Source: Candidatus Acetatifactor stercoripullorum
Lineage (GTDB): Bacteria > Bacillota > Clostridia > Lachnospirales > Lachnospiraceae
Assembly (NCBI GenBank): GCA_019114005.1
Contig: DXGH01000030.1
Coordinates: 1 to 64,000 of the forward strand
DNA length: 64,000 nt
Reading direction: 5' to 3'
Shown here: positions 1 to 64,000 of the stretch, piece after piece
Numbering within the stretch: position 1 is the stretch's first letter
Layout: every line of letters begins with the position of its first letter
Program-made: the position numbers and the translations under genes
The notes under the pieces: model-generated
Seen by the model: the letters and a program-made list of their open reading frames with translations, nothing else
What the model was told of the DNA's origin: nothing
Database searches by the model: none

Positions 1-18
1 AGTGTCTCCTTTCGGGAT

Positions 19-336
19 GTGATTTATGGTTTTCAGCAACTCCATTATACCACAAACCGTGAGGAGATTTTTATTTTTAGCAACAAAAGAATCCCGTATT
101 TATGCGGGTTCTGGCGTTTCGCAAACGCCTATATAAATAATGATAAAAAGGATGATGTAATTATCATAACATATTATGTGTCTGGTGCAGGTCCAACTGG
201 TATGGTTCCGCGTCCTGGTGTTACAATATATTTAGCTGGAGAAAATGAATTTTGTCTTGCAGAGGATATGATAGCAGATGCTGAAGAAAATATATCGCAA
301 AAAGATATGAAAAATTTAAAGATGATGCTTTTGTGA
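19..336 (+). pseudogene. Broken ORF of unknown family
   Basis: This is an open frame of about 105 codons that I do not recognise. Its first third runs through two hairpins (88-129) and is probably not coding. The believable part starts near position 140 (residues KKDDVIIITYYVSG) and has no in-frame ATG before about 202. After the five-A run at about 300-304 the frame ends in an unconvincing tail. Adding one base there continues the protein as QKRYEKFKDDAFVMYGHD and on to a stop near 402. I infer a truncated and frameshifted remnant. The ribosome site and start are unclear. Confidence 0.3.
88..129. terminator. Two adjacent stem-loops
   Basis: AGAATCCCG (88-96) pairs with CGGGTTCT (105-112) with one bulged base. 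Directly after it, GGCGTTT (113-119) pairs perfectly with AAACGCC (123-129). There is no clear T tract. They may end a transcript coming from upstream of the window. Confidence 0.35.
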
Positions 337-465
337 TGTATGGGCATGATATTATAATTTATATACAAATACTTTTCTATTAAAGTAAAGTTTGAAAAAA
401 TATGACTGTATCAAATCAAACAGGAATTGAAAGAAGCAGACAAAAGAGAGGGAGAGATTTATTTT

Positions 466-1113
466 ATGAAAAAGAACATTATAATGCTTTTATTTGTGGG
501 TATTTTTTGTATGCAGATCACAGGCTGCGCCATGGCGGCCGATGAATTGATTCACGGAACGGAAACGGTGCTGCAGGGCAGTGACGGATACAGAGAATTT
601 ACAGGGGAAGATGTCCACAGTCCGTTGATTGTATTTCCGGATAAAGAAATAGAAAGCATTTCAGAGGAATTTTACTATGAGTTCAGAGATGAAATATTTT
701 CCCCTGTCTGTCAGATTTATTTGAAAAAGGAATATAATATGGATGAATTTTCAAAGGAAATAGAGAGACTGGCTGCAGAGCAGCTAAGCTATGCGGGACA
801 GACGAACCAGCTGTATTTTGATAAAGATAATTTCTCCAGTGAAGCATATGTGGCTTTGGCGGACTGGTCAGACAGGTACGAGTACGCCATTATAATGGAG
901 GATGCCAGCACTATCCTGTATGTTTATCTTGAAAACATGACAAGGGATGATCTGCATATGGACGAAACCTATTTGCCAGCCTATTTTCAGGATAATAACC
1001 AGTCAGAAAGTACAGAGGAAAGCATGGCGGCAGAGCACAGAAGCTTTTACGCATTTAAAATCGGCAGTCAATATGTGGACTGTATGGATTTGGTAAATAC
1101 GGAATCTGTTTGA
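466..1113 (+). CDS. Putative lipoprotein, unknown function
   Basis: The product is a 215-residue secreted lipoprotein of no family I can name. The N-terminus has a lysine pair, a hydrophobic stretch (IIMLLFVGIFCMQI) and a lipobox ending ITGC at about residue 21, so it should be lipid-anchored outside the membrane. I chose the ATG at 466 because a GAGAGGGAGAG ribosome site lies 10-15 bases upstream. An in-frame TTG at 427 would put 13 charged residues before the signal. The stop may be premature: an overlapping frame (1103-1195) encodes a natural-looking tail (LSDSDDLHWNYIDQTGDIQ) that a one-base shift would join to this gene. Confidence 0.7.
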   Translation: MKKNIIMLLFVGIFCMQITGCAMAADELIHGTETVLQGSDGYREFTGEDVHSPLIVFPDKEIESISEEFYYEFRDEIFSPVCQIYLKKEYNMDEFSKEIERLAAEQLSYAGQTNQLYFDKDNFSSEAYVALADWSDRYEYAIIMEDASTILYVYLENMTRDDLHMDETYLPAYFQDNNQSESTEESMAAEHRSFYAFKIGSQYVDCMDLVNTESV

Positions 1114-1322
1114 ACGGTTATCGGATTCTGACGATCTGCATTGGAATTACATTGATCAGACAGGAGATATACAGATTGGATGGGCTCTTGAGTAGGAAAA
1201 TATATGAAGGATACCTCCACGGTAAACAAATATTATGGTGTATTAGGAGTTTATCAATAGTCCTTGTTTCTTGCCCCCGTGTGGACCTGCGTGGTACAAT
1301 GAACCGAAAGGCGGTTTTAGCT

Positions 1323-3839
1323 ATGAAAGAAAAATCCGGCGCGCCAAAGGAAATACAGATCCGCGGCGCAAGAGTACATAATCTGAAAAATATTGATGTG
1401 AATGTGCCGTTAAATCAAATTGTAGGCATTGCCGGCGTGTCAGGCTCGGGGAAATCCTCCCTGGCCCTGGGCGTGCTGTATGCCGAGGGCTCAAGACGCT
1501 ACCTGGAGGCTTTGTCCACCTACACCAGAAGGCGCATGACCCAGGCTGCAAAGGCGGATGCGGATCAGGTGCTGTACGTTCCGGCGGCGCTGGCCCTACA
1601 CCAGCGGCCCGGGGTTCCCGGTATCCGCAGTACCTTTGGCACGGGAACGGAGCTTTTAAACAATCTCAGGCTGATGTTTTCCAGGCTGTCCAGCCATCGC
1701 TGCCCGAACGGCCATTATGTGGAGCCTACGCTGGCAGTGGCGGCGGAGCAGGAGCTGACCTGCCCGGAGTGCGGCGTGGCCTTTTTTGCCCCGGGGGCGG
1801 AGGAGCTGGCCTTTAACAGCCAGGGAGCCTGCCGTACCTGTGGGGGAACGGGCATTGTGCGCACTGTGGACAGGGATTCCCTTGTGCCGGACGAATCCCT
1901 TACCATTGATGAAGGCGCCGTGGCGCCGTGGAATTCGCTCATGTGGTCGTTGATGACCGACGTCTGCAGGGAGATGGGAGTGCGCACGGACGTGCCCTTC
2001 CGGGATTTGACGGATCAGGAAAAGGATATGGTCTATAACGGGCCTGCGGAAAAGAAGCATATTCTGTATCATTCCAAAAACAGCAATCAGGCCGGAGAGC
2101 TTGATTTTACTTATTACAATGCAGTTTATACCGTGGAAAACGCCCTGGCCAAGGTCAAGGATGAAAAGGGCATGAAGCGGGTGGAAAAGTTTTTGAAGGA
2201 GGATGTGTGCCCGGACTGCGGCGGCACACGCTTATCCCAGGCGGCAAGGGCCCCAAGGCTACGGGGAATCGGACTGGATGAGGCCTGTAAAATGTCCTTA
2301 AGCCAGCTGATAAAGTGGGTGGAGGAAGTGCCTGCTTCCCTTCCGGAAGAAATGCGCCCTATGGCGAAGAGCATTTGCCAGTCCTTTTTTGTGGTGGCCA
2401 GGCGGCTTATGGAGCTTGGCCTTGGCTATCTGACCCTTGACCGGGCTGCCTCCACCTTATCCACCGGAGAACGACAGCGGATGCAGCTGGCTCGGGCAGT
2501 GAGAAACCGCACTACAGGGGTGCTGTATGTGCTGGACGAGCCCTCCATTGGACTGCATCCCTCCAATCTTGTGGGTCTGACCCGGGTCATGCAGGACCTG
2601 GTGTCGGACGGAAACTCGGTGCTTCTGGTAGACCATGATACCCAGGTTTTAAGAGAGGCCGATTGGATCATAGAGCTGGGGCCAGGGGCCGGGGCGGAGG
2701 GAGGAGAGGTGGTGGCTTCGGGCGCCATAGCCGATATTGCGGATAATGAAAAATCCAAAATCGGTCCCTTTCTCTCTGGCGCGGCTCAGGTCCAGGTCAG
2801 ACAGTGCGCAGCGGAGGATGAAATATTTGAACTGGGGAAAATTCATTTGTCCACCGGCGCCATTCACACGGTGCATCCGCTGGAGGTGGAGATTCCGAAG
2901 GGACGGCTCACTGTGGTGACGGGAGTGTCAGGTTCCGGGAAAACCACCCTGATTCTGGAAAGTCTGATTCCCGCGCTGGAGGCGGCCTGTCAGGGGAAAA
3001 AGCTTCCCGAGCATGTGCGTTTGATAGAGGCGGAGGGGATTGAGAGGGTCAAGCTCATTGACGCCGCTCCCATCGGCATAAACGTGCGCTCCACGGTGGC
3101 TACCTATGCCAATGTGCACGACGAGCTGCGGAAAATTTATGCAAAAACCCCGGATGCCAGGAATCTTGGTTTTAAGGCGGGAGATTTTTCCTATAATACG
3201 GGCAGACTGCGCTGTCCGGTGTGCGACGGAACCGGGGTGATCAGCCTGGATGTGCAGTTTCTGCCGGATGTGGAGATTCCCTGTCCGGACTGCCGGGGCT
3301 CCCGGTATGCAAGGGAGGCGGCCCGGATACGGTATCAAAAGAAATCGGGACAGGCGTATTCCCTTCCCGGGCTGATGGCTATGGATATCAACAGGGCTTT
3401 GGAAGCCTGCGGGGATTTAAAAATCGTCCGTCAGCGTCTGCAGGTGTTAAAAAGTCTGGGACTGGGGTATTTGACCTTGGGAGAGGCAACACCCAGTCTA
3501 TCCGGTGGGGAAGCCCAGCGGCTGAAGCTGGCAAGCGAGATGGGAAGAGGACAGTGGGATACGGTGTTTGTATTTGACGAGCCCACCATCGGGCTTCATC
3601 CTTTGGATGTGCAGACGCTGCTTAAGGTATTCCAGACCCTGATAGAAAACGGCGCGACGGTGATTGTAATCGAGCATGATCTGGACGTGATCCGAAATGC
3701 GGACTATATGATTGATATGGGACCGGGAGGCGGAGAAGAGGGAGGGAGAATTGTTGCAGTGGGAACTCCCTCCCGGATCGCCCAAAATCCCGACAGTATA
3801 ACGGGAAGCTATTTGACCCTTCCCAGGAGACGCTCATAA
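1323..3839 (+). CDS. UvrA-like tandem ABC ATPase (class II UvrA)
   Basis: The product is a soluble protein of about 838 residues with two ABC ATPase halves in the UvrA arrangement. Walker A motifs read GVSGSGKSS and GVSGSGKTT, signature motifs LSTGERQRMQLA and LSGGEAQRLKLA, and Walker B motifs VLDEPSIGLHP and VFDEPTIGLHP. Paired CxxC zinc motifs (CPECG, CRTCGGTG, CPVCDGTG, CPDCRGSR) fit the family. UvrA itself is about 940 residues and has a UvrB-binding domain that seems reduced here, so this resembles UvrA2/DrrC-type proteins tied to DNA-damage or drug tolerance. The ATG at 1323 follows AAAGG; an in-frame ATG at 1299 is possible. Its 3' end overlaps the convergent sdpI-like gene by 31 bp. 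The exact role is not readable. Confidence 0.85.
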   Translation: MKEKSGAPKEIQIRGARVHNLKNIDVNVPLNQIVGIAGVSGSGKSSLALGVLYAEGSRRYLEALSTYTRRRMTQAAKADADQVLYVPAALALHQRPGVPGIRSTFGTGTELLNNLRLMFSRLSSHRCPNGHYVEPTLAVAAEQELTCPECGVAFFAPGAEELAFNSQGACRTCGGTGIVRTVDRDSLVPDESLTIDEGAVAPWNSLMWSLMTDVCREMGVRTDVPFRDLTDQEKDMVYNGPAEKKHILYHSKNSNQAGELDFTYYNAVYTVENALAKVKDEKGMKRVEKFLKEDVCPDCGGTRLSQAARAPRLRGIGLDEACKMSLSQLIKWVEEVPASLPEEMRPMAKSICQSFFVVARRLMELGLGYLTLDRAASTLSTGERQRMQLARAVRNRTTGVLYVLDEPSIGLHPSNLVGLTRVMQDLVSDGNSVLLVDHDTQVLREADWIIELGPGAGAEGGEVVASGAIADIADNEKSKIGPFLSGAAQVQVRQCAAEDEIFELGKIHLSTGAIHTVHPLEVEIPKGRLTVVTGVSGSGKTTLILESLIPALEAACQGKKLPEHVRLIEAEGIERVKLIDAAPIGINVRSTVATYANVHDELRKIYAKTPDARNLGFKAGDFSYNTGRLRCPVCDGTGVISLDVQFLPDVEIPCPDCRGSRYAREAARIRYQKKSGQAYSLPGLMAMDINRALEACGDLKIVRQRLQVLKSLGLGYLTLGEATPSLSGGEAQRLKLASEMGRGQWDTVFVFDEPTIGLHPLDVQTLLKVFQTLIENGATVIVIEHDLDVIRNADYMIDMGPGGGEEGGRIVAVGTPSRIAQNPDSITGSYLTLPRRRS

Positions 3840-4864
3840 ATTTCTTTTGTGCTCTCTGCGTCCGGCCCGTTTAAGACTACTGTTTCGCCGTTTACCTTAA
3901 GTACAACGCAGGCATCGCAGTCCACAAAGGAGTACCGGGTGTAATTTCCGTACAGCTCATTGTAAAAGGAGCCCAGTGACATTTTAAAATTGCCAAAACC
4001 ATTGGTTCTTGTGCCGGACACACTGTGGGAGGGGTCTTGATCAAAGTACGTGATTTCCTCGATCTCTTCATAGCTTATGGTGAGATCCTCCCAATTTCCC
4101 GTTTCAATGGTAAAGGAGGTGTCCCCGTATGCGATTTCCATATTTCCCGTAAACAGGACGTAGAAAAGATACAGGGCCACGGCGCACAGGATTCCTATGG
4201 TCAGCGCAGCGCTTTTGGGCTTTGTCCTTCCGTTTTTTTCCACTTTCCCTTCCCTTACCTGTCTTTTGTAATAGACATAGGAGTAAATACAGGGAATCAG
4301 CACGGCTGCCACAATGAGCAGGGGGAAGACAGCGGCAGAAAGGAAAAGGGAAAAAGAGTCGGACAGGCGAATGCTGGCAAAAAAGCCGCAGACCATCATG
4401 AAAAGGCCGCAGATCACCCAGACCTTTCCGCCCAGCCTGTGGGTGGCGTTCCAGTTTTCCTCGTTTTGCAGCGTCCATTTGATACGGATGCCCATGGTGC
4501 TGTTTTGCCGGAATTTGGGAAAATAATTGCCGCATACTACAAACAGAAGGCCGAATCCGAAACACATAAGAGTCATCAGCACATAAGAGGCGTCGGTCTC
4601 TGAAAGAGCCATATAGGTGCAGGCTGTACAAAACAAAGACATCATAGGACAGAGCCAGAAAACAAGCCCCAGGGCCTTTTTGCTTTGATTCCTGTTTTTC
4701 TTATCATGAAATACAAAAAACAAACAAAGCAGATGAGCGGCCAAAAAAGAGCCGGACAATATCAGCGCTTCCCTCCAAAACAGAATGCCTGCAAAGAGAG
4801 GAAGCAGCGTCACCAAGGACGACAGTATCAGTTTTCCTTTATAATTCTTAAGCATCTCCTTCAT
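3809..4864 (-). CDS. sdpI: SdpI-family membrane protein with C-terminal soluble domain
   Basis: The product is a 351-residue membrane protein with about seven hydrophobic segments. The central motif around NYFPKFRQNSTMGIRIKWTL, followed by WNATHRLGGKVW, is characteristic of SdpI, the immunity protein against the SdpC toxin in Bacillus, and its DUF1648 relatives. After the last membrane span (about residue 240) comes a soluble tail of about 110 residues that looks like a PH-type fold (TISYEEIEEITYF), which plain SdpI lacks. The start overlaps the ArsR-type gene by 17 bp, the usual sdpR-sdpI layout in which SdpI can sequester the repressor. No sdpC toxin gene is visible in the window, so a general envelope-stress role is equally possible. 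Confidence 0.8.
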   Translation of the reverse strand: MKEMLKNYKGKLILSSLVTLLPLFAGILFWREALILSGSFLAAHLLCLFFVFHDKKNRNQSKKALGLVFWLCPMMSLFCTACTYMALSETDASYVLMTLMCFGFGLLFVVCGNYFPKFRQNSTMGIRIKWTLQNEENWNATHRLGGKVWVICGLFMMVCGFFASIRLSDSFSLFLSAAVFPLLIVAAVLIPCIYSYVYYKRQVREGKVEKNGRTKPKSAALTIGILCAVALYLFYVLFTGNMEIAYGDTSFTIETGNWEDLTISYEEIEEITYFDQDPSHSVSGTRTNGFGNFKMSLGSFYNELYGNYTRYSFVDCDACVVLKVNGETVVLNGPDAESTKEIYERLLGRVK

Positions 4865-5132
4865 TGTCAGATTCTCCCTTCAGCTGTGTGACCCAGAGCA
4901 TAATTTCCTCCAGCACGGAGGCGTTTAATTCATAATAAATATATTTTCCCTCCCTGGTATCCCGCACCAGATCGGCTTCCTTTAAAACGGACAAATGCCT
5001 GGAAATGGAGGCGGCGGTCACAGGGAAGCAGTCTGCGATTTCCCCGGCGGACATTCTGCCCTTTTTCAGTCTTTCTAAAATATCCCGCCGGATGGGGTCC
5101 GACAGCGCTTTTAAGGTTGTTTGCAGGCTCAA
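4848..5132 (-). CDS. ArsR-family repressor (SdpR-like)
   Basis: The product is a 94-residue winged-helix regulator. It has the ArsR/SdpR core: LSDPIRRDILERLKKG, then MSAGEIADCFPVTAASISRH as the recognition helix, then GKYIYYELN for the wing. No cysteine metal site is evident, which fits SdpR rather than a metal sensor. The start is a TTG at 5130-5132, with AAGGAGA about ten bases upstream. It overlaps the downstream sdpI-like gene by 17 bp, so the two are translationally coupled and probably autoregulated. Confidence 0.85.
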   Translation of the reverse strand: MSLQTTLKALSDPIRRDILERLKKGRMSAGEIADCFPVTAASISRHLSVLKEADLVRDTREGKYIYYELNASVLEEIMLWVTQLKGESDNEGDA

Positions 5133-5163
5133 TGATGGTATTCTCCTTAACCAATCTTCCTTT

Positions 5164-5802
5164 CTAACAGGATGTTTTTAAATTGTTATCCTGCAGCCTT
5201 TTCAGCTGCCTGGTTGATCGTGCGATCATATAAATAGCCATAGTCAGAACAATGGTGCAGACGGCCCCGCCGGAAATACCCAGCATCAAACGGCGAAACA
5301 CAACGTCCTCGCCGCCAAACTGGGCCAGCATGGCGGTTTCCAGCGACAGCATGGAAACCAGCGCGGCGGTCAGGCTGATGACCTTAGCTGCCGAAAGAAG
5401 CGGACTGCCCCGCCTGCGGAATTTCACCACATTGACCGCCGCCACAATGGTAATATAAAAAGCATACATGGCCATGACATAAATCATAAGGCCGGGATAA
5501 GAAAAGCCTCTGTTTTCCGTTACCATACAGACCACAATGCCTGCCAGCGCCTGATTCATTAAAAGCAGAATAATGCCGCAGGCCCGATACCGCTTAAATT
5601 CCGATGTGATGTCCTCTCCCACCGGCCTGCGGTGAACGTATAACACAAGCACTGCCCGCATAACCGACAACAAGGCATAATAAAAGGCAAGGGCAATAAA
5701 CCACAAGGAAGAATACCGGATACCGGAAAACCACGTCTCCCAGCAGACGATTTCCCCATGAGGTATTGCGGAGCCTTTTTACCAGAGGAAGTCCGGCAAT
5801 TC
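5164..5802 (-). pseudogene. 3' fragment of a membrane-protein gene
   Basis: Reading the minus strand from about 5778 down to 5164 gives a continuous polytopic protein segment (GEIVCWETWFSGIRYSSLWF, then four or five hydrophobic helices, ending RQLKRLQDNNLKTSC). It has no convincing start: a TTG at 5706 falls inside a hydrophobic segment, and recognisable protein continues upstream of it in the same frame to the TAA at 5779-5781. That frame is also the frame of the truncated kinase. The simplest reading is that the first part of this gene was lost in the deletion that removed the 3' end of the kinase gene. I know the family only as an uncharacterised multi-span protein near SdpI-type genes. 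Confidence 0.6.
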
Positions 5803-6678
5803 CATTCCCAGACCGTTGCCCTGTGTGGCGTGGGAGGTATCTCCCTGATAAAATTTTTCAAAAATATGTCTGCCGACCTCCGGGGGAATGCCGCAGCCGG
5901 TGTCCGACACCTGTACAACGGCAAAATCTCCTTCGGTCTTTAGGGAAAGGGAGACTCTGCCGTGGGGCTCTGTAAATTTAACGGCATTGGAAAACAGGTT
6001 GTTCCAGACTAAAGACAGCAGCTGTGCGTCTGTGTTTACCAGTACATCCTCTTCCACATCCGTTTCGATCTCCAGTTCTTTTTCCACCCAGGCACTTTCA
6101 AATGCAAGCAGGCATTCGCACAGCTGCTCACCCAGGTCATAGGTTTCTGCCTTGGGGTAAATCTGTTGATTCTCCAGCTTATTCAGCTTAAGAATATTGG
6201 TAATCAGGCTGGCAAGCCGCCTGGAGGCATCGGTGACGGCCTTGGCATATTCCATCCGTTTTTCTTCAGGCAGATCAGGCTGCTGAAGCATCGTGCCGTA
6301 GTTTTGAATCACTGCCAGAGGCGTTTTCAGCTCGTGAGATACATTGGCAATAAAGTCCGTCCGAAGGGTCTCTGTTCCAGAAAGCTCTTTAGCCATCTGA
6401 TTGAAGTAATCGGCGATCACTTCAAACCCGCTCATAGAATACAAGCCGTGAAAGGGAGGGATTCGTATGGAAAAGTCTCCCTTCATCAGCTGTTCTGCGG
6501 CAGTTACAATTTTTTTTACCGGACGGTCTATCATAAATTTACGCCTGATACCGTCTATCACCGTACAGAGCAGGCTCAATAAAATTACATTCAAAAAAGT
6601 GATCTTGGCAGCCTGCTCTATGAGGGTCTGTGTAAACTCCAGTCCTGTGGTTCTTGTCACCATATTGAGAAACTTCAT
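5779..6678 (-). pseudogene. Truncated sensor histidine kinase
   Basis: The remnant has one membrane helix (about 24-42), a HAMP linker (RPVKKIVTAAEQLMKGDF), the phospho-acceptor H box (FIANVSHELKTPLAVIQNYG), an N box (LVWNNLFSNAVKF), a G1 box (VSDTGCGIPPE), an F box (FEKFYQGDTSH) and the beginning of G2 (GNGLGM). It then runs into six or seven unrelated residues and a stop. The rest of the ATP-binding domain, normally 30-40 more residues, is absent. The N-terminus is also short: there is only one membrane helix, and the gene start overlaps a scrap of response-regulator gene. It probably cannot work as a kinase. Confidence 0.75.
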
Positions 6679-6830
6679 CCATCAGCTGAGAACGGGTAAA
6701 GGTCTTTTTGGGATAGGGATTTCCTGATTCAGCTCCCGCACGGTTTTGGCAAATGCAAATCCATCTATGTCCGGCATCATACGGTCTTATTCAATTCCCG
6801 GTCATCCTCCACTACTAATATTTTAAACAC
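6674..6830 (-). pseudogene. OmpR-type response regulator remnant, three pieces
   Basis: On the minus strand three short segments of one response regulator lie end to end in different frames. The first (from GTG at 6830) reads VFKILVVEDDRELNKTV, the receiver-domain start with its acidic pair. The second (6780-6713) reads MMPDIDGFAFAKTVRELNQE followed by IPI, the loop after the phospho-acceptor aspartate. The third (6712-6674) reads PKKTFTRSQLMDE, from the winged-helix output domain. An intact regulator of this family has about 225-235 codons; about 50 remain. The phospho-acceptor, the rest of the receiver and most of the DNA-binding domain are missing. It lies directly upstream of the truncated kinase, as the intact pair would. 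Confidence 0.7.
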
Positions 6831-7060
6831 AAAATTCGCCTCCCGGTGTTTTTCTTATTTATGTATAGCATATAGATGTTAAAGATTTGTTAACAAAAGT
6901 TGAAAACTATATATTTCTTAAAACAGCGGCGAAAAAATCAACCACAAAAATAAATGGGAAAAAAGCACTAGATTTTTAGGGAAATCATCTTGTAATGCGG
7001 CTGAATATTCATTACAATAAAAGAAATGTGGAAATTTGATTGGAAAGGCCGTGAAACAAA
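6831..7060. promoter_or_regulatory. Divergent intergenic region with palindromes
   Basis: This region separates the decayed two-component genes (minus) from the diguanylate cyclase gene (plus). It holds a perfect 12-bp palindrome TTTGTTAACAAA (6886-6897) and an inverted repeat TTGTAATG (6990-6997) / CATTACAA (7010-7017) with a 12-base spacer. The second lies about 45 bp upstream of the cyclase start and could be an operator. No gene is seen. Confidence 0.4.
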
Positions 7061-8968
7061 ATGAGAAGGTGGATACACAGACGTAAAATTATGATTTTTA
7101 CGCTGTTTCTCGCCGTGGTGATTGGATGCCTGTCTATTGCCCTGATGTATCGGATCAATGAAATTTCTGAGGAAAGCTGCTTTGAACAGCTTCATGAAGC
7201 GGCGCAGAATTTATCCCAGGATATCATGCAGCATATTACAAGCGACCAAAATCAGCTGGAGGTAATTGCAGCTATCCTGGCAAATTATCAAGACATAGAG
7301 GGCGAAGAAACCATCCAGATATTAAATGAGTATAAAGCCAGCGATATCTTATCCCGCCTGGAAATCTTACTGCCGGGAGACCGCGTTCTTTTAAACAATG
7401 GTGAGATCGTAGATGCTTCCGGAGTGCTTTCCTTTGAGGAGGAGGCCGCAAAGGGGGCCCACATATCCGACAAGACGGTTGACCTGCTTGATTCCGAAAG
7501 CTATATTCTGCGCAGCTTCGTGCCCATTGAGCGGGACGGAGCTGTGGCAGGGGTGTTATACGGTGTGATAGATCTGCAGACGCTGCCCTATCAGTGGAAG
7601 GCGGAAGAATTCGGCGGAAATGCCTCAGTGTATGTGATCGACGGAAATACCGGAGATTTTATTATGGACACCTGGCATAAAACCCTTGGCAATTTAATTG
7701 ATCTGGGAAGCCGCAGGATGAAGGCCGGCTACACGCCGGAACAGTTTGCAGAGGATATTTTTGCAGGAGAGACAGGTTATGTTGTCTTTGTGTCAAGAAC
7801 CATAGGGGACTATCTATATTTATATTATGAGCCCCTGGAGATAAACGAGTGGAGGCTTGCCATTTCTGTTCCTGAAAGTATTGTCTATGAGGACGCATAT
7901 CATATCCGGCAAGTGTTCTATCTGTTTCTGGCCCTTGAGTTTCTTTTTTTCCTGTTTTATCTGATCTGGATTTTAAAATATGTGAGACAGGAGACCAGGG
8001 AAAAGCAGAAACGGCTGGAGCTGATCAGCAATGTGCATGATGTGGAGCAGCTTTTATTCATTGCTCACCACAAAAGTGAAAATATAGGTCTTGCCCTGGA
8101 GAAGGCTGCGGAGATGACCGCGTCCCAGTGCGCCTTTTTTGAGACGGTATTGGATGAAACACAGTCCCAGCTATACCTATGGGAAAAGGATCCAGACACC
8201 GGGGAGGATTCCTTTCTGGATATCAAGGATCAGAGTGTTTTTCAGGACTATTTCCGGGAAAACCAAAAGGAGCTGGTCGTTTTCAATGAAATAGAGGCTT
8301 ATCAGGCAGGAAAAGAGATTTACAGCATATTCAAGCAGAAAAAGCTTAAAAACCTGGTGGTTATCCCGGTTGAAAATATTAATAAAGCACTGATCGGCGC
8401 CCTGGGGATTATCAATACGGATATGGAATGGGTGGATTATGAACAGCTCAAAAGCGTTACCTTCAGCTTTTCCATGTTCTATCACAATATGCAGTCTTAC
8501 ACCATTGCAAGGAAGATGGGGGAGATCGACGTGCTCACGGGGCTGTTAAACCGCAACCGCTTTGAAAGGGATATCAGCTTTTACCAGCAGCTGCAGGGAA
8601 AGTCTTTAGCCTGCATTTATCTGGACGCCAACGGCCTGCATGAGCTGAATAATGAAAAGGGCCATGCGGCCGGAGATGAAATGCTCAAAAATATTGCTGG
8701 GGAAATCAAAAGGGAATTTGGAGAGGAAACCACCTACCGCATTGGCGGAGACGAATTTTTGATCTTTGTGACGGGGAAAGGTCAGGAGGAAGTCCTGGAG
8801 ATGGCGGCGAGGGTGCAGCAGGCGGCAGGGGAGAAGGGCTACGATGTGTCTGTGGGGGTACAATGGACGGAAAAGGTGGCTTCCGTCAGCCGGCTGATGA
8901 AGGAAGCAGAGCGGCAGATGTACGCGGACAAGGAGAGATATTACAGGGAAAGAGGAAAACGGCGCTGA
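7061..8968 (+). CDS. Membrane diguanylate cyclase (sensor-GAF-GGDEF)
   Basis: The product is a 635-residue protein predicted to make the second messenger c-di-GMP from two GTP. It has a membrane helix at about 10-30, an external sensor region of about 250 residues resembling a Cache fold, a second helix at about 285-308, a GAF-like domain at about 330-475 and a GGDEF domain at about 485-630. The active-site motif GGDEF is intact at residues 562-566. The RxxD inhibitory site that would precede it is replaced by FGEE, so product inhibition is probably absent. The ATG at 7061 follows GGAAAGG. The gene stands alone and ends in a good terminator, so the sensed signal cannot be inferred from neighbours. 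Confidence 0.9.
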   Translation: MRRWIHRRKIMIFTLFLAVVIGCLSIALMYRINEISEESCFEQLHEAAQNLSQDIMQHITSDQNQLEVIAAILANYQDIEGEETIQILNEYKASDILSRLEILLPGDRVLLNNGEIVDASGVLSFEEEAAKGAHISDKTVDLLDSESYILRSFVPIERDGAVAGVLYGVIDLQTLPYQWKAEEFGGNASVYVIDGNTGDFIMDTWHKTLGNLIDLGSRRMKAGYTPEQFAEDIFAGETGYVVFVSRTIGDYLYLYYEPLEINEWRLAISVPESIVYEDAYHIRQVFYLFLALEFLFFLFYLIWILKYVRQETREKQKRLELISNVHDVEQLLFIAHHKSENIGLALEKAAEMTASQCAFFETVLDETQSQLYLWEKDPDTGEDSFLDIKDQSVFQDYFRENQKELVVFNEIEAYQAGKEIYSIFKQKKLKNLVVIPVENINKALIGALGIINTDMEWVDYEQLKSVTFSFSMFYHNMQSYTIARKMGEIDVLTGLLNRNRFERDISFYQQLQGKSLACIYLDANGLHELNNEKGHAAGDEMLKNIAGEIKREFGEETTYRIGGDEFLIFVTGKGQEEVLEMAARVQQAAGEKGYDVSVGVQWTEKVASVSRLMKEAERQMYADKERYYRERGKRR

Positions 8969-9004
8969 TAAGCCGCAGTCCATAAAGCGTCCTCTGCATA
9001 CAGA

Positions 9005-9043
9005 TAAGTCATACGCTTATATGGGCGTATGGCTTATTTTTTG
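9005..9043 (+). terminator. Rho-independent terminator after the cyclase gene
   Basis: AAGTCATACGC pairs with GCGTATGGCTT (one wobble) around a short loop and is followed by ATTTTTTG. Confidence 0.8.
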
Positions 9044-9063
9044 TAAAAAATAATAGAAAAAAG

Positions 9064-9093
9064 TATACAAAGTGCACAATAATCCATTATAAT
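9064..9093 (+). promoter_or_regulatory. Candidate promoter of the YesN-type operon
   Basis: A consensus TATAAT (9088-9093) is preceded by a weak -35 TATACA (9064-9069) at 18-bp spacing. The ATG follows 63 bases downstream. Confidence 0.45.
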
Positions 9094-9156
9094 AGAGGAA
9101 ATAAAAGCTGTAGAAACACATATTTTGCACCAGTATGAGGGGAAAGGAGAGCACAA

Positions 9157-10734
9157 ATGTACACGGTGGTTGTGGCGGATGACGAGGAAGAATTGAGAAA
9201 GGCGATTATCAGAAAGGTGGATTGGGAGAGCATAGGCTTTCAGGTGATCGGAGAAGCGGAAAACGGCATAGAGGCTCTGGAGCTGGTGGAGAAAAAGGAG
9301 CCGGACCTGCTTCTTACGGATATCCGTATGCCCTTTGTTTCCGGAATAGAGCTGGCAAGGCAGGTAAGGGAAATCCGTCCCACCACACAGATCGCATTTT
9401 TGAGCGGGTTCGACGAGTTTTCCTATGCCCAGCAGGCCATACAGTACAATATTATCAGCTATTTGTTAAAGCCCATTTCCATGCGGGATTTGACAGAGGA
9501 GCTTAAGAACATTAAGAAGAAGATAGACCACATTTTTGAGGAATTTGACTTAAGAAAGCAGGAAAAGACATACATTCATGAGTTTGTGCTGCCTCTTTTA
9601 CTGGACAGCTATGGGAAGCTGGACCATCCCCACAGGGAGGAACAGCTTTTGGAACAGGCTGTGGCCTGCGGACTTGTGCGCAGTAAAAGCAATGCCCTTC
9701 AGTATGTGGTTCTTGCCACCATGGTGCAGGATGGGGAGGGTGTGAACCGGACGGCGCCGGAGCTGGTGCATTCCGTGGATCTGATTTTGAAGAAATATGC
9801 AGGCTTTTACAGCTTCTACATGGAAGGGCGGGTAATTTCCCTGCTCTTAGCCACAAAAGGAGCCTTTGAAAAGTATCTTCACATTATGGTGGGGGATATT
9901 GTACAGAGCACGGAGCGTATTTTGGGGCTGCACTGCCACATCGGAGTCAGCCGGATACAGGAGCATTTTACCGGCTGTCATGAGGCATACAATGAAGCCA
10001 TGAATGCCCTTGGCTACAGCAATACCAAAGAAAAGAGCAGCATCCATTACATAGCGGACGAGGAGCGGGTGACTTCTCTTGATCTGTCCACAATGCAGGA
10101 CGTGGTAACAGAGCTGGAAAATCTCATACGGGGAGGCTCCAGGGAGGAGCTGCAGCAGTATCTGGAGGAATTGTTTGAGGGCATGAGAGGGGAAAATGTG
10201 CAGATCAAGCTGAAATTTCTCATGATGCAGATGTTTTCCTCTATTTTTCGCATTGTCTGTGCGGTGACGGATGAGATTACCTTGATGAAAAGGCTTACCT
10301 TTGTGGAAGGCTCCTACGGGGAGATGAAGGAGCAGCTGATATCTGTCTGTCTGGAGGCCAGGGAGCTTGTAAATGCCGGGAAGAAAAAAAGCAGCCAGAT
10401 CATGTGCGAGCAGGCTATGTACCTGATTGAAAAGGAGTACGCCGATCCGGCCTTGTCTCTGGTGGGGGTCAGCGGAAGAATTAATGTCAGTCCCAATTAC
10501 TTAAGCGCCCTGATCAAAAAGGAGGCGGGAATGAGCTTTGTAGACCTGCTGACTCGAAAGCGCATGGAGCGGGCCAGGGAGCTGGTTACAGGCACTTCTA
10601 TGAAGGTCAGGGAAATTGCGGAAAAGTGCGGCTATAACGATCAGCATTATTTCAGCTACTGCTTTAAGAAGTACTGCGGGATATCTCCCAACGCCATGCG
10701 GCAGCAGACAGGAGAACAGCAGGAGGGGCTATGA
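9157..10734 (+). CDS. YesN-type response regulator (REC + AraC HTH)
   Basis: The product is a 525-residue cytoplasmic response regulator. The receiver domain (about 1-120) has the acidic pair DD at 8-9, the phospho-acceptor D55 in LLLTDIRMP and the conserved K in LLKPIS. A long middle region resembles the linker of YesN proteins. The C-terminus (about 425-515) is a double helix-turn-helix of AraC type (LSLVGVSGRINVSPNYLSAL; VREIAEKCGYNDQHYFSYCF). It starts at 9157 behind AAAGGAGAG and overlaps the next gene, its YesM-type kinase, by four bases. It most likely controls the mglBAC importer genes downstream in response to a sugar. Confidence 0.92.
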   Translation: MYTVVVADDEEELRKAIIRKVDWESIGFQVIGEAENGIEALELVEKKEPDLLLTDIRMPFVSGIELARQVREIRPTTQIAFLSGFDEFSYAQQAIQYNIISYLLKPISMRDLTEELKNIKKKIDHIFEEFDLRKQEKTYIHEFVLPLLLDSYGKLDHPHREEQLLEQAVACGLVRSKSNALQYVVLATMVQDGEGVNRTAPELVHSVDLILKKYAGFYSFYMEGRVISLLLATKGAFEKYLHIMVGDIVQSTERILGLHCHIGVSRIQEHFTGCHEAYNEAMNALGYSNTKEKSSIHYIADEERVTSLDLSTMQDVVTELENLIRGGSREELQQYLEELFEGMRGENVQIKLKFLMMQMFSSIFRIVCAVTDEITLMKRLTFVEGSYGEMKEQLISVCLEARELVNAGKKKSSQIMCEQAMYLIEKEYADPALSLVGVSGRINVSPNYLSALIKKEAGMSFVDLLTRKRMERARELVTGTSMKVREIAEKCGYNDQHYFSYCFKKYCGISPNAMRQQTGEQQEGL

Positions 10735-12488
10735 AGAAAAGCAATTTGTCTCTTTCCCATATTATCACCATGCTGGTGGTGTCGCTGGTGACCATCATCA
10801 TTTTGTCCACAGCGTTTGTGTTCATGTCCGTATATGTAAACAGCATGGAAGAGAATGCCGCAACCAGCAGTGAGCAGACGGTGGTGCAGGTGTCAAACAC
10901 GGTGGGAAATTACATAGAGGACATGAAGGAGATCATGACGCTGATTGAGGAAAGCTACCGGATGGAAAAGGAGGAGAGAGAGGATACCTTAAAAACCCTT
11001 ACAAACGTGCGCTCCGATCTGGTGGCTATCTATGTGTATGATGAAAATGCAGAGCTTTTAAGCGCATATACGGGAAAGTATGATTTCAAGGAGAATTATT
11101 TGAAAAATTTATCCTATGTGGAGGCGCCGGAATATGAACAGGGAGCCATCTATATTTCCAAGCCCCATGTGGAGTCCATGCTGGTGAACGAATATCCTTG
11201 GGTGGTTTCTGTGCTGCAGGAAATAGAGGGGGAAAACGGCAAAAAGAACAGAGTGGTCATCGACATCCGCTTTTCCAAAATATCGGATTATGTGGACGAC
11301 GTAGGCATAGGGCGGCACGGCTACTGCTTTATTACGGATATGGACGGGGAGATTATCTATCATCCCCAGCAGCAGCTGATCTATTCCGGGCTGAAAAGTG
11401 AGCCCACAGCAGACGTCATGGGAAGAGTGGACGGCTCCTATCAGGAACAGCAGGTGATTTATGCCGTAAAAACCCTGGATAATTACGGGTGGCGCGTGGT
11501 GGGAGTCAGCTACATAAACGAGCTGGTTACCGCTAAGGAGACCGAGGTTTTTGGAATTGTCATTGTGATACTGGTGATCATTTTCTTTGTCACCTTCGTC
11601 AGCAGCTATATTATGTCCTGTGTGGTTTCCAAACCCATTCAAAAGCTGGTGAACGACATGGGGGAATTTGAAAAAAACGCTGCAGGCTATTCCTACAGCC
11701 CCATGGGCGGCATCGGGGAAATACAATTTCTGTCCCAGTCCTTTGGACATATGGTGAAACGAATCCAGAGCCTGATGAATCAGGTCAGACAAGAGGAGAT
11801 CACGCTGAGAAAGACGGAGCTTAAGGCGCTGCAGGCCCAGATCAATCCCCACTTTCTCTACAATACGCTGGATTCCATCGGCTGGCTGTGCGAGGAGGAG
11901 AGAAGCAGGGACGCGGTGGAAATGGTAAACGCCCTGGCGAAGCTTTTTCGGATCAGCATCAGCAAAGGCCATGAGCTGATTACGGTGGAGAAGGAGCTGG
12001 AACATGCAAGAAGCTACCTGAAAATACAAAAATTCAGATATAAAAATCAATTCAATTATGAATTTCAGGTGGAAGAAGGATGCCTTTCCTATTACTGCAA
12101 TAAAATCACCTTGCAGCCCATTATTGAAAACGCTATTTACCATGGCCTTAACCGGATGGTGGATGAAGGGCAGATTGTTGTGCGGGCCTATACGGATGGA
12201 AGGGATATGGTTTTTGAGGTGGAGGACAACGGTGTGGGAATGACGAAGGAGCAGTGCCGCAGCATCCTGCAGAAGGAACCCGGAGAGAGCGCCGGTATCG
12301 GTATTAAGAACGTCAATGACAGGATTCAGATTTACTTTGGGGAAAGCTACGGGATACAGATAGAAAGTGAACTGGATGAAGGAACCACGGTAAGGATCCG
12401 GATGCCGAAGCTGGAAAGAGAGGACGTAGAAACCTATACCGGGTCCGTGAAGGCCCCTGATCCTGTGGAGAAGGGAGAAAGTCGATGA
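10731..12488 (+). CDS. YesM-type sensor histidine kinase
   Basis: The product is a 585-residue membrane kinase. It has helices at about 9-33 and 273-297 flanking an external Cache-like sensor of about 240 residues, then a HAMP region (about 298-350). The His_kinase domain carries the acceptor histidine at about 374 in INPHFLYNTLDS, followed by an HATPase_c domain with PIIENAIYHGL, DNGVGM and GIGIKNVNDRI. This is the LytS/YesM kinase class. Four-base ATGA overlaps on both sides couple it to its response regulator and to the binding lipoprotein downstream. I infer that it senses sugar directly or through that binding protein. Confidence 0.92.
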   Translation: MKKSNLSLSHIITMLVVSLVTIIILSTAFVFMSVYVNSMEENAATSSEQTVVQVSNTVGNYIEDMKEIMTLIEESYRMEKEEREDTLKTLTNVRSDLVAIYVYDENAELLSAYTGKYDFKENYLKNLSYVEAPEYEQGAIYISKPHVESMLVNEYPWVVSVLQEIEGENGKKNRVVIDIRFSKISDYVDDVGIGRHGYCFITDMDGEIIYHPQQQLIYSGLKSEPTADVMGRVDGSYQEQQVIYAVKTLDNYGWRVVGVSYINELVTAKETEVFGIVIVILVIIFFVTFVSSYIMSCVVSKPIQKLVNDMGEFEKNAAGYSYSPMGGIGEIQFLSQSFGHMVKRIQSLMNQVRQEEITLRKTELKALQAQINPHFLYNTLDSIGWLCEEERSRDAVEMVNALAKLFRISISKGHELITVEKELEHARSYLKIQKFRYKNQFNYEFQVEEGCLSYYCNKITLQPIIENAIYHGLNRMVDEGQIVVRAYTDGRDMVFEVEDNGVGMTKEQCRSILQKEPGESAGIGIKNVNDRIQIYFGESYGIQIESELDEGTTVRIRMPKLEREDVETYTGSVKAPDPVEKGESR

Positions 12489-13450
12489 GAAAGGGAAGAA
12501 AAGGGATTTGCCTGCTTGCAGTGACTGCGCTTGTCTTTTTTGTCTGCGGCTGCACCCAGGGAGGGGAAAACCGCAAATCTTATGTTGCGGTGATCACCAA
12601 GTCTACCTCCAGCGCCTTTTGGAAAACGGTATATGCGGGAGCGGATGCGGCGGCTACGGAATATAATTTGAGTCTTACCCTTACGGGGCCGGAAAAGGAG
12701 GAGGACTATGAGCGGCAGAATCAGCTGGTCCGGGAAGCCATGGACAACGGGGCAGAGGTGATTGTTTTTTCCGCTGTGGATTATAATGCCAATTCCCAGG
12801 TGATCAATGAGGCCGCCCAGAGAGGAATCAAAATTGTGGTGATAGACAGCGACGTAAACAGCGATCAGGTGAGCTGCCGGATTGGGACAGATAATGTGGA
12901 GGCGGGCAGACAGGCGGCCCAGGCGGCTTTGCATACTGACGAGGAGGAGCTTTATGTAGGCATCGTGAACTATGATGTAAATTCTGCCAACGGGCAGCAG
13001 AGGGAGCAGGGATTTCGGGAAATTATGGAAGAAAGCCCACGGGTGAAGGAGATTACTACCATAAACGTGGTATCCACCACGGAGGACGCCAGGGAAGGAA
13101 CCAGAGAGCTGATCAAGGAAAATCCCCAGATCAATGTGATTGTCACCTTTAACGAGTGGACCAGCCTGGGCGTGGGGTGGGCCATCCGCGATTTGGAGGT
13201 AAAGGATGCCATTCATGTGGTGGCCTTCGATTCCAATACGGTTTCCGTTGGGATGCTGGAAACGGGAGAGGTGGACGCCCTGATTGTGCAAAATCCTTAT
13301 GCCATGGGATATCTGGGAGTGGAGGCAGCCTCTATTCTGGCATCGGGAAATAACGTGCAGGAAAGCGATGTGGATACCTCTGTCAAGATCGTGACCAGGG
13401 AAAATATGTTTGAACCGGAATGTCAGAAAATGTTATTTTTCTTTGACTAA
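12485..13450 (+). CDS. Sugar-binding lipoprotein linked to the sensor kinase
   Basis: The product is a 321-residue periplasmic-binding-protein-fold lipoprotein of the ribose/galactose (Peripla_BP_4) type. It has a signal peptide with lipobox FVCGC at about residue 19, then SYVAVITKSTSSAFWKTVYAG and the hinge motifs typical of RbsB relatives (VIVFSAVDYNANSQVINEA; DNVEAGRQAAQAAL; VVAFDSNTVSVGML). It overlaps the kinase gene by four bases and lies before a separate promoter and mglB. With a dedicated importer binding protein next door, this copy more likely presents ligand to the kinase, like ChvE-type sensory binding proteins. That role is inferred from gene order. Confidence 0.85.
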   Translation: MRKGRKGICLLAVTALVFFVCGCTQGGENRKSYVAVITKSTSSAFWKTVYAGADAAATEYNLSLTLTGPEKEEDYERQNQLVREAMDNGAEVIVFSAVDYNANSQVINEAAQRGIKIVVIDSDVNSDQVSCRIGTDNVEAGRQAAQAALHTDEEELYVGIVNYDVNSANGQQREQGFREIMEESPRVKEITTINVVSTTEDAREGTRELIKENPQINVIVTFNEWTSLGVGWAIRDLEVKDAIHVVAFDSNTVSVGMLETGEVDALIVQNPYAMGYLGVEAASILASGNNVQESDVDTSVKIVTRENMFEPECQKMLFFFD

Positions 13451-13512
13451 TTTGAATAGTTTTTTTAACCTTCTGCGTAAATAATTGTATATCTTTTCCA
13501 AAAATACTTTCT

Positions 13513-13556
13513 TATAATGAGGTTGTAAACGGTGAGGGGGGAACTCCTTCCCCTCA
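13513..13556 (+). promoter_or_regulatory. mglB promoter and leader stem-loop
   Basis: TATAAT at 13513-13518 is a good -10, with no clear -35 at normal spacing, as expected for an activated promoter. Just downstream, TTGTAAACG resembles half of a CcpA cre site. A stem TGAGGGG (13533-13539) / CCCCTCA (13550-13556) then forms in the 5' leader, 25 bases before the mglB start. Confidence 0.45.
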
Positions 13557-13580
13557 AAATATTTTAAGGAGGTATGTTTT

Positions 13581-14675
13581 ATGAAAAAGCTTTTGGCAAT
13601 TATTATGGCCGGCGTTATGATGCTGGGACTTGCCGCATGCGGCAGCAGCGGAGGAGGAGGTGATGAGCTGAGCGTAGGCGTGTTCTACTATACCTACAGC
13701 GATACTTATATTTCCAGTGTGCGTACCGCGCTGGATGCGCAGCTGACCGAAGCTGGCATCAATTTCCAGAATTATGACGGAAACAGCAACCAGACCACAC
13801 AGAATGAACAGATTGACACAGCCATTGCCCAGGGAACGAATCTTTTGATTGTAAATATCGTTACGTCAGGTTCCGTAGATGCTTCCCAGGCGATTGTTGA
13901 CAAAGCGGAGGCGGCGGGAATTCCCGTTATTTTCTTTAACCGTGCGGTAGAGCCTGACGAAGAGGAAGGCGTAGTGCTTGGAAGCTATGACCAGTGCGCA
14001 TTTGTAGGCACGGACGCTCCCGAGGCAGGACATATGCAGGGCCAGATGATCGGCGAATATGTGGTGGAAAATTATGACACCATTGATTTGAACGGCGACG
14101 GCGTAATCAGCTATGCAATGTTTATGGGACAGCTGGGCAATGTGGAGGCTATCTATCGTACCCAGTATGCTGTTGAGGATGCTAATGCAGCGCTGACCGC
14201 AGCAGGCAAGCCTGAGCTGGAATACTTTGACGCTTCCAATACGGATAAGTATCAGGTTGACCAGGATGGCAACTGGTCCGCAACTGCAGCAAACAACTAT
14301 ATGACCACCAACCTGTCACAGTACAACGAATCCTCCGGAAACATGATTGAGATCGTGATCTGCAACAATGATGGTATGGCAGAGGGCGTTATTTCTGCAT
14401 TAAACGACAGGGGCTACAATCTTGGCGACGGCAGCAGCACTACAATTCCCGTATTTGGTGTTGACGCAACGGATGCTGCAAAGCAGCTGATCGCAGACGG
14501 CAAGATGACAGGAACCATCAAGCAGGATGCAGAAGGCATGGCGGGCGCAATCGCACATCTTACAAAGAACGTTCAGGCAGGAAGCGATTTGATGGCAGAC
14601 ACAGACAGCTACAATATTTCCCCGAATGTAAGCAACAAGATTTATATTCCTTATGGAGTATACACCGGAGAATAA
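13581..14675 (+). CDS. mglB: Galactose/methylgalactoside-binding lipoprotein
   Basis: The product is the 364-residue substrate-binding protein of a galactose-type ABC importer. It has a signal peptide with lipobox GLAAC at about residue 20, followed by a glycine/serine linker. The fold is Peripla_BP_4 with the MglB hallmark of a calcium-binding loop resembling an EF hand (DLNGDGVISY). The ligand segments VIFFNRAVE and VFGVDATDAAKQL match the galactose/glucose family. A strong AAGGAGG ribosome site precedes the ATG, and a hairpin follows the stop, which can give more binding protein than transporter. Galactose is the best guess for substrate, but glucose or galactosides are possible. Confidence 0.92.
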   Translation: MKKLLAIIMAGVMMLGLAACGSSGGGGDELSVGVFYYTYSDTYISSVRTALDAQLTEAGINFQNYDGNSNQTTQNEQIDTAIAQGTNLLIVNIVTSGSVDASQAIVDKAEAAGIPVIFFNRAVEPDEEEGVVLGSYDQCAFVGTDAPEAGHMQGQMIGEYVVENYDTIDLNGDGVISYAMFMGQLGNVEAIYRTQYAVEDANAALTAAGKPELEYFDASNTDKYQVDQDGNWSATAANNYMTTNLSQYNESSGNMIEIVICNNDGMAEGVISALNDRGYNLGDGSSTTIPVFGVDATDAAKQLIADGKMTGTIKQDAEGMAGAIAHLTKNVQAGSDLMADTDSYNISPNVSNKIYIPYGVYTGE

Positions 14676-14688
14676 AGGGCATAGCAAA

Positions 14689-14720
14689 AGCGGCTGCTGC
14701 TACGGCAGCGGCTGCTTTTT
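14689..14720 (+). terminator. Intercistronic hairpin between mglB and mglA
   Basis: AGCGGCTGCTGC pairs with GCAGCGGCTGCT (two G-U pairs) around a four-base loop and is followed by TTTTT. It probably acts as a partial terminator or RNA-stabilising stem that raises mglB over mglA and mglC. Confidence 0.7.
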
Positions 14721-14804
14721 CGCTGACAGGGCTTTCATCGGCATATCCGGTACAGGAAAGCCTTGTGGGCGGAATCATGGAAACAGACAGTAAGGAGGAT
14801 GCGT

Positions 14805-16304
14805 ATGGAACGGGAAGTGCTGTTACAGATGACGGACATATGCAAGGAATTTCCCGGCGTAAAGGCCCTTGACCACGTCTCTTTGACGGTGAAGAAGGGC
14901 ACGGTGCATGCACTGATGGGAGAAAACGGAGCCGGAAAATCCACGCTGATGAAATGCTTGTTCGGCATTTACAGTAAGGACTCCGGAAGTATTTTACTGG
15001 AAGGAAAGGAAGTAAACTTCAAAAATTCCAAGGAAGCGTTAAACAATGGAGTTGCCATGGTGCATCAGGAGTTAAATCAGGCCCTGAAGCGCAATGTGAT
15101 GGATAACATATGGCTGGGGAGATATCCAAAAACTGCGGGGCTTGTGGTAAATGAGCACCGTATGTATGAAAGCACCAAGGCTGTTTTTGAGGAGCTGGGG
15201 ATTTCGGTGGATCCCAAGAGAATTATGAGCACCATGCCTGTTTCCCAGAGGCAGATGGTGGAGATCGCAAAGGCGGTATCCTATCATAGTAAGGTGATTG
15301 TATTTGACGAGCCCACCTCTTCCCTTACAGAGGAGGAAGTGGAGCATTTATTTAAGATCATCAATATGCTTCGGGACAGAGGCTGTGGAATTATATATAT
15401 TTCCCACAAAATGGCGGAGATTTTAAGAATTGCAGACGAAGTTACAGTTATGCGGGACGGAACCTGGGTGGCCACGGAGCCTGCGGAAAAGCTGACCACG
15501 GATCAGATTATAAAGCTGATGGTGGGAAGAGAGCTGACGAACCAGTTTCCTCCAAAGACAAACAAGCCGGGGAAGGTGGCTCTGGAGGTGGAAAATCTCA
15601 CGGCCAGGTATTCTCTCTTAAAGAATGTTTCTTTCCAGGCAAAAAGAGGCGAGATTGTAGGTCTTGCGGGACTGGATGGCAGCGGACGTACGGAAACTTT
15701 GGAAAACATATTTGGCGTTGCCACCAGGAAGGACGGCGTAATTAAGCTGGACGGAAAGGTGGTAAGCAATCGAAATGCCAGGGAATCCATCAAAAACGGA
15801 TTTGCCCTTCTGACAGAGGAGCGCAGGGCAACAGGCATTTTCGGTATTTTAAATATCCGGGAAAACACGGTAATCTCAAGCCTCAAGAAGCATAAGAAGG
15901 CGGGCGTTTACCTCAGTGAAAAATCTATGGAAAAGGATACGGAGTGGTCCATCAATGCCATGCGGATCAAGACGCCCTCCCAGAAAACCAAGATCAGATC
16001 GCTTTCAGGAGGAAACCAGCAGAAGGTGATTCTTGGGCGGTGGCTTTTAACGGAGCCGGAGGTGCTGATGCTGGATGAGCCTACCAGAGGCATTGATGTG
16101 GGCGCCAAGTATGAGATATATCAGCTGATTATTGATTTGGCTAAAAGAGGGAAAGTAGTTCTTATGGTATCCTCGGAAATGCCGGAGCTTCTGGGCGTGT
16201 GTGACCGTATTTTGGTCATGAGCGGCGGAAGGCTGGCGGGAGAGGTGGATGCAAAAAATACCACGCAGGAGGAGATCATGGCTCTTGCCGCAAAATATGT
16301 TTAG
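14805..16304 (+). CDS. mglA: Galactoside import ATPase MglA
   Basis: The product is a 499-residue tandem ATPase of the ribose/galactose importer class. The first half has Walker [10 protein letters not shown], Walker [12 protein letters not shown] and a degenerate signature ([12 protein letters not shown]). The second half has a degenerate Walker A (GLDGSGRTE), a canonical signature LSGGNQQKV and Walker [14 protein letters not shown]. This asymmetry is typical of MglA/RbsA. I chose the ATG at 14805 because AAGGAGG ends six bases before it; an ATG at 14799 abuts the ribosome site. It powers uptake with MglB and MglC. Confidence 0.93.
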
Positions 16305-16318
16305 AGGAGGATACGTGC

Positions 16319-17422
16319 ATGAATCCCACGAAAATGTTTCATAACAAAATAGGCAGTATGAAGCAGGGCTTTGCAAATTACAAGAGCCTGGACAGCAGAG
16401 ACAAGAGAACCTTTTGGAAGGAATTTTTGTTAAACAATGCGCTGTATATCCTGCTGATTATTGCAATTATCTACACCTATATACAAAATCATAACTTTTT
16501 GGGTGCCCCGTCTATCGTAAATATCATCAGCCTTTCGGCAGCCAACCTGCCCATTGCCTGTGGTATTGCGGGCTGTATCGTGCTGACGGGAACAGACCTT
16601 TCCGCAGGGCGTGTTGTGGGCTTGACGGCATGTATTACCGCATCCCTGATGCAGTCGGTAGATTATGCCACCAAGATGTTCCCCAACCTTCCTGTACTGC
16701 CCATTCCGCTGATGATTATCATTGTGATTCTGGTAGGCGGCATCGTAGGCTGGGTAAACGGCTTTTTTGTAGCGAAATTCCAGCTGCATCCCTTCATTGT
16801 TACGCTGGCCACCCAGCTGATCGTGTACGGCATTCTGCTGATGTATATCATGATCAATGGAAATAACGGACAGCCCCTGTCCGGTCTGGACCAGCATTTC
16901 AACGATGTGGTAAAGGGAAGCATTGTGTCCTTCCAGGCGGGAGGAGCGAGGGTAGCCATACCCAATTATGTGTGGCTGGCCTGCATTGTGGTTGTGCTGA
17001 TGTGGTTTATCTGGAATAAAACCACCTTTGGCAAAAATATGTTTGCAGTGGGCTCCAACCCCGAGGCGGCTAAGGTTTCCGGCGTAAACGTAATGCGCAC
17101 CACCATTTTGGTACATACACTGGCAGGCGCTATGTACGGCATCACGGGATTTATTGAGTCCTCCCGTATCGGTTCCAACACCGCAGCCACCGGATTAAAC
17201 TATGAATGCGACGCCATCGCAGCCTGCGTAATCGGCGGTGTATCCTTTGTAGGAGGCACCGGTAAGATCAGCGGCGTGGTTATGGGCGTATTCCTGCTGC
17301 GTATTATCTTCGTGGCATTGAATTTCCTTTCCATTAACATGAATATGCAGTATGTGATCAAGGGACTTATTATTTTGATCGCCTGCGCCATTGATATGAG
17401 AAAGTATTTGGTGCGCAAGTAA
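16319..17422 (+). CDS. mglC: Galactoside import permease MglC
   Basis: The product is a 367-residue integral membrane permease of the BPD_transp_2 (RbsC/MglC) family, with about ten helices. Conserved segments include GIAGCIVLTGTDLSAGRVVG near the first third and GVNVMRTTILVHTLAGAMYG, then ACVIGGVSFVGGTGK. The ATG lies 15 bases after the mglA stop with GAGGAGG between. It forms the channel for the sugar bound by MglB. No terminator is obvious before the next gene, so read-through is likely. Confidence 0.93.
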   Translation: MNPTKMFHNKIGSMKQGFANYKSLDSRDKRTFWKEFLLNNALYILLIIAIIYTYIQNHNFLGAPSIVNIISLSAANLPIACGIAGCIVLTGTDLSAGRVVGLTACITASLMQSVDYATKMFPNLPVLPIPLMIIIVILVGGIVGWVNGFFVAKFQLHPFIVTLATQLIVYGILLMYIMINGNNGQPLSGLDQHFNDVVKGSIVSFQAGGARVAIPNYVWLACIVVVLMWFIWNKTTFGKNMFAVGSNPEAAKVSGVNVMRTTILVHTLAGAMYGITGFIESSRIGSNTAATGLNYECDAIAACVIGGVSFVGGTGKISGVVMGVFLLRIIFVALNFLSINMNMQYVIKGLIILIACAIDMRKYLVRK

Positions 17423-17486
17423 TTTTTTAACAAGCAAGATAAGAGCATGGGAAATGCTTAAGGACAACAGATCAGGAGACAGCGCC

Positions 17487-18149
17487 ATGGAAAATCAGCA
17501 CATGCAGGAAAACCTGCAGACGGAGGAAAATCAGCAGACAGAAGAAAGCCGGCAGAGGGAAGAGGCGCAAAGCAGCCAAAGGCCCAGAGGGAAATGGTTT
17601 GGCAGAGGAATTTACGGCAGTAAGGATGTGCCAATCCGCATACTGGACGGCCTGATCGGAGTGCTGGCAGGCGCTGCCCTGATTCTGATCATCTATTTCA
17701 CCATAAACGGAGGCTTTCAAATTACCTTTGACACCCAGGGCGGCAGCCAGGTGGCGGCACAGAAGCTCAGATATGGACAGCTGGTGTCAAAACCGGAGGA
17801 GCCTTACAAGCCGGGCTATGATTTTCAGGGCTGGTATGGGCAGATAGAAGGAGAGGAAACGGCCTGGAGCTTTGAAAGTGAAAAGGTCACCGGAGACATT
17901 ACCCTTTATGCCAGATGGACCCCGGCCCAGATCACGGTAAAGTTTGATTTAAACGGCGGTGTTTCCCAGGAGGGCTCGGATGTGCTTGCACCCATGGAGG
18001 TGACCTTTGGGGAGACCTATGGGGAGCTTCCAGTTGTGTCAAAACAGGGAAGCACCTTCTTGGGCTGGGAATACGACGGGGAAATCATTACCTCTGACAC
18101 CATCGTACAGATGACAGGCGAGCATGTGCTTACAGCGGCATGGGAATAA
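17487..18149 (+). CDS. Single-span membrane protein with two B-repeats
   Basis: The product is a 220-residue protein with a Gln/Glu-rich N-terminus (about 1-40), one membrane helix (about 56-78, LDGLIGVLAGAALILIIYF) and two external InlB B-repeat-like modules, each ending in a GW/ARW-type motif (GYDFQGWYG...LYARW and STFLGWEYDG...LTAAW). Such repeats are listerial/bacterial surface modules of grasp-like fold. There is no signal cleavage site, so it stays anchored by the helix. The start at 17487 follows CAGGAGA; an upstream ATG at 17454 lacks a site. It follows mglC closely and may be co-transcribed, but I can assign no function. Confidence 0.75.
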   Translation: MENQHMQENLQTEENQQTEESRQREEAQSSQRPRGKWFGRGIYGSKDVPIRILDGLIGVLAGAALILIIYFTINGGFQITFDTQGGSQVAAQKLRYGQLVSKPEEPYKPGYDFQGWYGQIEGEETAWSFESEKVTGDITLYARWTPAQITVKFDLNGGVSQEGSDVLAPMEVTFGETYGELPVVSKQGSTFLGWEYDGEIITSDTIVQMTGEHVLTAAWE

Positions 18150-18178
18150 AAAGGAATTGCAAATTCAATTCTTTTATC
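18150..18178 (+). terminator. AT-rich terminator hairpin
   Basis: AAAAGGAATTG pairs with CAATTCTTTT with one bulged base around a short loop, followed by ATC. It probably ends the mgl transcript. Confidence 0.55.
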
Positions 18179-18209
18179 ATACAATAGGAAGCACAAAGGA
18201 GGGATTCCT

Positions 18210-18695
18210 ATGAATTTAGTGATTACCATGAGCCGCAGGTTTGGAACAGGCGCCAGCCTGATCGCAAAGGAGCTTTCTGAAAAGCTGAATGTGCCTGTGT
18301 ATGATAAGGCCTATATTGAGCATGAACTTGAGGGGGACAGCTTTGCCTCTGAGGCGGAGGTGATAAAGGAGCTGGCGGGACACCCTTGTATTATTTTGGG
18401 CCGCTGTGCTTCTGAAATTCTGAAAGATCAGCCCAATGTGTTCAACATTTATGTCAGCGCGGATAAGGAGGACCGGATTCACCGGATTATGAAGAAAGAA
18501 TCGCTGCCCTATGAGGAGGCTAAGGCCCTGCTTGAGAAAAACGACAGGGAACGGGCCGACTATTACTATGAAAATACCGGCAAGGTCTGGGGCGATGTGA
18601 ATAATTACCACATGATTCTGGATACCTCCAGACTGGGAATAGAGAACTGCGCCGGGATTCTTTTGAAATATTTTGAACGGGTAGAGATTATTTAA
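18210..18695 (+). CDS. Cytidylate-kinase-like protein
   Basis: The product is a 161-residue protein of the cytidylate kinase-like family (CMP kinase relatives of unknown substrate). The N-terminus VITMSRRFGTGASLIAKELS is the P-loop region, with the shortened GTGAS form usual in this subfamily instead of GSGKS/T. Later segments CIILGRCASEIL, RIHRIMKKE, NDRERADYYYENTGK and YHMILDTSRLGIENC match family members. It is shorter than the usual 200-220 residues, mainly in the nucleoside-binding middle. A strong AAAGGAGGG site precedes the ATG. It stands alone between two terminators. Nucleotide kinase activity is plausible but not certain. Confidence 0.8.
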   Translation: MNLVITMSRRFGTGASLIAKELSEKLNVPVYDKAYIEHELEGDSFASEAEVIKELAGHPCIILGRCASEILKDQPNVFNIYVSADKEDRIHRIMKKESLPYEEAKALLEKNDRERADYYYENTGKVWGDVNNYHMILDTSRLGIENCAGILLKYFERVEII

Positions 18696-18742
18696 GATAT
18701 TATCATATGGGAGGCTTTGGGACCTCCAAAGGGAAATACAGG

Positions 18743-18787
18743 AAAGTATGGATTCAAATGCAGAACAGAATCCATACTTTTTTTATG
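18743..18787 (+). terminator. Strong rho-independent terminator
   Basis: AAAGTATGGATTC pairs perfectly with GAATCCATACTTT around a 12-base loop and is followed by a run of T. Confidence 0.9.
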
Positions 18788-19062
18788 TGAGAAAGCAGCA
18801 AAAGTGCTACTCGATAACACAAAAAAAATCATAAATGAAAACAAAAAAAATCAATAAATATTATAGCTGTCAAAAAGAAATATATTAAATATAAAAGAAA
18901 GAGAATATCATAATTTTTCAAAAAATATACTTGTTTTAAAAAGAAGAATATTAAAATAAATCAATAAATAAATTAAACTCAATACTTGTTGGCAGAATAA
19001 GATTGTGCTACCATGGAACAATCTGAAAAGGAGAACTTGAGTAAAGGAAAGAGGATATATCC
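18788..19062 (+). promoter_or_regulatory. AT-rich leader of leuA-araC with direct repeats
   Basis: This 275-base non-coding, very AT-rich region holds two sets of exact direct repeats. AAATCAATAAATA occurs at 18848-18860 and 18958-18970 (110 bp apart). ATACTTGTT occurs at 18927-18935 and 18982-18990 (55 bp apart). The spacings are multiples of each other, as expected for paired half-sites of a dimeric AraC-type protein. I see no T-box motif. AAAGGAG and GGAAAGAGG lie before the start at 19063. Promoter elements are not clear-cut. Confidence 0.5.
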
Positions 19063-21069
19063 ATGGGAAAAACAACAGTAAGTGAAAAATACAAGAAATC
19101 TTATTTTATGCCCCCGGAGGCGACCTATGACTGGGTGAAAAAGGACAGCATTGAGAAAGCCCCCATTTGGTGCAGCGTAGACTTAAGAGACGGCAATCAG
19201 GCGCTGGTGGAGCCCATGAGTCTGGAGCAGAAGCTGGAATTCTTTAAACTGCTGGTAAAGCTGGGTTTCAAGGAGATAGAGGTGGGCTTTCCGGCGTCCT
19301 CGGATACGGAATATAACTTTATCCGGGCGCTGATTGAGCGGGATATGATTCCCGAAGATGTGACCATACAGGTGCTCACTCAGGCCAGAGAGCATATTAT
19401 CCGCAAGACCTTTGAGGCGGTAAAGGGCGCGCCCCATGCGGTGGTGCATTTATACAATTCCACCTCCGTAGAGCAAAGGGAGCAGGTATTTCATAAGGAT
19501 AAGGAAGCGGTGAAAAAGCTGGCGGTGGACGGCGCGGTAATGTTAAAAAAGCTGGCCCAGGAGACGGAGGGGAATTTTACCTTTGAGTACAGCCCGGAAA
19601 GCTTTTCCCAGACGGAGGTGGACTATGCCCTGGAGGTCTGCAACGCGGTGCTGGATGTGTGGCAGCCCGGGGAAAACCAGAAGGCCATCATCAATCTGCC
19701 CACCACGGTACAGGTTGCCATGCCCCATGTGTTTGCCTGTCAGGTGGAGTACATGCACAAGCACTTAAAATACAGGGAAAATGTGGTGCTTAGCGTACAT
19801 CCCCACAATGACAGGGGCTGCGGCATCAGCGATGCGGAATTCGGCATTCTGGCCGGAGCGGACCGGGTGGAGGGTACTCTGTTTGGCAATGGAGAGCGGA
19901 CCGGAAATGTGGACATTGTCACGCTGGCGTTAAATATGCTGTGCCACGGCGTGGAAAGCGGGCTTGATTTCTCCCGGATTATGGAGGTCAGGGAGGCTTA
20001 TGAGAAATTTACAGGCATGAGAGTGCATGAGAGAACCCCTTATGCAGGGGATCTGGTGTTTACCGCCTTTTCCGGCTCCCATCAAGATGCCATCAGCAAG
20101 GGCATGGCATGGCTTAAGGCGGGAAAGAGCGGAAAGCGCTGGGATGTTCCTTATCTGCCCATCGACCCCTCTGACGTGGGAAGAGAATATGAATCCGATG
20201 TAATCCGTATCAACAGTGTCTCGGGAAAGGGAGGCGTGGCCTTTGTGCTGAAGCAGCAGTTTGGCTTCTCCCTTCCGGCGGAAATGAAGGAAGAGGTGGG
20301 CTACCTGATAAAGGGTGTGTCCGACAAGCGGCATCAGGAGCTGCGCCCGGGGGAAATCTATACGATTTTCGAGGAAAATTATATCACGCCCCGAATGGTC
20401 TTTGATGTGCCGGAGTGCCATTTCAAGCAAAAGGACGGCATCATTGCGGAGGTGACCATAGCCCAGAAGGGCGAAAGCAGAGTGGTTACTGCCGCAGGAA
20501 ACGGCCGGCTGGATGCGGTAAGCAATGCGGTGAAGCTCTTTTTCGGCATGGATTACGAGCTTTCCGTTTATGAGGAGCATGCCGTTTCCACGGGCTCCAG
20601 TGCAAAGGCTGCAGCCTATGTAGGCATTGTTCATGATGGAAAGTACGACTGGGGCGTAGGCTTGGACGAAGATATCATCAAGGCTTCCATAGCGGCGTTA
20701 GTGTCTGCGGCCAATAAGCTGGCTGCGGCACAGCACATCCGCGAAGGAAGAGAAGAGAGAATTGTGGAAATTATGGGCTTTATAAAACAGCATTACACGG
20801 ATGTGACCCTGGAGGGCCTTGCAAAACAATTTCACCTTTCCAGCCCCTATATCTCCAAATATATCAAGGAGAAATCAGGCATGACCTTTCAGGAGGCGGT
20901 AAAGGAGGAGCGGCTGAAAAAGGCAAAAGCCATGCTCAGGGAAACAGCCCAGACTGTGGAGACCATTGCGGCAAATGTGGGATATGAGAACGTGGAGCAT
21001 TTCAACCGCCTGTTTAAAAAGACCTATCATGTGACGCCTGTGCAGTACCGCAGGCAGGCTGTAAAATAG
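19063..21069 (+). CDS. leuA: 2-isopropylmalate synthase fused to AraC-type DNA-binding domain
   Basis: The product is 668 residues in one uninterrupted frame. The first 555 match the alpha-isopropylmalate synthase form that begins YFMPPEATYDWV; it condenses acetyl-CoA with 2-oxoisovalerate in leucine synthesis. The metal/active-site motifs are present: DLRDGNQAL (about 40-48), HPHND with H246 and H248, and GTLFGNGERTGN. The leucine-binding dimerisation domain spans about 430-555. The protein does not stop there: after a short charged linker (EGREERIVEIMGF) residues about 580-665 form a double AraC helix-turn-helix (TLEGLAKQFHLSSPYISKYI; VETIAANVGYENVEHFNRLF; HVTPVQYRR). Ordinary LeuA ends before this. 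No leuB, leuC or leuD is adjacent. I infer a leucine-responsive regulator-enzyme. Confidence 0.9.
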   Translation: MGKTTVSEKYKKSYFMPPEATYDWVKKDSIEKAPIWCSVDLRDGNQALVEPMSLEQKLEFFKLLVKLGFKEIEVGFPASSDTEYNFIRALIERDMIPEDVTIQVLTQAREHIIRKTFEAVKGAPHAVVHLYNSTSVEQREQVFHKDKEAVKKLAVDGAVMLKKLAQETEGNFTFEYSPESFSQTEVDYALEVCNAVLDVWQPGENQKAIINLPTTVQVAMPHVFACQVEYMHKHLKYRENVVLSVHPHNDRGCGISDAEFGILAGADRVEGTLFGNGERTGNVDIVTLALNMLCHGVESGLDFSRIMEVREAYEKFTGMRVHERTPYAGDLVFTAFSGSHQDAISKGMAWLKAGKSGKRWDVPYLPIDPSDVGREYESDVIRINSVSGKGGVAFVLKQQFGFSLPAEMKEEVGYLIKGVSDKRHQELRPGEIYTIFEENYITPRMVFDVPECHFKQKDGIIAEVTIAQKGESRVVTAAGNGRLDAVSNAVKLFFGMDYELSVYEEHAVSTGSSAKAAAYVGIVHDGKYDWGVGLDEDIIKASIAALVSAANKLAAAQHIREGREERIVEIMGFIKQHYTDVTLEGLAKQFHLSSPYISKYIKEKSGMTFQEAVKEERLKKAKAMLRETAQTVETIAANVGYENVEHFNRLFKKTYHVTPVQYRRQAVK

Positions 21070-21078
21070 CTGAAAAAT

Positions 21079-21115
21079 AAGAGAAGCTGCGCAAAAATGC
21101 GCCGCTTCTCTTTTC
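21079..21115. terminator. Bidirectional terminator
   Basis: AAGAGAAGC pairs with GCTTCTCTT, with inner CGC/GCG pairs. T-rich sequence follows on the plus strand and an A run precedes it, so it can serve both leuA and the convergent lipoprotein gene. Confidence 0.8.
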
Positions 21116-21117
21116 TC

Positions 21118-21681
21118 TTATTTTGTGACTGGATAAACGGACAGAAGAATATACTTGAAAGAGCCGTCCTGCTTGAAATCAGTAAGGACGAGCGCCGTGT
21201 GGATGCCCTCTGTGCGCTCCCAGAGATAAGATTCCCCCTGGGTGGTAAAGCCAAGCTCCTCGATCTGGCTCTCCCGGAAAAAAATCTCCGCTTCGCCGTA
21301 GAGGGAAGTGAGCTCTTGGGTAAGAGCCTCCCAGACGGCCTCCTGTTCATCCTCCTCGGGGAAAATGTGGAAGGAGACGCTGCTTAAGGTCTCATTTTCA
21401 AAGTCGCAAAGCAGCCGGGCCTGGGCGCCCTCCCACTCAAAGGCTTCCGAAGCCATATAGGCCTGATGGCTGCTGTTTGCAGATAAGAATTCATCCAGTG
21501 TGACCCCGAGGGTCTCTTCTATGTCCTCCTTGGATGAGCCCCACTGAACTGAGGAAAACTGGAAGTCCCCCGATGAATTCTGCAGCTCTGTCAGGGAAAT
21601 TTCCCGTTCCCTTTGGCCGCAGCCTGCAAAAACAAGGCACAGACTGCAGACGGCCATGCAATTCACCCATTTGTTGTTCAT
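21118..21681 (-). CDS. Putative lipoprotein, unknown function
   Basis: The product is a 187-residue secreted lipoprotein. The signal peptide (MNNKWVNCMAVCSLCLVF) ends in lipobox FAGC. The mature part is acidic and includes WGSSKEDIEETLG, a short motif also seen in small secreted proteins that resemble SmpA/BamE-like or DUF-type folds, but I cannot name a family. I chose the start at 21681 because a hydrophobic signal begins there and GGGGGC-type sequence lies upstream; an in-frame ATG at 21714 is less likely. It ends at the shared terminator with leuA. Confidence 0.65.
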   Translation of the reverse strand: MNNKWVNCMAVCSLCLVFAGCGQREREISLTELQNSSGDFQFSSVQWGSSKEDIEETLGVTLDEFLSANSSHQAYMASEAFEWEGAQARLLCDFENETLSSVSFHIFPEEDEQEAVWEALTQELTSLYGEAEIFFRESQIEELGFTTQGESYLWERTEGIHTALVLTDFKQDGSFKYILLSVYPVTK

Positions 21682-21861
21682 AAATGCCCCCTTTCTGAAT
21701 TCCCTGAAACACAAAACAATGAACTATGGATAGCTGCGATTAAATCTATAATTTCTGAAAATAAATGATTAATATAAGAATAGTATAATAATAAAGCAAA
21801 ACAAAATCAATACACAGATAAATAAAAAAAGCGAAAGCGGTTTTTGGGCAATATGTACACA

Positions 21862-22821
21862 TCACTCCGGAAACATCCATCCTGCGTATTCCAGAATGGA
21901 CTGTTTTTCCGCCCGCTTGTCACTTTGCTGTATCTGCTTGCGGTAGTCCCTGGGGGACGTCTGCATGATTTTGATAAAGCAGCGGTTATAGCTGGACACG
22001 GAATGGAAGCCCACCATTTCTGAAATTTCAAGAATAGAATGCTCTGTGCTGCGCAGAAGGTTGCAGGATTTTAAAATGCGGGTGTTATTCAGGTGATCAA
22101 GGGGAGAGGTCCCCATGATTTCCCGGAAAACTCTTCTGAAGTGGGTAGTGCTCCAGTGGCACAGGTCTGCAAGATAGTCTACGGAAAACTGCTGCATATA
22201 ATTTTTTTCTATGTAATCCAAAGCGGGAGCAATGATCAGCGAATTCTCAAGGGGCTGCCCCTCCGGCTTGTCCCCGGCGCTTCCCTTGCTCTCCTCGTTT
22301 TCAATGCGGTAGAGCTGGATGTAAAGGGATAAAAGAAGTCCTCTGGCGCTGATCTGGTAGCTGGGGCCCTGATTTTCCAGCTCTCTTATAATATCCAGCA
22401 CCAGCCGGTGGATATGGGGATATTCGTTTCCGCTCAGAATATGCTTATAGCTGTGGAAATTGTAGGGCGTAAGATCATAATTTTTCCAGGTGGCAGGCAG
22501 CATATTCCGAAACAGCTCCTGGGGATCGAAGTAAACATAGGACCAATGGCTTTCCGTGCCCGGTGTGCTGTAGGTGGTATGCGGAACGTTCCTGGGAATT
22601 ACCGTGACGTCTCCCTCCTTAAAGGGACAGGGCTCCCCGTAAAATTCCATGGTGCCGCTGTGGGAATGGCAGACGCCGATCTCTAGGCAGTTATGAAAAT
22701 GAAGCCGTCCGCTGGGAATGTCGGATATTTTCCAATAGTCCCCCGACAGCAGCAGCACGGGAAAATGAATGGGCAGATAATAATTTCGATACTCAATTAC
22801 AGCGCTCTTTGGCTTTGCCAT
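21862..22821 (-). CDS. AraC-family regulator with cupin sensor
   Basis: The product is a 319-residue transcription regulator. The N-terminal half is an AraC_binding cupin (HFHNCLEIGVCHSHSGTMEF...DVTVIPRNVPHTTY), a small-molecule sensor. The C-terminal part (about 205-310) is a double helix-turn-helix (SVDYLADLCHWSTTHFRRVF; ILEISEMVGFHSVSSYNRCF; TSPRDYRKQI). It is divergent from the importer and pectin-degradation genes, which start 375 bp away at 23197. Local activation of that operon by an oligosaccharide or sugar is therefore the likely role. The gene is preceded on its strand by GAAGGGGG. Confidence 0.9.
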   Translation of the reverse strand: MAKPKSAVIEYRNYYLPIHFPVLLLSGDYWKISDIPSGRLHFHNCLEIGVCHSHSGTMEFYGEPCPFKEGDVTVIPRNVPHTTYSTPGTESHWSYVYFDPQELFRNMLPATWKNYDLTPYNFHSYKHILSGNEYPHIHRLVLDIIRELENQGPSYQISARGLLLSLYIQLYRIENEESKGSAGDKPEGQPLENSLIIAPALDYIEKNYMQQFSVDYLADLCHWSTTHFRRVFREIMGTSPLDHLNNTRILKSCNLLRSTEHSILEISEMVGFHSVSSYNRCFIKIMQTSPRDYRKQIQQSDKRAEKQSILEYAGWMFPE

Positions 22822-23196
22822 GAAATTCCCCCTTCCAAAATGAAATAAAAACAGAATAAATTGTAGCTGTTTTTTACCTCTATACTATATATAGCAATTT
22901 AATCGAAGAAAATCAACCATAATATTTGTTGGGAAAACGCATAAAAAGTACGGATTTTTGAGAAAAACGGGCTTTGATTGGCAGTTTGCGCATAAAAAGC
23001 AAATAATATGTAGATTTTATAGGCAAAAATTCCATGAAGTCAAAAATGAAGGGAAAAATAAATGGTCGTTTTTGCGCAGTTTTATATGGTAATTGCTTAG
23101 AAAAAATTGCAAATGTGTATGATAATAGAGACAGAAAAGCAGAAAAATTATGCAAATTGACAACAAGATGTTGCATGTATTGGAGGAGGTTATGAT
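22822..23196. promoter_or_regulatory. Divergent control region with direct repeats
   Basis: This 375-base gene-free region lies between the AraC regulator and the importer operon. An 11-bp direct repeat CGCATAAAAAG occurs at 22938-22948 and 22989-22999, exactly 51 bp apart, about five helical turns. A third related site reading GCGCAGTTTTATATGG occurs near 23075. TGTATGATAAT near 23116-23126 could be an extended -10 of the importer operon with no good -35, as expected for an activator-dependent promoter. Confidence 0.5.
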
Positions 23197-24150
23197 ATGG
23201 CGAAGAGTAAAGCTCCCGCAGCGCCTAAGGTAAAAACCGGCACCAGCTGGAAAAATTCCCTGAAACGAGACTGGCAGCTGTATCTGCTGCTTTTGTTTCC
23301 CTTATTAATGGTGATTATTTTCAGCTACGCTGCATATCCCGGCCTGCGCATGGTATTCATGGATTACAAGCCCGCCAGAGGCTATGACGGCAGCGAATGG
23401 GTGGGTCTTGAAACCTTTATCAAGGTGTTCCGGGATGCGGATTTTCACCGGGCCTTACGAAACTCCATTGTATTTAACGTGCTGGATCTGGTGATTGGCT
23501 TTCCCATGCCGGTAATCTTGGCATTGATTTTGAACGAGCTTCGTTTCCCCAGGTTTAAGAAGGTGACGCAGACCATCCTGTATCTGCCCCATTTCCTTTC
23601 CTGGGCCATCATCGGCAGCGTGGCATACACCATGTTCCGGCCGTCCACGGGTTTGGTAAACATGGCTTTGATGGATCTTGGCCTGATAGAGGAAGGAATT
23701 CCCTTCCTGACGGAGAAGTTCCACTGGGCGGTGACCTATCTGCTCTTAAACGTATGGCAGACCATGGGATGGGGAACCATCATTTATCTGGCGGCCATCA
23801 CCGGCATCAATGGTGAGCTTTATGAGGCGGCCATGATCGACGGCGCCAACAGATGGAAGCGTATGTGGCATATTACGCTTCCGGGCATCAAGGGAACCAT
23901 TGTGACTATGCTGATTATGAACCTGGGACGTGTGATGAACAGCAACCTGGAGCGTCTGACAGCCCTGCAGAACAGCCAGGTAAAGGATTTCCAGTATCAG
24001 CTGGCGGTATACATATTTGAAAAGGGTCTGGAGAACGGAAGATTCAGTATGTCAACCACGGTGAATCTGTTCCAGTCCCTGGTGGGTGTGATTTTGGTGC
24101 TTTTGTCAGACCGGGTGGCAAAGAAGCTCGGCGAAGATGGCTTGTTATAG
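23197..24150 (+). CDS. ABC sugar permease, LplB type
   Basis: The product is a 317-residue inner membrane permease of the carbohydrate-uptake-1 importer class (LplB/YtcP-partner group), with six predicted helices. The cytoplasmic coupling loop EAAMIDGANRWKRMWHITLPG is the EAA motif that docks on the shared ATPase. The ATG follows TTGGAGGAGG. It is 13 bases upstream of the second permease gene, and the binding-protein gene follows. No ATPase gene is present, as is usual for this class, which borrows an MsmK-type ATPase encoded elsewhere. From the neighbours, rhamnogalacturonan oligosaccharides are the likely cargo. Confidence 0.9.
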   Translation: MAKSKAPAAPKVKTGTSWKNSLKRDWQLYLLLLFPLLMVIIFSYAAYPGLRMVFMDYKPARGYDGSEWVGLETFIKVFRDADFHRALRNSIVFNVLDLVIGFPMPVILALILNELRFPRFKKVTQTILYLPHFLSWAIIGSVAYTMFRPSTGLVNMALMDLGLIEEGIPFLTEKFHWAVTYLLLNVWQTMGWGTIIYLAAITGINGELYEAAMIDGANRWKRMWHITLPGIKGTIVTMLIMNLGRVMNSNLERLTALQNSQVKDFQYQLAVYIFEKGLENGRFSMSTTVNLFQSLVGVILVLLSDRVAKKLGEDGLL

Positions 24151-24163
24151 GAGGTGAACGCAT

Positions 24164-25096
24164 ATGGCTAAGAAAAAAGAAGAAGTGGTTCGCGGCGCGC
24201 AGACGTCATCTCCTGACGGCAGCAGAGCTATCAACAAATTCCGGGTCAGCGATTTTGTCATGATGCTGTTTATCGTGCTGCTTTGTGCCACCTGTGTGGT
24301 GCCCTTTGTCCATCTGGCGGCAAAATCCATATCCGGCAACAGCTTCGTTATCGCTAAAGAGGTTTATTTCTGGCCCAAGGGCATTAACTTTGACGCCTAT
24401 GTCTCCATCTTTAAGGATGGGAGTTTGGTGTATTCTATGGGCTACAGTGTAGTGGTAACCCTGATATTCACGGTGCTGGGCATGATCGTGTGTACCTGTG
24501 CGGCATATCCCCTCTCCAAAAAGAGGCTGAAAGGGCGAACCTTTTTTACCATTGTGCTTATGATTCCCATGTACTTTACCGCAGGTGTGATTCCTACTTA
24601 TCTGCTGATGAACGACTTAAATCTCTTGGATACCATGTGGGTGTTGATCTGGCCCCTGATCTACTCCCCCTACAATATGCTGATTATGAAGACAAATCTT
24701 CAGGCCAGCATACCGGACAGCCTGGAGGAGTCCGCCTTTTTGGACGGCGCAAGCAACCTGCAGATCCTTACAAAGATCGTGCTTCCCCTGTCCAAGCCCA
24801 TTATCGCGACCCTTTCCCTGTTCTATGCAGTAGGACGCTGGAATGCTTACGCGGACAATATGTATTACATAAAAACCGACAGACTGAAAATGGTGCAGTA
24901 TAAGCTGTATCAGATGGTGGCGTCGGCCACGGAGGCGCAGAGCGCGACCCTTTCCGAGCAGGCGGCGGTGACCAGTACCCCGGAGGTGCTGTCGGCAGCC
25001 AGCATCATGTTTGTAACCATCCCGATTATCTGCATTTACCCCTTCCTGCAGAAGTATTTTGTGAAGGGGGCCATGATCGGGGCTGTAAAGGGCTGA
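24164..25096 (+). CDS. ABC sugar permease, LplC/YtcP type
   Basis: The product is the 310-residue partner permease, with six helices. Its EAA loop reads EESAFLDGASNLQILTKIVL. The long periplasmic region near residues 240-275 (SATEAQSATLSEQAAVTSTP) is usual for LplC/YtcP members. A GGAGGTGA ribosome site precedes the ATG. Spacing of 13 bases from the first permease and 86 from the binding protein indicates one operon. Confidence 0.9.
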   Translation: MAKKKEEVVRGAQTSSPDGSRAINKFRVSDFVMMLFIVLLCATCVVPFVHLAAKSISGNSFVIAKEVYFWPKGINFDAYVSIFKDGSLVYSMGYSVVVTLIFTVLGMIVCTCAAYPLSKKRLKGRTFFTIVLMIPMYFTAGVIPTYLLMNDLNLLDTMWVLIWPLIYSPYNMLIMKTNLQASIPDSLEESAFLDGASNLQILTKIVLPLSKPIIATLSLFYAVGRWNAYADNMYYIKTDRLKMVQYKLYQMVASATEAQSATLSEQAAVTSTPEVLSAASIMFVTIPIICIYPFLQKYFVKGAMIGAVKG

Positions 25097-25182
25097 TAAG
25101 GGCTTTATGTTTCATCAGGTAGTTTACCGGAGCATTCCGGGTGTTTATAAACTATACAATTATTATGAAGGAGGATATTATT

Positions 25183-26913
25183 ATGAAGAAGAACACTCTT
25201 CAGAAAATGCTTGCCGCAGTGCTTACCGGCGCTATGGCAGTGAGTATGCTCACCGCCTGCGGCGGCACGGAAGACGCGGCAAATGATTCTGCAGCGGTTT
25301 CTACAGAGGCGCAAAGCAGCGAGGCGGCAGGCGATACGGCTGAAGCTTCAACGGAGGCGGCCGATGCGGTTGCAGGAATTGACGGATGGGAGCCCTTTGC
25401 AGAAAATGTGACTCTGACCATTCCGGTTTATGACAGAGGCCAGGAGGGCGTTCCTGCCATCGGCGAAAACTATTGGGAGACCTGGATTCAGGAGAATTTC
25501 GGCGACGCTTACAACATTACCCTGGAGTTTGAGCCCATTACACGTTCTGACGTGCTTACATCCTACTCCCTGCTGGCAGCTTCTCAGGATCTGCCTACCA
25601 TCCTAATGGAGTATGACTATCCCAAGCTGGCACAGTGGGCGGCAGACGGCTACCTGACCACCTATGATCTGGATCAGTTTGCGCAGATTGCTCCCACCTA
25701 TTACAACAGAATGGTGGAGAATGACCAGATCCAGTATACGGAAATGAGCGGCGAGCGTTATTTCGTGCTGGCTGAGAGACCTTATTACAACACCAACTAT
25801 ACTTGGATTACCATGTATCGTCAGGATTGGCTGGACCAGATTGGCTATGACGAGTATCCTACCACCTGGGCAGAGGAGAAGGAAATGCTCCAGGCGCTGG
25901 TTGACGCAGGCATCTGCGAGCATCCCTACGGCGGCCAGATGATTACCGGCGCAGGCGTGGATCAGAACTATGCCTTCAGAACCTATCCTCAGGATGAGCT
26001 TGAGTGGGCAACCTACGGCGATTATGCGATTCCCGCTCTGGGCAGCGATGCAAACAGAGAGTATATCCGCAGAGAGAATGAGAAGTACAACCTGGGATAC
26101 CTTGATCCGGAGTATTATATCATCGATCTGGAGACCGCAAAGGCTAACTTTGTAAACGGAAAGACCCTGTTATACAGCAACTATATCTCCGCAGACATGG
26201 ATTGGGTGACCGCATTCTACGAGCAGAATCCCGATGGAGATCTTGCAGTAAGAATTTCCCAGAACGTAGTGGATGAGGAAGCAGGCACAGTGCCCTTCGC
26301 ATTCCGTGCAAACAATCCCTTCGGTATGATGATCGGCTTCTCCTCTCAGGCTTCTGAGGATGAGATCAAGGCCGCTATGATGTATATGGAGTGGATGACC
26401 CTGGAGGATAATCTGTTTACCATGCAGTGGGGCAACGAAGGCGAGCACTACACGCTGGATGAGAACGGCCTGCCTGTATCCGTTGCAGATTACAGCGGCG
26501 ACAAGACCCAGGGCTACAACAACAATAAGGATTACTGGTGTGTAACCATTGAGGCGAGAAACGCAGGTACCATCGAGGATGTGATTGCAATGTCCTCCCC
26601 TAAGGGAATTCCCGAGGACTTCACACAGGATATCATTGACAACTATTACGCTCAGGTAGAGCTTTATGAAGCAGGCTACGGCGTCAGCGACTGTAACTAC
26701 TCTGTAGTAATTGAGTCTGCAAGCGAGTATCAGGCAACCCTGCTTTCCCTGTACACCGAGTACAGAGATCAGCTGACCATGTGCAGCCCTGAGGAGTTTG
26801 ACGCTCTGTATGATCAGCTGGCACAGCAGTATGCAGATGCAGGTTATCAGGAAATTCTGGATGAGAGAGCGGCAGCTTATGAGGCTGGCAGCACAACGAA
26901 GCTTCCCGAATAA
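25183..26913 (+). CDS. Oligosaccharide-binding lipoprotein (LplA/YtcQ type)
   Basis: The product is a 576-residue extracellular solute-binding protein. It has a lipoprotein signal ending LTAC, then an Ala/Ser/Glu-rich linker and a large binding domain (VTLTIPVYDRGQEGVPAIGE; TWAEEKEMLQALVDAG). The size of about 550 residues is that of LplA/YtcQ proteins that bind longer pectin-type oligosaccharides. The ATG at 25183 follows AAGGAGG; an upstream in-frame ATG at 25141 would displace the signal. It belongs with the two permeases just upstream and is followed by a hairpin. Confidence 0.9.
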   Translation: MKKNTLQKMLAAVLTGAMAVSMLTACGGTEDAANDSAAVSTEAQSSEAAGDTAEASTEAADAVAGIDGWEPFAENVTLTIPVYDRGQEGVPAIGENYWETWIQENFGDAYNITLEFEPITRSDVLTSYSLLAASQDLPTILMEYDYPKLAQWAADGYLTTYDLDQFAQIAPTYYNRMVENDQIQYTEMSGERYFVLAERPYYNTNYTWITMYRQDWLDQIGYDEYPTTWAEEKEMLQALVDAGICEHPYGGQMITGAGVDQNYAFRTYPQDELEWATYGDYAIPALGSDANREYIRRENEKYNLGYLDPEYYIIDLETAKANFVNGKTLLYSNYISADMDWVTAFYEQNPDGDLAVRISQNVVDEEAGTVPFAFRANNPFGMMIGFSSQASEDEIKAAMMYMEWMTLEDNLFTMQWGNEGEHYTLDENGLPVSVADYSGDKTQGYNNNKDYWCVTIEARNAGTIEDVIAMSSPKGIPEDFTQDIIDNYYAQVELYEAGYGVSDCNYSVVIESASEYQATLLSLYTEYRDQLTMCSPEEFDALYDQLAQQYADAGYQEILDERAAAYEAGSTTKLPE

Positions 26914-26990
26914 CTGTATCCGTCAAAGAGAACGCTGAAAGTAGAAGAGCGCTCCTGATAGGCAGAGCGCATAAGCGAGAGCAGTAAAAG

Positions 26991-27018
26991 CAGCCCTCCG
27001 GCCCAGGCTGGAGGGCTG
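26991..27018 (+). terminator. GC-rich hairpin after the binding-protein gene
   Basis: CAGCCCTCC (26991-26999) pairs perfectly with GGAGGGCTG (27010-27018) around a ten-base loop. The tract after it is only weakly T-rich, so termination may be partial. Confidence 0.65.
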
Positions 27019-27037
27019 TAATTATAAAAAACTGTAT

Positions 27038-27147
27038 TTATAAAATTTTCTTATGGGTTTACAGTTTTTAAAAACATTTCAGCGGTTTTTTATACTTGAC
27101 TGAAATAAGGGATACTTTTACAGTAAGAGTATAAGAAAATTTTATAA
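27038..27147 (+). promoter_or_regulatory. 17-bp inverted repeat pair around the GH105 promoter
   Basis: TTATAAAATTTTCTTAT (27038-27054) and its exact reverse complement ATAAGAAAATTTTATAA (27131-27147) flank 76 bases. The right arm contains TATAAT (27143-27148), 29 bases before the GH105 start, so a protein bound there would cover the -10. Each arm is also near a TTTACAG element. This looks like a paired operator for an AraC-type or similar regulator. Confidence 0.5.
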
Positions 27148-27176
27148 TACTGCAAGACAGTAGAAATGGAGGAATT

Positions 27177-28229
27177 ATGCTAAAGCTGGAGTATGACAAA
27201 CAGGAAGTCGAGCAGGTAATTGACAGAATTGTAAGAAAAACCATGAACATGGATCTGACCTGGGACTGGCCCTGCGGAGTGGCCTACTATGGGATCAGCG
27301 ACGCCTATGAAAAAACAGGTAAGGAAGAGTATCTGAAGCTTTTAAAGGATCGTGTGGATGAACTGATAGATCTGGGGCTTCCCAGAGTATGGACGGTGAA
27401 CGCCTGCGCTATGGGGCATTGCCTGATTACCTTATACAAGGCCACGGGAGAACAGCGCTATCACGATATTCTCATGAGCAAGGTGGAATATCTGACCAGG
27501 GAAGCGCTTCGGTTTGGGGATCATGTGCTGCAGCATACGGTTTCCGCCAATAATGATTTCCCGGAGCAGGCCTGGGCAGACACCTTGTTTATGGCGGCGT
27601 TTCTTCTTCTTCGGGTGGGCGTCATGGAAAAGGATGAGGCCATGATCGATGACGCCCTGAACCAGTACTACTGGCACATTAAGTATCTGCAGAACCCCAG
27701 CAGCGGTTTTTATTATCACGGTTATAACAATATCACCAAGGATCATATGTCCGGAATTTACTGGGGAAGAGCAAATGCCTGGGCAGCCTTTACCATGTCC
27801 CAGGTGAGCAATGTGCTGCCGGAGTGCTATCTGTATCCAAAATATATGGATGTAGCAGGCTCTCTGAATGAGCAGCTCTCAGCCCTTAAGACGGTGCAGA
27901 CCGAAAACGGGCTGTGGCGCACGGTTCTTGACGACCCGGATTCCTATGAGGAAATTTCCGCATCAGCGGGGATTGCGGCTGCCATGCTTACCAGAGGAAA
28001 TCCCCTTCATTCAAAGTATATCAATAAGTCTATCAAAGGGCTTATGGATAACGTAAGCGAGGATGGCAAGGTGATGAACGTGTCTGCCGGGACTGCTGTG
28101 ATGAAGGATGTGGAAGGCTACCGGGGTATTTCCAGAGACTGGATACAGGGCTGGGGGCAGGGACTTGCGCTGGCATTTTTCTCCACATTGCTGATCTCTG
28201 ATCAAATAGAAAAGGACGGTGCTCTTTAA
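27177..28229 (+). CDS. GH105 unsaturated rhamnogalacturonyl hydrolase
   Basis: The product is a 350-residue cytoplasmic glycoside hydrolase of the GH88/GH105 (YteR/YesR) family. It removes the unsaturated galacturonate left by rhamnogalacturonan lyases from the end of imported oligosaccharides. Family segments are present: DWPCGVAYYGISDAYEKTG, NDFPEQAWADTLFMAAFLL with the likely catalytic aspartate, GIYWGRANAWAAF, and GYRGISRDWIQGWGQGLAL. There is no signal peptide, as expected for intracellular action. The ATG follows GGAGGAATT, and the esterase gene starts two bases after the stop. Confidence 0.9.
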   Translation: MLKLEYDKQEVEQVIDRIVRKTMNMDLTWDWPCGVAYYGISDAYEKTGKEEYLKLLKDRVDELIDLGLPRVWTVNACAMGHCLITLYKATGEQRYHDILMSKVEYLTREALRFGDHVLQHTVSANNDFPEQAWADTLFMAAFLLLRVGVMEKDEAMIDDALNQYYWHIKYLQNPSSGFYYHGYNNITKDHMSGIYWGRANAWAAFTMSQVSNVLPECYLYPKYMDVAGSLNEQLSALKTVQTENGLWRTVLDDPDSYEEISASAGIAAAMLTRGNPLHSKYINKSIKGLMDNVSEDGKVMNVSAGTAVMKDVEGYRGISRDWIQGWGQGLALAFFSTLLISDQIEKDGAL

Positions 28230-28231
28230 AC

Positions 28232-30031
28232 ATGTTTCGGCGGAATTTCCTGTTTGGCCAGGATTCTGATACGGCAAATGTCATAGGTGTGAATCCAAAT
28301 GATCTTTACAAGCCTGGCAAGGGTTATGGATTTGTGGCAGAGGAGAATAGACGGGAGCAGGAACTTCTTCAGATTTCGGAGCTCAATTCGGGATTTGACA
28401 CGGTTTACTGGTATCGGGATGCGTCTTTGACAGTGATAGAAGGGGACATAAACGGATGCTTTGTGGATTGTGATCGCATACTTCAGAAACTGGAGGAAAA
28501 GAACGGAGACCGCCAGGAGGGAGAGCGCAGGAGGCTTCCTCTTTCCTTCAAGGTAGATGTGCCCCGTCAGGGAAATTACAGGGTTACGCTTACCATCAGG
28601 ACGCAGGAGCCTATGGACAATGTGCTGATATTTTCCGGAAGGCGGAGACTGAGCTTTCTGGGAAATATTCCCGGGGACACGGTATTTACCCACACTATGA
28701 TAGTAAATGTGTGCGACATAGTCCCCCGGGGACAGACCCGTATTTATGCAGATACCACCCTGGATATCACCGTGGTGGCGGATAGGCCCAGAATCAGCAG
28801 TCTGGCGGTGGCGGAGGTGCTCTGCCCCACCATTTATATTGCAGGAGATTCCACTGTTACGGATCAAAGCGCCGATTATCCCTATGCCCCGGGCAGCAGC
28901 TACTGCGGCTGGGGGCAGATGATCACTGCATATCTGAATGATAAGGCAGGAGTGTCCAATCACGCCCACTCAGGGCTCACCACGGATTCCTTCCGAAAGG
29001 AGGGACATTATGCGGTGATCGATCAGTACAGAAAGCCCGGGGACTTTTTCTTTTTTCAATTTGGACATAACGACCAGAAGCTGGATGAGCTGAAGGCTTT
29101 TGGCGGATATCGGACCAATCTGGCAAGATACATAAATGAATGCAGGGATAAGGGAGGGTATCCTGTTTTAGTGACGCCTGTGGCCAGAAACAGCTGGAAG
29201 GGAAACGACGGCAGCTACAACGATCTGCTTGCGGAGTATGCGGAGAGCTGCCGGGAAGTGGGACGGCGCCTGGAGGTGCCGGTGCTGGATCTGCACCAGC
29301 GAAGCATGGACTTCATTCAAAAGCAGGGACTGGAGGAGGCAAAGGCTTACTTTTTCCCGGATGATTATACCCATACCAATGATTATGGGGCTTACAAAAT
29401 GGCAGGCTTTGTGGCGGAGGAGATACAGCGGGTGTGCAGCCGGCATCCTGAGCCGGGCTACTGCTTTCTGGCAAAGTGCGTGACGGAAGGCTACGGGGAA
29501 TGGAAGGCCAAAGACCCTATTGTACTGCCCAAAAAGCCTGAGGCGTATGAGAATGTCACAAACCCTGTAAGAGCGCAGGAGCTTCTTTTTGAGGTGGAGG
29601 ATTTGGAAAAAGAGGCCAGAAGGGCAGACGTACTGGATATGATTATCAAAACAGTGCGGTTTTTTCCCACCAATGTATATAACGATATGTTTGTGGATGT
29701 GGTGGGGCACGAATGGTATGCGGGCACTGTGGAATGTGCTTATCAGAATGGAATGATAGACCCTCACCTGGTGGAGAAGGGACATTTTTATCCTGAGAGG
29801 CCCGTGACTTTGGAGGAATTTGTGGTGCTTGCCATAAATGGGTACCGGAGCAGGAAACGCATTCCCAGGGAGGAGCCTTGCCTATACGACCAGGACTGCA
29901 GTGCATATGCGAGGCCCTTTGTGCGGGCAGCCTGTGCCATCGGCATGCTTCCTTTGGAGGAGAAAGCCAATCTGCACGAAGTCATTACAAGAGGGCTTGC
30001 AGTGGAAATGTGTCGTAGAATGAATGTTTAG
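28232..30031 (+). CDS. GDSL-type rhamnogalacturonan acetylesterase with SLH-like C-terminus
   Basis: The product has 599 residues. A beta-rich region (about 20-190) precedes an SGNH/GDSL esterase domain (about 198-400) like rhamnogalacturonan acetylesterase (CE12): nucleophile in IAGDSTVTDQ (S207), GHND at 278-281, and the Asp/His pair in DDYTHTND (about 378/381). After about residue 480 there are stretches like an S-layer-homology module (MFVDVVGHEWYAGTVECAYQ; FYPERPVTLEEFVVLAINGY). That module normally anchors exported proteins, yet no signal peptide is visible, and the neighbours are cytoplasmic. The start is two bases after the GH105 stop. It probably strips acetyl groups from imported pectin oligosaccharides. 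Confidence 0.82.
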   Translation: MFRRNFLFGQDSDTANVIGVNPNDLYKPGKGYGFVAEENRREQELLQISELNSGFDTVYWYRDASLTVIEGDINGCFVDCDRILQKLEEKNGDRQEGERRRLPLSFKVDVPRQGNYRVTLTIRTQEPMDNVLIFSGRRRLSFLGNIPGDTVFTHTMIVNVCDIVPRGQTRIYADTTLDITVVADRPRISSLAVAEVLCPTIYIAGDSTVTDQSADYPYAPGSSYCGWGQMITAYLNDKAGVSNHAHSGLTTDSFRKEGHYAVIDQYRKPGDFFFFQFGHNDQKLDELKAFGGYRTNLARYINECRDKGGYPVLVTPVARNSWKGNDGSYNDLLAEYAESCREVGRRLEVPVLDLHQRSMDFIQKQGLEEAKAYFFPDDYTHTNDYGAYKMAGFVAEEIQRVCSRHPEPGYCFLAKCVTEGYGEWKAKDPIVLPKKPEAYENVTNPVRAQELLFEVEDLEKEARRADVLDMIIKTVRFFPTNVYNDMFVDVVGHEWYAGTVECAYQNGMIDPHLVEKGHFYPERPVTLEEFVVLAINGYRSRKRIPREEPCLYDQDCSAYARPFVRAACAIGMLPLEEKANLHEVITRGLAVEMCRRMNV

Positions 30032-30050
30032 AAACGAGGAGGAAGGAAAA

Positions 30051-32204
30051 ATGGCAAAGGAAAAGGGTGGCTTTACCTTGCCGGGAGAGTCCGGCTATGA
30101 ACAGCTCACTTTAAAAATGGCAGAAAAGTGGGGAGCGGATGTGATTCGCGACAGTGACGGAACCGTGCTTTCCGACGAAATCGTACATGCAGGCTACGGG
30201 ATTTATTCCACCATCTGCATGATCAGAGATCACAATGAATGGGCCAGACAAAATCCGGATAAGCTGCAGCAGACCTTTTTGTGCACACCTGCGCAGACTG
30301 CTGTGGAGAGCAGTGTGGCCATTGGACTTCTGGACAGTTTTTTCAAGGAGCAGTTTGCTGTCAATGACAGTGCAGAGGCATTCCCCTATTGGGAGGTTTA
30401 TGACAGGACTGTCAATGAGAAGATAAAGGGAGAAAACTGGAGCTATGATAAAGAGACGGGTACCGTCACCATAAGAAATATCACGCCCTTTCATAAGTAT
30501 ACTGTGAGCTTTCTGGCATACCGTATCTGGGAAGAGATTTCCATGTACAACCATACCACCAATCACTGGAACAAGGAGCATCTTATGCAGATCGATCCCA
30601 GGTATCCGGAAACCCAGGCCTATCTGCTGGACTGGATGAAGAATTGGTGTGAGACCCACCCGGACACCACGGTGGTGCGCTTTACCTCCATGTTTTATAA
30701 TTTTGTGTGGATCTGGGGCAGCAGCGAAAGAAACCGCAATCTTTTCTCGGACTGGGGTTCCTACGATTTTACGGTGAGCAGCCGGGCCTTGAATGAATTT
30801 GAAAAGAAGTACGGCTATGCCATGACTGCCGAGGACTTTATCAACAAGGGCAATCTCCATGTAACACATATGCCGGGAAACAGCAAAAAGGCCGACTGGA
30901 TGGAATTTATCAATGATTTTGTGATTTCCTTTGGAAAAAAGCTCATTGATCTGGTGCACAGCTACGGAAAAAAGGCTTATGTGTTTTACGACGACAGCTG
31001 GGTGGGCGTGGAGCCTTACAACGGACGGTTTCAGGAGTTTGGGTTTGACGGCTTGATCAAATGTGTGTTTTCAGGATACGAGGCAAGGCTCTGTGCGGGC
31101 GTGGATGTGCCCACTCACGAGCTGCGCCTGCACCCCTATCTGTTCCCTGTGGGACTGGGGGGCGCACCTACCTTTATGGAGGGAGGAAATCCCACCCTGG
31201 ATGCCAAAAAATATTGGAACAGTGTGAGAAGGGCTCTGCTTCGGGCGAAGATCGATCGCATCGGCCTGGGCGGCTACCTGCATCTGGTGGAGCCTTATCC
31301 TGATTTTTGCGATTACATAGAAAAGGTGTCGGATGAATTTAGGCTGATACGCTCCTTCCATGAGAAGGGCAGGCCCTATACCATCAAGACAAAGGCGGCG
31401 GTGCTGCACAGCTGGGGGGCGCTGCGCTCCTGGACGCTTTCCGGGCATTTTCATGAAACCTATATGCACGATCTGATCCATATCAACGAGGCCCTTTCCG
31501 GGCTGCCCATAGAGGTAAGCTTTCTTTCCTTTGAGGATGTAAAGAAGGGCGCGCTGGAGGATGTGGATGTGGTGATCAACGCCGGTTATGCAGGCAGTGC
31601 ATGGAGCGGAGGAGACGCCTGGAAGGATGAGGAGCTGGTGACTGCGCTCACAAAATGGGTGTACCAGGGCGGCGTCTTTTTAGGAGTCAACGAGCCCTCG
31701 GCTGTACAGGGGTATGACAATTATTTCCGCATGGCTCATGTGCTGGGTGTGGATGAGGATACGGGCGCCAGGGTCTGCCACGGCAGATGGATCTTTGAGC
31801 CTTCTGACAGTGAGCATATCCTTCCCAGGGGAGCAAGGGTTTTGCCCAAGGAGAACCGGTATCTTACGGACGGCCAGGCAAGGGTGCTTTTGGCTCAGGA
31901 CGACAAGCCCTTAGTGACCGTTCATGATTTCGGGAAGGGCAAGGGCATTTATCTGGCCTCTTTCCAGGTAAGCCCGGAGAACACCCGCATGCTTTATCAG
32001 CTGATCCGCTATGCCGGAGGGGAGGGCGTAAGCGGCTTGTATATGACCGATAATCTCTATACGGAATGCGCTTACTATCCTGAGAGCCGTAAGCTGGTGG
32101 TGATCAACAACAGCGAAGAGGAACAGACCACAACCATTCCCACCCATGTGGGAGACAAGACGGTGACCATCGGGGCGTATGACACCATTTTTATGGAGCT
32201 GTAG
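30051..32204 (+). CDS. GH112 beta-galactoside phosphorylase, probably galactosyl-rhamnose type
   Basis: The product is a 717-residue cytoplasmic enzyme of family GH112, which cleaves beta-galactosides with phosphate to galactose-1-phosphate. The sequence is full length, from FTLPGESGYEQLTLKMAEKW through VVRFTSMFYNFVWIWG, YVFYDDSWVGVEPYNGRF, GGAPTFMEGGNPTL and RALLRAKIDRIGLGGYLHL. Known members act on lacto-N-biose/galacto-N-biose or on beta-1,4-galactosyl-rhamnose. With a GH105 hydrolase and acetylesterase in the same operon, and no hexosamine genes, the galactosyl-rhamnose specificity (EC 2.4.1.247) is the better inference. I chose the ATG at 30051 behind GAGGAGGAAGG, 19 bases after the esterase stop. 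Confidence 0.88.
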   Translation: MAKEKGGFTLPGESGYEQLTLKMAEKWGADVIRDSDGTVLSDEIVHAGYGIYSTICMIRDHNEWARQNPDKLQQTFLCTPAQTAVESSVAIGLLDSFFKEQFAVNDSAEAFPYWEVYDRTVNEKIKGENWSYDKETGTVTIRNITPFHKYTVSFLAYRIWEEISMYNHTTNHWNKEHLMQIDPRYPETQAYLLDWMKNWCETHPDTTVVRFTSMFYNFVWIWGSSERNRNLFSDWGSYDFTVSSRALNEFEKKYGYAMTAEDFINKGNLHVTHMPGNSKKADWMEFINDFVISFGKKLIDLVHSYGKKAYVFYDDSWVGVEPYNGRFQEFGFDGLIKCVFSGYEARLCAGVDVPTHELRLHPYLFPVGLGGAPTFMEGGNPTLDAKKYWNSVRRALLRAKIDRIGLGGYLHLVEPYPDFCDYIEKVSDEFRLIRSFHEKGRPYTIKTKAAVLHSWGALRSWTLSGHFHETYMHDLIHINEALSGLPIEVSFLSFEDVKKGALEDVDVVINAGYAGSAWSGGDAWKDEELVTALTKWVYQGGVFLGVNEPSAVQGYDNYFRMAHVLGVDEDTGARVCHGRWIFEPSDSEHILPRGARVLPKENRYLTDGQARVLLAQDDKPLVTVHDFGKGKGIYLASFQVSPENTRMLYQLIRYAGGEGVSGLYMTDNLYTECAYYPESRKLVVINNSEEEQTTTIPTHVGDKTVTIGAYDTIFMEL

Positions 32205-32219
32205 AGGGAATCTGTTTTT

Positions 32220-32252
32220 AAGGGAGTGCTGCAGATGCGGCACTCCTTTTTG
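32220..32252 (+). terminator. Terminator of the pectin operon
   Basis: AAGGGAGTGC pairs with GCGGCACTCCTT around a short loop and is followed by TTTTT. Confidence 0.8.
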
Positions 32253-32347
32253 GTGAAAAAGATTCCCGCATGATTTACAGTGCCCACGGAATACTGTACA
32301 ATAGATTCATTGAGAAAGCTGCTTACGCGGCAGAAAGAGAGGAAAAA

Positions 32348-34021
32348 ATGAAAGTTCAGGATATGCCATACGAACGTGTGGACTTTGCGCAGGTGGAAGC
32401 GGAAATGAAAGAGCTGATGAAGGAGCTTGAGGAGGCAGAAAGCGGGGAGGCCCAGTTTGCCGTGCATCAGAAATACTACGCCCTGACGGACCGGGTGTCC
32501 ACCCTGATGACCATCGCCCAGATACGCTTTGACGGGGATACCAGCGATGAATTTTATGATAAGGAGCACCAATATTATGATGAAAAGGGCCCCTTATACA
32601 GCAATCTCGTGCTGGAATACCAGAAGAAGCTGTATGCCTCCCCTTACAGAGCGTATCTGGAGGAAAAAATAGGGCCGGTGGCCTTCAAAAATATGGAGCT
32701 TGCCCAGAAATCCATGAATGAAAAGATTATTCCTCTGATGCAGGAGGAAAACAGTCTTACCATGGAGTATGACAAGCTGATCGCCAAGGCCAGGATTGCC
32801 TTCGACGGCAAGGAACTGAATCTGTCCCTTCTGCGCCCTTATCTGATCAGCCCGGACCGGGCGGTGCGGGCGAAGGCATGGGAGCGGATGAGCGCCTTTT
32901 TTGAAGAGAATGCGGATAAGCTGGATGAAATTTTTGACAGGCTGGTAAAGAACAGAACCAGGCAGGCAAAAGAGATGGGCTATGAAAATTATCTGGAGCT
33001 TGGCTACTTTCGCATGAACCGCAACTGCTACGGCAGAGAAGAGGTGGAGGCTTTCCGGAGACAGATCAAAGAATATTTTGTGCCCTTTGCAGAAAGACTC
33101 CACGAACAGAGAAGAAAGCGCCTGGGGCTTGACAAGCTGAGCTTTATAGACGAACAGGTTTACTTTGCCCAGGGAAATCCTGCGCCCACGGGCTCTCCGG
33201 AGGAAATCCTGAAGGCGGGACAGAGGATGTATGAAGAGCTGTCCCCGGAGACGAAGGAATTTTTTGATTTTATGATGGAAAACCAGCTTTTTGATGTGCT
33301 GGGCAGAAAAAACAAAAGGGCCGGAGGTTATATGACCTATCTGCCCTTGTATGGAGCGCCCTTTATTTTTGCCAATTTCAACGGAACCAGCGGGGACGTG
33401 GATGTGATCACCCATGAGTGCGGTCATGCCTTTCAGGGTTATCTTTCCGGCAAGGATCCGATTAGAGAGCATAGGGATATCGGTATGGAAACGGCGGAAA
33501 TCCACTCTATGTCCATGGAATTTTTTGCGGAACAGTGGATGCCTCTGTTTTTTGGAGACAAGGCCCAGGATTATGTGACAATGCACCTGGAGGATGCGGC
33601 TGCGTTTATTCCCTACGGCTGCATGGTGGATGAATTTCAGCATATTGTGTATGAAAATCCCAATATGACTCCAAAGGAGAGAAAGACGGCCTGGAGAGAG
33701 CTGGAAAAGGAGTATAAGCCCCATCTGGACTACGGGGAGGATCGGTTTTTCGGACAGGGAGGCTTCTGGCAGAAGCAGCTTCACATTTATGATTATCCCT
33801 TATATTATATTGATTACTGTCTGGCCCAGACCTGCGCTTTGCAGTATAAGATAAAAATGGACGAGGATTTCGGGGGAGCCTGGGACAGCTATCTGAAGCT
33901 ATGTAAGCTTTCCGCCAGCGACTTTTACACGAACCTGCTCAAGGAGGCAGGACTGGAAAGTCCTTTTGAAGGGGGATGTATCAAAAATATAGTGGAAAAA
34001 CTTGAAAAATATGTGAAATAG
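32348..34021 (+). CDS. M3-family oligoendopeptidase
   Basis: The product is a 557-residue soluble zinc metallopeptidase of the M3 (PepF/oligoendopeptidase F) family, which trims short peptides in the cytoplasm. The zinc-binding motif HECGH is at about 356-360 (DVITHECGHAFQGYL), with the third ligand glutamate probably in ETAEIHSMSMEFF. Conserved C-terminal segment YPLYYIDYCLAQTCALQ is also present. The ATG at 32348 follows GAAAGAGAGG and is preferred over an in-frame ATG at 32270. It stands alone between the pectin operon terminator and the foldase gene. Confidence 0.92.
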   Translation: MKVQDMPYERVDFAQVEAEMKELMKELEEAESGEAQFAVHQKYYALTDRVSTLMTIAQIRFDGDTSDEFYDKEHQYYDEKGPLYSNLVLEYQKKLYASPYRAYLEEKIGPVAFKNMELAQKSMNEKIIPLMQEENSLTMEYDKLIAKARIAFDGKELNLSLLRPYLISPDRAVRAKAWERMSAFFEENADKLDEIFDRLVKNRTRQAKEMGYENYLELGYFRMNRNCYGREEVEAFRRQIKEYFVPFAERLHEQRRKRLGLDKLSFIDEQVYFAQGNPAPTGSPEEILKAGQRMYEELSPETKEFFDFMMENQLFDVLGRKNKRAGGYMTYLPLYGAPFIFANFNGTSGDVDVITHECGHAFQGYLSGKDPIREHRDIGMETAEIHSMSMEFFAEQWMPLFFGDKAQDYVTMHLEDAAAFIPYGCMVDEFQHIVYENPNMTPKERKTAWRELEKEYKPHLDYGEDRFFGQGGFWQKQLHIYDYPLYYIDYCLAQTCALQYKIKMDEDFGGAWDSYLKLCKLSASDFYTNLLKEAGLESPFEGGCIKNIVEKLEKYVK

Positions 34022-34124
34022 CTTCACTTTTTGCCATAAATACGGTAAAATGAACAGTGCGCAAAAAACGCATAGCTGCTTTGCCAAAATTTTGGCAGAG
34101 AAAATAGGAAGGAGACATTTCATC

Positions 34125-35867
34125 ATGTCTAAAAAGGAAACTCAGAATACGGAACAGAAACAGGAAAAAATGATAACCAGTTATGACCGTAAAATGCAGA
34201 GGCGCGAGGAACAGAAGAAAAAGGAGCAGAGGGAAAAGCATATCATGACCGCTGTGGGAATCGTGATCGCGGCAGCTTTGGTATGTCTGATCGGCTCCTT
34301 CCCTATCCGGACCCTCATGGCCACCCGGGGAACCTTTATAAAGGTGGGCGGAGAAAATGTCACCAGGGTGGAATTTGATTATGCTTATAATATTGCAAGA
34401 AATAATTATCTGGCGCAGTATGGCACTTATATGTCCTACTTTGGACTGGATCTCTCGGGAGACCTTTCCACCCAGATGTATTCTGAAACCCTTACCTGGC
34501 AGGACTACTTTGAGCAGCTGGCAGTGGAGAATCTGATCAGCAACAAGGCCCTGAAGGATCAGGCGGAGGCTGCGGGCTTTACCTATGATACTACAGAAGA
34601 ATACGCGGATTTTGAGGAATCCGTAGAGAATGCGGCGTCGGAGGCGGGACTGACCACCAGAGATTATGTGCGCCAGCTTTATGGTTCCTATGCTACCTTG
34701 AGCAGGATATCCGATTTTGTGAAGGAGGCTATGGTAATTAACCAGTATTACGAGCAGGTTGCCGAGGAAAGAGCCCCTTCGGAGGAAGAGATTCAAAGCT
34801 ACTACGAGGAAAACACCGACTCCTACGACTCTGTGGATTACCGGATTGTAACCATTGAAGCGCAGCTTCCCACGGAGCCTACTGAACTGGCGGACCCGGC
34901 AGAGGAGGAGACCTCAGCAGAGGAAGCTTCCGCTGCGGAGGATACCCAGGCTTCTACGGAGGACGCCCAGGCTTCTGCGGAGACTGACGCCGCTCAGGAG
35001 AGCACGGCGGATGAGACCGGGACGGAAGAGGAATATGAGCCCTCCGAGGCTGAGATTGCCGCAGCCATGGAGGAGGCACAGGCTCTTGCCCAGGACGCCC
35101 AGGAGACGGTGGCCCAGGACGGCGAGCTGCAGGAAAATGTACAGAGAGCCAGCGCAAATTCTCTGATTCGGGACTGGCTGTTTGACGCTTCCAGAGAAGC
35201 GGGAGACACCACGATTATTGAGGATGCTGACAATAACCGGTATTTCGTGCTGGCCTTTGAGGAGCGTTATCTGGATGAAACCCCATCTGTGGATGTGCGT
35301 GTACTGATTACGCAGGAAGAGGACGGACAGGCCCTTTTGGATGAGTGGGCTTCGGGAGAGGCCACAGAGGAAACCTTTGGAGCCCTTTGCGAACAGTACA
35401 GCACAGATACCTCCACTGCCGGAAACGGAGGACTGTATGAGGGAGTTACCAGAGGAGGTCTGCCGGACGATCTGGATCAGTGGCTGTTTGAGGAAGGCAG
35501 AGCTGCAGGAGATACTGTTTCCATTACCTCTGAGGACGATGGCTACACCTATGTGATGTACTATGTGGGCCAAAATGATCCGGCGTGGAAGCTGAGCGTT
35601 CGAAGCACTCTTTTGAGCGAAACCATGACCGCTTATATGGAGGAGATCAGCGCAGGAATTGAAGTGGAGGACAGCAAGGGTAATCTCAATTACCTGAAGG
35701 TAGAGGCTGAGGCTTCCGCTGCGGAAACTTCCACAGCAGAGGATTCCTCCTCTGTAGAAGGTACAGAAACCGCACAGACGGGGGAAATTCAGACTGAGGA
35801 AACCGCACAGACGGAAGAGTCCCAGACTGAGGAAACTGTACAGACGGAAAGCACACAGACAGAATAA
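34125..35867 (+). CDS. Membrane-anchored PPIC (PrsA/SurA-like) foldase
   Basis: The product is a 580-residue protein. It has a charged N-terminus, one membrane helix (about 40-57, IMTAVGIVIAAALVCLIG), a SurA_N-like region (about 70-215), and a parvulin-type PPIC domain (about 375-480) with DVRVLITQEEDG and the usual ATEETFGALCEQYSTD...AGNGGLYEGVTRGGLP. A Glu/Ala/Ser/Thr-rich segment (about 253-305) splits the two parts, and the tail is a Gln-Thr-Glu repeat. It should help secreted proteins fold outside the membrane. There is no lipobox, unlike PrsA of Bacillus. The ATG follows GGAAGGAGAC. Confidence 0.8.
   Translation: MSKKETQNTEQKQEKMITSYDRKMQRREEQKKKEQREKHIMTAVGIVIAAALVCLIGSFPIRTLMATRGTFIKVGGENVTRVEFDYAYNIARNNYLAQYGTYMSYFGLDLSGDLSTQMYSETLTWQDYFEQLAVENLISNKALKDQAEAAGFTYDTTEEYADFEESVENAASEAGLTTRDYVRQLYGSYATLSRISDFVKEAMVINQYYEQVAEERAPSEEEIQSYYEENTDSYDSVDYRIVTIEAQLPTEPTELADPAEEETSAEEASAAEDTQASTEDAQASAETDAAQESTADETGTEEEYEPSEAEIAAAMEEAQALAQDAQETVAQDGELQENVQRASANSLIRDWLFDASREAGDTTIIEDADNNRYFVLAFEERYLDETPSVDVRVLITQEEDGQALLDEWASGEATEETFGALCEQYSTDTSTAGNGGLYEGVTRGGLPDDLDQWLFEEGRAAGDTVSITSEDDGYTYVMYYVGQNDPAWKLSVRSTLLSETMTAYMEEISAGIEVEDSKGNLNYLKVEAEASAAETSTAEDSSSVEGTETAQTGEIQTEETAQTEESQTEETVQTESTQTE
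35764..35865 (+). repeat. Gln-Thr-Glu tandem repeat in the foldase tail
   Basis: The last 33 codons are imperfect copies of a five- to six-residue unit: ETAQTGEIQTE, ETAQTEESQTE, ETVQTESTQTE. At DNA level, CAGACGGAAGAG/CAGACTGAGGAA-like units recur. Such repeats can change copy number by slippage. The stretch is probably an unstructured extracellular tail. Confidence 0.7.
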
Positions 35868-35885
35868 GCGGCAGAGGCCGCAGCA

Positions 35886-35926
35886 AGCGGGTAAGGAACG
35901 ATGTTTCCTGCCCGCTTCTTTTCTGT
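35886..35926 (+). terminator. Terminator of the foldase gene
   Basis: AGCGGGTAAGGAA pairs with TTCCTGCCCGCT (one internal mismatch) and is followed by TCTTTTCT. Confidence 0.8.
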
Positions 35927-36022
35927 ACTGCGAAGCAATAGAGCGGGATTTGATTGAACGAAAAGCCGACCCCAAATTTGTAAGCCTATAATTCGGTTGA
36001 AAAAATGAGCCATATACACGGC

Positions 36023-36063
36023 AATGTCCCAAAAACCGTTTCCGGCTTTGGGACATTTTTTTG
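36023..36063 (+). terminator. Strong terminator hairpin without a gene before it
   Basis: AATGTCCCAAA pairs perfectly with TTTGGGACATT and is followed by seven T. No intact gene lies directly upstream, which suggests that a gene has been lost or that a short transcript ends here. Confidence 0.85.
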
Positions 36064-36129
36064 AAAACAAGGTACAGCACCTGTTTCCCGCCGCAGTACT
36101 GAATCCAGTACTATTGTTAAGAGGGAGTT

Positions 36130-36276
36130 ATGAAAAAGAATCTATATGTAACCCGTGGCAGACAAGACTGCCTGCGGGAGAGTTTTTTGGCGAAGCTGAC
36201 AGAACCCAAACTGTGCTGTAAGAATCCCACAGCTCCTTTTCTTTATGTATTTATCATAGCGGAAAGATGTGTCTAA
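36130..36276 (+). CDS. Possible 48-residue ORF
   Basis: An ATG with AAGAGGGAG seven bases upstream opens a 48-codon frame (MKKNLYVTRGRQDCLRESFL...). It has three cysteines and a hydrophobic tail (FLYVFIIAE). No family is recognised, and chance is a real alternative. Confidence 0.2.
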   Translation: MKKNLYVTRGRQDCLRESFLAKLTEPKLCCKNPTAPFLYVFIIAERCV

Positions 36277-36341
36277 ATTTTGTACGCATTCTAAAATCCA
36301 TATTAAGAAATTTGAAAAGAAATGTGAAATAAAAAAAACTA

Positions 36342-36350
36342 TGGTATAAT
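36342..36350 (+). promoter_or_regulatory. Extended -10 promoter of the MATE gene
   Basis: TGGTATAAT is an extended -10 (TGn-TATAAT). The -35 region at 17-bp spacing (ATGTGA) is weak. It lies 36 bases before the MATE start. Confidence 0.5.
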
Positions 36351-36385
36351 ACTGCTATTGAAGAGGGAAAGGATACGATATACCT

Positions 36386-37798
36386 ATGAAAGTAAGCAGA
36401 ATGAATCAGCAGGAAAAGATAGAGTATATGTTAAACGAGCCTGCCACCCGTCTGGTGTGTCAGATGGCGGTTCCTACTATTATCAGCATGCTGGTGAGTT
36501 CTTTTTATAATATGGCAGATACTTTTTTTGTGGGAAGAATCAGCACCCAGGCTACGGCAGCGGTGGGAGTGGTTTTTTCTGTGATGGCCTTTATACAGGC
36601 ATGCGGCTTTTTCTTCGGCCACGGCTCCGGCAATTATATTTCCAGAAAGCTGGGGGCAGGAGAATTTGAGGACGCCAACAAAATGGCGGCCACAGGCTTT
36701 GTCAGCGCTTTTCTGACAGGAATCTTTGCAGGCGTGCTTGGTCTGATTTTTCTGGAGCCCCTGTCAAGGGCTCTGGGCTCCACCCCTACGATTTTACCCT
36801 ATACCAAGGAATACCTTGGCATTATATTACTAGGAACTCCTTTTATGATGTCGTCCCTTGTATTGAACAATCAGCTGCGCTTTCAGGGCAGCGCATCCTA
36901 TGCCATGGTGGGAATTGTGACGGGAGCCGTTTTAAACATTGGACTGGATCCTCTTTTCATTTTTGTTTTTGATATGGGGGTTGCGGGAGCGGCGCTTGCC
37001 ACCACTATAAGCCAGATTGTCAGCTTTGTGCTGCTGGTTCTCATGACCCGAAAGGGAGGAAATATCCGTATTCACCTGCGTGATTTTTCGCCCAGCTGGT
37101 ATTATTTTAAGGAGATTATCCGGGGAGGCCTTCCCTCCCTGTGCCGACAGGGACTGGGCAGTGTGGCCCAGATTTGTATGAACTGGGCGGCGGGATTCTA
37201 TGGGGCGGAATTTGGCGACGCCGCCATTGCGGCCATGTCCATTGTAAACAGAGTGGCGATGTTTGCCAATTCCGCGCTTATTGGCTTTGGACAGGGCTTT
37301 CAGCCGGTGTGCGGCATGAATTATGGAGCCGGAAAGTACCACAGAGTAAGAGAGGCCTTTTTCTTCTGTGTGAAATATGCCTTCGTGTTTTTGCTGGTCC
37401 TGTCTGCAGTGGGATTTATTTTTGCAAGGCCGCTGGTCATGCTGTTTCGCAGGGAGGATGCGGAAGTGATCCGCATCGGCGCCCTTGCGCTTAGGCTGCA
37501 GTGCCTGGCATTTCCCCTGAATGCCTGGATTGTGATGAGCAATATGATGCTGCAGTCCATAGGAAAGGCTGTCCGGGCTTCTATTGTGGCGGCGGCCAGA
37601 CAGGGATTGTTTTTCCTGCCCTTTATCTGGATTCTGCCGAAATTTTTTGGGCTTTTGGGCGTGCAGATGTGTCAGACCTGGTCTGATGTGTGTTCCTTTT
37701 TGATTGCGGTACCCCTTGGCATCAGCGTTCTGCGGGAAATGGCAGCGGCAGGCGGCGTTGAAGCAAAGGCTGCAGGAACGCAGGCGCAGGATATGTAA
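36386..37798 (+). CDS. MATE-family efflux transporter
   Basis: The product is a 470-residue membrane transporter of the MATE (NorM/DinF) family with about twelve helices in two six-helix halves. The halves begin ATRLVCQMAVPTIISMLVSS and GGLPSLCRQGLGSVAQIC, with typical segments NMADTFFVGRISTQATAAVG and GFGQGFQPVCGMNYGAGKY. It exchanges drugs or metabolites for H+ or Na+. It begins after its own promoter and lies 26 bases upstream of cca, so the two may be co-transcribed. The substrate cannot be read from sequence. Confidence 0.92.
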   Translation: MKVSRMNQQEKIEYMLNEPATRLVCQMAVPTIISMLVSSFYNMADTFFVGRISTQATAAVGVVFSVMAFIQACGFFFGHGSGNYISRKLGAGEFEDANKMAATGFVSAFLTGIFAGVLGLIFLEPLSRALGSTPTILPYTKEYLGIILLGTPFMMSSLVLNNQLRFQGSASYAMVGIVTGAVLNIGLDPLFIFVFDMGVAGAALATTISQIVSFVLLVLMTRKGGNIRIHLRDFSPSWYYFKEIIRGGLPSLCRQGLGSVAQICMNWAAGFYGAEFGDAAIAAMSIVNRVAMFANSALIGFGQGFQPVCGMNYGAGKYHRVREAFFFCVKYAFVFLLVLSAVGFIFARPLVMLFRREDAEVIRIGALALRLQCLAFPLNAWIVMSNMMLQSIGKAVRASIVAAARQGLFFLPFIWILPKFFGLLGVQMCQTWSDVCSFLIAVPLGISVLREMAAAGGVEAKAAGTQAQDM

Positions 37799-37824
37799 AA
37801 GGACACACAAAGGGGAACGCAGGA

Positions 37825-39171
37825 ATGGAGAGTAATATGAAGATAGAGATGCCACAGAAAGCAAGTTATATTATAGAGACCATCCGTCAGGCTGGATTTG
37901 AGGCGTATATCGTAGGCGGCTGTGTCAGGGATTCCATACTGGGCAGAGAGCCGGAGGATTGGGATGTCACTACCTCGGCCAGACCGGAGCAGGTAAAGGC
38001 GTTGTTTCGGAGGACCATTGACACCGGAATACAGCATGGAACGGTGACGGTGATGCTGGATAAGGAGGGCTTTGAAGTGACTACCTATCGGATTGACGGA
38101 AAGTATGAGGACAGCCGTCATCCCAAGGAGGTTATTTTTACACCCAGTCTGATAGAGGATTTGAAGCGAAGAGATTTTACAATCAATGCCATGGCCTACA
38201 ATGAAGAGGGAGGCCTCATTGATGTGTTTGGGGGGCTTCAGGATATGAAAGAGGGTGTTGTCCGCTGTGTGGGGGACCCCAGGGAGCGCTTCGGGGAGGA
38301 CGCCCTCCGCATGATGCGGGCCATTCGTTTTTCCGCCCAGCTGGGCTATCGCATTGAGGAAAAAACCGGGGATGCTATCCGGGAAATGGCGCCCAATCTT
38401 TCCCATATCAGCCCGGAGCGTATTCAGACGGAGCTGGTAAAGCTCATCACCTCCGATCATCCGGAATTTCTTAAAATAGCATATCACACAGGCGTTACGA
38501 AAGTGATTCTGCCGGAGTTTGACCGGGCCATGGAAACGCCGCAAATACATCCGCATCACTGCTACAACGTGGGAGAACACACGCTGCAGGCCTTAAAGGA
38601 GACGGAGCCGGATAAAATTCTGCGTCTGGCGGTGCTGCTTCACGACATCGGAAAGCCGGATACCTTAAGCTGGGACGAAAAAGGGCTTACCCACTTTTAT
38701 CATCATGCGTCCCTGGGGGCGGATCTGGCGGAACAGATTTTAAAGAGGCTGCGCTTTGACAATGACACCATAAGCCTGGTGAAAAAGCTGGTGCTTTATC
38801 ACGACTATGGAAACGAGTGGGAGCCGGATATGCGCCGGATGCGTCGTCTGGCAAATAAAATAGGGGTGGATATGCTGCCAATGCTGTTTTGTGTGAAACG
38901 GGCGGATATTTTGGCTCAAAGTGATTATCTGCGCCAGGAAAAGCTGGAACGGCTGGAAAAATGGCAGGAGCTGTACCAGGACATGCGTTCTCTGGGGCAG
39001 TGTGTGTGCTTAAAGGACCTGGCGGTTACAGGAAGGGATTTGATGGACATAGGCATGCGCCCCGGCAAAGAGCTTGGGGAGGCCTTGCAGGGACTGCTGG
39101 AGCTTGTGCTGGAGGAGCCTGCATACAACACAAAAGAAAAGCTGCTTAAGGAGGCCGAGAAATACCTTTAA
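37825..39171 (+). CDS. cca: CCA-adding tRNA nucleotidyltransferase
   Basis: The product is a 448-residue enzyme that builds or repairs the 3' CCA end of tRNA. The nucleotidyltransferase head has AYIVGGCVRDSILGR and EDWDVTTSA with the two catalytic aspartates, followed by the RNA-binding neck (RRDFTINAMAYNEEGGLIDVFGG, EDALRMMRAIRFSAQLG). A C-terminal HD domain (HHCYNVGEHTLQAL, LLHDIGKPD) is also present, as in many Clostridia forms. The ATG at 37825 follows AAAGGGGAACG; an ATG at 37837 is a possible second start. The gene is housekeeping. Confidence 0.93.
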   Translation: MESNMKIEMPQKASYIIETIRQAGFEAYIVGGCVRDSILGREPEDWDVTTSARPEQVKALFRRTIDTGIQHGTVTVMLDKEGFEVTTYRIDGKYEDSRHPKEVIFTPSLIEDLKRRDFTINAMAYNEEGGLIDVFGGLQDMKEGVVRCVGDPRERFGEDALRMMRAIRFSAQLGYRIEEKTGDAIREMAPNLSHISPERIQTELVKLITSDHPEFLKIAYHTGVTKVILPEFDRAMETPQIHPHHCYNVGEHTLQALKETEPDKILRLAVLLHDIGKPDTLSWDEKGLTHFYHHASLGADLAEQILKRLRFDNDTISLVKKLVLYHDYGNEWEPDMRRMRRLANKIGVDMLPMLFCVKRADILAQSDYLRQEKLERLEKWQELYQDMRSLGQCVCLKDLAVTGRDLMDIGMRPGKELGEALQGLLELVLEEPAYNTKEKLLKEAEKYL

Positions 39172-39210
39172 AAGGCAGAAAAGAGCCTAACATACTTTCA
39201 GAACTTCGCT

Positions 39211-39242
39211 CATATGATAGGTTATGAACCCAAGGTTCATAA
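39211..39242 (+). promoter_or_regulatory. Candidate mother-cell sigma promoter with inverted repeat
   Basis: CATATGATA (39211-39219) fits the SigK -10 pattern CATAnnnTA, with AC at 39194-39195 as a possible -35, 15 bases upstream. Just after it, TTATGAACC and GGTTCATAA form a perfect 9-bp inverted repeat with a 3-base spacer. It lies 24-55 bases before a CotS-like gene, which fits sporulation control. Confidence 0.4.
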
Positions 39243-39265
39243 GTGTAAATTAGGAGGGGCTGGAA

Positions 39266-40261
39266 GTGAATGACAGGGCAGTCAGTTTACTGGGACAGTA
39301 TGATATAGAGGTGCTTCGTACCCGCAAGGGAAGGGGAGCTATTTTATGTGATACCAATCAGGGTTGTCTCATTTTTAAAGAATATGCAGGGAATGAAAAC
39401 AAAATTCGTATACAGGACAGACTGCTGAATCATATCAGGGAAACAGGGAAAATACAAGTGGAGTCCATTCTTCCCACCAGGGAAGGAAGCCTGTTTGTAA
39501 AGGACATGGAGGGAAATTCTTATGTGCTGAAAACCTACGCAGAGGGCCGGGAATGCAATATTTACGAAAAGAAGGAGTGCCTGGAGGCGGTGAGAGTGCT
39601 GGCGAGGCTTCATGGGTGCATGGAGCTGTCCCAAACAGAGATGGATGGACTGCCAGCCGATGGCTTTTTTGCGGGAAGGGAATATGAGAAGCATAACAGA
39701 GAGCTTAGAAGGGTTCGAAAGTATTTGAAGCAGCGGGGACAGAAAACCGGGTTTGAAATCGGCCTTTTAAACAGCTTTGATTATTTTCTGGAGCAGGCAT
39801 TGGCTGTCACGGAGGAATGGAACCGCTACCGTTTGGAAAACAGTCGGGGCCATGAGAGGAAGGAAACCGTTTTGTACTGCCACGGGGATTATCAGTATCA
39901 CAATATTTTGTGGGGGCAGGAGGAATGGTTTGTTGTAAATTTTGAAAAATGCCTTCCTGACAACCCGATCCGGGACTTGTACTTGTTTTTGCGTAAGCTT
40001 CTGGAAAAGAGCAGCTGGTCCGTTTCTCTGGGGAAGGAGCTGCTTGCGGCTTACCAGGAGGAAAGACCTATTTCGGACGAAAGCAGAATGGACCTTTATT
40101 ACCGGCTGGCATATCCGGAGAAATTTTGGAAGATCGTCAACTTTTATTATAACTCGGGAAAGGCGTGGATACCGGAGCGCAACAGGGAAAAGCTGGAGAA
40201 ATTAGTGGTGCAGGAAAAGGAAAAGCAGATTTTTCTGGATGAAATATTTCAGAGGAGATAA
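39266..40261 (+). CDS. CotS-like spore coat kinase-fold protein
   Basis: The product is a 331-residue protein of the CotS/APH phosphotransferase-like family found in spore coats of Firmicutes. The kinase-fold landmarks are visible: the lysine in SYVLKTYAEG, the catalytic loop VLYCHGDYQYHNILW and the metal-binding region changed to VVNFEKC, where ordinary kinases have IDFD. That change suggests low or no phosphotransfer activity. The start is GTG at 39266 behind GGAGGGGC. It is followed 14 bases later by the PEGA gene. A sporulation-type promoter lies upstream. Confidence 0.75.
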   Translation: MNDRAVSLLGQYDIEVLRTRKGRGAILCDTNQGCLIFKEYAGNENKIRIQDRLLNHIRETGKIQVESILPTREGSLFVKDMEGNSYVLKTYAEGRECNIYEKKECLEAVRVLARLHGCMELSQTEMDGLPADGFFAGREYEKHNRELRRVRKYLKQRGQKTGFEIGLLNSFDYFLEQALAVTEEWNRYRLENSRGHERKETVLYCHGDYQYHNILWGQEEWFVVNFEKCLPDNPIRDLYLFLRKLLEKSSWSVSLGKELLAAYQEERPISDESRMDLYYRLAYPEKFWKIVNFYYNSGKAWIPERNREKLEKLVVQEKEKQIFLDEIFQRR

Positions 40262-40275
40262 AGAAGGAGCAGACT

Positions 40276-41745
40276 GTGAAACAAAACCAAAGAAAGAAAA
40301 AAAAGGAGAACAAAAGAAGTGTTTTGGGGATAACCGGGACAATTTTGTTTTTGGCTGCAGTTGTGACGATAGTGTCGCTTGGCCTGTGGAGTGCGTTTGG
40401 CAATAGGGCCCGGAATGCCTCAAACGAAAGCGCTCAGGGGCAGACGTCACAGGAGACGGCTGATGAGACCAGAGAGCGGGTGGACACAGGGTTTATTTTG
40501 ACGGGGCCGGGGGATTATGATTCTGCAGACACACCGGTTCTGGTGGATAAAAACAAAGATGACAATACTGTCACATTCTTGAATCTGGAGCTGGGAAGGC
40601 GCTACACCCTTTCTCTGGACGGCACCACAAAGCTTTACGACAAGTATGGAGAAAGCGTTTCTCTGGATCAGATTGAGGTGGGAGACGTGGTCTACATCAC
40701 CTTCTTAAAGTCTAAGAAGCATCTGACCAGCATGCAGATTTCTCCTGATGCCTGGAGCTATGAGAATGTGGAGCGATATGAGATCAATACGGTGCGGGGA
40801 GAGGTGACCATCGGCCAGGAGGTGTATAAGCTTACAGAAAATACACAGTATCTCTCCCAGGGCAGGAGCATAGATAAAATGGAGCTGAATGCGGCGGATA
40901 TCTTAAGCTTTCAGGGAATTGACAGCCAAGTGGCAAGCATATCTGTAGAGAAGGGTCATGGATATCTGCGGCTTGCCAATGACGAGAATTTTGTGGGGGG
41001 CTGGATAGAGATCGGCCAGTCTATGATTTGCCGGATTACAGAGGATATGCTGCTGACCGTGCCAGAGGGAAGCTACCAGGTAAATATCAGTCACAACGGA
41101 GGCGGAGGCGTAAAGAGCGTTGTGATCAACCGCAATGAAGAGACCACTCTGGATATCGGAGACCTGGAGGTTGCCAAGGTGCAGTATGGAATGGTGCTGT
41201 TTTCCATAACGCCCTCCTCTGCCCAGCTGTATGTGGATGGAACGGAGACGGACGATTCCGGGCCGGTGACGCTGGAGTACGGCCTGCACCAGCTGATTGT
41301 GCGGGCTTCGGGTTATCAGTCGGTGACCCAGTATATACGGGTAGGCCAGGAGTCCGCAGGCATCGACATTGTGCTGGATAAGGTGGATACCGACGAGGAA
41401 GCGGAGGAAAGCAGTGAAAGCAGTACGGAATCCACACAGGCAGACACCACCACCAGCTATTACAAGGTGTATGTGGACGCTCCGGAGGGGGCAGAGGTAT
41501 ATCTGGACGGCAATTACGTGGGAATTTCTCCCTGCAGCTTCAGAAAGACATCCGGCTCCCATGTGATAACCCTGCGAAGGACAGGCTATGAAACCAGAAG
41601 CTATACCGTTTTGGTAGATGAGGAGGAAAAGGATATTTCCTATTCCTTCGCGGATTTAGTGGTATCGCAGTCCGCAGAGAGCTCATCGGCATCACAATCC
41701 ACGGAAAGCTCATCTGCAGCGCAGTCTTCTGAAGCCGCGCAATAA
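40276..41745 (+). CDS. Membrane-anchored PEGA-domain protein
   Basis: The product is a 489-residue protein with a lysine-rich N-terminus, one membrane helix (about 15-38) and an external part. Two PEGA domains occur at about 310-370 (LFSITPSSAQLYVDGTETDD...YGLHQLIVRASGY) and about 395-460 (YKVYVDAPEGAEVYLDGNYV...GSHVITLRRTGYE). Ser/Glu/Thr-rich linkers separate and follow them. PEGA modules are common in surface proteins and thought to bind cell wall or other proteins. The start is GTG at 40276 behind AAGGAGC. It is 14 bases after the CotS-like gene, so probably one operon. Confidence 0.8.
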   Translation: MKQNQRKKKKENKRSVLGITGTILFLAAVVTIVSLGLWSAFGNRARNASNESAQGQTSQETADETRERVDTGFILTGPGDYDSADTPVLVDKNKDDNTVTFLNLELGRRYTLSLDGTTKLYDKYGESVSLDQIEVGDVVYITFLKSKKHLTSMQISPDAWSYENVERYEINTVRGEVTIGQEVYKLTENTQYLSQGRSIDKMELNAADILSFQGIDSQVASISVEKGHGYLRLANDENFVGGWIEIGQSMICRITEDMLLTVPEGSYQVNISHNGGGGVKSVVINRNEETTLDIGDLEVAKVQYGMVLFSITPSSAQLYVDGTETDDSGPVTLEYGLHQLIVRASGYQSVTQYIRVGQESAGIDIVLDKVDTDEEAEESSESSTESTQADTTTSYYKVYVDAPEGAEVYLDGNYVGISPCSFRKTSGSHVITLRRTGYETRSYTVLVDEEEKDISYSFADLVVSQSAESSSASQSTESSSAAQSSEAAQ

Positions 41746-41787
41746 GTCAGGTATTCCGACAGGGATTATTTTGTAAAATATTTTGTG

Positions 41788-41914
41788 CCTGGGGCATATT
41801 TCAACACAGACACGCTTCCGCTCCGAGCTGGCCGCAGCGGTACATAAGGCTGTAAAGGACACAGCCTAAGTACCGGCGGCCAGCAAGGGTCTGTTTATGA
41901 AATATGCCCCCTGG
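41788..41914. repeat. Large nested inverted repeat (127 bp)
   Basis: The outer arms are CCTGGGGCATATTTC (41788-41802) and GAAATATGCCCCCTGG (41899-41914). Inside them AGAC and GTCT pair. The inner arms CTGGCCGC-AGCGGTACATAAGGCTGT (41828-41853 in parts) and ACAGCCT-AAGTACCGGCGGCCAG (41861-41883) are near-perfect complements around a seven- or eight-base loop. No T tract follows directly, so it is not a plain terminator. It could be a MITE-like element or a folded RNA. Confidence 0.75.
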
Positions 41915-41972
41915 AAATTACCATTGCAAGAATTACTGTAATAATAAAATAAGGTATATATAGGAGAAGAAA

Positions 41973-42698
41973 ATGGAAGAGAAGAAATATACTTATGAGG
42001 ACTTTTTAAAGATAGTGGAGACCTTGCGCAGTGAAGAAGGCTGTCCCTGGGACCGGCAGCAGACCCATATGAGCCTGCGGCCCTGTATGACGGAGGAGGC
42101 GGCAGAGGTGAATGGAGCCATTCGCATTCTGGAGCAGACCGGCAGCTGTGAAAACCTCAGGGAGGAGCTGGGGGATGTGCTTCTTCAGGTGGTTATGCAC
42201 GCCCAGATTGCAAAAGAGGAGGGGCTGTTTGACATGGGGGACGTGGTGTCGGAGGTGGCCGCTAAGATGGTGCGCAGGCATCCCCATGTGTTCGGGAATC
42301 TTGCCGTAGAGGGCCCGGGACAGGTATTGGAGAACTGGGAGGAAATCAAGAAGAAGGAAAAAGAGGGGAAGGTCATTACAGAGTCTGTGCTGCGGGAGAT
42401 TCCTAAGGAGCTGCCTGCCCTCACCAGGGCGCAGAAGGTGTTAAAAAAGGCGGACAAGCTCTATGAACCCCAGGGGGATTTTAAGGCATGCGCGGAGCAG
42501 ATACTGGATGCGGCCAAGAGGCTTAAGATGTGTACTCCGGTGGATTATGACCCGGAAATTTCAAGGCTTACAGGGGACATCCTTATGGCCCTTTCCCGGA
42601 TAGCAGGCCTATGCAGACTGTCTCAGGAGCAGATTCTCACAGACCGCACAGAAGATTTGATAGACAGGCTGGAAGGAGCAGAGAAAAAAGTGCCGTAA
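41973..42698 (+). CDS. mazG: Nucleoside triphosphate pyrophosphohydrolase MazG
   Basis: The product is a 241-residue enzyme that hydrolyses NTPs to NMP and pyrophosphate and cleans unusual or excess nucleotides. The first MazG domain has EEGCPWDRQQTHMSLRPCMTEE with the metal-binding EEAAEV and LREELGDVLLQVVMHAQIA. The second half is present but weaker (RAQKVLKKADKLY). E. coli MazG has 263 residues. The ATG follows TAGGAGAAG. The last codons are part of a tandem repeat that continues past the stop. Confidence 0.92.
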   Translation: MEEKKYTYEDFLKIVETLRSEEGCPWDRQQTHMSLRPCMTEEAAEVNGAIRILEQTGSCENLREELGDVLLQVVMHAQIAKEEGLFDMGDVVSEVAAKMVRRHPHVFGNLAVEGPGQVLENWEEIKKKEKEGKVITESVLREIPKELPALTRAQKVLKKADKLYEPQGDFKACAEQILDAAKRLKMCTPVDYDPEISRLTGDILMALSRIAGLCRLSQEQILTDRTEDLIDRLEGAEKKVP

Positions 42699-42735
42699 AT
42701 GTGGGGGAAAGTGCCGTAAATATGGGGAAAATGCC
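42686..42735 (+). repeat. Short tandem repeat across the mazG stop
   Basis: AAAGTGCCGTAAATGTGGGG and AAAGTGCCGTAAATATGGGG follow each other with one extra G between, and a third partial copy AAAATGCC runs into the hup promoter. The TAA of the first copy is the mazG stop. Confidence 0.75.
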
Positions 42736-42764
42736 TTGACAAATGCAGTAAAAACGGATATATA
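42736..42764 (+). promoter_or_regulatory. Consensus promoter of hup
   Basis: TTGACA (42736-42741) and TATATA (42759-42764) are separated by 17 bp, a near-ideal SigA promoter 75 bases before hup. Confidence 0.8.
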
Positions 42765-42838
42765 TATGTATAGACGTTTCTCAAGAAGCATCTACGTGAA
42801 ATACAATCAACGAAAACTCATTACAGGAGGAGTTCAAA

Positions 42839-43114
42839 ATGAACAAAACAGAATTAGTGGCAGCTATAGCTGATCAGGCTGAAATTTCTAAGAAAGATGC
42901 TGAAAAGGCTTTGAAGGCTTTTACGGATGTTGTTGCTGCAGAATTGAAGAAGGACGGAAAGGTTCAGTTAGTAGGCTTCGGCACCTTTGAAGTTTCCAAG
43001 AGAGCGGAGAGAGAAGGAAGAAATCCCCAGAGCGGCGAGCCTATGAAGATTGCAGCCTCCAAGGCGCCTAAGTTCAAGGCAGGCAAGGCTTTGAAGGATA
43101 TGCTGAACGCATAA
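42839..43114 (+). CDS. hup: HU-family DNA-binding protein
   Basis: The product is a 91-residue histone-like nucleoid protein. It begins MNKTELVAAIADQAEISKKD and has the beta-arm core VQLVGFGTFEVSKRAEREGR and the terminal AASKAPKFKAGKALKDML, all HU hallmarks. It binds and bends DNA as a dimer. A strong promoter and an AGGAGG site precede it and a clear terminator follows, as expected for a very abundant protein. Its place just before rqcP and the yab genes is the standard Clostridia order. Confidence 0.97.
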   Translation: MNKTELVAAIADQAEISKKDAEKALKAFTDVVAAELKKDGKVQLVGFGTFEVSKRAEREGRNPQSGEPMKIAASKAPKFKAGKALKDMLNA

Positions 43115-43128
43115 TAAGGGCTGTTTGG

Positions 43129-43158
43129 GAGAACCTCCAGAAGGCGGTTCTCTTTTTT
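43129..43158 (+). terminator. hup terminator
   Basis: GAGAACCTCC pairs with GGCGGTTCTC (one mismatch) around AGAA and is followed by seven T. Confidence 0.9.
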
Positions 43159-43221
43159 TGCCTGTTTCTGTGGCAGAGGCGCCCGGAAAACCCGGGCGTC
43201 CTCCTTTGGAAAGGAGCATAT

Positions 43222-43461
43222 ATGAGACTTGACAAGTATTTAAAGGTATCCCGTCTGATCAAGCGCCGTACCGTGGCCAACGAGGCCTGCGACAGCGGAA
43301 GGGTGCTGATAAACGATAAGCCCGCCAAGGCCTCCGCAAACGTAAAGAAGGGAGATATCATATCTATTTCCTTCGGAAACAAGGAGGTAAGAGTGGAGGT
43401 GCTGGACGTGCAGGAAACTGTGAAAAAGGAAGAGGCCGGCGAGCTGTTCCGCTATCTGTAA
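43222..43461 (+). CDS. rqcP: S4-domain RNA-binding protein RqcP
   Basis: The product has 79 residues, nearly all one S4 RNA-binding domain (MRLDKYLKVSRLIKRRTVAN; GRVLINDKPAKASANVKKGD). In Bacillus this protein (YabO/RqcP) works with RqcH in ribosome quality control, helping add alanine tails to stalled chains. The ATG follows GGAAAGGAGC. It begins the conserved rqcP-yabP-yabQ-divIC run. Confidence 0.92.
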   Translation: MRLDKYLKVSRLIKRRTVANEACDSGRVLINDKPAKASANVKKGDIISISFGNKEVRVEVLDVQETVKKEEAGELFRYL

Positions 43462-43576
43462 GTATTTTTTCACACAGGAATTTTTCCGGCTCCTGTCTAA
43501 TATAATGTAAGAGAACAGGGTGGCAGCTTCTTTGGGGCCTTGAAAAAGGCGCAGAACCCACCGGGCAGGAGGATTT

Positions 43577-43864
43577 ATGGAAGATTTAAGCAACAGCGGA
43601 CGCACCCATAAGGTGACAATGACAAATCGAAGGACCTGCGCCATCAACGGTGTGAGCGATGTCCTTTCCTTTGACGTGCATGAGATTCTCCTGGAGACGG
43701 AGCAGGGGATGCTTATGATCAAGGGGGATGAGCTGCATGTGAACAGACTGACTCTGGATAAGGGCGAGGTGGACATTGACGGCAGAATCGACAGCTTTAC
43801 CTATTCCGATCAAAACCTGGCCGGACATAAAAATGAATCCCTGCTAAACAGGCTGTTTCGCTGA
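43577..43864 (+). CDS. yabP: Sporulation protein YabP
   Basis: The product is 95 residues with the YabP-family core (AINGVSDVLSFDVHEILLET; GMLMIKGDELHVNRLTLDKG; GEVDIDGRIDSFTYSD). It is needed for spore formation in Bacillus, where it works with YabQ at a stage after engulfment. The ATG follows CAGGAGGATTT. The next gene is yabQ, 11 bases on. The gene is a marker that the host belongs to a spore-forming lineage. Confidence 0.93.
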   Translation: MEDLSNSGRTHKVTMTNRRTCAINGVSDVLSFDVHEILLETEQGMLMIKGDELHVNRLTLDKGEVDIDGRIDSFTYSDQNLAGHKNESLLNRLFR

Positions 43865-43875
43865 AGGAGCCGCCC

Positions 43876-44355
43876 ATGGCAAACGAGAATCTTTTTCTTT
43901 TTTATGCCCTGCTCATGGGCATTTTTATTACCTTCCTGTACGATATTCTCAGGATATTGAGAAGAGTTCTGCCTCACAGCGGCTTCTGGGTGTCCGTGGA
44001 GGACCTCTGCTTTTGGGCCTACTGTGCGGCGGAGGTGTTCTTGCTTTTGTATCATGAAAGCAACGGCACACTGCGCTGGTTTGCCGTGCTTGGTGCGATG
44101 ACAGGCATGGTGCTGTATAAAAAGCTGGTAAGTCCCTTTTTCGTAAAATATGTGTCCCTTCTTTTGGGACGCGTGCTATTTGCACTGGGAAAAATTTCCT
44201 GTTTTCTGGCAAGGCCCTTTTTATGGGCTGCAAAAGCCCTGAAAAACAGGGCGGGAAAGGCAAAAAAGAGTCTTTCCAGACAGGGCAGAAGGGGAGGCCG
44301 GCTGCTAAAAAAGAAGTTGACTCTGCTTGTGAAAATGCTTAAAATGACATTATAG
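43876..44355 (+). CDS. yabQ: Spore cortex protein YabQ
   Basis: The product is a 159-residue membrane protein of the YabQ family. The N-terminal half holds three or four helices (LFLFYALLMGIFITFLYDIL; LCFWAYCAAEVFLLLYH; RWFAVLGAMTGMVLYKKL), and the C-terminal half is very lysine/arginine-rich. YabQ localises to the forespore envelope and is needed for cortex assembly in Bacillus. AAGGAG precedes the ATG, just after the yabP stop. Confidence 0.9.
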   Translation: MANENLFLFYALLMGIFITFLYDILRILRRVLPHSGFWVSVEDLCFWAYCAAEVFLLLYHESNGTLRWFAVLGAMTGMVLYKKLVSPFFVKYVSLLLGRVLFALGKISCFLARPFLWAAKALKNRAGKAKKSLSRQGRRGGRLLKKKLTLLVKMLKMTL

Positions 44356-44405
44356 GGTAAGTTTGTTGAAAGGCCGCCTTGCGGTGTGCGGATAGAGGTG
44401 TTTGT

Positions 44406-44714
44406 ATGGCGAGAAGAAAAATTGCATACCGGAAAAGACATCAAAACCGCTTCAGCATGTTTCTGGTGACGCTGGTGGTAATTATGATCATGGTGGCCGT
44501 GGCTGTACAGAGCGTAGAGCTGGAGCAGAAAATAGAAGCCTATGCCGCCAGAGAGGAGCAGCTAAAGGAGCAGATCGCGGCGGAGGATGAACGGACACAG
44601 GAGATAGAGGAATATCGGAAGTATACCCAGACCAAGGCCTATGTGGAAGAGGTGGCCAAGGATAAGCTGGGACTGGTATATGAGGGTGAGATTCTTTTTA
44701 AAGAGGATGATTGA
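44406..44714 (+). CDS. divIC: Septum protein DivIC/FtsB-like
   Basis: The product is a 102-residue bitopic protein: a basic N-terminus, one helix (about 19-38, MFLVTLVVIMIMVAVAV), then a coiled coil (LEQKIEAYAAREEQLKEQIA) and the conserved end YVEEVAKDKLGLVYEGEILF. It belongs to the divisome sub-complex with FtsL and DivIB. The ATG at 44406 is preferred over an upstream TTG at 44379. The order yabQ-divIC-spoIIE matches Bacillus apart from genes missing between. Confidence 0.9.
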   Translation: MARRKIAYRKRHQNRFSMFLVTLVVIMIMVAVAVQSVELEQKIEAYAAREEQLKEQIAAEDERTQEIEEYRKYTQTKAYVEEVAKDKLGLVYEGEILFKEDD

Positions 44715-44724
44715 GAATCAGGTA

Positions 44725-44754
44725 AGCAGAAGTCTTAGGGCTTCTGCTTTTTTT
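44725..44754 (+). terminator. divIC terminator
   Basis: AGCAGAAG (44725-44732) pairs with CTTCTGCT (44741-44748) and is followed by seven T. The T tract runs into a 0A-box-like sequence of the spoIIE promoter. Confidence 0.88.
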
Positions 44755-44820
44755 GTCGCAAAAAATTAAGCATATTCCTTCCTCTTTTTGACAAAAACAA
44801 GAAAATGCTGCCACTATAAT
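44752..44820 (+). promoter_or_regulatory. Spo0A-type promoter of spoIIE
   Basis: TTGACA (44788-44793) and TATAAT (44815-44820) are both consensus but 21 bp apart, the abnormal spacing known for Spo0A-activated SigA promoters such as spoIIE and spoIIG of Bacillus. TTTGTCGCAAAAA starting at 44752 matches the 0A box TTTGTCGAAAAA with one change, and TTTTTGACAAAA at the -35 resembles an inverted 0A box. Confidence 0.7.
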
Positions 44821-44876
44821 GAGTACTGCTTGGCCTAAGCGGCAACGCCCGGCTGAGGGAAGAAAGGGGAAACAGT

Positions 44877-46079
44877 ATGGGAACGGACAGATGGAAAATG
44901 CGGGAAAAGGAAATTTACACCGTACAGGTGCCTGATTTGTGTAAGAGAAGGCTTTTGGGATATGCGGAAACCTTCCGCGAGCTTGCCCGCAGCTTCGGCG
45001 GAGCGTTTGAAGGGACAGAAACGGGGACGGACAGGCAGACCTTTCTCGATGCCAGAAAGGTCTGGGAGAACAGACAGGTCATGGGGAGCAATTTCAGTGA
45101 GGTGGCCCAGATTATGACGGAGGTGGCGGATCAGGTATTCCATTATGAGCCTATGGAAGAAAAATGCAGACGCCAGATTGTTCACGCCATGAAAGAGGAG
45201 GGGATTGTGGTAGAGGATATCTGCTATCTTCCACAGGCCGACGACAGGAAGGCCATCGGCCTTACCATGTGCATTCGGAAAAGGGACAGAATGCCCTCCC
45301 AGGAGGCTGCGGACATGCTTTCCGTTTTGCTGGACCGGCATCTGCAGGTATCGGTCACAAGTCCATACTATATTGAAAGAGAAATACATAGCTTTATTCT
45401 TGTGGAGGAGCCTTCCTTTATTGTGCTCTCCGGGTTTTCCAAGGCTGTAAAGGAAAATGAAACGGTCTCCGGGGATAACTATGCCATGATAGAATCGGAA
45501 AAGGGCAGGCTGACGGTGCTTTTGTCCGATGGAACCGGCTCTGGGGAGGAGGCCAGCGCAGAAAGCGAGAGAGTGCTGGACTTGATGGAGAAAATGCTGG
45601 AGGCGGGCTACGGCATGGAGACGGCTGTGAATCTGGTAAATGCTGCGCTCTTTGCCAGGGGGGAGGAGCACAATCATCCCACCCTTGACATCTGCGATCT
45701 GGATCTTTACCGGGGAAGCTGCAGCCTGTGGAAGGTGGGAGCAGCAGCTTCCTTCTTAAAAAAGGGAAGAAAGGTGGAGGAAATTGAAATGGGAAGCCTT
45801 CCCCTGGGAGTTTTCCGCAGCATAGAGCCTGAGGCTGTGCACAGAAGGCTGACGGACGGAGACTATCTGGTGCTTGTGACGGACGGAGTGCTGGATGCGC
45901 TGGGGGAGGGAAATTATGAGGAAGCTATGTGTGAGGCCATATCAGAAGTGACGAAACAAAATCCCAGGGAGATTGCCGAGCAGCTGCTGCAGATGGTGAT
46001 CCGCACAAGCAAGGGACGTATTTTGGACGACATGACCATAATTGTGATCGGCATTTGGGAAAATAGCGGTATTACTTGA
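44877..46079 (+). CDS. spoIIE: SpoIIE-type phosphatase lacking the membrane domain
   Basis: The product is a 400-residue protein. Its C-terminal half is a PP2C-type phosphatase (SpoIIE domain) with metal-site motifs VLLSDGTGSGEEA (about 220), VLVTDGVLDALG (about 327) and DDMTIIVIGI (about 385). The N-terminal half matches the central regulatory region of SpoIIE. Bacillus SpoIIE has about 827 residues and starts with a ten-helix membrane domain that places it at the polar septum. Here no hydrophobic helix is present, and ATG at 44877 sits behind AAAGGGG and a Spo0A-type promoter, so the short form is not a mis-called start. It should dephosphorylate SpoIIAA to activate SigF. Gene order (divIC before, tilS after) supports identity. 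Confidence 0.88.
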   Translation: MGTDRWKMREKEIYTVQVPDLCKRRLLGYAETFRELARSFGGAFEGTETGTDRQTFLDARKVWENRQVMGSNFSEVAQIMTEVADQVFHYEPMEEKCRRQIVHAMKEEGIVVEDICYLPQADDRKAIGLTMCIRKRDRMPSQEAADMLSVLLDRHLQVSVTSPYYIEREIHSFILVEEPSFIVLSGFSKAVKENETVSGDNYAMIESEKGRLTVLLSDGTGSGEEASAESERVLDLMEKMLEAGYGMETAVNLVNAALFARGEEHNHPTLDICDLDLYRGSCSLWKVGAAASFLKKGRKVEEIEMGSLPLGVFRSIEPEAVHRRLTDGDYLVLVTDGVLDALGEGNYEEAMCEAISEVTKQNPREIAEQLLQMVIRTSKGRILDDMTIIVIGIWENSGIT

Positions 46080-46114
46080 TTTTTTTGGGATTTTCAGATA
46101 CCATAAAGGTTGAC

Positions 46115-47635
46115 ATGAACAACGCACGAAGGACGGAGGAAAAAGTGTTCTCCTTTATGGAAGAACACCATATGCTGAAAGCCGGCGACCGGGTGGTGGC
46201 CGGAATCTCTGGAGGGGCAGACTCGCTTTGCCTCTTATTTGTGTTGCTGGAATGGGCAAAGAGAACTCCTCTTTTTTTGGCGGTGGTCCATGTGGATCAC
46301 GGTCTGAGGCAGGAATCCGGGGAGGATGCCCGGTATGTGGAGGCCCTTTGCCGCAGCCTTGAAATCCCTTTTTATCTGACCAGGGCTGATGTAAAAGCCA
46401 GGGCAGAGCGGGACAAATGCTCTGAGGAGGAGGCGGGACGAAGCATCCGCTACGAGGCGTTTTCCCAGGCGGCAGAGGATTTTGGGGCTGGGAGGATTGC
46501 GGTGGCCCACAACAGCAATGATTTAAGTGAAACCATGCTGTTTCACTTATTTCGGGGAAGCGGCCTGAAGGGGCTTTGCGGCATCCCTCCTGTGAGGGAT
46601 GAGATCATCCGCCCTATTCTCTGCCTGGAAAGGCCGGAAATAGAAGGGTATTTAAAGGAGCGGGGCATTTCCTGGCGAAAGGATGCCACCAATGAAGAGG
46701 ATGATTATACCAGAAACAGAATCAGACATCATATTCTGCCCTATGCTGAGAATGAAATCGCGCCGGGCTGTGTGGCCCGCATGAGCAGAACGGCCCGGAT
46801 TCTGTCGGAGACGGAGGATTATCTGGAGGTCCAGACGAAGGAGGCTCTCAAAAGATGCGTCAGAGCAGCTTCTCCAGGGGCGGCTGGAGAGGAGGCCCTG
46901 AAAGAAGGGGCTTTTGCGGTGATTGACAGGAATTTGTTTGTAAAGGAGCATCCGGCCATCCGCGCAAGAATGCTGCACTGTCTTTTAAAGGAGCTGTGGC
47001 CCGGGCATAAGGATATGGAGTATGTGCATATCCAGGCGATGATGACTTTATTTACGCAGGAGGGAAACCGGAGCGTGAGCCTGCCCTTTGGCATGAACGC
47101 CAGAAGGGAATATGACAAGGTGATTCTGGAAAAGAGGGCCCCGCAGGATAGGGGAGCGCCTTCGGAGGATAGGGGAGAATTTTTCCCCGTGTTCATAGGA
47201 ACCGGAGAATTGGGAGAAACTCCACTGCGCGTGGGCCTTGGAGTCTGGGGGGAGGCGGAACTCACCCTGCTTTTGGCAGAAAAACACAGGGAAGTGCCCC
47301 AAAGGGAATGTACGAAATGGTTCGATTATGATAAAATAAATAAGCCCTTGGTGTTCCGCACCAGACAAAAAGGGGATTATCTTACCTTGTCTGACGGACG
47401 GGGCGGGCAGATGCACAAATCTCTGAAGGATTATATGATTACGGAGAAGATTCCCAAAGATAAGAGGGAGCGCATTCTGGTTTTGGCGCAGGAGCATCAT
47501 GTGCTTTGGCTTGCAGGCTGGCGCATCAGTGAATATTATAAAATAAATGGGAATACAAAGCGCATTTTGCAGGTACAATTAAGAAGAGACTGCGGGGGCA
47601 GTGAAACGGAGGAAGGCTATGGCAGAGAGCATTAG
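46115..47635 (+). CDS. tilS: tRNA(Ile)-lysidine synthase
   Basis: The product is a 506-residue enzyme that attaches lysine to C34 of the tRNA-Ile with CAU anticodon, changing its decoding from AUG to AUA. The PP-loop ATP site reads VVAGISGGADSLCLL, followed by VVHVDHGLRQESGEDA and RIAVAHNSNDLSETMLFHLF. The C-terminal TilS domain contains LVFRTRQKGDYLTL and KSLKDYMITEKIPKDKR. The ATG at 46115 fits the family N-terminus; an in-frame start at 46076 is possible. It overlaps hpt by 17 bp. Essential gene. Confidence 0.94.
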   Translation: MNNARRTEEKVFSFMEEHHMLKAGDRVVAGISGGADSLCLLFVLLEWAKRTPLFLAVVHVDHGLRQESGEDARYVEALCRSLEIPFYLTRADVKARAERDKCSEEEAGRSIRYEAFSQAAEDFGAGRIAVAHNSNDLSETMLFHLFRGSGLKGLCGIPPVRDEIIRPILCLERPEIEGYLKERGISWRKDATNEEDDYTRNRIRHHILPYAENEIAPGCVARMSRTARILSETEDYLEVQTKEALKRCVRAASPGAAGEEALKEGAFAVIDRNLFVKEHPAIRARMLHCLLKELWPGHKDMEYVHIQAMMTLFTQEGNRSVSLPFGMNARREYDKVILEKRAPQDRGAPSEDRGEFFPVFIGTGELGETPLRVGLGVWGEAELTLLLAEKHREVPQRECTKWFDYDKINKPLVFRTRQKGDYLTLSDGRGGQMHKSLKDYMITEKIPKDKRERILVLAQEHHVLWLAGWRISEYYKINGNTKRILQVQLRRDCGGSETEEGYGREH

Positions 47636-48143
47636 AGTACTATTATCCGAGAAAGAGGTGGACGAAAGGATTCAGGCCATCGGGGAACAGATCAGTAAGG
47701 ACTACCAGGGCAGACAGGTGCATCTGGTATGCGTTTTAAAGGGCGGCAGCTTTTTTATGTGCGAGCTGGCAAAAAGAATCACGGTGCCTGTGTCCCTGGA
47801 TTTCATGTCTGTGTCCAGCTACGGAAGCGACACCAAATCCAGCGGTGTGGTAAAAATCGTAAAGGATCTGGATGAGTCCCTGAAGGATAAGGATGTGATT
47901 GTAGTGGAGGATATCGTGGACAGCGGCAGGACACTGAGCTATCTGCTGGAAATGCTCAAGGACAGAGGGCCCAGATCCCTGCGTCTGTGTACGCTGCTTG
48001 ACAAACCGGAGAGACGGGTGGTTGATGTAAAGGTGGACTACACGGGATTTGAGATACCGGATGAATTTGTAGTGGGCTATGGTCTGGACTATGACCAGAG
48101 ATACCGCAATCTGCCCTACATCGGGGTTGTGGAATTTAATTAA
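47619..48143 (+). CDS. hpt: Hypoxanthine phosphoribosyltransferase
   Basis: The product is a 174-residue purine-salvage enzyme that turns hypoxanthine or guanine plus PRPP into IMP or GMP. The PRPP-binding loop reads VIVVEDIVDSGRTLSYLL, and LVCVLKGGSFFMCELAKRI and FVVGYGLDYDQRYRNLPYIG are family signatures. The ATG at 47619 follows CGGAGGAAGG inside the end of tilS, so the two are translationally coupled. tilS-hpt-ftsH is a conserved Firmicutes order. Confidence 0.95.
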   Translation: MAESIRVLLSEKEVDERIQAIGEQISKDYQGRQVHLVCVLKGGSFFMCELAKRITVPVSLDFMSVSSYGSDTKSSGVVKIVKDLDESLKDKDVIVVEDIVDSGRTLSYLLEMLKDRGPRSLRLCTLLDKPERRVVDVKVDYTGFEIPDEFVVGYGLDYDQRYRNLPYIGVVEFN

Positions 48144-48163
48144 AGTGAGTAGGAGGCCCAAAA

Positions 48164-49978
48164 TTGAAGCAAGGCGGTAAAAGTTTTAACTCTTTCTTTG
48201 TTTTTCTGATTATGCTGGTGCTGGTGGTTGCAGTGCTGAGCCTGTTCAGCGAGCAAAGAAACGGCTACACCAGGGCAGATTTTATGTCGGACCTGGAGGG
48301 GGATAAGATTGAGGAGCTTATCATTCAGCCAAACGCAGAGACTCCCACCGGTTATGTGGAGGTGGAGATGACGGATGGCTCGGACAGAAGGCTTTATGTC
48401 ACCGACGTGTCTGAGATTGAGGAAGTAATCAGACAGGCGGGGTATGATCCCGTGGTTTTGGATGTGCAGCGGCAGAGCTGGTTTTTGACCACCCTGGTTC
48501 CCATGCTCATTGTGCTGGTGGTGGGACTGTTTCTTTTTATGATGCTCAATACCCAGAACACTGGCGGGAGCAATGGAAAAATGATGAATTTCGGCAAAAG
48601 CCGGGCCAAGATGGTTGTTGGAGAGAAAAAGGTCACCTTTGCGCAGGTGGCAGGCTTAAAGGAAGAGAAGGAAGAGCTTCAGGAGATCGTTGATTTCTTA
48701 AAGGAGCCGGGGAAATATACCCGGGTGGGAGCCAGGATTCCAAAGGGCGTGCTTTTAGAGGGTCCGCCCGGAACCGGAAAGACGCTTCTTGCAAAGGCTG
48801 TGGCGGGAGAGGCAGGCGTTCCCTTCTTCAGCATTTCCGGCTCCGACTTTGTGGAAATGTTTGTGGGCGTGGGCGCTTCCAGGGTTCGGGATTTGTTTGA
48901 GGAAGCAAAGAAAAATGCACCTTGCATTGTATTCATCGACGAGATTGACGCGGTGGCAAGACGCCGGGGCACCGGCATGGGAGGCGGCCATGACGAGAGG
49001 GAGCAGACCCTGAATCAGCTTCTTGTGGAAATGGACGGCTTTGGCGTCAACGAGGGAATTATCATTATGGCGGCTACCAACCGGGTGGACATTCTGGACC
49101 CGGCTATCCTGCGGCCCGGGCGTTTTGACCGCAAGGTGGCGGTAGGCAGGCCGGATATCGGCGGGAGAGAGGAGATTTTAAAGGTTCACGCGAAGAATAA
49201 GCCCCTGGGAGACGATGTGGATCTCAAGCAGGTGGCCCAGACCACGGCGGGCTTTACCGGGGCTGACCTGGAAAACCTTATGAATGAAGCGGCGATTCTT
49301 GCAGCGAAGGAGGGGAAGGCCTATCTGTCTCAGGAGGATATCAAAAAATCCTTCATTAAGGTGGGCATTGGCTCCGAAAAGAAGAGCCGTATCATCTCCG
49401 ACAAGGAAAAGAAAATCACGGCGTACCATGAGGCGGGCCACGCCATTTTATTTCATGTGCTGCCCGACGTAGGCCCTGTGTATACGGTTTCCATCATTCC
49501 CACGGGAGTGGGAGCGGCAGGCTATACCATGCCCCTGCCGGAAAAGGATGAAATGTTTATCACCAAGGGAGAGATGCTGCAGGATATTATGGTGTCCTTA
49601 GGCGGCAGAATCGCCGAGGAAATTATCTTTAAGGACATTACTACAGGAGCCTCCAGCGATATCAAGAAAGCCACAAAGGTGGCCCGCAGGATGGTGACGC
49701 GCTTTGGCATGTCGGAAAATATCGGCGTGATCTGCTATGACGATGATGACGACGAGGTATTTATCGGAAGAGACTTAGCCCACGCAAAGGCTCACAGCGA
49801 GGCTGTGTCCGGTGAGATTGACCGAGAGGTCAAGTCTATTATTGATGAATGCTATGCAAAGGCAAAGGCCATTATTCTGGAAAATGAAGGAGTGCTCCAC
49901 AGGTGTGCCCAGCTTCTTTTGGAGAAGGAAAAGATTGGCCGGGAGGAATTTGAAGGGCTCTTTGCGGCACAGGCTTAA
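48164..49978 (+). CDS. ftsH: ATP-dependent zinc metalloprotease FtsH
   Basis: The product is a 604-residue membrane protease. Two helices near the N-terminus (about 7-25 and 108-128) flank an external domain. The AAA+ module has Walker A GPPGTGKT (about 201), Walker [12 protein letters not shown] and the second-region-of-homology arginines ([20 protein letters not shown]). The M41 peptidase zinc motif HEAGH is at about 422-426. It degrades misfolded and regulatory membrane proteins. The start is TTG at 48164 behind AGTAGGAGG. It ends the housekeeping block. Confidence 0.96.
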
Positions 49979-50100
49979 AGCCCACAAGGCTTTTGGTGAT
50001 TTTACACAACAAGGCATTGTGAAAAATTGACAAAAACGGAATAGCAAATTTGTAATATTTGTGAATTCTGAGAATAGTCAAATGGGGGAGCGCATGCTAT

Positions 50101-50206
50101 TATAATATACGTAACCCCCCCCAATACATTATATAGTTTTTTGCTATACCCCATAAGAAAGAAATACCTTCTCTAAAAAGGACAGCCTTTAAAAGCTGTC
50201 CTTTTT
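50101..50206 (+). ncRNA. Candidate small transcript between ftsH and the GH13 gene
   Basis: A perfect -10 TATAAT (50101-50106) with only a weak -35 is followed by a run of eight C (50115-50122) and then a perfect terminator. AAAAAGGACAGC (50175-50186) pairs with GCTGTCCTTTTT (50195-50206). A transcript from about 50113 would be roughly 95 bases and has no ORF. Alternatively the hairpin simply ends ftsH. Confidence 0.3.
50175..50206. terminator. Perfect bidirectional-looking terminator
   Basis: A 12-bp perfect stem with A run before and T run after, around an 8-base loop. It can serve ftsH or a short transcript. Confidence 0.9.
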
Positions 50207-50318
50207 ACCGTATATGCCTGTAAATCCGCAGATTTCCTATTGAACTTATATTTTCTTTTCAGTACAATAGGATTGGGCATACTATATTACAGAATATGAT
50301 TGTAAGGCAGGTAGAACT

Positions 50319-52421
50319 ATGGACTTGGAAAAGATAAGGCAGACGGAATATAACCAGCAGTATATTTCTTCCATGCGGCCGGTTTTTAACAGGCGTGCGC
50401 TTTATTCGGACACTACGGGGGAGTATGTGATTCCCCAGGAGCCCACTCCCTATGACCTGGTGACCATACGGTTCCGTACCGCAAAAAACAATGTGGACTG
50501 TGTGTTTTTTGTGCACAAGGGACAAAGATATCTGATGAACAAGGTGGAAACCGATGAGCAGTTTGATTTTTACGCTTTTCAGCTTCAGCTGGACAACGAG
50601 AAGGTTTCCTATTATTTTGAGATACGCACCGGCCGTCTGACCGGTTATTTTGACGTAAGGGGTTTGGTTCAGGAGGTAAATGAGTACTATGACTTTGTGA
50701 TCCTGCCGGGCTTTCAGACTCCGGACTGGGCCAAGGGCGCGGTGATGTACCAGATTTATGTGGACCGATTCTGTAATGGCGATCCTTCAAACGATGTGGA
50801 GACGGGAGAGTATTGCTATATCGGCGAGCCCGTAAAGAGGGTGGAGGATTGGAACACATATCCGGCCCAGATGGATGTGAGGAATTTTTACGGAGGCGAC
50901 CTTAAGGGTGTTCTGGATAAAATGGATTATCTGCAGAACCTGGGAGTGGAGGTGATCTACTTTAACCCTCTGTTTGTGTCTCCCTCCAATCATAAGTATG
51001 ATATTCAGGATTATGACTATATCGATCCCCATTACGGTAAAATTGTGGATGAAAAAGGGGAGCTTTTGCAAAATGGGCAGAAGGAGAACCAGTCTGCCAC
51101 AAAATATATCAACCGTGTCACGAACAAGGCCAATCTGGAAGCTGGCAACCGGCTGTTTGCGCAGCTTGTGGAGCAGGCCCACAAGAGAGGCATGAAGGTA
51201 ATTCTGGACGGCGTATTCAACCATTGCGGCTCCTTTAATAAATGGCTGGACAGGGAGCGCATTTACGAAAAGGCCGAGGGCTATGAAAAGGGCGCTTTTA
51301 TCGATGGGGACAGCCCCTACCGGAATTACTTTGACTTTCGTGATCAAAATGGCTGGCCCTGCAATACCAGCTACGACGGCTGGTGGGGACATGACACGCT
51401 GCCGAAGCTTAACTATGAGGGCTCTAAGGAGCTGTTTGATTATGTGATGCACATTGCAAGAAAATGGGTGTCGCCGCCCTATAATGCAGATGGCTGGAGG
51501 CTTGATGTGGCGGCGGATTTGGGCCACAGCAGAGAGTTTAACCATCATTTCTGGAAGGAATTCCGCCGAAACGTAAAGGAGGCAAACCCCAACGCCATTA
51601 TTTTGGCGGAGCATTATGGAAATACCAGGGACTGGCTTCAGGGAGACGAGTGGGATACGGTTATGAACTATGACGCTTTTATGGAGCCGGTTACATGGTT
51701 TTTGACTGGGATGGAGAAGCACAGCGACGACTTCAGAGAGGATCTGCTGGGCAATGCGGAGAGCTTCTGGGGCGCCATGCGTCATCATACGGCCAGCTTT
51801 TCCATGCCAAGCTGGCAGGTGGCCATGAATGAGCTGTCCAACCATGATCACTCCCGTTTTCTTACCCGCACTAACCATAAGGTTGGAAGAATCAACACCC
51901 TGGGTTCCCAGGCGGCGGAGCAGGACGTGAGCAAGGCCGTTTTCCGGGAAGGGGTTGTGATACAGATGACATGGGTGGGGGCGCCCACCATCTATTACGG
52001 TGATGAAGCGGGTCTGTGCGGCTTTACCGACCCGGATAACAGACGCAGCTATCCCTGGGGTAGGGAGGACACGGAGCTGATTGCATTTCACAGAGATATT
52101 ATCCGCCTTAGAAAAGAGAATCCGGAGCTGAGAAGAGGATCCATCAAGAGCGTGGAGTCGGATTATAATTTCCTTGCCTATGGGCGGTTTAACAGAGCGG
52201 GACAGTGTGTGATTGCCGTGAACAACAACAATGAGCCGGTGACCAAGGAGCTGGTGGTATGGCCTTTGGGGATACCAAAGACCGGAAAAATGAAGGTGCT
52301 TTTGCAGACCGGGGAAGAGGGCTATACCCTGGAGGGACAGGAGTATGCGGTTACGGCGGGCAAGATTACCCTGGATATGCCCCCCACCAGCGCGGTCATT
52401 TTAAAGTATACAGGAAAATAG
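50319..52421 (+). CDS. GH13 alpha-glucanase (neopullulanase/cyclomaltodextrinase type)
   Basis: The product is a 700-residue cytoplasmic enzyme acting on alpha-1,4-glucans or maltodextrins. An N-terminal beta domain (about 20-125, CBM34-like) precedes the GH13 barrel, which starts WAKGAVMYQIYVDRFCNGDP. The three catalytic acids are in DGWRLDVAADLG (about 396), AIILAEHYGN (about 431) and NELSNHDHSRFL (about 509). The insertion of domain B after NHKYDIQDYDYIDPHYG is family-typical. There is no signal peptide, so it works on imported dextrins or stored glycogen. The ATG follows AAGGCAGG, and the next gene begins 16 bases downstream. Confidence 0.9.
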   Translation: MDLEKIRQTEYNQQYISSMRPVFNRRALYSDTTGEYVIPQEPTPYDLVTIRFRTAKNNVDCVFFVHKGQRYLMNKVETDEQFDFYAFQLQLDNEKVSYYFEIRTGRLTGYFDVRGLVQEVNEYYDFVILPGFQTPDWAKGAVMYQIYVDRFCNGDPSNDVETGEYCYIGEPVKRVEDWNTYPAQMDVRNFYGGDLKGVLDKMDYLQNLGVEVIYFNPLFVSPSNHKYDIQDYDYIDPHYGKIVDEKGELLQNGQKENQSATKYINRVTNKANLEAGNRLFAQLVEQAHKRGMKVILDGVFNHCGSFNKWLDRERIYEKAEGYEKGAFIDGDSPYRNYFDFRDQNGWPCNTSYDGWWGHDTLPKLNYEGSKELFDYVMHIARKWVSPPYNADGWRLDVAADLGHSREFNHHFWKEFRRNVKEANPNAIILAEHYGNTRDWLQGDEWDTVMNYDAFMEPVTWFLTGMEKHSDDFREDLLGNAESFWGAMRHHTASFSMPSWQVAMNELSNHDHSRFLTRTNHKVGRINTLGSQAAEQDVSKAVFREGVVIQMTWVGAPTIYYGDEAGLCGFTDPDNRRSYPWGREDTELIAFHRDIIRLRKENPELRRGSIKSVESDYNFLAYGRFNRAGQCVIAVNNNNEPVTKELVVWPLGIPKTGKMKVLLQTGEEGYTLEGQEYAVTAGKITLDMPPTSAVILKYTGK

Positions 52422-52436
52422 AAAGGACAAAAGAGA

Positions 52437-54287
52437 ATGCAGGCGGTCATATTCGGATTACTGATTCCCATAATACCTCTGCTGCTTTGGCGCAGCTATC
52501 ATAAGGAAAAGAAGCTCACCACAGGGGAGGCGGTATTACGCTATGGGGCATATACTCTCCTGGTTACTCTGCTTTCCTCTGGAGCTATGGTGTTTTTATG
52601 CGACGAGGGAACCTCCTTTTGGGAAAAGATAGACAGATCCCCTTCCTTTGTTTTGAAATTTGCGGCAGTGGAGCTTTTGGCGGCTCTTGTGACGGCTGGA
52701 GGAGAATGGCTGTTAAGCTGCCGGAAGGTTGCAGTGAAGGTGGACTGGGAGGAATACCGCAGTGTGTGGCTGGTGCGGTTTGTACGAAAATATGTGTTTC
52801 CCGCCGGTATCTATCTGCTGGCGTTGTTTGTAGTGCTTCTCAACGTAAGCCTGATGTTTGACAATGTACTGTGGGGGGATGAAGCCTTTTCCGCCAACAC
52901 GGCCCAAAAATCCATGGCGGGAATTATGCAGGTGCTCTATTATTGGGACAGCCATCCGCCTCTGTACTATTGTTGGCTGAAGCTGTTCGGAGAGCTGTTT
53001 GGTTACACAGTGCCGGTGTATCATCTGGCCTCCCTTGTGCCCTTTGGGGCCGGTCTTGTGATGGCGGTGACCTTTTTCCGCAAGCGCTTTGGAAATATCC
53101 CGGCGGCATTTTTTGTGATGATCTCCGGTCTGGCCTCCTCCTGTCTGGAATACAATCTGGAGGTGAGAATGTACGCTTTGGCTTTTCTGGCCATGGCGGC
53201 CTGCTTTTACTGCTCCTTCCGGGTGCTGTGCGGAGGGAAGGCAGCCTGGGTGGGAATGGTGCTTTGGGCGCTGATTGGGGCTTATGCCCATTATTACGCG
53301 CTGGTAAGCGCCGGGATTCTTTTGTTTGTCACGGCTGTGGCTTATTTTGTGCGTTACAGGGGAAAAGCCTGGATCAAGGGGCTTGTGTCCATAGTGGTGT
53401 TTGCTGTGGGCTATCTGCCCTGGCTGCAGCGTCTGCTTTCCACCACGGAAAGCGTCAGCAATAACTGGTGGATGTCACAGCTGCTGCCGTTAAAGCAAAG
53501 CCTTGTGATGCTCACCGGAGGAGCCTCTATGAGCCGGATTCTGCTTCCTTTGTTTGTGGTTTTCCTGCTGATTCTGCTTTTGGCGGAGTCCTCGTTCTTT
53601 GAGATAAAAAGGCAGGATGGCAGGACTGGCATACTGATACATACACCCTCCGTAAGAGCCTGGTCCGATACTACATACGCCGCAGCAGTGGGAGCCCTTA
53701 CTGTGATTGGCACACTTTTGTTTGCCTATGTGCTGTGCCTTTTGATGGGGCCCGTGCTGGCAGAGAGATATCTGTACCCCTTGAGCGCGGTTGTTTTTGT
53801 GACCCTGGTGATAGAGTGTAACGGCATCCTTGGGCTTCTTGGAAGGCTGGGCGGGAAATGGAAAAAGGAATGGCCTGTAAAAGCGGGTAAGGCCGTTTTG
53901 GTGGTGGTTCTGGCTCTGCTGTTTGGCATGGGAATACAGAATTACCAGTCCTACAGCGCTGAGGTAAACAGGCAGGAGCAGGAGACGGCCGAAACCCTTT
54001 CTTTGATGGGAGAGGTGCCTGAGGAGGTAAAGCTGGTAAGCAACGGTGTCCAGCATCTTGGATGGACGGTGTTAGCCTTTTATTTCCCGGAAAATGAAGT
54101 AATCAACGGCAATTATCTCAGCACGGACGCCGACAGGTTCTGGTACTTTACTCCTGATTACATGTCCCAGAGCGATATTGATCAGATGACAGCCAAGGGC
54201 TACAGCATAGCGGGCTACGGAGAAATGCAGCTGGCAAAATATCCTTTTGTGCTCTACTATTTTGAGAAGGTGCCCATGGAGCCATAA
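52437..54287 (+). CDS. GT39/PMT-like membrane glycosyltransferase
   Basis: The product is a 616-residue polytopic membrane protein with about 12 helices. Between helices near the N-terminal third it has the acidic motif DEAFSANTAQ (about 148) and YYWDSHPPLYYCWLKLFGEL (about 168-187), the two first-loop acidic sites of GT-C enzymes of the PMT/ArnT group, which use a lipid-linked sugar. A small extracellular C-terminal domain follows the last helix. It probably glycosylates an envelope protein or polymer. It follows the GH13 gene by 16 bases, though the functional link is unclear. Confidence 0.82.
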   Translation: MQAVIFGLLIPIIPLLLWRSYHKEKKLTTGEAVLRYGAYTLLVTLLSSGAMVFLCDEGTSFWEKIDRSPSFVLKFAAVELLAALVTAGGEWLLSCRKVAVKVDWEEYRSVWLVRFVRKYVFPAGIYLLALFVVLLNVSLMFDNVLWGDEAFSANTAQKSMAGIMQVLYYWDSHPPLYYCWLKLFGELFGYTVPVYHLASLVPFGAGLVMAVTFFRKRFGNIPAAFFVMISGLASSCLEYNLEVRMYALAFLAMAACFYCSFRVLCGGKAAWVGMVLWALIGAYAHYYALVSAGILLFVTAVAYFVRYRGKAWIKGLVSIVVFAVGYLPWLQRLLSTTESVSNNWWMSQLLPLKQSLVMLTGGASMSRILLPLFVVFLLILLLAESSFFEIKRQDGRTGILIHTPSVRAWSDTTYAAAVGALTVIGTLLFAYVLCLLMGPVLAERYLYPLSAVVFVTLVIECNGILGLLGRLGGKWKKEWPVKAGKAVLVVVLALLFGMGIQNYQSYSAEVNRQEQETAETLSLMGEVPEEVKLVSNGVQHLGWTVLAFYFPENEVINGNYLSTDADRFWYFTPDYMSQSDIDQMTAKGYSIAGYGEMQLAKYPFVLYYFEKVPMEP

Positions 54288-54289
54288 GA

Positions 54290-54310
54290 GGGCAAGCTTT
54301 TTTTGCTTGC
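54290..54310 (+). terminator. Short terminator after the glycosyltransferase gene
   Basis: GCAAGC and GCTTGC pair around a T-rich loop, followed by ATTTTG. Confidence 0.55.
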
Positions 54311-54335
54311 ATTTTGTGTAAAACTGTGATACAAT
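54307..54335 (+). promoter_or_regulatory. tRNA promoter
   Basis: TTGCAT (54307-54312) and TACAAT (54330-54335) are 17 bp apart, ending 29 bases before tRNA-Tyr. Confidence 0.6.
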
Positions 54336-54364
54336 TTCACATTGTTAAGGCATTTGCCTTGCGT

Positions 54365-54446
54365 GGATGGATTCCCGAGTGGCCAAAGGGGACAGACTGT
54401 AAATCTGCTGCAAATTGCTTCGGTGGTTCGAATCCACCTCCATCCA
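54365..54446 (+). tRNA. tRNA-Tyr (GUA)
   Basis: The gene is 82 bases long with a long variable arm (class II). The acceptor stem GGATGGA / TCCATCC is perfect. The anticodon stem CAGA/TCTG encloses loop CTGTAAA with anticodon GTA. The T arm has GGTTCGAATCC. CCA is not encoded beyond the discriminator A. Confidence 0.95.
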
Positions 54447-54449
54447 TTT

Positions 54450-54533
54450 GCTGGTGTGGCGGAATAGGCAGACGCAAGGGACTTAAAATCCCTCGGGGGC
54501 GACCTCGTACCGGTTCAAGTCCGGTTACCAGCA
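54450..54533 (+). tRNA. tRNA-Leu (UAA)
   Basis: The gene is 84 bases long with a long variable arm. The acceptor stem GCTGGTG pairs with TACCAGC (one G-U). The anticodon stem AGGGA/TCCCT encloses CTTAAAA with anticodon TAA. The T arm contains GGTTCAAGTCC. It follows tRNA-Tyr by three bases and shares its transcript. Confidence 0.95.
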
Positions 54534-54548
54534 GTATAGAAATGACAA

Positions 54549-54576
54549 AAATACAACATTTTCGTTGTATTTTTTT
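54549..54576 (+). terminator. Terminator of the tRNA pair
   Basis: AAATACAAC pairs perfectly with GTTGTATTT around a six-base loop and is followed by a T run. Confidence 0.88.
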
Positions 54577-54585
54577 GTTTATATA

Positions 54586-54600
54586 TTGACACAGTGTCAA
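54586..54600. promoter_or_regulatory. 15-bp palindromic operator candidate
   Basis: TTGACACAGTGTCAA is a perfect palindrome about one base. It is a typical TetR operator size, contains a TTGACA that could be a -35, and lies upstream of a flavodoxin remnant and a TetR-type gene. I infer that it is the TetR binding site. Confidence 0.55.
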
Positions 54601-54621
54601 AAAAAGGAGAGAAGGTGTAAA

Positions 54622-54700
54622 GATTGAAAATTAAAATTTTCAATCCGGAATTTGTGCTGCCGCACAAAGTTCCTTCTGGTTACAAAGCCGCTTGCGCGGC
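54622..54700. repeat. Three consecutive inverted repeats in a leader
   Basis: GATTGAAAATT-AA-AATTTTCAATC (54622-54645) is a perfect 11-bp inverted repeat. GGAATTTGTGC pairs with GCACAAAGTTCC (54647-54672, one bulge). GCCGC-TTGC-GCGGC (54687-54700) follows. All precede the flavodoxin start at 54719 and could fold in the mRNA leader. Confidence 0.6.
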
Positions 54701-54718
54701 AGAATGAGAGGAAAGAAA

Positions 54719-54927
54719 ATGAAAAAAATATTGGTTGCTTATTTTTCTGCCAGCGGAGTGACAGCCAAAGCAGCTGAAAGGATTGCTGCAGCTATCAGCG
54801 CAGATTTGGCGGAATTGAAAAAGCGGCGCAAAGCCTGCAGTCCCATTGTCCGGCTGCAGCCTGGAAGCCAGGCAGAGTGCTTGGCTATGCGGAAGCGGAA
54901 AAGTGGGCAAAAACTGTGATAGAATAG
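54719..54927 (+). pseudogene. Flavodoxin gene with internal deletion
   Basis: The ATG at 54719, behind GAGAGGAAAG, opens a clear flavodoxin N-terminus (MKKILVAYFSASGVTAKAAE RI..., the FMN phosphate loop). After about residue 36 the frame turns into nonsense. A second frame from about 54818 reads EKAAQSLQSHCPAAAWKPGR followed by VLGYAEAEKWAKTVIE and a stop at 54925-54927, which is a flavodoxin C-terminus. About 70 codons of a roughly 150-residue protein remain. The middle, with the aromatic FMN-stacking loops, is missing. Confidence 0.65.
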
Positions 54928-54952
54928 ATAAGCAATTAAGGAAGTGCCATTT

Positions 54953-55582
54953 ATGCCAAAGGGTTCAGAAGAAATGACCAACGCAAGAAAAGAGGAAATC
55001 ATAAATGCCTGTGCGGAGCTTTATGAAACGATGAATTTCAAGGATGTGACGCTTAAGGATGTTGGAGCAAAAACCTCTTTTACCCGTACGCTGATTTATT
55101 ATTATTTTCATACGAAAGAGGAAATATTTCTCGCATTGCTTCAGAAAGAGTACGAGGCATGGATTGAGGATTTGAATGCGATGCGGCAGAGCTGTCAGAA
55201 GCTGTCTGTTGATGAATTTGCTGATGAAATGGCCCATTCCTTGGAAAGGCGCAGCCGTCTGCTGAAGCTTATGTCCATGAATCATTATGACATGGAGGCC
55301 AATAGCCGAATGGAAAACCTGGTTGCTTTCAAGAGGGCATATGGGAATTCTATGCGCGCTGTAACCTGCTGCCTGGAAAAGTTTTTTCCGCAGATGACAG
55401 TCCGTGACATACAGGAGTTTATCTATGCCTTTTTTCCGTTTATGTTTGGCATATACCCTTATACGGTGGTAACGGATAAACAAAAGGAAGCTTTAAAGCA
55501 GGCTCAAGGCGATTATGTTTTTTTGTCTATTTATGAAATTACAAAGTCAATGGTGCTTAAGCTGCTGCAAGGATTTGCGTAA
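54953..55582 (+). CDS. TetR-family regulator
   Basis: The product is a 209-residue repressor-type regulator. The N-terminal helix-turn-helix reads ACAELYETMNFKDVTLKDVG followed by SFTRTLIYYYFHTKEEIFLA. The C-terminal ligand domain is not assignable. The ATG at 54953 follows AAGGAAG; an ATG at 54974 is also possible. It lies downstream of a 15-bp palindrome and a broken flavodoxin gene, so it probably controlled that gene and itself. It appears intact. Confidence 0.88.
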   Translation: MPKGSEEMTNARKEEIINACAELYETMNFKDVTLKDVGAKTSFTRTLIYYYFHTKEEIFLALLQKEYEAWIEDLNAMRQSCQKLSVDEFADEMAHSLERRSRLLKLMSMNHYDMEANSRMENLVAFKRAYGNSMRAVTCCLEKFFPQMTVRDIQEFIYAFFPFMFGIYPYTVVTDKQKEALKQAQGDYVFLSIYEITKSMVLKLLQGFA

Positions 55583-55622
55583 TTTATGGGGGAGAAAGCC
55601 CTGAAAGTGGAGGTAACTGCCA

Positions 55623-56335
55623 ATGGAGCTTCGCACTCTTCGCTATTTCCTTGCAGTAGCAGGGGAAGAGAATATTACAAAAGCGGCGGACATTCTGCAT
55701 GTGACACAGCCCACCTTAAGCAGGCAGATGATTGACCTGGAAAAGGAGCTGGGCACGACGCTGATGCTTCGGGGCAAATCCAGACTGACCCTGACGGACG
55801 ACGGTATTTTTTTCCGGCAGCGTGCAGAAGAAATTGTAGAGCTGGCAGACCGGCTGGATAAGGGCTTTTGGATGTAGGGCTCCTGCTGGAGCCCGTGGAC
55901 ACGGTTAAGTATGATTTTATCAGACTTTCTCAAAAGGAAACCTGGGGAGTGCTTATGCGGGACGATCATCCCCTGGCTTTCCGGGAATCCATCAGGCCCG
56001 AAGAGGTTGTAAATTATTCGCTGATCCTGCCGCTGCGGGAGAGGGTCCGCGCAGAGATTCTCAACTGGCTCAAAAGGGAGGAGAAGGATTTGAACATTCC
56101 CCTGAGCTATACCTTGCTTTCCAATGCGGCATTGCTGGTGGAGGAGGGGCTGGGCTGTGCCTTCTGCCTGGATGGGGCATTGGCCATTCACAGCAGCCCC
56201 CGGCTGCGGTTTGTTCCTGTTTATCCTGAGCATATGACCCGAAGCGTACTGATCTGGAAGAAAAAGCATCTGTTTTCTCCGGCAGCCTCTCTGTTCATTC
56301 AGGAAATCAATATGCTCCGGGCTCAGATAGAATAA
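55623..56335 (+). pseudogene. LysR-family regulator with internal deletion
   Basis: The first part (from ATG 55623) encodes a normal LysR helix-turn-helix (RTLRYFLAVAGEENITKAAD; VTQPTLSRQM) up to VELADRLDK. It then stops at 55875. The second part, in another frame from about 55864, reads GLLDVGLLLEPVDTVKYDFI and continues as a normal effector domain to 56335. The intact paralogue at 58794-59666 aligns with both parts and has about 58 residues between them. Loss of that segment also shifted the frame, so the protein cannot be made whole. Confidence 0.75.
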
Positions 56336-56346
56336 ATAATTTTCAC

Positions 56347-56910
56347 TTATTCTTCCAGGGATATTTCGATATAGGCTCCATCGCCGTAGGGATCGGCCAG
56401 TATCAGAGTCTTACCATCGGAAACGAAAATATAAGACTTTTCATAGGATTCCGTGGGCTCGCCAAATAACTGGGTCAAGGTCTGGGCGTATTCGCTTAAA
56501 TCAGACTGGCCTAAATTGATTACTGCCTGTTCCAGTAAATCGGAGCCTTCCTGATATAGATTGAAGGACAAGGAAACATCGGCATTTTCTCCTAAAAGAG
56601 AAAGCGTGTAGCTGCGCTCCAAAAGAAGTCCATCCCCGTTTTGCATTTCTTCTCCCTGGCCCAGAAGGGCTGTAACCTCGGAGTCGGCCTTTCCTACCAG
56701 ATCTGTCAGAGCTTTCAGATCAACGTTGGTTTGGGAAAGAGTTTCACTTTCTGCCTGAACTGTTGATGTGGCTGCTTCGGGGTCTGTCTGCTGCGCCGCC
56801 GTTGTCTCAGAGGCTTCTGAAGCTGCCGGGGCAGCTTCCTGAGAGGGGCTTTGGCATCCGGTCAGAGCCAGAAGGCAGAAGGATATCATTAAGTAATAAC
56901 GTAATTTCAT
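56347..56910 (-). CDS. Putative lipoprotein, unknown function
   Basis: The product is a 187-residue secreted lipoprotein: signal MKLRYYLMISFCLLALTGC with lipobox LTGC, an Ala/Ser/Thr/Glu-rich linker (about 20-65), and a small domain (LTDLVGKADSEVTALLGQGE ... LTQLFGEPTESYEKSYIFVS). The repeated short LVGKADSEVTALLG/LTQLFGEP pattern resembles small periplasmic folds such as SmpA/BamE, but I cannot name the family. The start at 56910 is behind AAAAAGGAGAAAA. It converges on the broken LysR gene. Confidence 0.7.
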   Translation of the reverse strand: MKLRYYLMISFCLLALTGCQSPSQEAAPAASEASETTAAQQTDPEAATSTVQAESETLSQTNVDLKALTDLVGKADSEVTALLGQGEEMQNGDGLLLERSYTLSLLGENADVSLSFNLYQEGSDLLEQAVINLGQSDLSEYAQTLTQLFGEPTESYEKSYIFVSDGKTLILADPYGDGAYIEISLEE

Positions 56911-57098
56911 ATATATTTTCTCCTTTTTCTCTATTAAATAAAAACACTCTGCAGAAAAATTTAACCGGTTGTTAAAGTATAGCATAAGGCTTTTGAGAAA
57001 AAAAGGCGATGTCCCTAACTTTAAGGGATTCTTAAGAATATCGATTCCGGCTGTAAAGTAAAGAAATTAGATATGTTCGAGAAGCTGACACAAGAATG

Positions 57099-57179
57099 CC
57101 CCAGCTCCGGAAATTTATCCGTCCGGGGCAGATAGGCAATATTTCCGAACCGGACTTGGTAAACTGTTGGGAGCTGGGG
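57099..57179. repeat. Structured intergenic repeat with pseudoknot-like pairing
   Basis: CCCCAGCTCC (57099-57108) and GGAGCTGGGG (57170-57179) are exact complements. Inside, GGAAAT (57109-57114) matches ATTTCC (57141-57146), and GTCCGG (57121-57126) matches CCGGAC (57150-57155); the two inner pairs interlock. It follows the carboxymuconolactone-decarboxylase gene on the minus strand. Confidence 0.5.
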
Positions 57180-57194
57180 ATGTAGTGGCATAGC

Positions 57195-57887
57195 TTATCC
57201 CTCCGCTGCTTTGTTGACACAGGCTACAGCATTCAGGCTGCGGGGGTAACCGATGTAGGGCAGGCACTGGGATACCACCCGAATGAGAAAGGCCTTGTCA
57301 TTGCCCAAATTCATATTGCCCTTGGCATGGCTTGTCAGCTGGGGTTCACAGCCGCCCTGAGCTGCCAGAAAGCAGAAGGTGATCATCTCCCGCTGGGCCA
57401 GGGTAAGGCCACTGCGGGTATAGTAATCCCCAAAGCAGTTAGCCGCCAGCCAGCGGTTGATATGACCGGCCTTCCATGCCTCCAGCATCTGAGGACCGAA
57501 GATATCCGCCTGGGCCTGAGCGCCTTTTTCTAACCGGTTTTCCATGGTGGTGGCAGCCTGGCCCTCCAGAGGAAGGGATACGCCGCGCTGCATTAAAATC
57601 TCGTTTGTGGCTTTCAGGAAGGGCAGCACCCGGCCGATTCCCAAATAATCCACTGCCTGATAGACAATCTCTTTGACCATGACTGGGGTAACACCGGCAT
57701 CCAGGGCATCAGGCAGCTCTTCCCAGAAAGTGTCAATTCCCTGGCAGCCCAGCAATGCGGCCAGAATCGCCATATGCCGGGTGACAGGTTCCAGCTCCTG
57801 CCCAGGCTCGTTTACCACTTCATCAAAGGCAAAGTGCTCAAAGCGTTCCATAAATTCCGGATCGGTTGTACGATAGTTGTTCATCAT
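57195..57887 (-). CDS. Carboxymuconolactone decarboxylase-family protein
   Basis: The product is a 230-residue protein with two CMD/AhpD-like domains (RHMAILAALLGCQGIDTFWE; AQREMITFCFLAAQGGCEPQ). The family covers gamma-carboxymuconolactone decarboxylase and AhpD-type peroxidase partners. The AhpD CxxC pair is absent (only single cysteines at the positions), so a redox role is unproven. The start at 57887 follows AAAGGAG by nine bases; an upstream ATG at 57908 would overlap the ribosome site. It is last in the MerR-cupin-CMD operon, a set common in gut Clostridia. Confidence 0.85.
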   Translation of the reverse strand: MMNNYRTTDPEFMERFEHFAFDEVVNEPGQELEPVTRHMAILAALLGCQGIDTFWEELPDALDAGVTPVMVKEIVYQAVDYLGIGRVLPFLKATNEILMQRGVSLPLEGQAATTMENRLEKGAQAQADIFGPQMLEAWKAGHINRWLAANCFGDYYTRSGLTLAQREMITFCFLAAQGGCEPQLTSHAKGNMNLGNDKAFLIRVVSQCLPYIGYPRSLNAVACVNKAAEG

Positions 57888-57918
57888 AAAGCAAAACTCC
57901 TTTCGCATTTCGGCCTTT

Positions 57919-58356
57919 TTACTGCAGTTTGGAATAGCTTTCGTCATCTACCGGTTCAAGCCACTCGTTGTTTGTTTCTTCGCCGGGCACTTCCACGGCA
58001 ATGTGGCTGAACCAGCTGTCGGCCTTGGCGCCGTGCCAGTGCTTCACCTCCGGCGGGATGACGATGACCGTGCCGGGAGTGAGGCTTACAGCATCCTTGC
58101 CTTCCTCCTGGTACCAACCCTCACCTGCAGTGCAGATGAGAATCTGCCCGCCGCCTGTTTTTGCATGATGAATGTGCCAGTTGTTGCGGCAGCCCGGCTC
58201 AAAGGTGACGTTTGCCAAACCCACGGTGCTTTCACCGGGCCTGGTCAGGGGATTTAAATAGGAATTCCCAATAAAGTATTGAGCAAAAGCGGTGTTGGCA
58301 CTTCCCTGGCCGAAAACATTCTGTTGGTCAAATGTGTTTTTGTCTTGGATTTTCAT
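57919..58356 (-). CDS. Small cupin-domain protein
   Basis: The product is a 145-residue single cupin. Motif 1 (NNWHIHHAKTGGGQILICTA GEG) and motif 2 (VIPPEVKHWHGAKADSWF) keep the histidines that bind a metal. Such cupins often sit beside CMD-family genes. AAGGAGG precedes the ATG, inside the end of the merR gene. The substrate is unknown; a dehydratase or isomerase role on small organic acids is possible. Confidence 0.88.
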   Translation of the reverse strand: MKIQDKNTFDQQNVFGQGSANTAFAQYFIGNSYLNPLTRPGESTVGLANVTFEPGCRNNWHIHHAKTGGGQILICTAGEGWYQEEGKDAVSLTPGTVIVIPPEVKHWHGAKADSWFSHIAVEVPGEETNNEWLEPVDDESYSKLQ

Positions 58357-58358
58357 TC

Positions 58359-58727
58359 TTATTCCTCCTTGAAATTTGTATCAATGGTTTGTTTACGGAC
58401 ATGAAAGCGAAGATAATCCAGCCGTTCCAGCTGACGTTCACGGAAGTGAATCTCATCCAGTGTGCAGCTGCGTTTTTGATTCAGCATTCTCATCCGCTGT
58501 GCGTCTGTACCTTCCTGCTCCCGCAGCCGCATGTAGGCTTCGATCTCGGAACTTTCAAACCCAATGTCGTGCAGGGTCATAATCAGGCTCAGGCGTTCTA
58601 AATCTGTATTATCATACTGCCAAGAGCCCATTATTTTCTTAATTTCACCGCACAGCCCCCAGCTTTCATATTCCCGCAGGATTTCCATGGGAATGTTATA
58701 ACGCTCACTGGCTTCTTGTATGGTCAT
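58359..58727 (-). CDS. MerR-family regulator
   Basis: The product is a 122-residue regulator with an N-terminal MerR helix-turn-helix (MTIQEASERYNIPMEILREY ESWGL; LERLSLIMTLHDIGFESSEI) and a coiled-coil tail (LNQKRSCTLDEIHFRERQLE). There is no metal-binding cysteine cluster, so it likely senses an organic or redox signal. AAAGGAG lies upstream. Its stop is two bases before the cupin ATG, so it leads the MerR-cupin-CMD operon and probably controls it. Confidence 0.9.
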   Translation of the reverse strand: MTIQEASERYNIPMEILREYESWGLCGEIKKIMGSWQYDNTDLERLSLIMTLHDIGFESSEIEAYMRLREQEGTDAQRMRMLNQKRSCTLDEIHFRERQLERLDYLRFHVRKQTIDTNFKEE

Positions 58728-58793
58728 TGATTCACTCCTTTCCGACAGGCTATGGTAAAAAAATAATGTCTAATGCTTATAAATAATCTTGTG

Positions 58794-59666
58794 TTATACA
58801 TTCTGAGTATTTCTAAGATAAGCAAGGAAGGCGTCGGCTGCAGGAGAGAAGGCCTGCGCTTTTTTCCAGACCAGTACAGTACCTGAATCCATAGAAGGTG
58901 AAAGGGGAATGAAGCGCATTCCCGGATATTCACAAGCCATATCAAGGGTCAGAACGCAGCTGCCGTTCTCCCGGGCTAACATGGCCAGGTTATATAAAAG
59001 ATTTCCGCTGGCTGTGATTTGCAGATTTTCCCCATAGGAGCCGAACCAGTTACGCAATTCGTTCTGCAGATTTTCCCGTCCGGGCAGAATCAGAGGCATG
59101 TTCGCCAGGTCTGCGGGCGAAACAGTCTCTTTTTCTGCCAGAGGAGAGTCTACGCTGACAAACGCCCCCCATTGTTCACGGACGGGCGTTCGAATAAAGC
59201 TGTATTTTACAATATCTACTGGCTCCTGCAAAAGGCCGACATCCAAAAGCCCCCGCTCCAGCCGCTCTTTGATATTGTCGGAGTTTCCACTGTAGAAGGT
59301 AAACTGAACAAGGGGATTTTCCTTTTGAAAACCTGAAATCAGGCGCGCCAGAAATTGGGAACTTCGAAGCTCCCCGCTTCCAATGGATATGATGCCTGCC
59401 AGCTCATCCTGCCTGTGCAGGAAATCCTCTTTTGTTTTATCAGCCAGAGCTACGATTTCCTCTGCTCGACGGCGCAAAAGCATTCCGTCCTCTGTCAGGA
59501 TGATCCGATGCTTGCTGCGGCGGAAGAGCTGTACGCCCAGCTCCTCCTCCAGCTGCATCAGCTGCCTGGACAGGGTAGGCTGAGTCAGATGAAGCAGAGT
59601 GGCGGCTTTTGTAATGTTCTCTTCTCTGGCTGCCATCAGGAAGTATTTTAAAACACGGATTTCCAT
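58794..59666 (-). CDS. LysR-family regulator (intact)
   Basis: The product is a 290-residue LysR regulator. The winged helix (KYFLMAAREENITKAATLLH; LTQPTLSRQL) is followed by the effector-binding domain (GIISIGSGELRSSQFLARLI; RGLLDVGLLQEPVDIVKYSF). It is a close paralogue of the broken LysR at 55623, sharing whole phrases. It is divergent from a flavodoxin-type gene, with a T-N11-A box between, the classic LysR arrangement. It lies just upstream of the MerR operon on the same strand. Confidence 0.92.
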   Translation of the reverse strand: MEIRVLKYFLMAAREENITKAATLLHLTQPTLSRQLMQLEEELGVQLFRRSKHRIILTEDGMLLRRRAEEIVALADKTKEDFLHRQDELAGIISIGSGELRSSQFLARLISGFQKENPLVQFTFYSGNSDNIKERLERGLLDVGLLQEPVDIVKYSFIRTPVREQWGAFVSVDSPLAEKETVSPADLANMPLILPGRENLQNELRNWFGSYGENLQITASGNLLYNLAMLARENGSCVLTLDMACEYPGMRFIPLSPSMDSGTVLVWKKAQAFSPAADAFLAYLRNTQNV

Positions 59667-59913
59667 ATTGAATCCTCCTTTGTTTTAAGATATCACGCAA
59701 GTGCCCAAAAATCAATATATTGACTCTTCAAATGCTTTTTAGCTATTTAAAAAAGCCAGCTTGTATTTTTAGGAGCTGATATGGCTGATAGGCTGATATT
59801 TTGGAACCTATACAAAAAATGTATGGATAAGGATAAAAGATAAGTATTAGCCACCGGATGAGATCCGCTTTATAATAAGGCCAGAAAATAAAAAGCAACG
59901 GGAGGTATGATGG
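59667..59913. promoter_or_regulatory. LysR/flavodoxin divergent control region
   Basis: ATACAAAAAATGTAT (59810-59824) is a dyad with the T-N11-A pattern that LysR proteins bind. Three direct copies of GCTGATA lie upstream of it (59775, 59784, 59792). TTATAATAAGG near 59870 could be the -10 of the flavodoxin gene, and GGGAGG precedes the ATG at 59914. Confidence 0.5.
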
Positions 59914-60487
59914 ATGAAAAAAATACTTTCGATTTTATCAGCCGCGGCAATGGTTTTTTCGCTTACAGCTTGTGGAATGCTGGGGGAAACACAGACAAAT
60001 GCTTCGGAACCCTCGGACAGCGTCACTGCTGCAACACAGGAGGCTGCTTTGGACAGCAGTGTATCGGAAACGGAAAGCAATGATCACGGTATGGCCACAG
60101 AGGAAGCAGAATCCATGGAGCAGTCTGGCGATACGGATATCACAAATATTTTGGTGGCTTATTTTTCCTGGGCGGACAACGCTGTTTTGGCGGATGATGT
60201 GGATGCTGTTGCTTCCCCCCAGCGACTGGGATGAATGCCTTGCCCGCGCCAATCAGGAACGAGGCGATGACGCACGCCCCCAGCTGGAAGAGAGCGTGGA
60301 GAATCTGGCGAGCTATGATGTGGTTTTCCTGGGGTATCCCAACTGGTGCGGAACCATTGCGCCGCCCCTTGCATCCTGGCTGCACAAAAATGATCTGTCT
60401 GGCAAAATTATAAAAGATCAGCTGGCGGAAAAAATCAGCCAATGGCTTACAAAGACGGGGCCCAACCTGTTTATACCAGGAAACTAA
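59914..60487 (+). pseudogene. Flavodoxin-domain lipoprotein gene with deletions
   Basis: The first part is a lipoprotein signal (MKKILSILSAAAMVFSLTAC), a Ser/Glu/Thr linker and a flavodoxin start (TNILVAYFSWADNAVLADDV DAVASP). It stops at 60234. From about 60219 another frame continues as SDWDECLARANQERGDDARP...VVFLGYPNWCGTIAPPLASW LHKNDLSGKII, the later flavodoxin core, then jumps to a C-terminal helix (KDQLAEKISQWLTKTG). A usual protein of this kind has 40 or so more residues at each gap. Two internal deletions are the simplest explanation. It overlaps the end of the convergent MATE gene by four bases. Confidence 0.65.
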
Positions 60488-61845
60488 GCCGCATCAGCCA
60501 GCCCCTCCGCCGCCATGCAGCGGCGGTATATCTTGATGAAATACACTCCTTCTGCGACAGCGGTAAAGAGCCAGGAAAATACATACAAAAGATAGAGAGA
60601 TTCTATGGTGCCAAAGTATGCAAAAACCGTATAAATCCAGATGATGCGGAACACGCAGGAGCCCATGATCACAATAACAGTGGGGATGGCGGTCCGTCCC
60701 AGTCCCCTGGAGGCCGCGATGGTGCAGTCCATAAAGGCGGAAACGGCGTAGGACAGGGACATGATGGAGAGACGCTTGATGCCCGCCTCTATCACGGCGC
60801 TGTCGCTGGTAAAGATGGAGAGGAAGGGATACCGGAAAAGATACAGGCCCACTCCCAGAATCAGCCCCAGGAAGAAGGAATAAGTCAGGCTGATCAGATA
60901 GCTCTTTAAAATTCTGTCCTTTTTGTGCGCCCCCAGATTCTGTGCCATAAAGCTTGCAGCGGCGGTGTAGAAGGCGGCCATCATATCGTAGATCAGGGAA
61001 TCCGCATTTGCGGCAGCGGAATTGCCCTCCACCATCACATGGTCAAAGGAATTTACGCTGGTCTGCACAAACAGATTGGCGATGGCAAAAAGGGCATATT
61101 GAAGGGCGGAGGGCAGGCCAATACGCAAAATGCGGATCAGCTTGGCAGAGTCCACCCTTAGATAAGCCATGCGAAGGGAAAAGCTTTCCTGGCTTTGGAA
61201 GAGAGACCGCAGGATCAGGGAGGCGGAAATATATTGGGCGATAATGCTGGCAAGGGCCACTCCCGCAACGCCAAGATGGCATACGATCACAAAAAACAGA
61301 TTTAAAACCACATTGATAACACCGGCCAGGGAAAGATAGTACAGAGGGCGCTTAGTGTCTCCTGCAGCGCTTAGAACCGCATTGCCGAAATTGTAGAGGG
61401 CAAGGGCGGGCATTCCCAGCATATAAATGCGCAGGTACAGCACGGCATCAGCAATCAGCTCCTCCTTGGTGTTCATGGCCTCTAAAATGGCGGGCGCAAA
61501 GCAAACGCCTATCAGCATAATCAAAATTCCCGCAAGCAGGCAGAGAATGGCGGAGGTATGTACGGTTTCCCGGATATCCTTTTCGTTTCTGGAACCGATG
61601 TGCAGGGCGGTCAGAGCGTTTACACCGCTGGCCAAACCGATCAAAAGCCCCGTAAATAATGTTACAAGAATACTAGTGGAGCCAACCGCTCCCAGGGCAA
61701 TGGGGCCCACAAATTTTCCCACCACGGCAATGTCCGACATGTTGAACACCACCTGGAGAATGTTTGTAAACATCAGGGGAATACTGTACGTCAAAATTTT
61801 TTTCCACAAAGACCCGCTTAAAAGGTCCATTTCGTGCTTCTTCAC
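60484..61845 (-). CDS. MATE-family efflux transporter
   Basis: The product is a 453-residue twelve-helix exporter of the MATE family, distinct from the copy at 36386. It begins MDLLSGSLWKKILTYSIPLM and has FNMSDIAVVGKFVGPIALGA and GLPSALQYALFAIANLFVQT at the start of the second half. It lies alone on the minus strand. The first ATG at 61845 follows AAAGGAAATATGCC; a downstream in-frame ATG (MDLLSG) is also possible. The substrate is unknown. Confidence 0.92.
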   Translation of the reverse strand: MKKHEMDLLSGSLWKKILTYSIPLMFTNILQVVFNMSDIAVVGKFVGPIALGAVGSTSILVTLFTGLLIGLASGVNALTALHIGSRNEKDIRETVHTSAILCLLAGILIMLIGVCFAPAILEAMNTKEELIADAVLYLRIYMLGMPALALYNFGNAVLSAAGDTKRPLYYLSLAGVINVVLNLFFVIVCHLGVAGVALASIIAQYISASLILRSLFQSQESFSLRMAYLRVDSAKLIRILRIGLPSALQYALFAIANLFVQTSVNSFDHVMVEGNSAAANADSLIYDMMAAFYTAAASFMAQNLGAHKKDRILKSYLISLTYSFFLGLILGVGLYLFRYPFLSIFTSDSAVIEAGIKRLSIMSLSYAVSAFMDCTIAASRGLGRTAIPTVIVIMGSCVFRIIWIYTVFAYFGTIESLYLLYVFSWLFTAVAEGVYFIKIYRRCMAAEGLADAA

Positions 61846-62005
61846 GGCATATTTCCTTTCTCAGTATAAAATATAGTCAGGTGAGAAACTCCGGCCGCTG
61901 CTTTGGAACCCGTTTTTGGTGATTATGACCAGTTTCGTGCCTTTGCTTTTTATGGTAAAATGCCTTCTATATCATACACCTAAAAACAGGAAATGCAAGA
62001 GGCAG

Positions 62006-62869
62006 ATGATGATTTATTTAAAGCATTTTTCTTTTCCCGATGAGGACCGGGAGCACAGCTTTTTTATAAGGATACGAAGGACCTGCTATGACTCCTATTA
62101 TCCCTTTCAGGTGCTGGTCAGACACCGGCTTACTATGCTTGATTTTGAGCCTGTCACAATTTTATATGGAGGCAATGGCTGCGGAAAAACCACGGTCCTG
62201 AATGTAATTGCAGAAAAGCTGGGCCTGGAGAGGGATTCTCTGTACAACCGCAGCAATTTTTTTGAGGATTATACGGCCATGTGCGATTATGAAGTGTACA
62301 AGCCGATTCCCAGGGGCAGCAGAATTATCACCAGTGATGATGTGTTTGATTTTATGCTGAATCTGAGAAGCCTCAACGAGGGCGTAGACAGAAAAAGGGA
62401 GGATTTGTTTGAGGAATATCTGGACGCCAAATATTCTCATTTCCAAATGCGCTCTCTGGAGGACTACGAACAGCTCAAAAAGGTGACCACTGCCCGCCAG
62501 AAAACACAGTCTAAGTATGTGCGGAGCCGCCTGATGGATAATGTGCGGGAGCATTCCAACGGGGAAAGCGCTTTTTTATATTTTTCGGAAAAGATAAAGG
62601 ACAATGGCCTGTACCTTCTGGACGAGCCAGAAAACAGCCTGTCTCCCCAAAGACAGAAAGAGCTTGTGAAATTTCTGGAGGACTCCGCCCGCTTTTTTGG
62701 ATGCCAGTTTATTATTTCCACCCACTCTCCCTTTGTACTGTCCATAAAAAATGCAAAAATATACGATATGGACGAAGAGCCTGTGGATGTCAAAAAATGG
62801 ACAGAGCTCCCCAGTGTGCGCGCTTATTATGAATTTTTCAAGGAGCATGAAGGGGAATTTGACAAGTGA
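62006..62869 (+). CDS. AAA-type ATPase of the predicted ATP-binding (AAA_15/21) family
   Basis: The product is a 287-residue single-domain ATPase. Walker A (TILYGGNGCGKTTVLNVIAE) is at about 52-71. An ABC-like signature region is present (SNGESAFLYFSEKI), then Walker B GLYLLDEPENSLSPQRQ and the switch histidine in FIISTHSPFVLSI. Such SMC/RecF-like ATPases occur alone or in defence systems. Here no nuclease partner is visible, and the role is unknown. I preferred the ATG at 62006 (or 62009) over an ATG-like start at 61916, as the family starts just before this point. Confidence 0.8.
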   Translation: MMIYLKHFSFPDEDREHSFFIRIRRTCYDSYYPFQVLVRHRLTMLDFEPVTILYGGNGCGKTTVLNVIAEKLGLERDSLYNRSNFFEDYTAMCDYEVYKPIPRGSRIITSDDVFDFMLNLRSLNEGVDRKREDLFEEYLDAKYSHFQMRSLEDYEQLKKVTTARQKTQSKYVRSRLMDNVREHSNGESAFLYFSEKIKDNGLYLLDEPENSLSPQRQKELVKFLEDSARFFGCQFIISTHSPFVLSIKNAKIYDMDEEPVDVKKWTELPSVRAYYEFFKEHEGEFDK

Positions 62870-62889
62870 CATCAAAGTATTATCTTTCA

Positions 62890-62919
62890 TTGACAATAAA
62901 TTGCCTTTTACGCTATACT
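62890..62919 (+). promoter_or_regulatory. Promoter of the small membrane-protein gene
   Basis: TTGACA (62890-62895) and TATACT (62914-62919) are 18 bp apart, 53 bases before the ATG. Confidence 0.7.
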
Positions 62920-62971
62920 GATATTGACATTATGTATTCCTGAAAATAATAATATTGAGGAGGGTTTATCA

Positions 62972-63382
62972 ATGGAAAAAGGAAAATATGGAATTAGACT
63001 GTGCTTCTACACTGTGTCGGCGTTTATTCTCGCATATCTGGGGTACTCCACAGTGCTGTTTCTGCTGGCAGGCGTGGTACTGCTTGCGGAGAAAAATGAG
63101 TGGGCAACCCGCCAGATCATTCAAGCCATCTGCCTGTGCGTGGCAAGAAATTTAGTATCCGCAGTGCTGGGAGTATTTGACTTTTTGTATGAGATTCCCA
63201 TTATTTCCCATATCTGGGGTGTTGCAGACGGACTGGTAGAAGCTCTTGTGAGCATTTTTGTGCTGGTATTCTGCATTGTGGGTGTATTAAAGAATTTGAA
63301 GGGTAATGATGCGGATATTATTGGAGCCAGAAAGTTTGCAGACTGGGCATATGGAATTGTAAAAGCGCAGCCGCAGCAGTGA
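62972..63382 (+). CDS. Small membrane protein, unknown function
   Basis: The product is 136 residues with three likely helices (LCFYTVSAFILAYLGYSTVL; VLFLLAGVVLLAE; ALVSIFVLVFCIVGVL) and a C-terminal soluble tail. It resembles proteins annotated only as membrane proteins of unknown function in Lachnospiraceae. The ATG at 62972 follows GAGGAGGG. It has its own promoter and terminator. Confidence 0.75.
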   Translation: MEKGKYGIRLCFYTVSAFILAYLGYSTVLFLLAGVVLLAEKNEWATRQIIQAICLCVARNLVSAVLGVFDFLYEIPIISHIWGVADGLVEALVSIFVLVFCIVGVLKNLKGNDADIIGARKFADWAYGIVKAQPQQ

Positions 63383-63411
63383 TAAAAAATCTGAACCTCG
63401 GAAAAAAAGAA

Positions 63412-63442
63412 AGCCCGGTGCTGTGAAAACGGCGCCGGGTTT
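63412..63442 (+). terminator. Terminator of the small membrane-protein gene
   Basis: CCCGGTGCTG pairs with CGGCGCCGGG (two G-U pairs) around TGAAAA and is followed by TTTAT. Confidence 0.75.
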
Positions 63443-63566
63443 ATGCTTCTAAAAATTTCTAAGAAAATTTTGTGCAAATAAATAGACAAAAGGCATTGGA
63501 AAGAGCTAAAATAAGACAGACAGCCCTGAGGAAAAGGGGCCCAGTAACAAAAGGAAAGGATTTTGT

Positions 63567-64000
63567 ATGAAAAAGAAAGTACTTGCAGCAATGATTGTGG
63601 CAATGGGTATTCTTACAGGCTGTGGAAATAACGAAGATGCGGCTTCTGTAGTCCACACTGTGGAGGGACAGCCCATAGCCAGTGAAACACAGGGGGGAGA
63701 GGACCAGGCGCAGCCCTCTGGAGACACTGTGATTACAGAACGGACCGTGGTGGACGGCAAGATGCAGAGCTACCTCACAGGGGAGTGGAAGGATGAGGCT
63801 GTAGTAAAGAGAAGAAATATGGCAGTGATTATGCCGAACAATAAGCCATCCCTGCCCCAGTATGGCATTTCTCAGGCGAGCATTGTGTACGAGGCGCCTG
63901 TGGAGGGACGCATCACTCGTCTCATGGCATTGTTTGAGGATTATGACGATCTGGATCACATTGGGCCTGTGCGCAGCGCCCGGGATTATTATGTGTATGA
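63567..64000 (+). CDS. DUF3048 lipoprotein, cut by the window end
   Basis: The visible 144 residues begin with a lipoprotein signal (MKKKVLAAMIVAMGILTGC), an acidic linker and the start of a DUF3048 domain (MAVIMPNNKPSLPQYGISQA SIVYEAPVEGRITRLMALFE; HIGPVRSARDYYV). YerB of Bacillus is a member; the function is unknown, though the fold is linked to cell-envelope proteins. AAAGGAAAGG precedes the ATG. The gene continues beyond the window. Confidence 0.88.
   Translation, partial: MKKKVLAAMIVAMGILTGCGNNEDAASVVHTVEGQPIASETQGGEDQAQPSGDTVITERTVVDGKMQSYLTGEWKDEAVVKRRNMAVIMPNNKPSLPQYGISQASIVYEAPVEGRITRLMALFEDYDDLDHIGPVRSARDYYVY

Follow-up and report, generated by a model that had tools for sequence, protein, structure and literature searches.

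Few trigger enzymes are known to us. The term covers enzymes with a DNA-binding domain of their own, for which the available part of one source names PutA, BirA, NadR, and PepA (PMC8249747), while the available part of another describes AraC-type helix-turn-helix (HTH) domains with many partner domains (PMC5882156). The word isopropylmalate was absent from the main text of the latter. The 2-isopropylmalate synthase (LeuA) of M. tuberculosis is described in the accessible part of PMC1919377 as a dimer that binds leucine at its C-terminal domain. In a window of 64,000 nucleotides from Candidatus Acetatifactor stercoripullorum (Lachnospiraceae; contig DXGH01000030.1), which is the whole stretch of DNA analyzed here, one gene joins such an enzyme to an AraC-type HTH domain (Table 1). 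We refer to the gene as leuA-araC and to its product as LeuA-AraC.

The closest solved chains to LeuA-AraC were those of M. tuberculosis LeuA (PDB 1sr9/3fig), with which the barrel, the linker domain, and the leucine domain aligned over residues 29–520 and 525–554, including the GNGRLDA and YEEHA stretches of the window protein. None of the LeuA chains among the PDB hits carried an HTH, and the AraC-type HTH is what distinguishes LeuA-AraC from them. The protein resembles the AraC/XylS regulators in having HTH_18 and HTH_AraC matches above cut-off and putative tandem half-sites near the −35 element, but it lacks a cupin or sugar-binding partner, whose place is taken by a whole biosynthetic enzyme. 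Like the described trigger enzymes, it is predicted to regulate the pathway in which it works, beginning with its own gene. It nevertheless differs from PutA, BirA, NadR, and PepA in both the enzyme and the DNA-binding domain, as well as in acting at the committed step of an amino-acid pathway, one subject to inhibition by leucine. Moreover, it is probably an activator, whereas PutA is described as a repressor in the available part of PMC8249747.

No paper on LeuA-AraC was found in an open-access library, whose scope takes in few subscription papers and no bioRxiv preprints, and the architecture may already be listed in web domain databases. One transcription factor of 669 residues reportedly is an alcohol regulator and was taken as unrelated. 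That length is given in the accessible part of PMC13227213.

Table 1. Features of the leuA-araC locus (positions in the window; residues of LeuA-AraC)
Feature	Position	Strand	Details and basis
Operator O1	18950..18990	+	Motif from upstream DNA of fused genes
O1 half-site A	18951–18964	+	TTAAAATAAATCAA
O1 half-site B	18973–18987	+	TTAAACTCAATACTT
Predicted promoter	18986..19014	+	−35 TTGTTG (18986–18991), extended −10 TGCTACCAT (19006–19014); read from sequence
Putative ribosome-binding site	19045..19054	+	AGGAAAGAGG; read from sequence
leuA-araC fusion gene	19063..21069	+	ATG start, 668 aa, uninterrupted
HMGL-like catalytic barrel	19162..19995	+	Residues 34–311; Pfam
IPMS_D2 domain	20050..20253	+	Residues 330–397; Pfam
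LeuA_dimer regulatory (leucine) domain	20344..20721	+	Residues 428–553; Pfam
Variable junction	20722..20811	+	Residues 554–583, first HTH-side helix from 565; entropy, model helices
AraC-type double HTH (HTH_18)	20818..21057	+	Residues 586–665; Pfam, conservation, model
Second helices of the HTHs	within 20818..21057	+	Residues near 594–605 and 644–655
Probable intrinsic terminator	21080..21119	+	Inner stem 21089–21102 from generic scan, longer stem read by eye

The earlier note had described a complete 2-isopropylmalate synthase followed by an AraC-type HTH in one 668-codon frame, and reading of the ORF together with Pfam confirmed this. All Pfam domains exceeded their curated cut-offs, with an E value of 3.4e-22 for HTH_18 and an HTH_AraC match at residues 628–664. 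The NCBIfam model NF002991 (2-isopropylmalate synthase) scored 787 bits against a cut-off of 455, while the narrower equivalog TIGR00970 remained below its cut-off (646.5 vs. 697.4). The order HMGL-like, IPMS_D2, and LeuA_dimer, together with a subfamily model above cut-off, identifies the enzyme part as a type 2 LeuA, and the double HTH of about 100 residues is that of the AraC/XylS family. The sequences DLRDGNQAL, HPHND, and GNGERTGN, which we take to be the catalytic motifs of LeuA, varied little or not at all among 52 fused proteins, and LeuA-AraC is presumably an active enzyme.

An AlphaFold model with the 52 fused proteins as input had a mean pLDDT of 82.9 and a pTM of 0.61, so that the relative placement of the domains is uncertain. 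In this model, helix 538–556 closes the leucine domain and is followed, after a short gap, by seven HTH helices spanning 565 to 667, the helix 565–576 among them, with block means of 82–91 and 77 in the last block; the segments below 50 were 325–338 and 376–390. Among 128 fused proteins, the junction had a mean column entropy of 1.85, compared with 1.05–1.12 for the HTH, 0.56 for the barrel, and 1.18 for the leucine domain. Residues S598, F609, G640, Y641, F647, and F651 were invariant in this set and Y596, E645, H646, and R649 varied in at most two proteins. These residues sit on the DNA side, within or close to the second helix of each HTH, and part of their conservation is general to AraC-type HTHs. 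As a whole, the HTH was less conserved than the enzyme part, with mean identities to the window protein of 0.64 and 0.74, respectively.

The gene stands alone; its upstream neighbor is a cytidylate-kinase-like gene, and the gene that follows it lies on the reverse strand and had no Pfam match. The terminator listed in Table 1 derives in part from a generic scan in which the number of such sites was not above that in shuffled sequence. Positions 17454–18149, two genes upstream of leuA-araC, code for a product carrying Listeria-Bacteroides (InlB B-type) repeats. Two adjacent tRNA genes at 54365–54533 were the sole Rfam matches in the whole window.

A search for homologs with a C-terminal HTH, as proposed in the earlier note, showed that the fusion is common in Lachnospiraceae and present in two other families. 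Alignments that reached or passed residue 664 of the query were obtained in at least 89 of the 397 sampled family genomes, by a hand count of the matches listed, with scores down to about 797 bits; some of these genomes are single-contig assemblies. Reading of 60 loci found it in frame in 43. When the last 241 residues were used as the query against the class, 13 of 391 genomes were fused (the window's own included), three of which belong to the two other families. The statement of the earlier note that known LeuA proteins do not extend past the leucine domain thus fails in Lachnospiraceae. The note had also named a sequencing error near the junction, joining two adjacent genes, as what would overturn its reading. 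Nothing in favor of a sequencing or assembly error of this kind was found; the host genome is an assembly of 73 contigs. Since the same in-frame architecture recurs across genomes, including single-contig assemblies and members of other families, the junction is not such an error, and we give that explanation next to no weight.

A second LeuA match at E ≤ 1e-60 was lacking in 80 of the 89 fused genomes and present in nine, the window's own among them, a count in which at most three candidates were scored per genome and which a distant type-1 LeuA would escape. The window's own genome encodes a second, unfused LeuA of 559 aa with 51% identity to the fusion (L197, identical with L002; G000:C48:22000–29000, gene at 2319–3995, minus strand), which adjoins a gene that looks glmM-like by eye. 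The operator described below was absent at this second gene.

Expectation maximization over 67 non-redundant regions upstream of fused genes yielded one strong motif. In its 44-column form, it exceeded the 99% shuffle quantile at 63 of 73 fused loci and at none of the 16 loci then classed as unfused. The consensus consists of half-sites of about TTAAAATAaATCAA and TTAAAttTrTCAcT, arranged as direct repeats 22–23 bp apart, with matrix self-matches of 0.59 at shift 22 and 0.35 at shift 23. The inverted self-matches were equally strong (up to 0.67), and a mixed arrangement of half-sites is therefore possible. For genome-wide searches, a sequence-only model, R1, was built from 79 sites. In the window's genome, O1 was its best match, although a weak one (E 0.0196).

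The operator stands at a nearly fixed distance from the promoter. The best −10 element began 58–61 nt from the start of the operator in 109 of 115 loci, and the −10 of the window lies at 59 nt; given this distance and a normal spacer, the −35 is placed where the downstream half-site ends. A TG preceded the −10 in 110 of the 115 loci, a figure biased upwards because the −10 finder rewards TG. The predicted promoter of the window was missed by a generic promoter scan since both its −35 and its −10 are poor matches to consensus, and transcription of leuA-araC is predicted to start near 19021. AraC-family proteins usually activate from a site next to the −35, and tandem direct half-sites in this position are typical of AraC-type activators. 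The position of the operator would thus suit the activation of a promoter whose −35 is poor.

A second operator-like site, O2, was found past the promoter in 34 of the 115 loci above the 99% shuffle quantile, in most of the leading loci 68–77 nt after O1, or roughly seven helical turns. Examples are the leaders of L019, L021, L026, L035, and their relatives, where looping is possible. The same scan found no O2 in the leader of the window. These sites bear on the possibility that LeuA-AraC is an autorepressor, in which the leucine-bound enzyme on the operator, or a loop between O1 and O2, would block RNA polymerase. The downstream half-site does reach the −35, and the phased O2 sites would serve such a loop, but activation better fits the constant spacing of the −10 and the poorly matching −35 of the window, and O2 occurs in a minority of loci that does not include the window. 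We consider autorepression unlikely and infer that the protein probably activates its own promoter.

The operator accompanied the HTH domain with few exceptions. The LeuA motif was present in 190 of 197 records, and the removal of six duplicates left 128 fused genes, one truncated where its contig stops, and 55 apparently unfused leuA genes. Three of the 55 (L087, L101, and L110) carry an HTH in another frame beside LeuA, so that 52 truly lack it. A 41-column operator matrix, built from 85 of the tested sites, was applied with a threshold of 10. Upstream DNA was available for 127 fused genes, and at this threshold the operator was detected before 119 of them, as opposed to none of the 52 HTH-less genes (best score 8.8). 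All three frame-split loci had the operator, with scores of 35.4, 37.6, and 22.1. In L101 and L110, LeuA and the HTH lie back to back in different frames, the latter just after the LeuA stop, with the operator retained; this may reflect a sequencing error, a frameshift, or a real split gene. Among the fused genes that were missed, L143 has a strong operator further upstream (42.9), L061, L065, L071, and L144 have weak sites (4.1–9.5), and reinspection of the upstream DNA revealed no operator for L165, L174, and L192.

Simpler origins of the signal were rejected. The two highest HTH-less scores, L126 (8.8) and L124 (7.2), were under the threshold and poor by eye, and were taken as chance. AT-richness was ruled out by dinucleotide-model shuffles, the best of 402 of which reached 11.25. 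In an out-of-sample check, all seven later fused genes had the operator, three of them from other families, and for each of the seven none of 500 shuffles scored as well. R1 gave a match at E ≤ 1 in all 18 fused genomes first searched, with the own leuA promoter as the best match in 17 (the exception being G135). In 74 further fusion genomes (71 intact, one contig-cut, and two frame-split), 62 had a match at E ≤ 0.01, in 60 of them at leuA itself according to the coordinates read, as opposed to one of 74 HTH-less control genomes, whose borderline match (E 0.0095) lies before a response-regulator-like gene; both searches used stricter filters, under which weak matches are lost. Absence of the fusion from the controls was judged from fetched loci for 37 and from a C-terminal search for the other 37, in which LeuA matches reached at most 145 of the 241 C-terminal residues and 12 genomes gave no match, while two fused genomes run as controls reached 237 and 241 residues. 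A general feature of leuA promoters was ruled out by the 52 HTH-less genes together with the 74 control genomes.

The association was evaluated with tree-based pairs, which respect kinship. A quick tree of the LeuA part, from which L087 was excluded, comprised 183 rows, 131 of them carrying the HTH and 52 lacking it, and on this tree the HTH label changes at least eight times, six of these changes being forced by well-supported branches. Eight HTH-less rows (L073, L098, L099, L102, L103, L107, L117, and L122) fall inside a mostly fused clade, and neither an operator nor an HTH remnant was found at these loci. Among the 182 rows with upstream DNA, the operator was present in 122 of the 130 that carry the HTH, as opposed to none of the 52 that lack it. 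In 158 of 200 random pairings, HTH and operator agreed in all six independent pairs on supported branches; in the remaining 42, five pairs were concordant, and no pair was discordant in any (median p =.031). The outcome was the same with a threshold of 7 and L126 and L124 set by hand to lacking the operator as with the 41-column matrix at a threshold of 10 without hand-setting. Along this quick tree, the changes may be read as gains or as losses of the HTH and operator.

The dozens of AraC-type HTHs encoded in the genome raise the possibility that a separate paralog reads the operator and that the HTH of LeuA has another role. It is hard to reconcile with an operator and a LeuA HTH that are present and missing together, or with HTH-less genomes that are likewise rich in AraC paralogs, and we regard it as very improbable. 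Because the operator matches the HTH and was not found where the HTH is missing, control of its own gene by the enzyme is very probable. In the sequence comparisons, LeuA-AraC thus appears, with good though not complete confidence, as a 2-isopropylmalate synthase that is also a transcription regulator of its own gene, in other words a trigger enzyme.

T-box control of leuA is comparable in that it acts on the same gene in the same bacterial family as the operator. A T-box string preceded 42 of the 52 HTH-less leuA genes but only 18 of the 127 fused ones. In 14 fused loci, string and operator occurred together, the operator being further upstream. The string is a proxy that missed an Rfam T-box at L130 and was unconfirmed by Rfam at L098; Rfam confirmed a T-box in 11 of 20 submitted loci, including six of the seven coexisting loci tested, with L011 unconfirmed. 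No T-box leader was detected before leuA-araC in the Rfam scan of the whole window.

Operator-like sites were also found at other genes. In 92 fusion-carrying genomes, R1 gave 17 non-leuA matches at E ≤ 0.01, not counting two that overlap or adjoin leuA sites. Six of the 17 lie directly before, and face, branched-chain genes, namely ilvBN (G191), leuCD (G207), leuB-ilvD (G341), ilvNC (G042), livKH-like (G137), and leuCDB (G216). The first genes ilvB, leuC, leuB, and ilvN scored above their NCBIfam cut-offs. The liv substrate-binding protein fell short of its cut-off (147.9 vs. 477), although a Pfam match to Peripla_BP_6 supports its assignment. The genes further downstream in these sets were identified by eye. 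Another match faces away from a further liv-like gene. Other matches (L229, L231, L234, L237, and L277) precede genes for a PanS-like BASS transporter (below cut-off), a PorC/KorC-family protein, a trpB-like protein (named by eye; PALP in Pfam), an NSS-type transporter (above cut-off), and an SDR protein. Matches in G345, G047, and G042:C92 and those at nitroreductase and MarR genes had no sensible gene or promoter and were scored as misses, and a match at leuB of G156 (L233, E 0.0104), which is oriented away from that gene, was excluded.

Matrix scans added ilvBN in G232 as well as leuB in two genomes, G017 and G068, and marginally in G282. At 14 of 18 non-leuA promoters (14 of the 17 R1 matches plus four from the scans), the −10 began 58–61 nt from the site, a range taken from the leuA sites, as it does at leuA. 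The extra sites were patchy, occurring at leuC in two of 30 genomes, at leuB in three clear cases of 28 (L355 and L376 being left out for want of an anchor), and at the best-matching ilvB in two clear cases of 30. In the window's genome, promoter scans found no operator at leuC, leuB, or the best-matching ilvB, and the whole-genome R1 search found no convincing site at its second ilvB-like gene. A divergent gene for a LysR-type regulator stands beside leuCD in this genome (L322:2873–3850) and is a candidate for a separate regulator of the later leucine genes.

The earlier note had proposed a feedback loop of one protein on its own or other leucine genes. The first part gained strong comparative support from a conserved operator that tracks the HTH and lies within 18788–19062, the region singled out in the note for a binding test; the second applies to other lineages, since in the window's genome only the own promoter is convincing. 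Some of the extra sites lie near ketoisovalerate genes, such as ilvBN, the PanS-like gene (below cut-off), and the PorC/KorC-family gene, and trigger enzymes such as PutA answer to their substrate (available part of PMC8249747). The signal could accordingly be 2-ketoisovalerate, acetyl-CoA, or the catalytic state instead of leucine. The HTH, however, directly follows the leucine domain and not the catalytic one, and we treat a substrate signal as a tentative alternative. Because the leucine domain adjoins the HTH, leucine probably controls both outputs; judged from the domain order, its control of DNA binding would pass through the shared regulatory domain.

In the preferred reading, the LeuA dimer would place two AraC-type DNA-binding domains on the tandem operator, as suits two HTHs and two half-sites, with the downstream half-site ending at the −35 of leuA, the usual activating position of the AraC family. 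The leucine-free enzyme would, most likely, activate its own transcription, and leucine bound by the regulatory domain would both inhibit catalysis and weaken activation. The operator would also have spread to ilv, leu, and liv-like promoters in some lineages. What counts against this explanation is that three fused genes are siteless, that the site of the window is weak, and that the other leucine genes of its genome have none, as well as the lower conservation of the HTH relative to the enzyme, the O2 sites in about a third of the loci (34/115), and the unfused LeuA in the genome. At about even confidence, we propose a fuller account, in which leucine stops catalysis and leuA transcription through one allosteric domain, the protein has become a regulator of the ilv/leu/liv pathway in several lineages, one group loops phased operators, and the system has largely replaced the T-box and has been lost several times together with its operator.

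The finding matters for annotation: going by the best family model, the protein would be labeled simply as 2-isopropylmalate synthase. The loci form a natural experiment in which the HTH is present, absent, or frame-split, each with or without the operator, and the operator and promoter architecture is on offer for leucine or ketoisovalerate sensing in anaerobes. LeuA-AraC is widespread in Lachnospiraceae, acts at the committed step of a core pathway, which leucine inhibits, and raises the testable question of whether one allosteric site can govern enzyme activity and gene expression alike.
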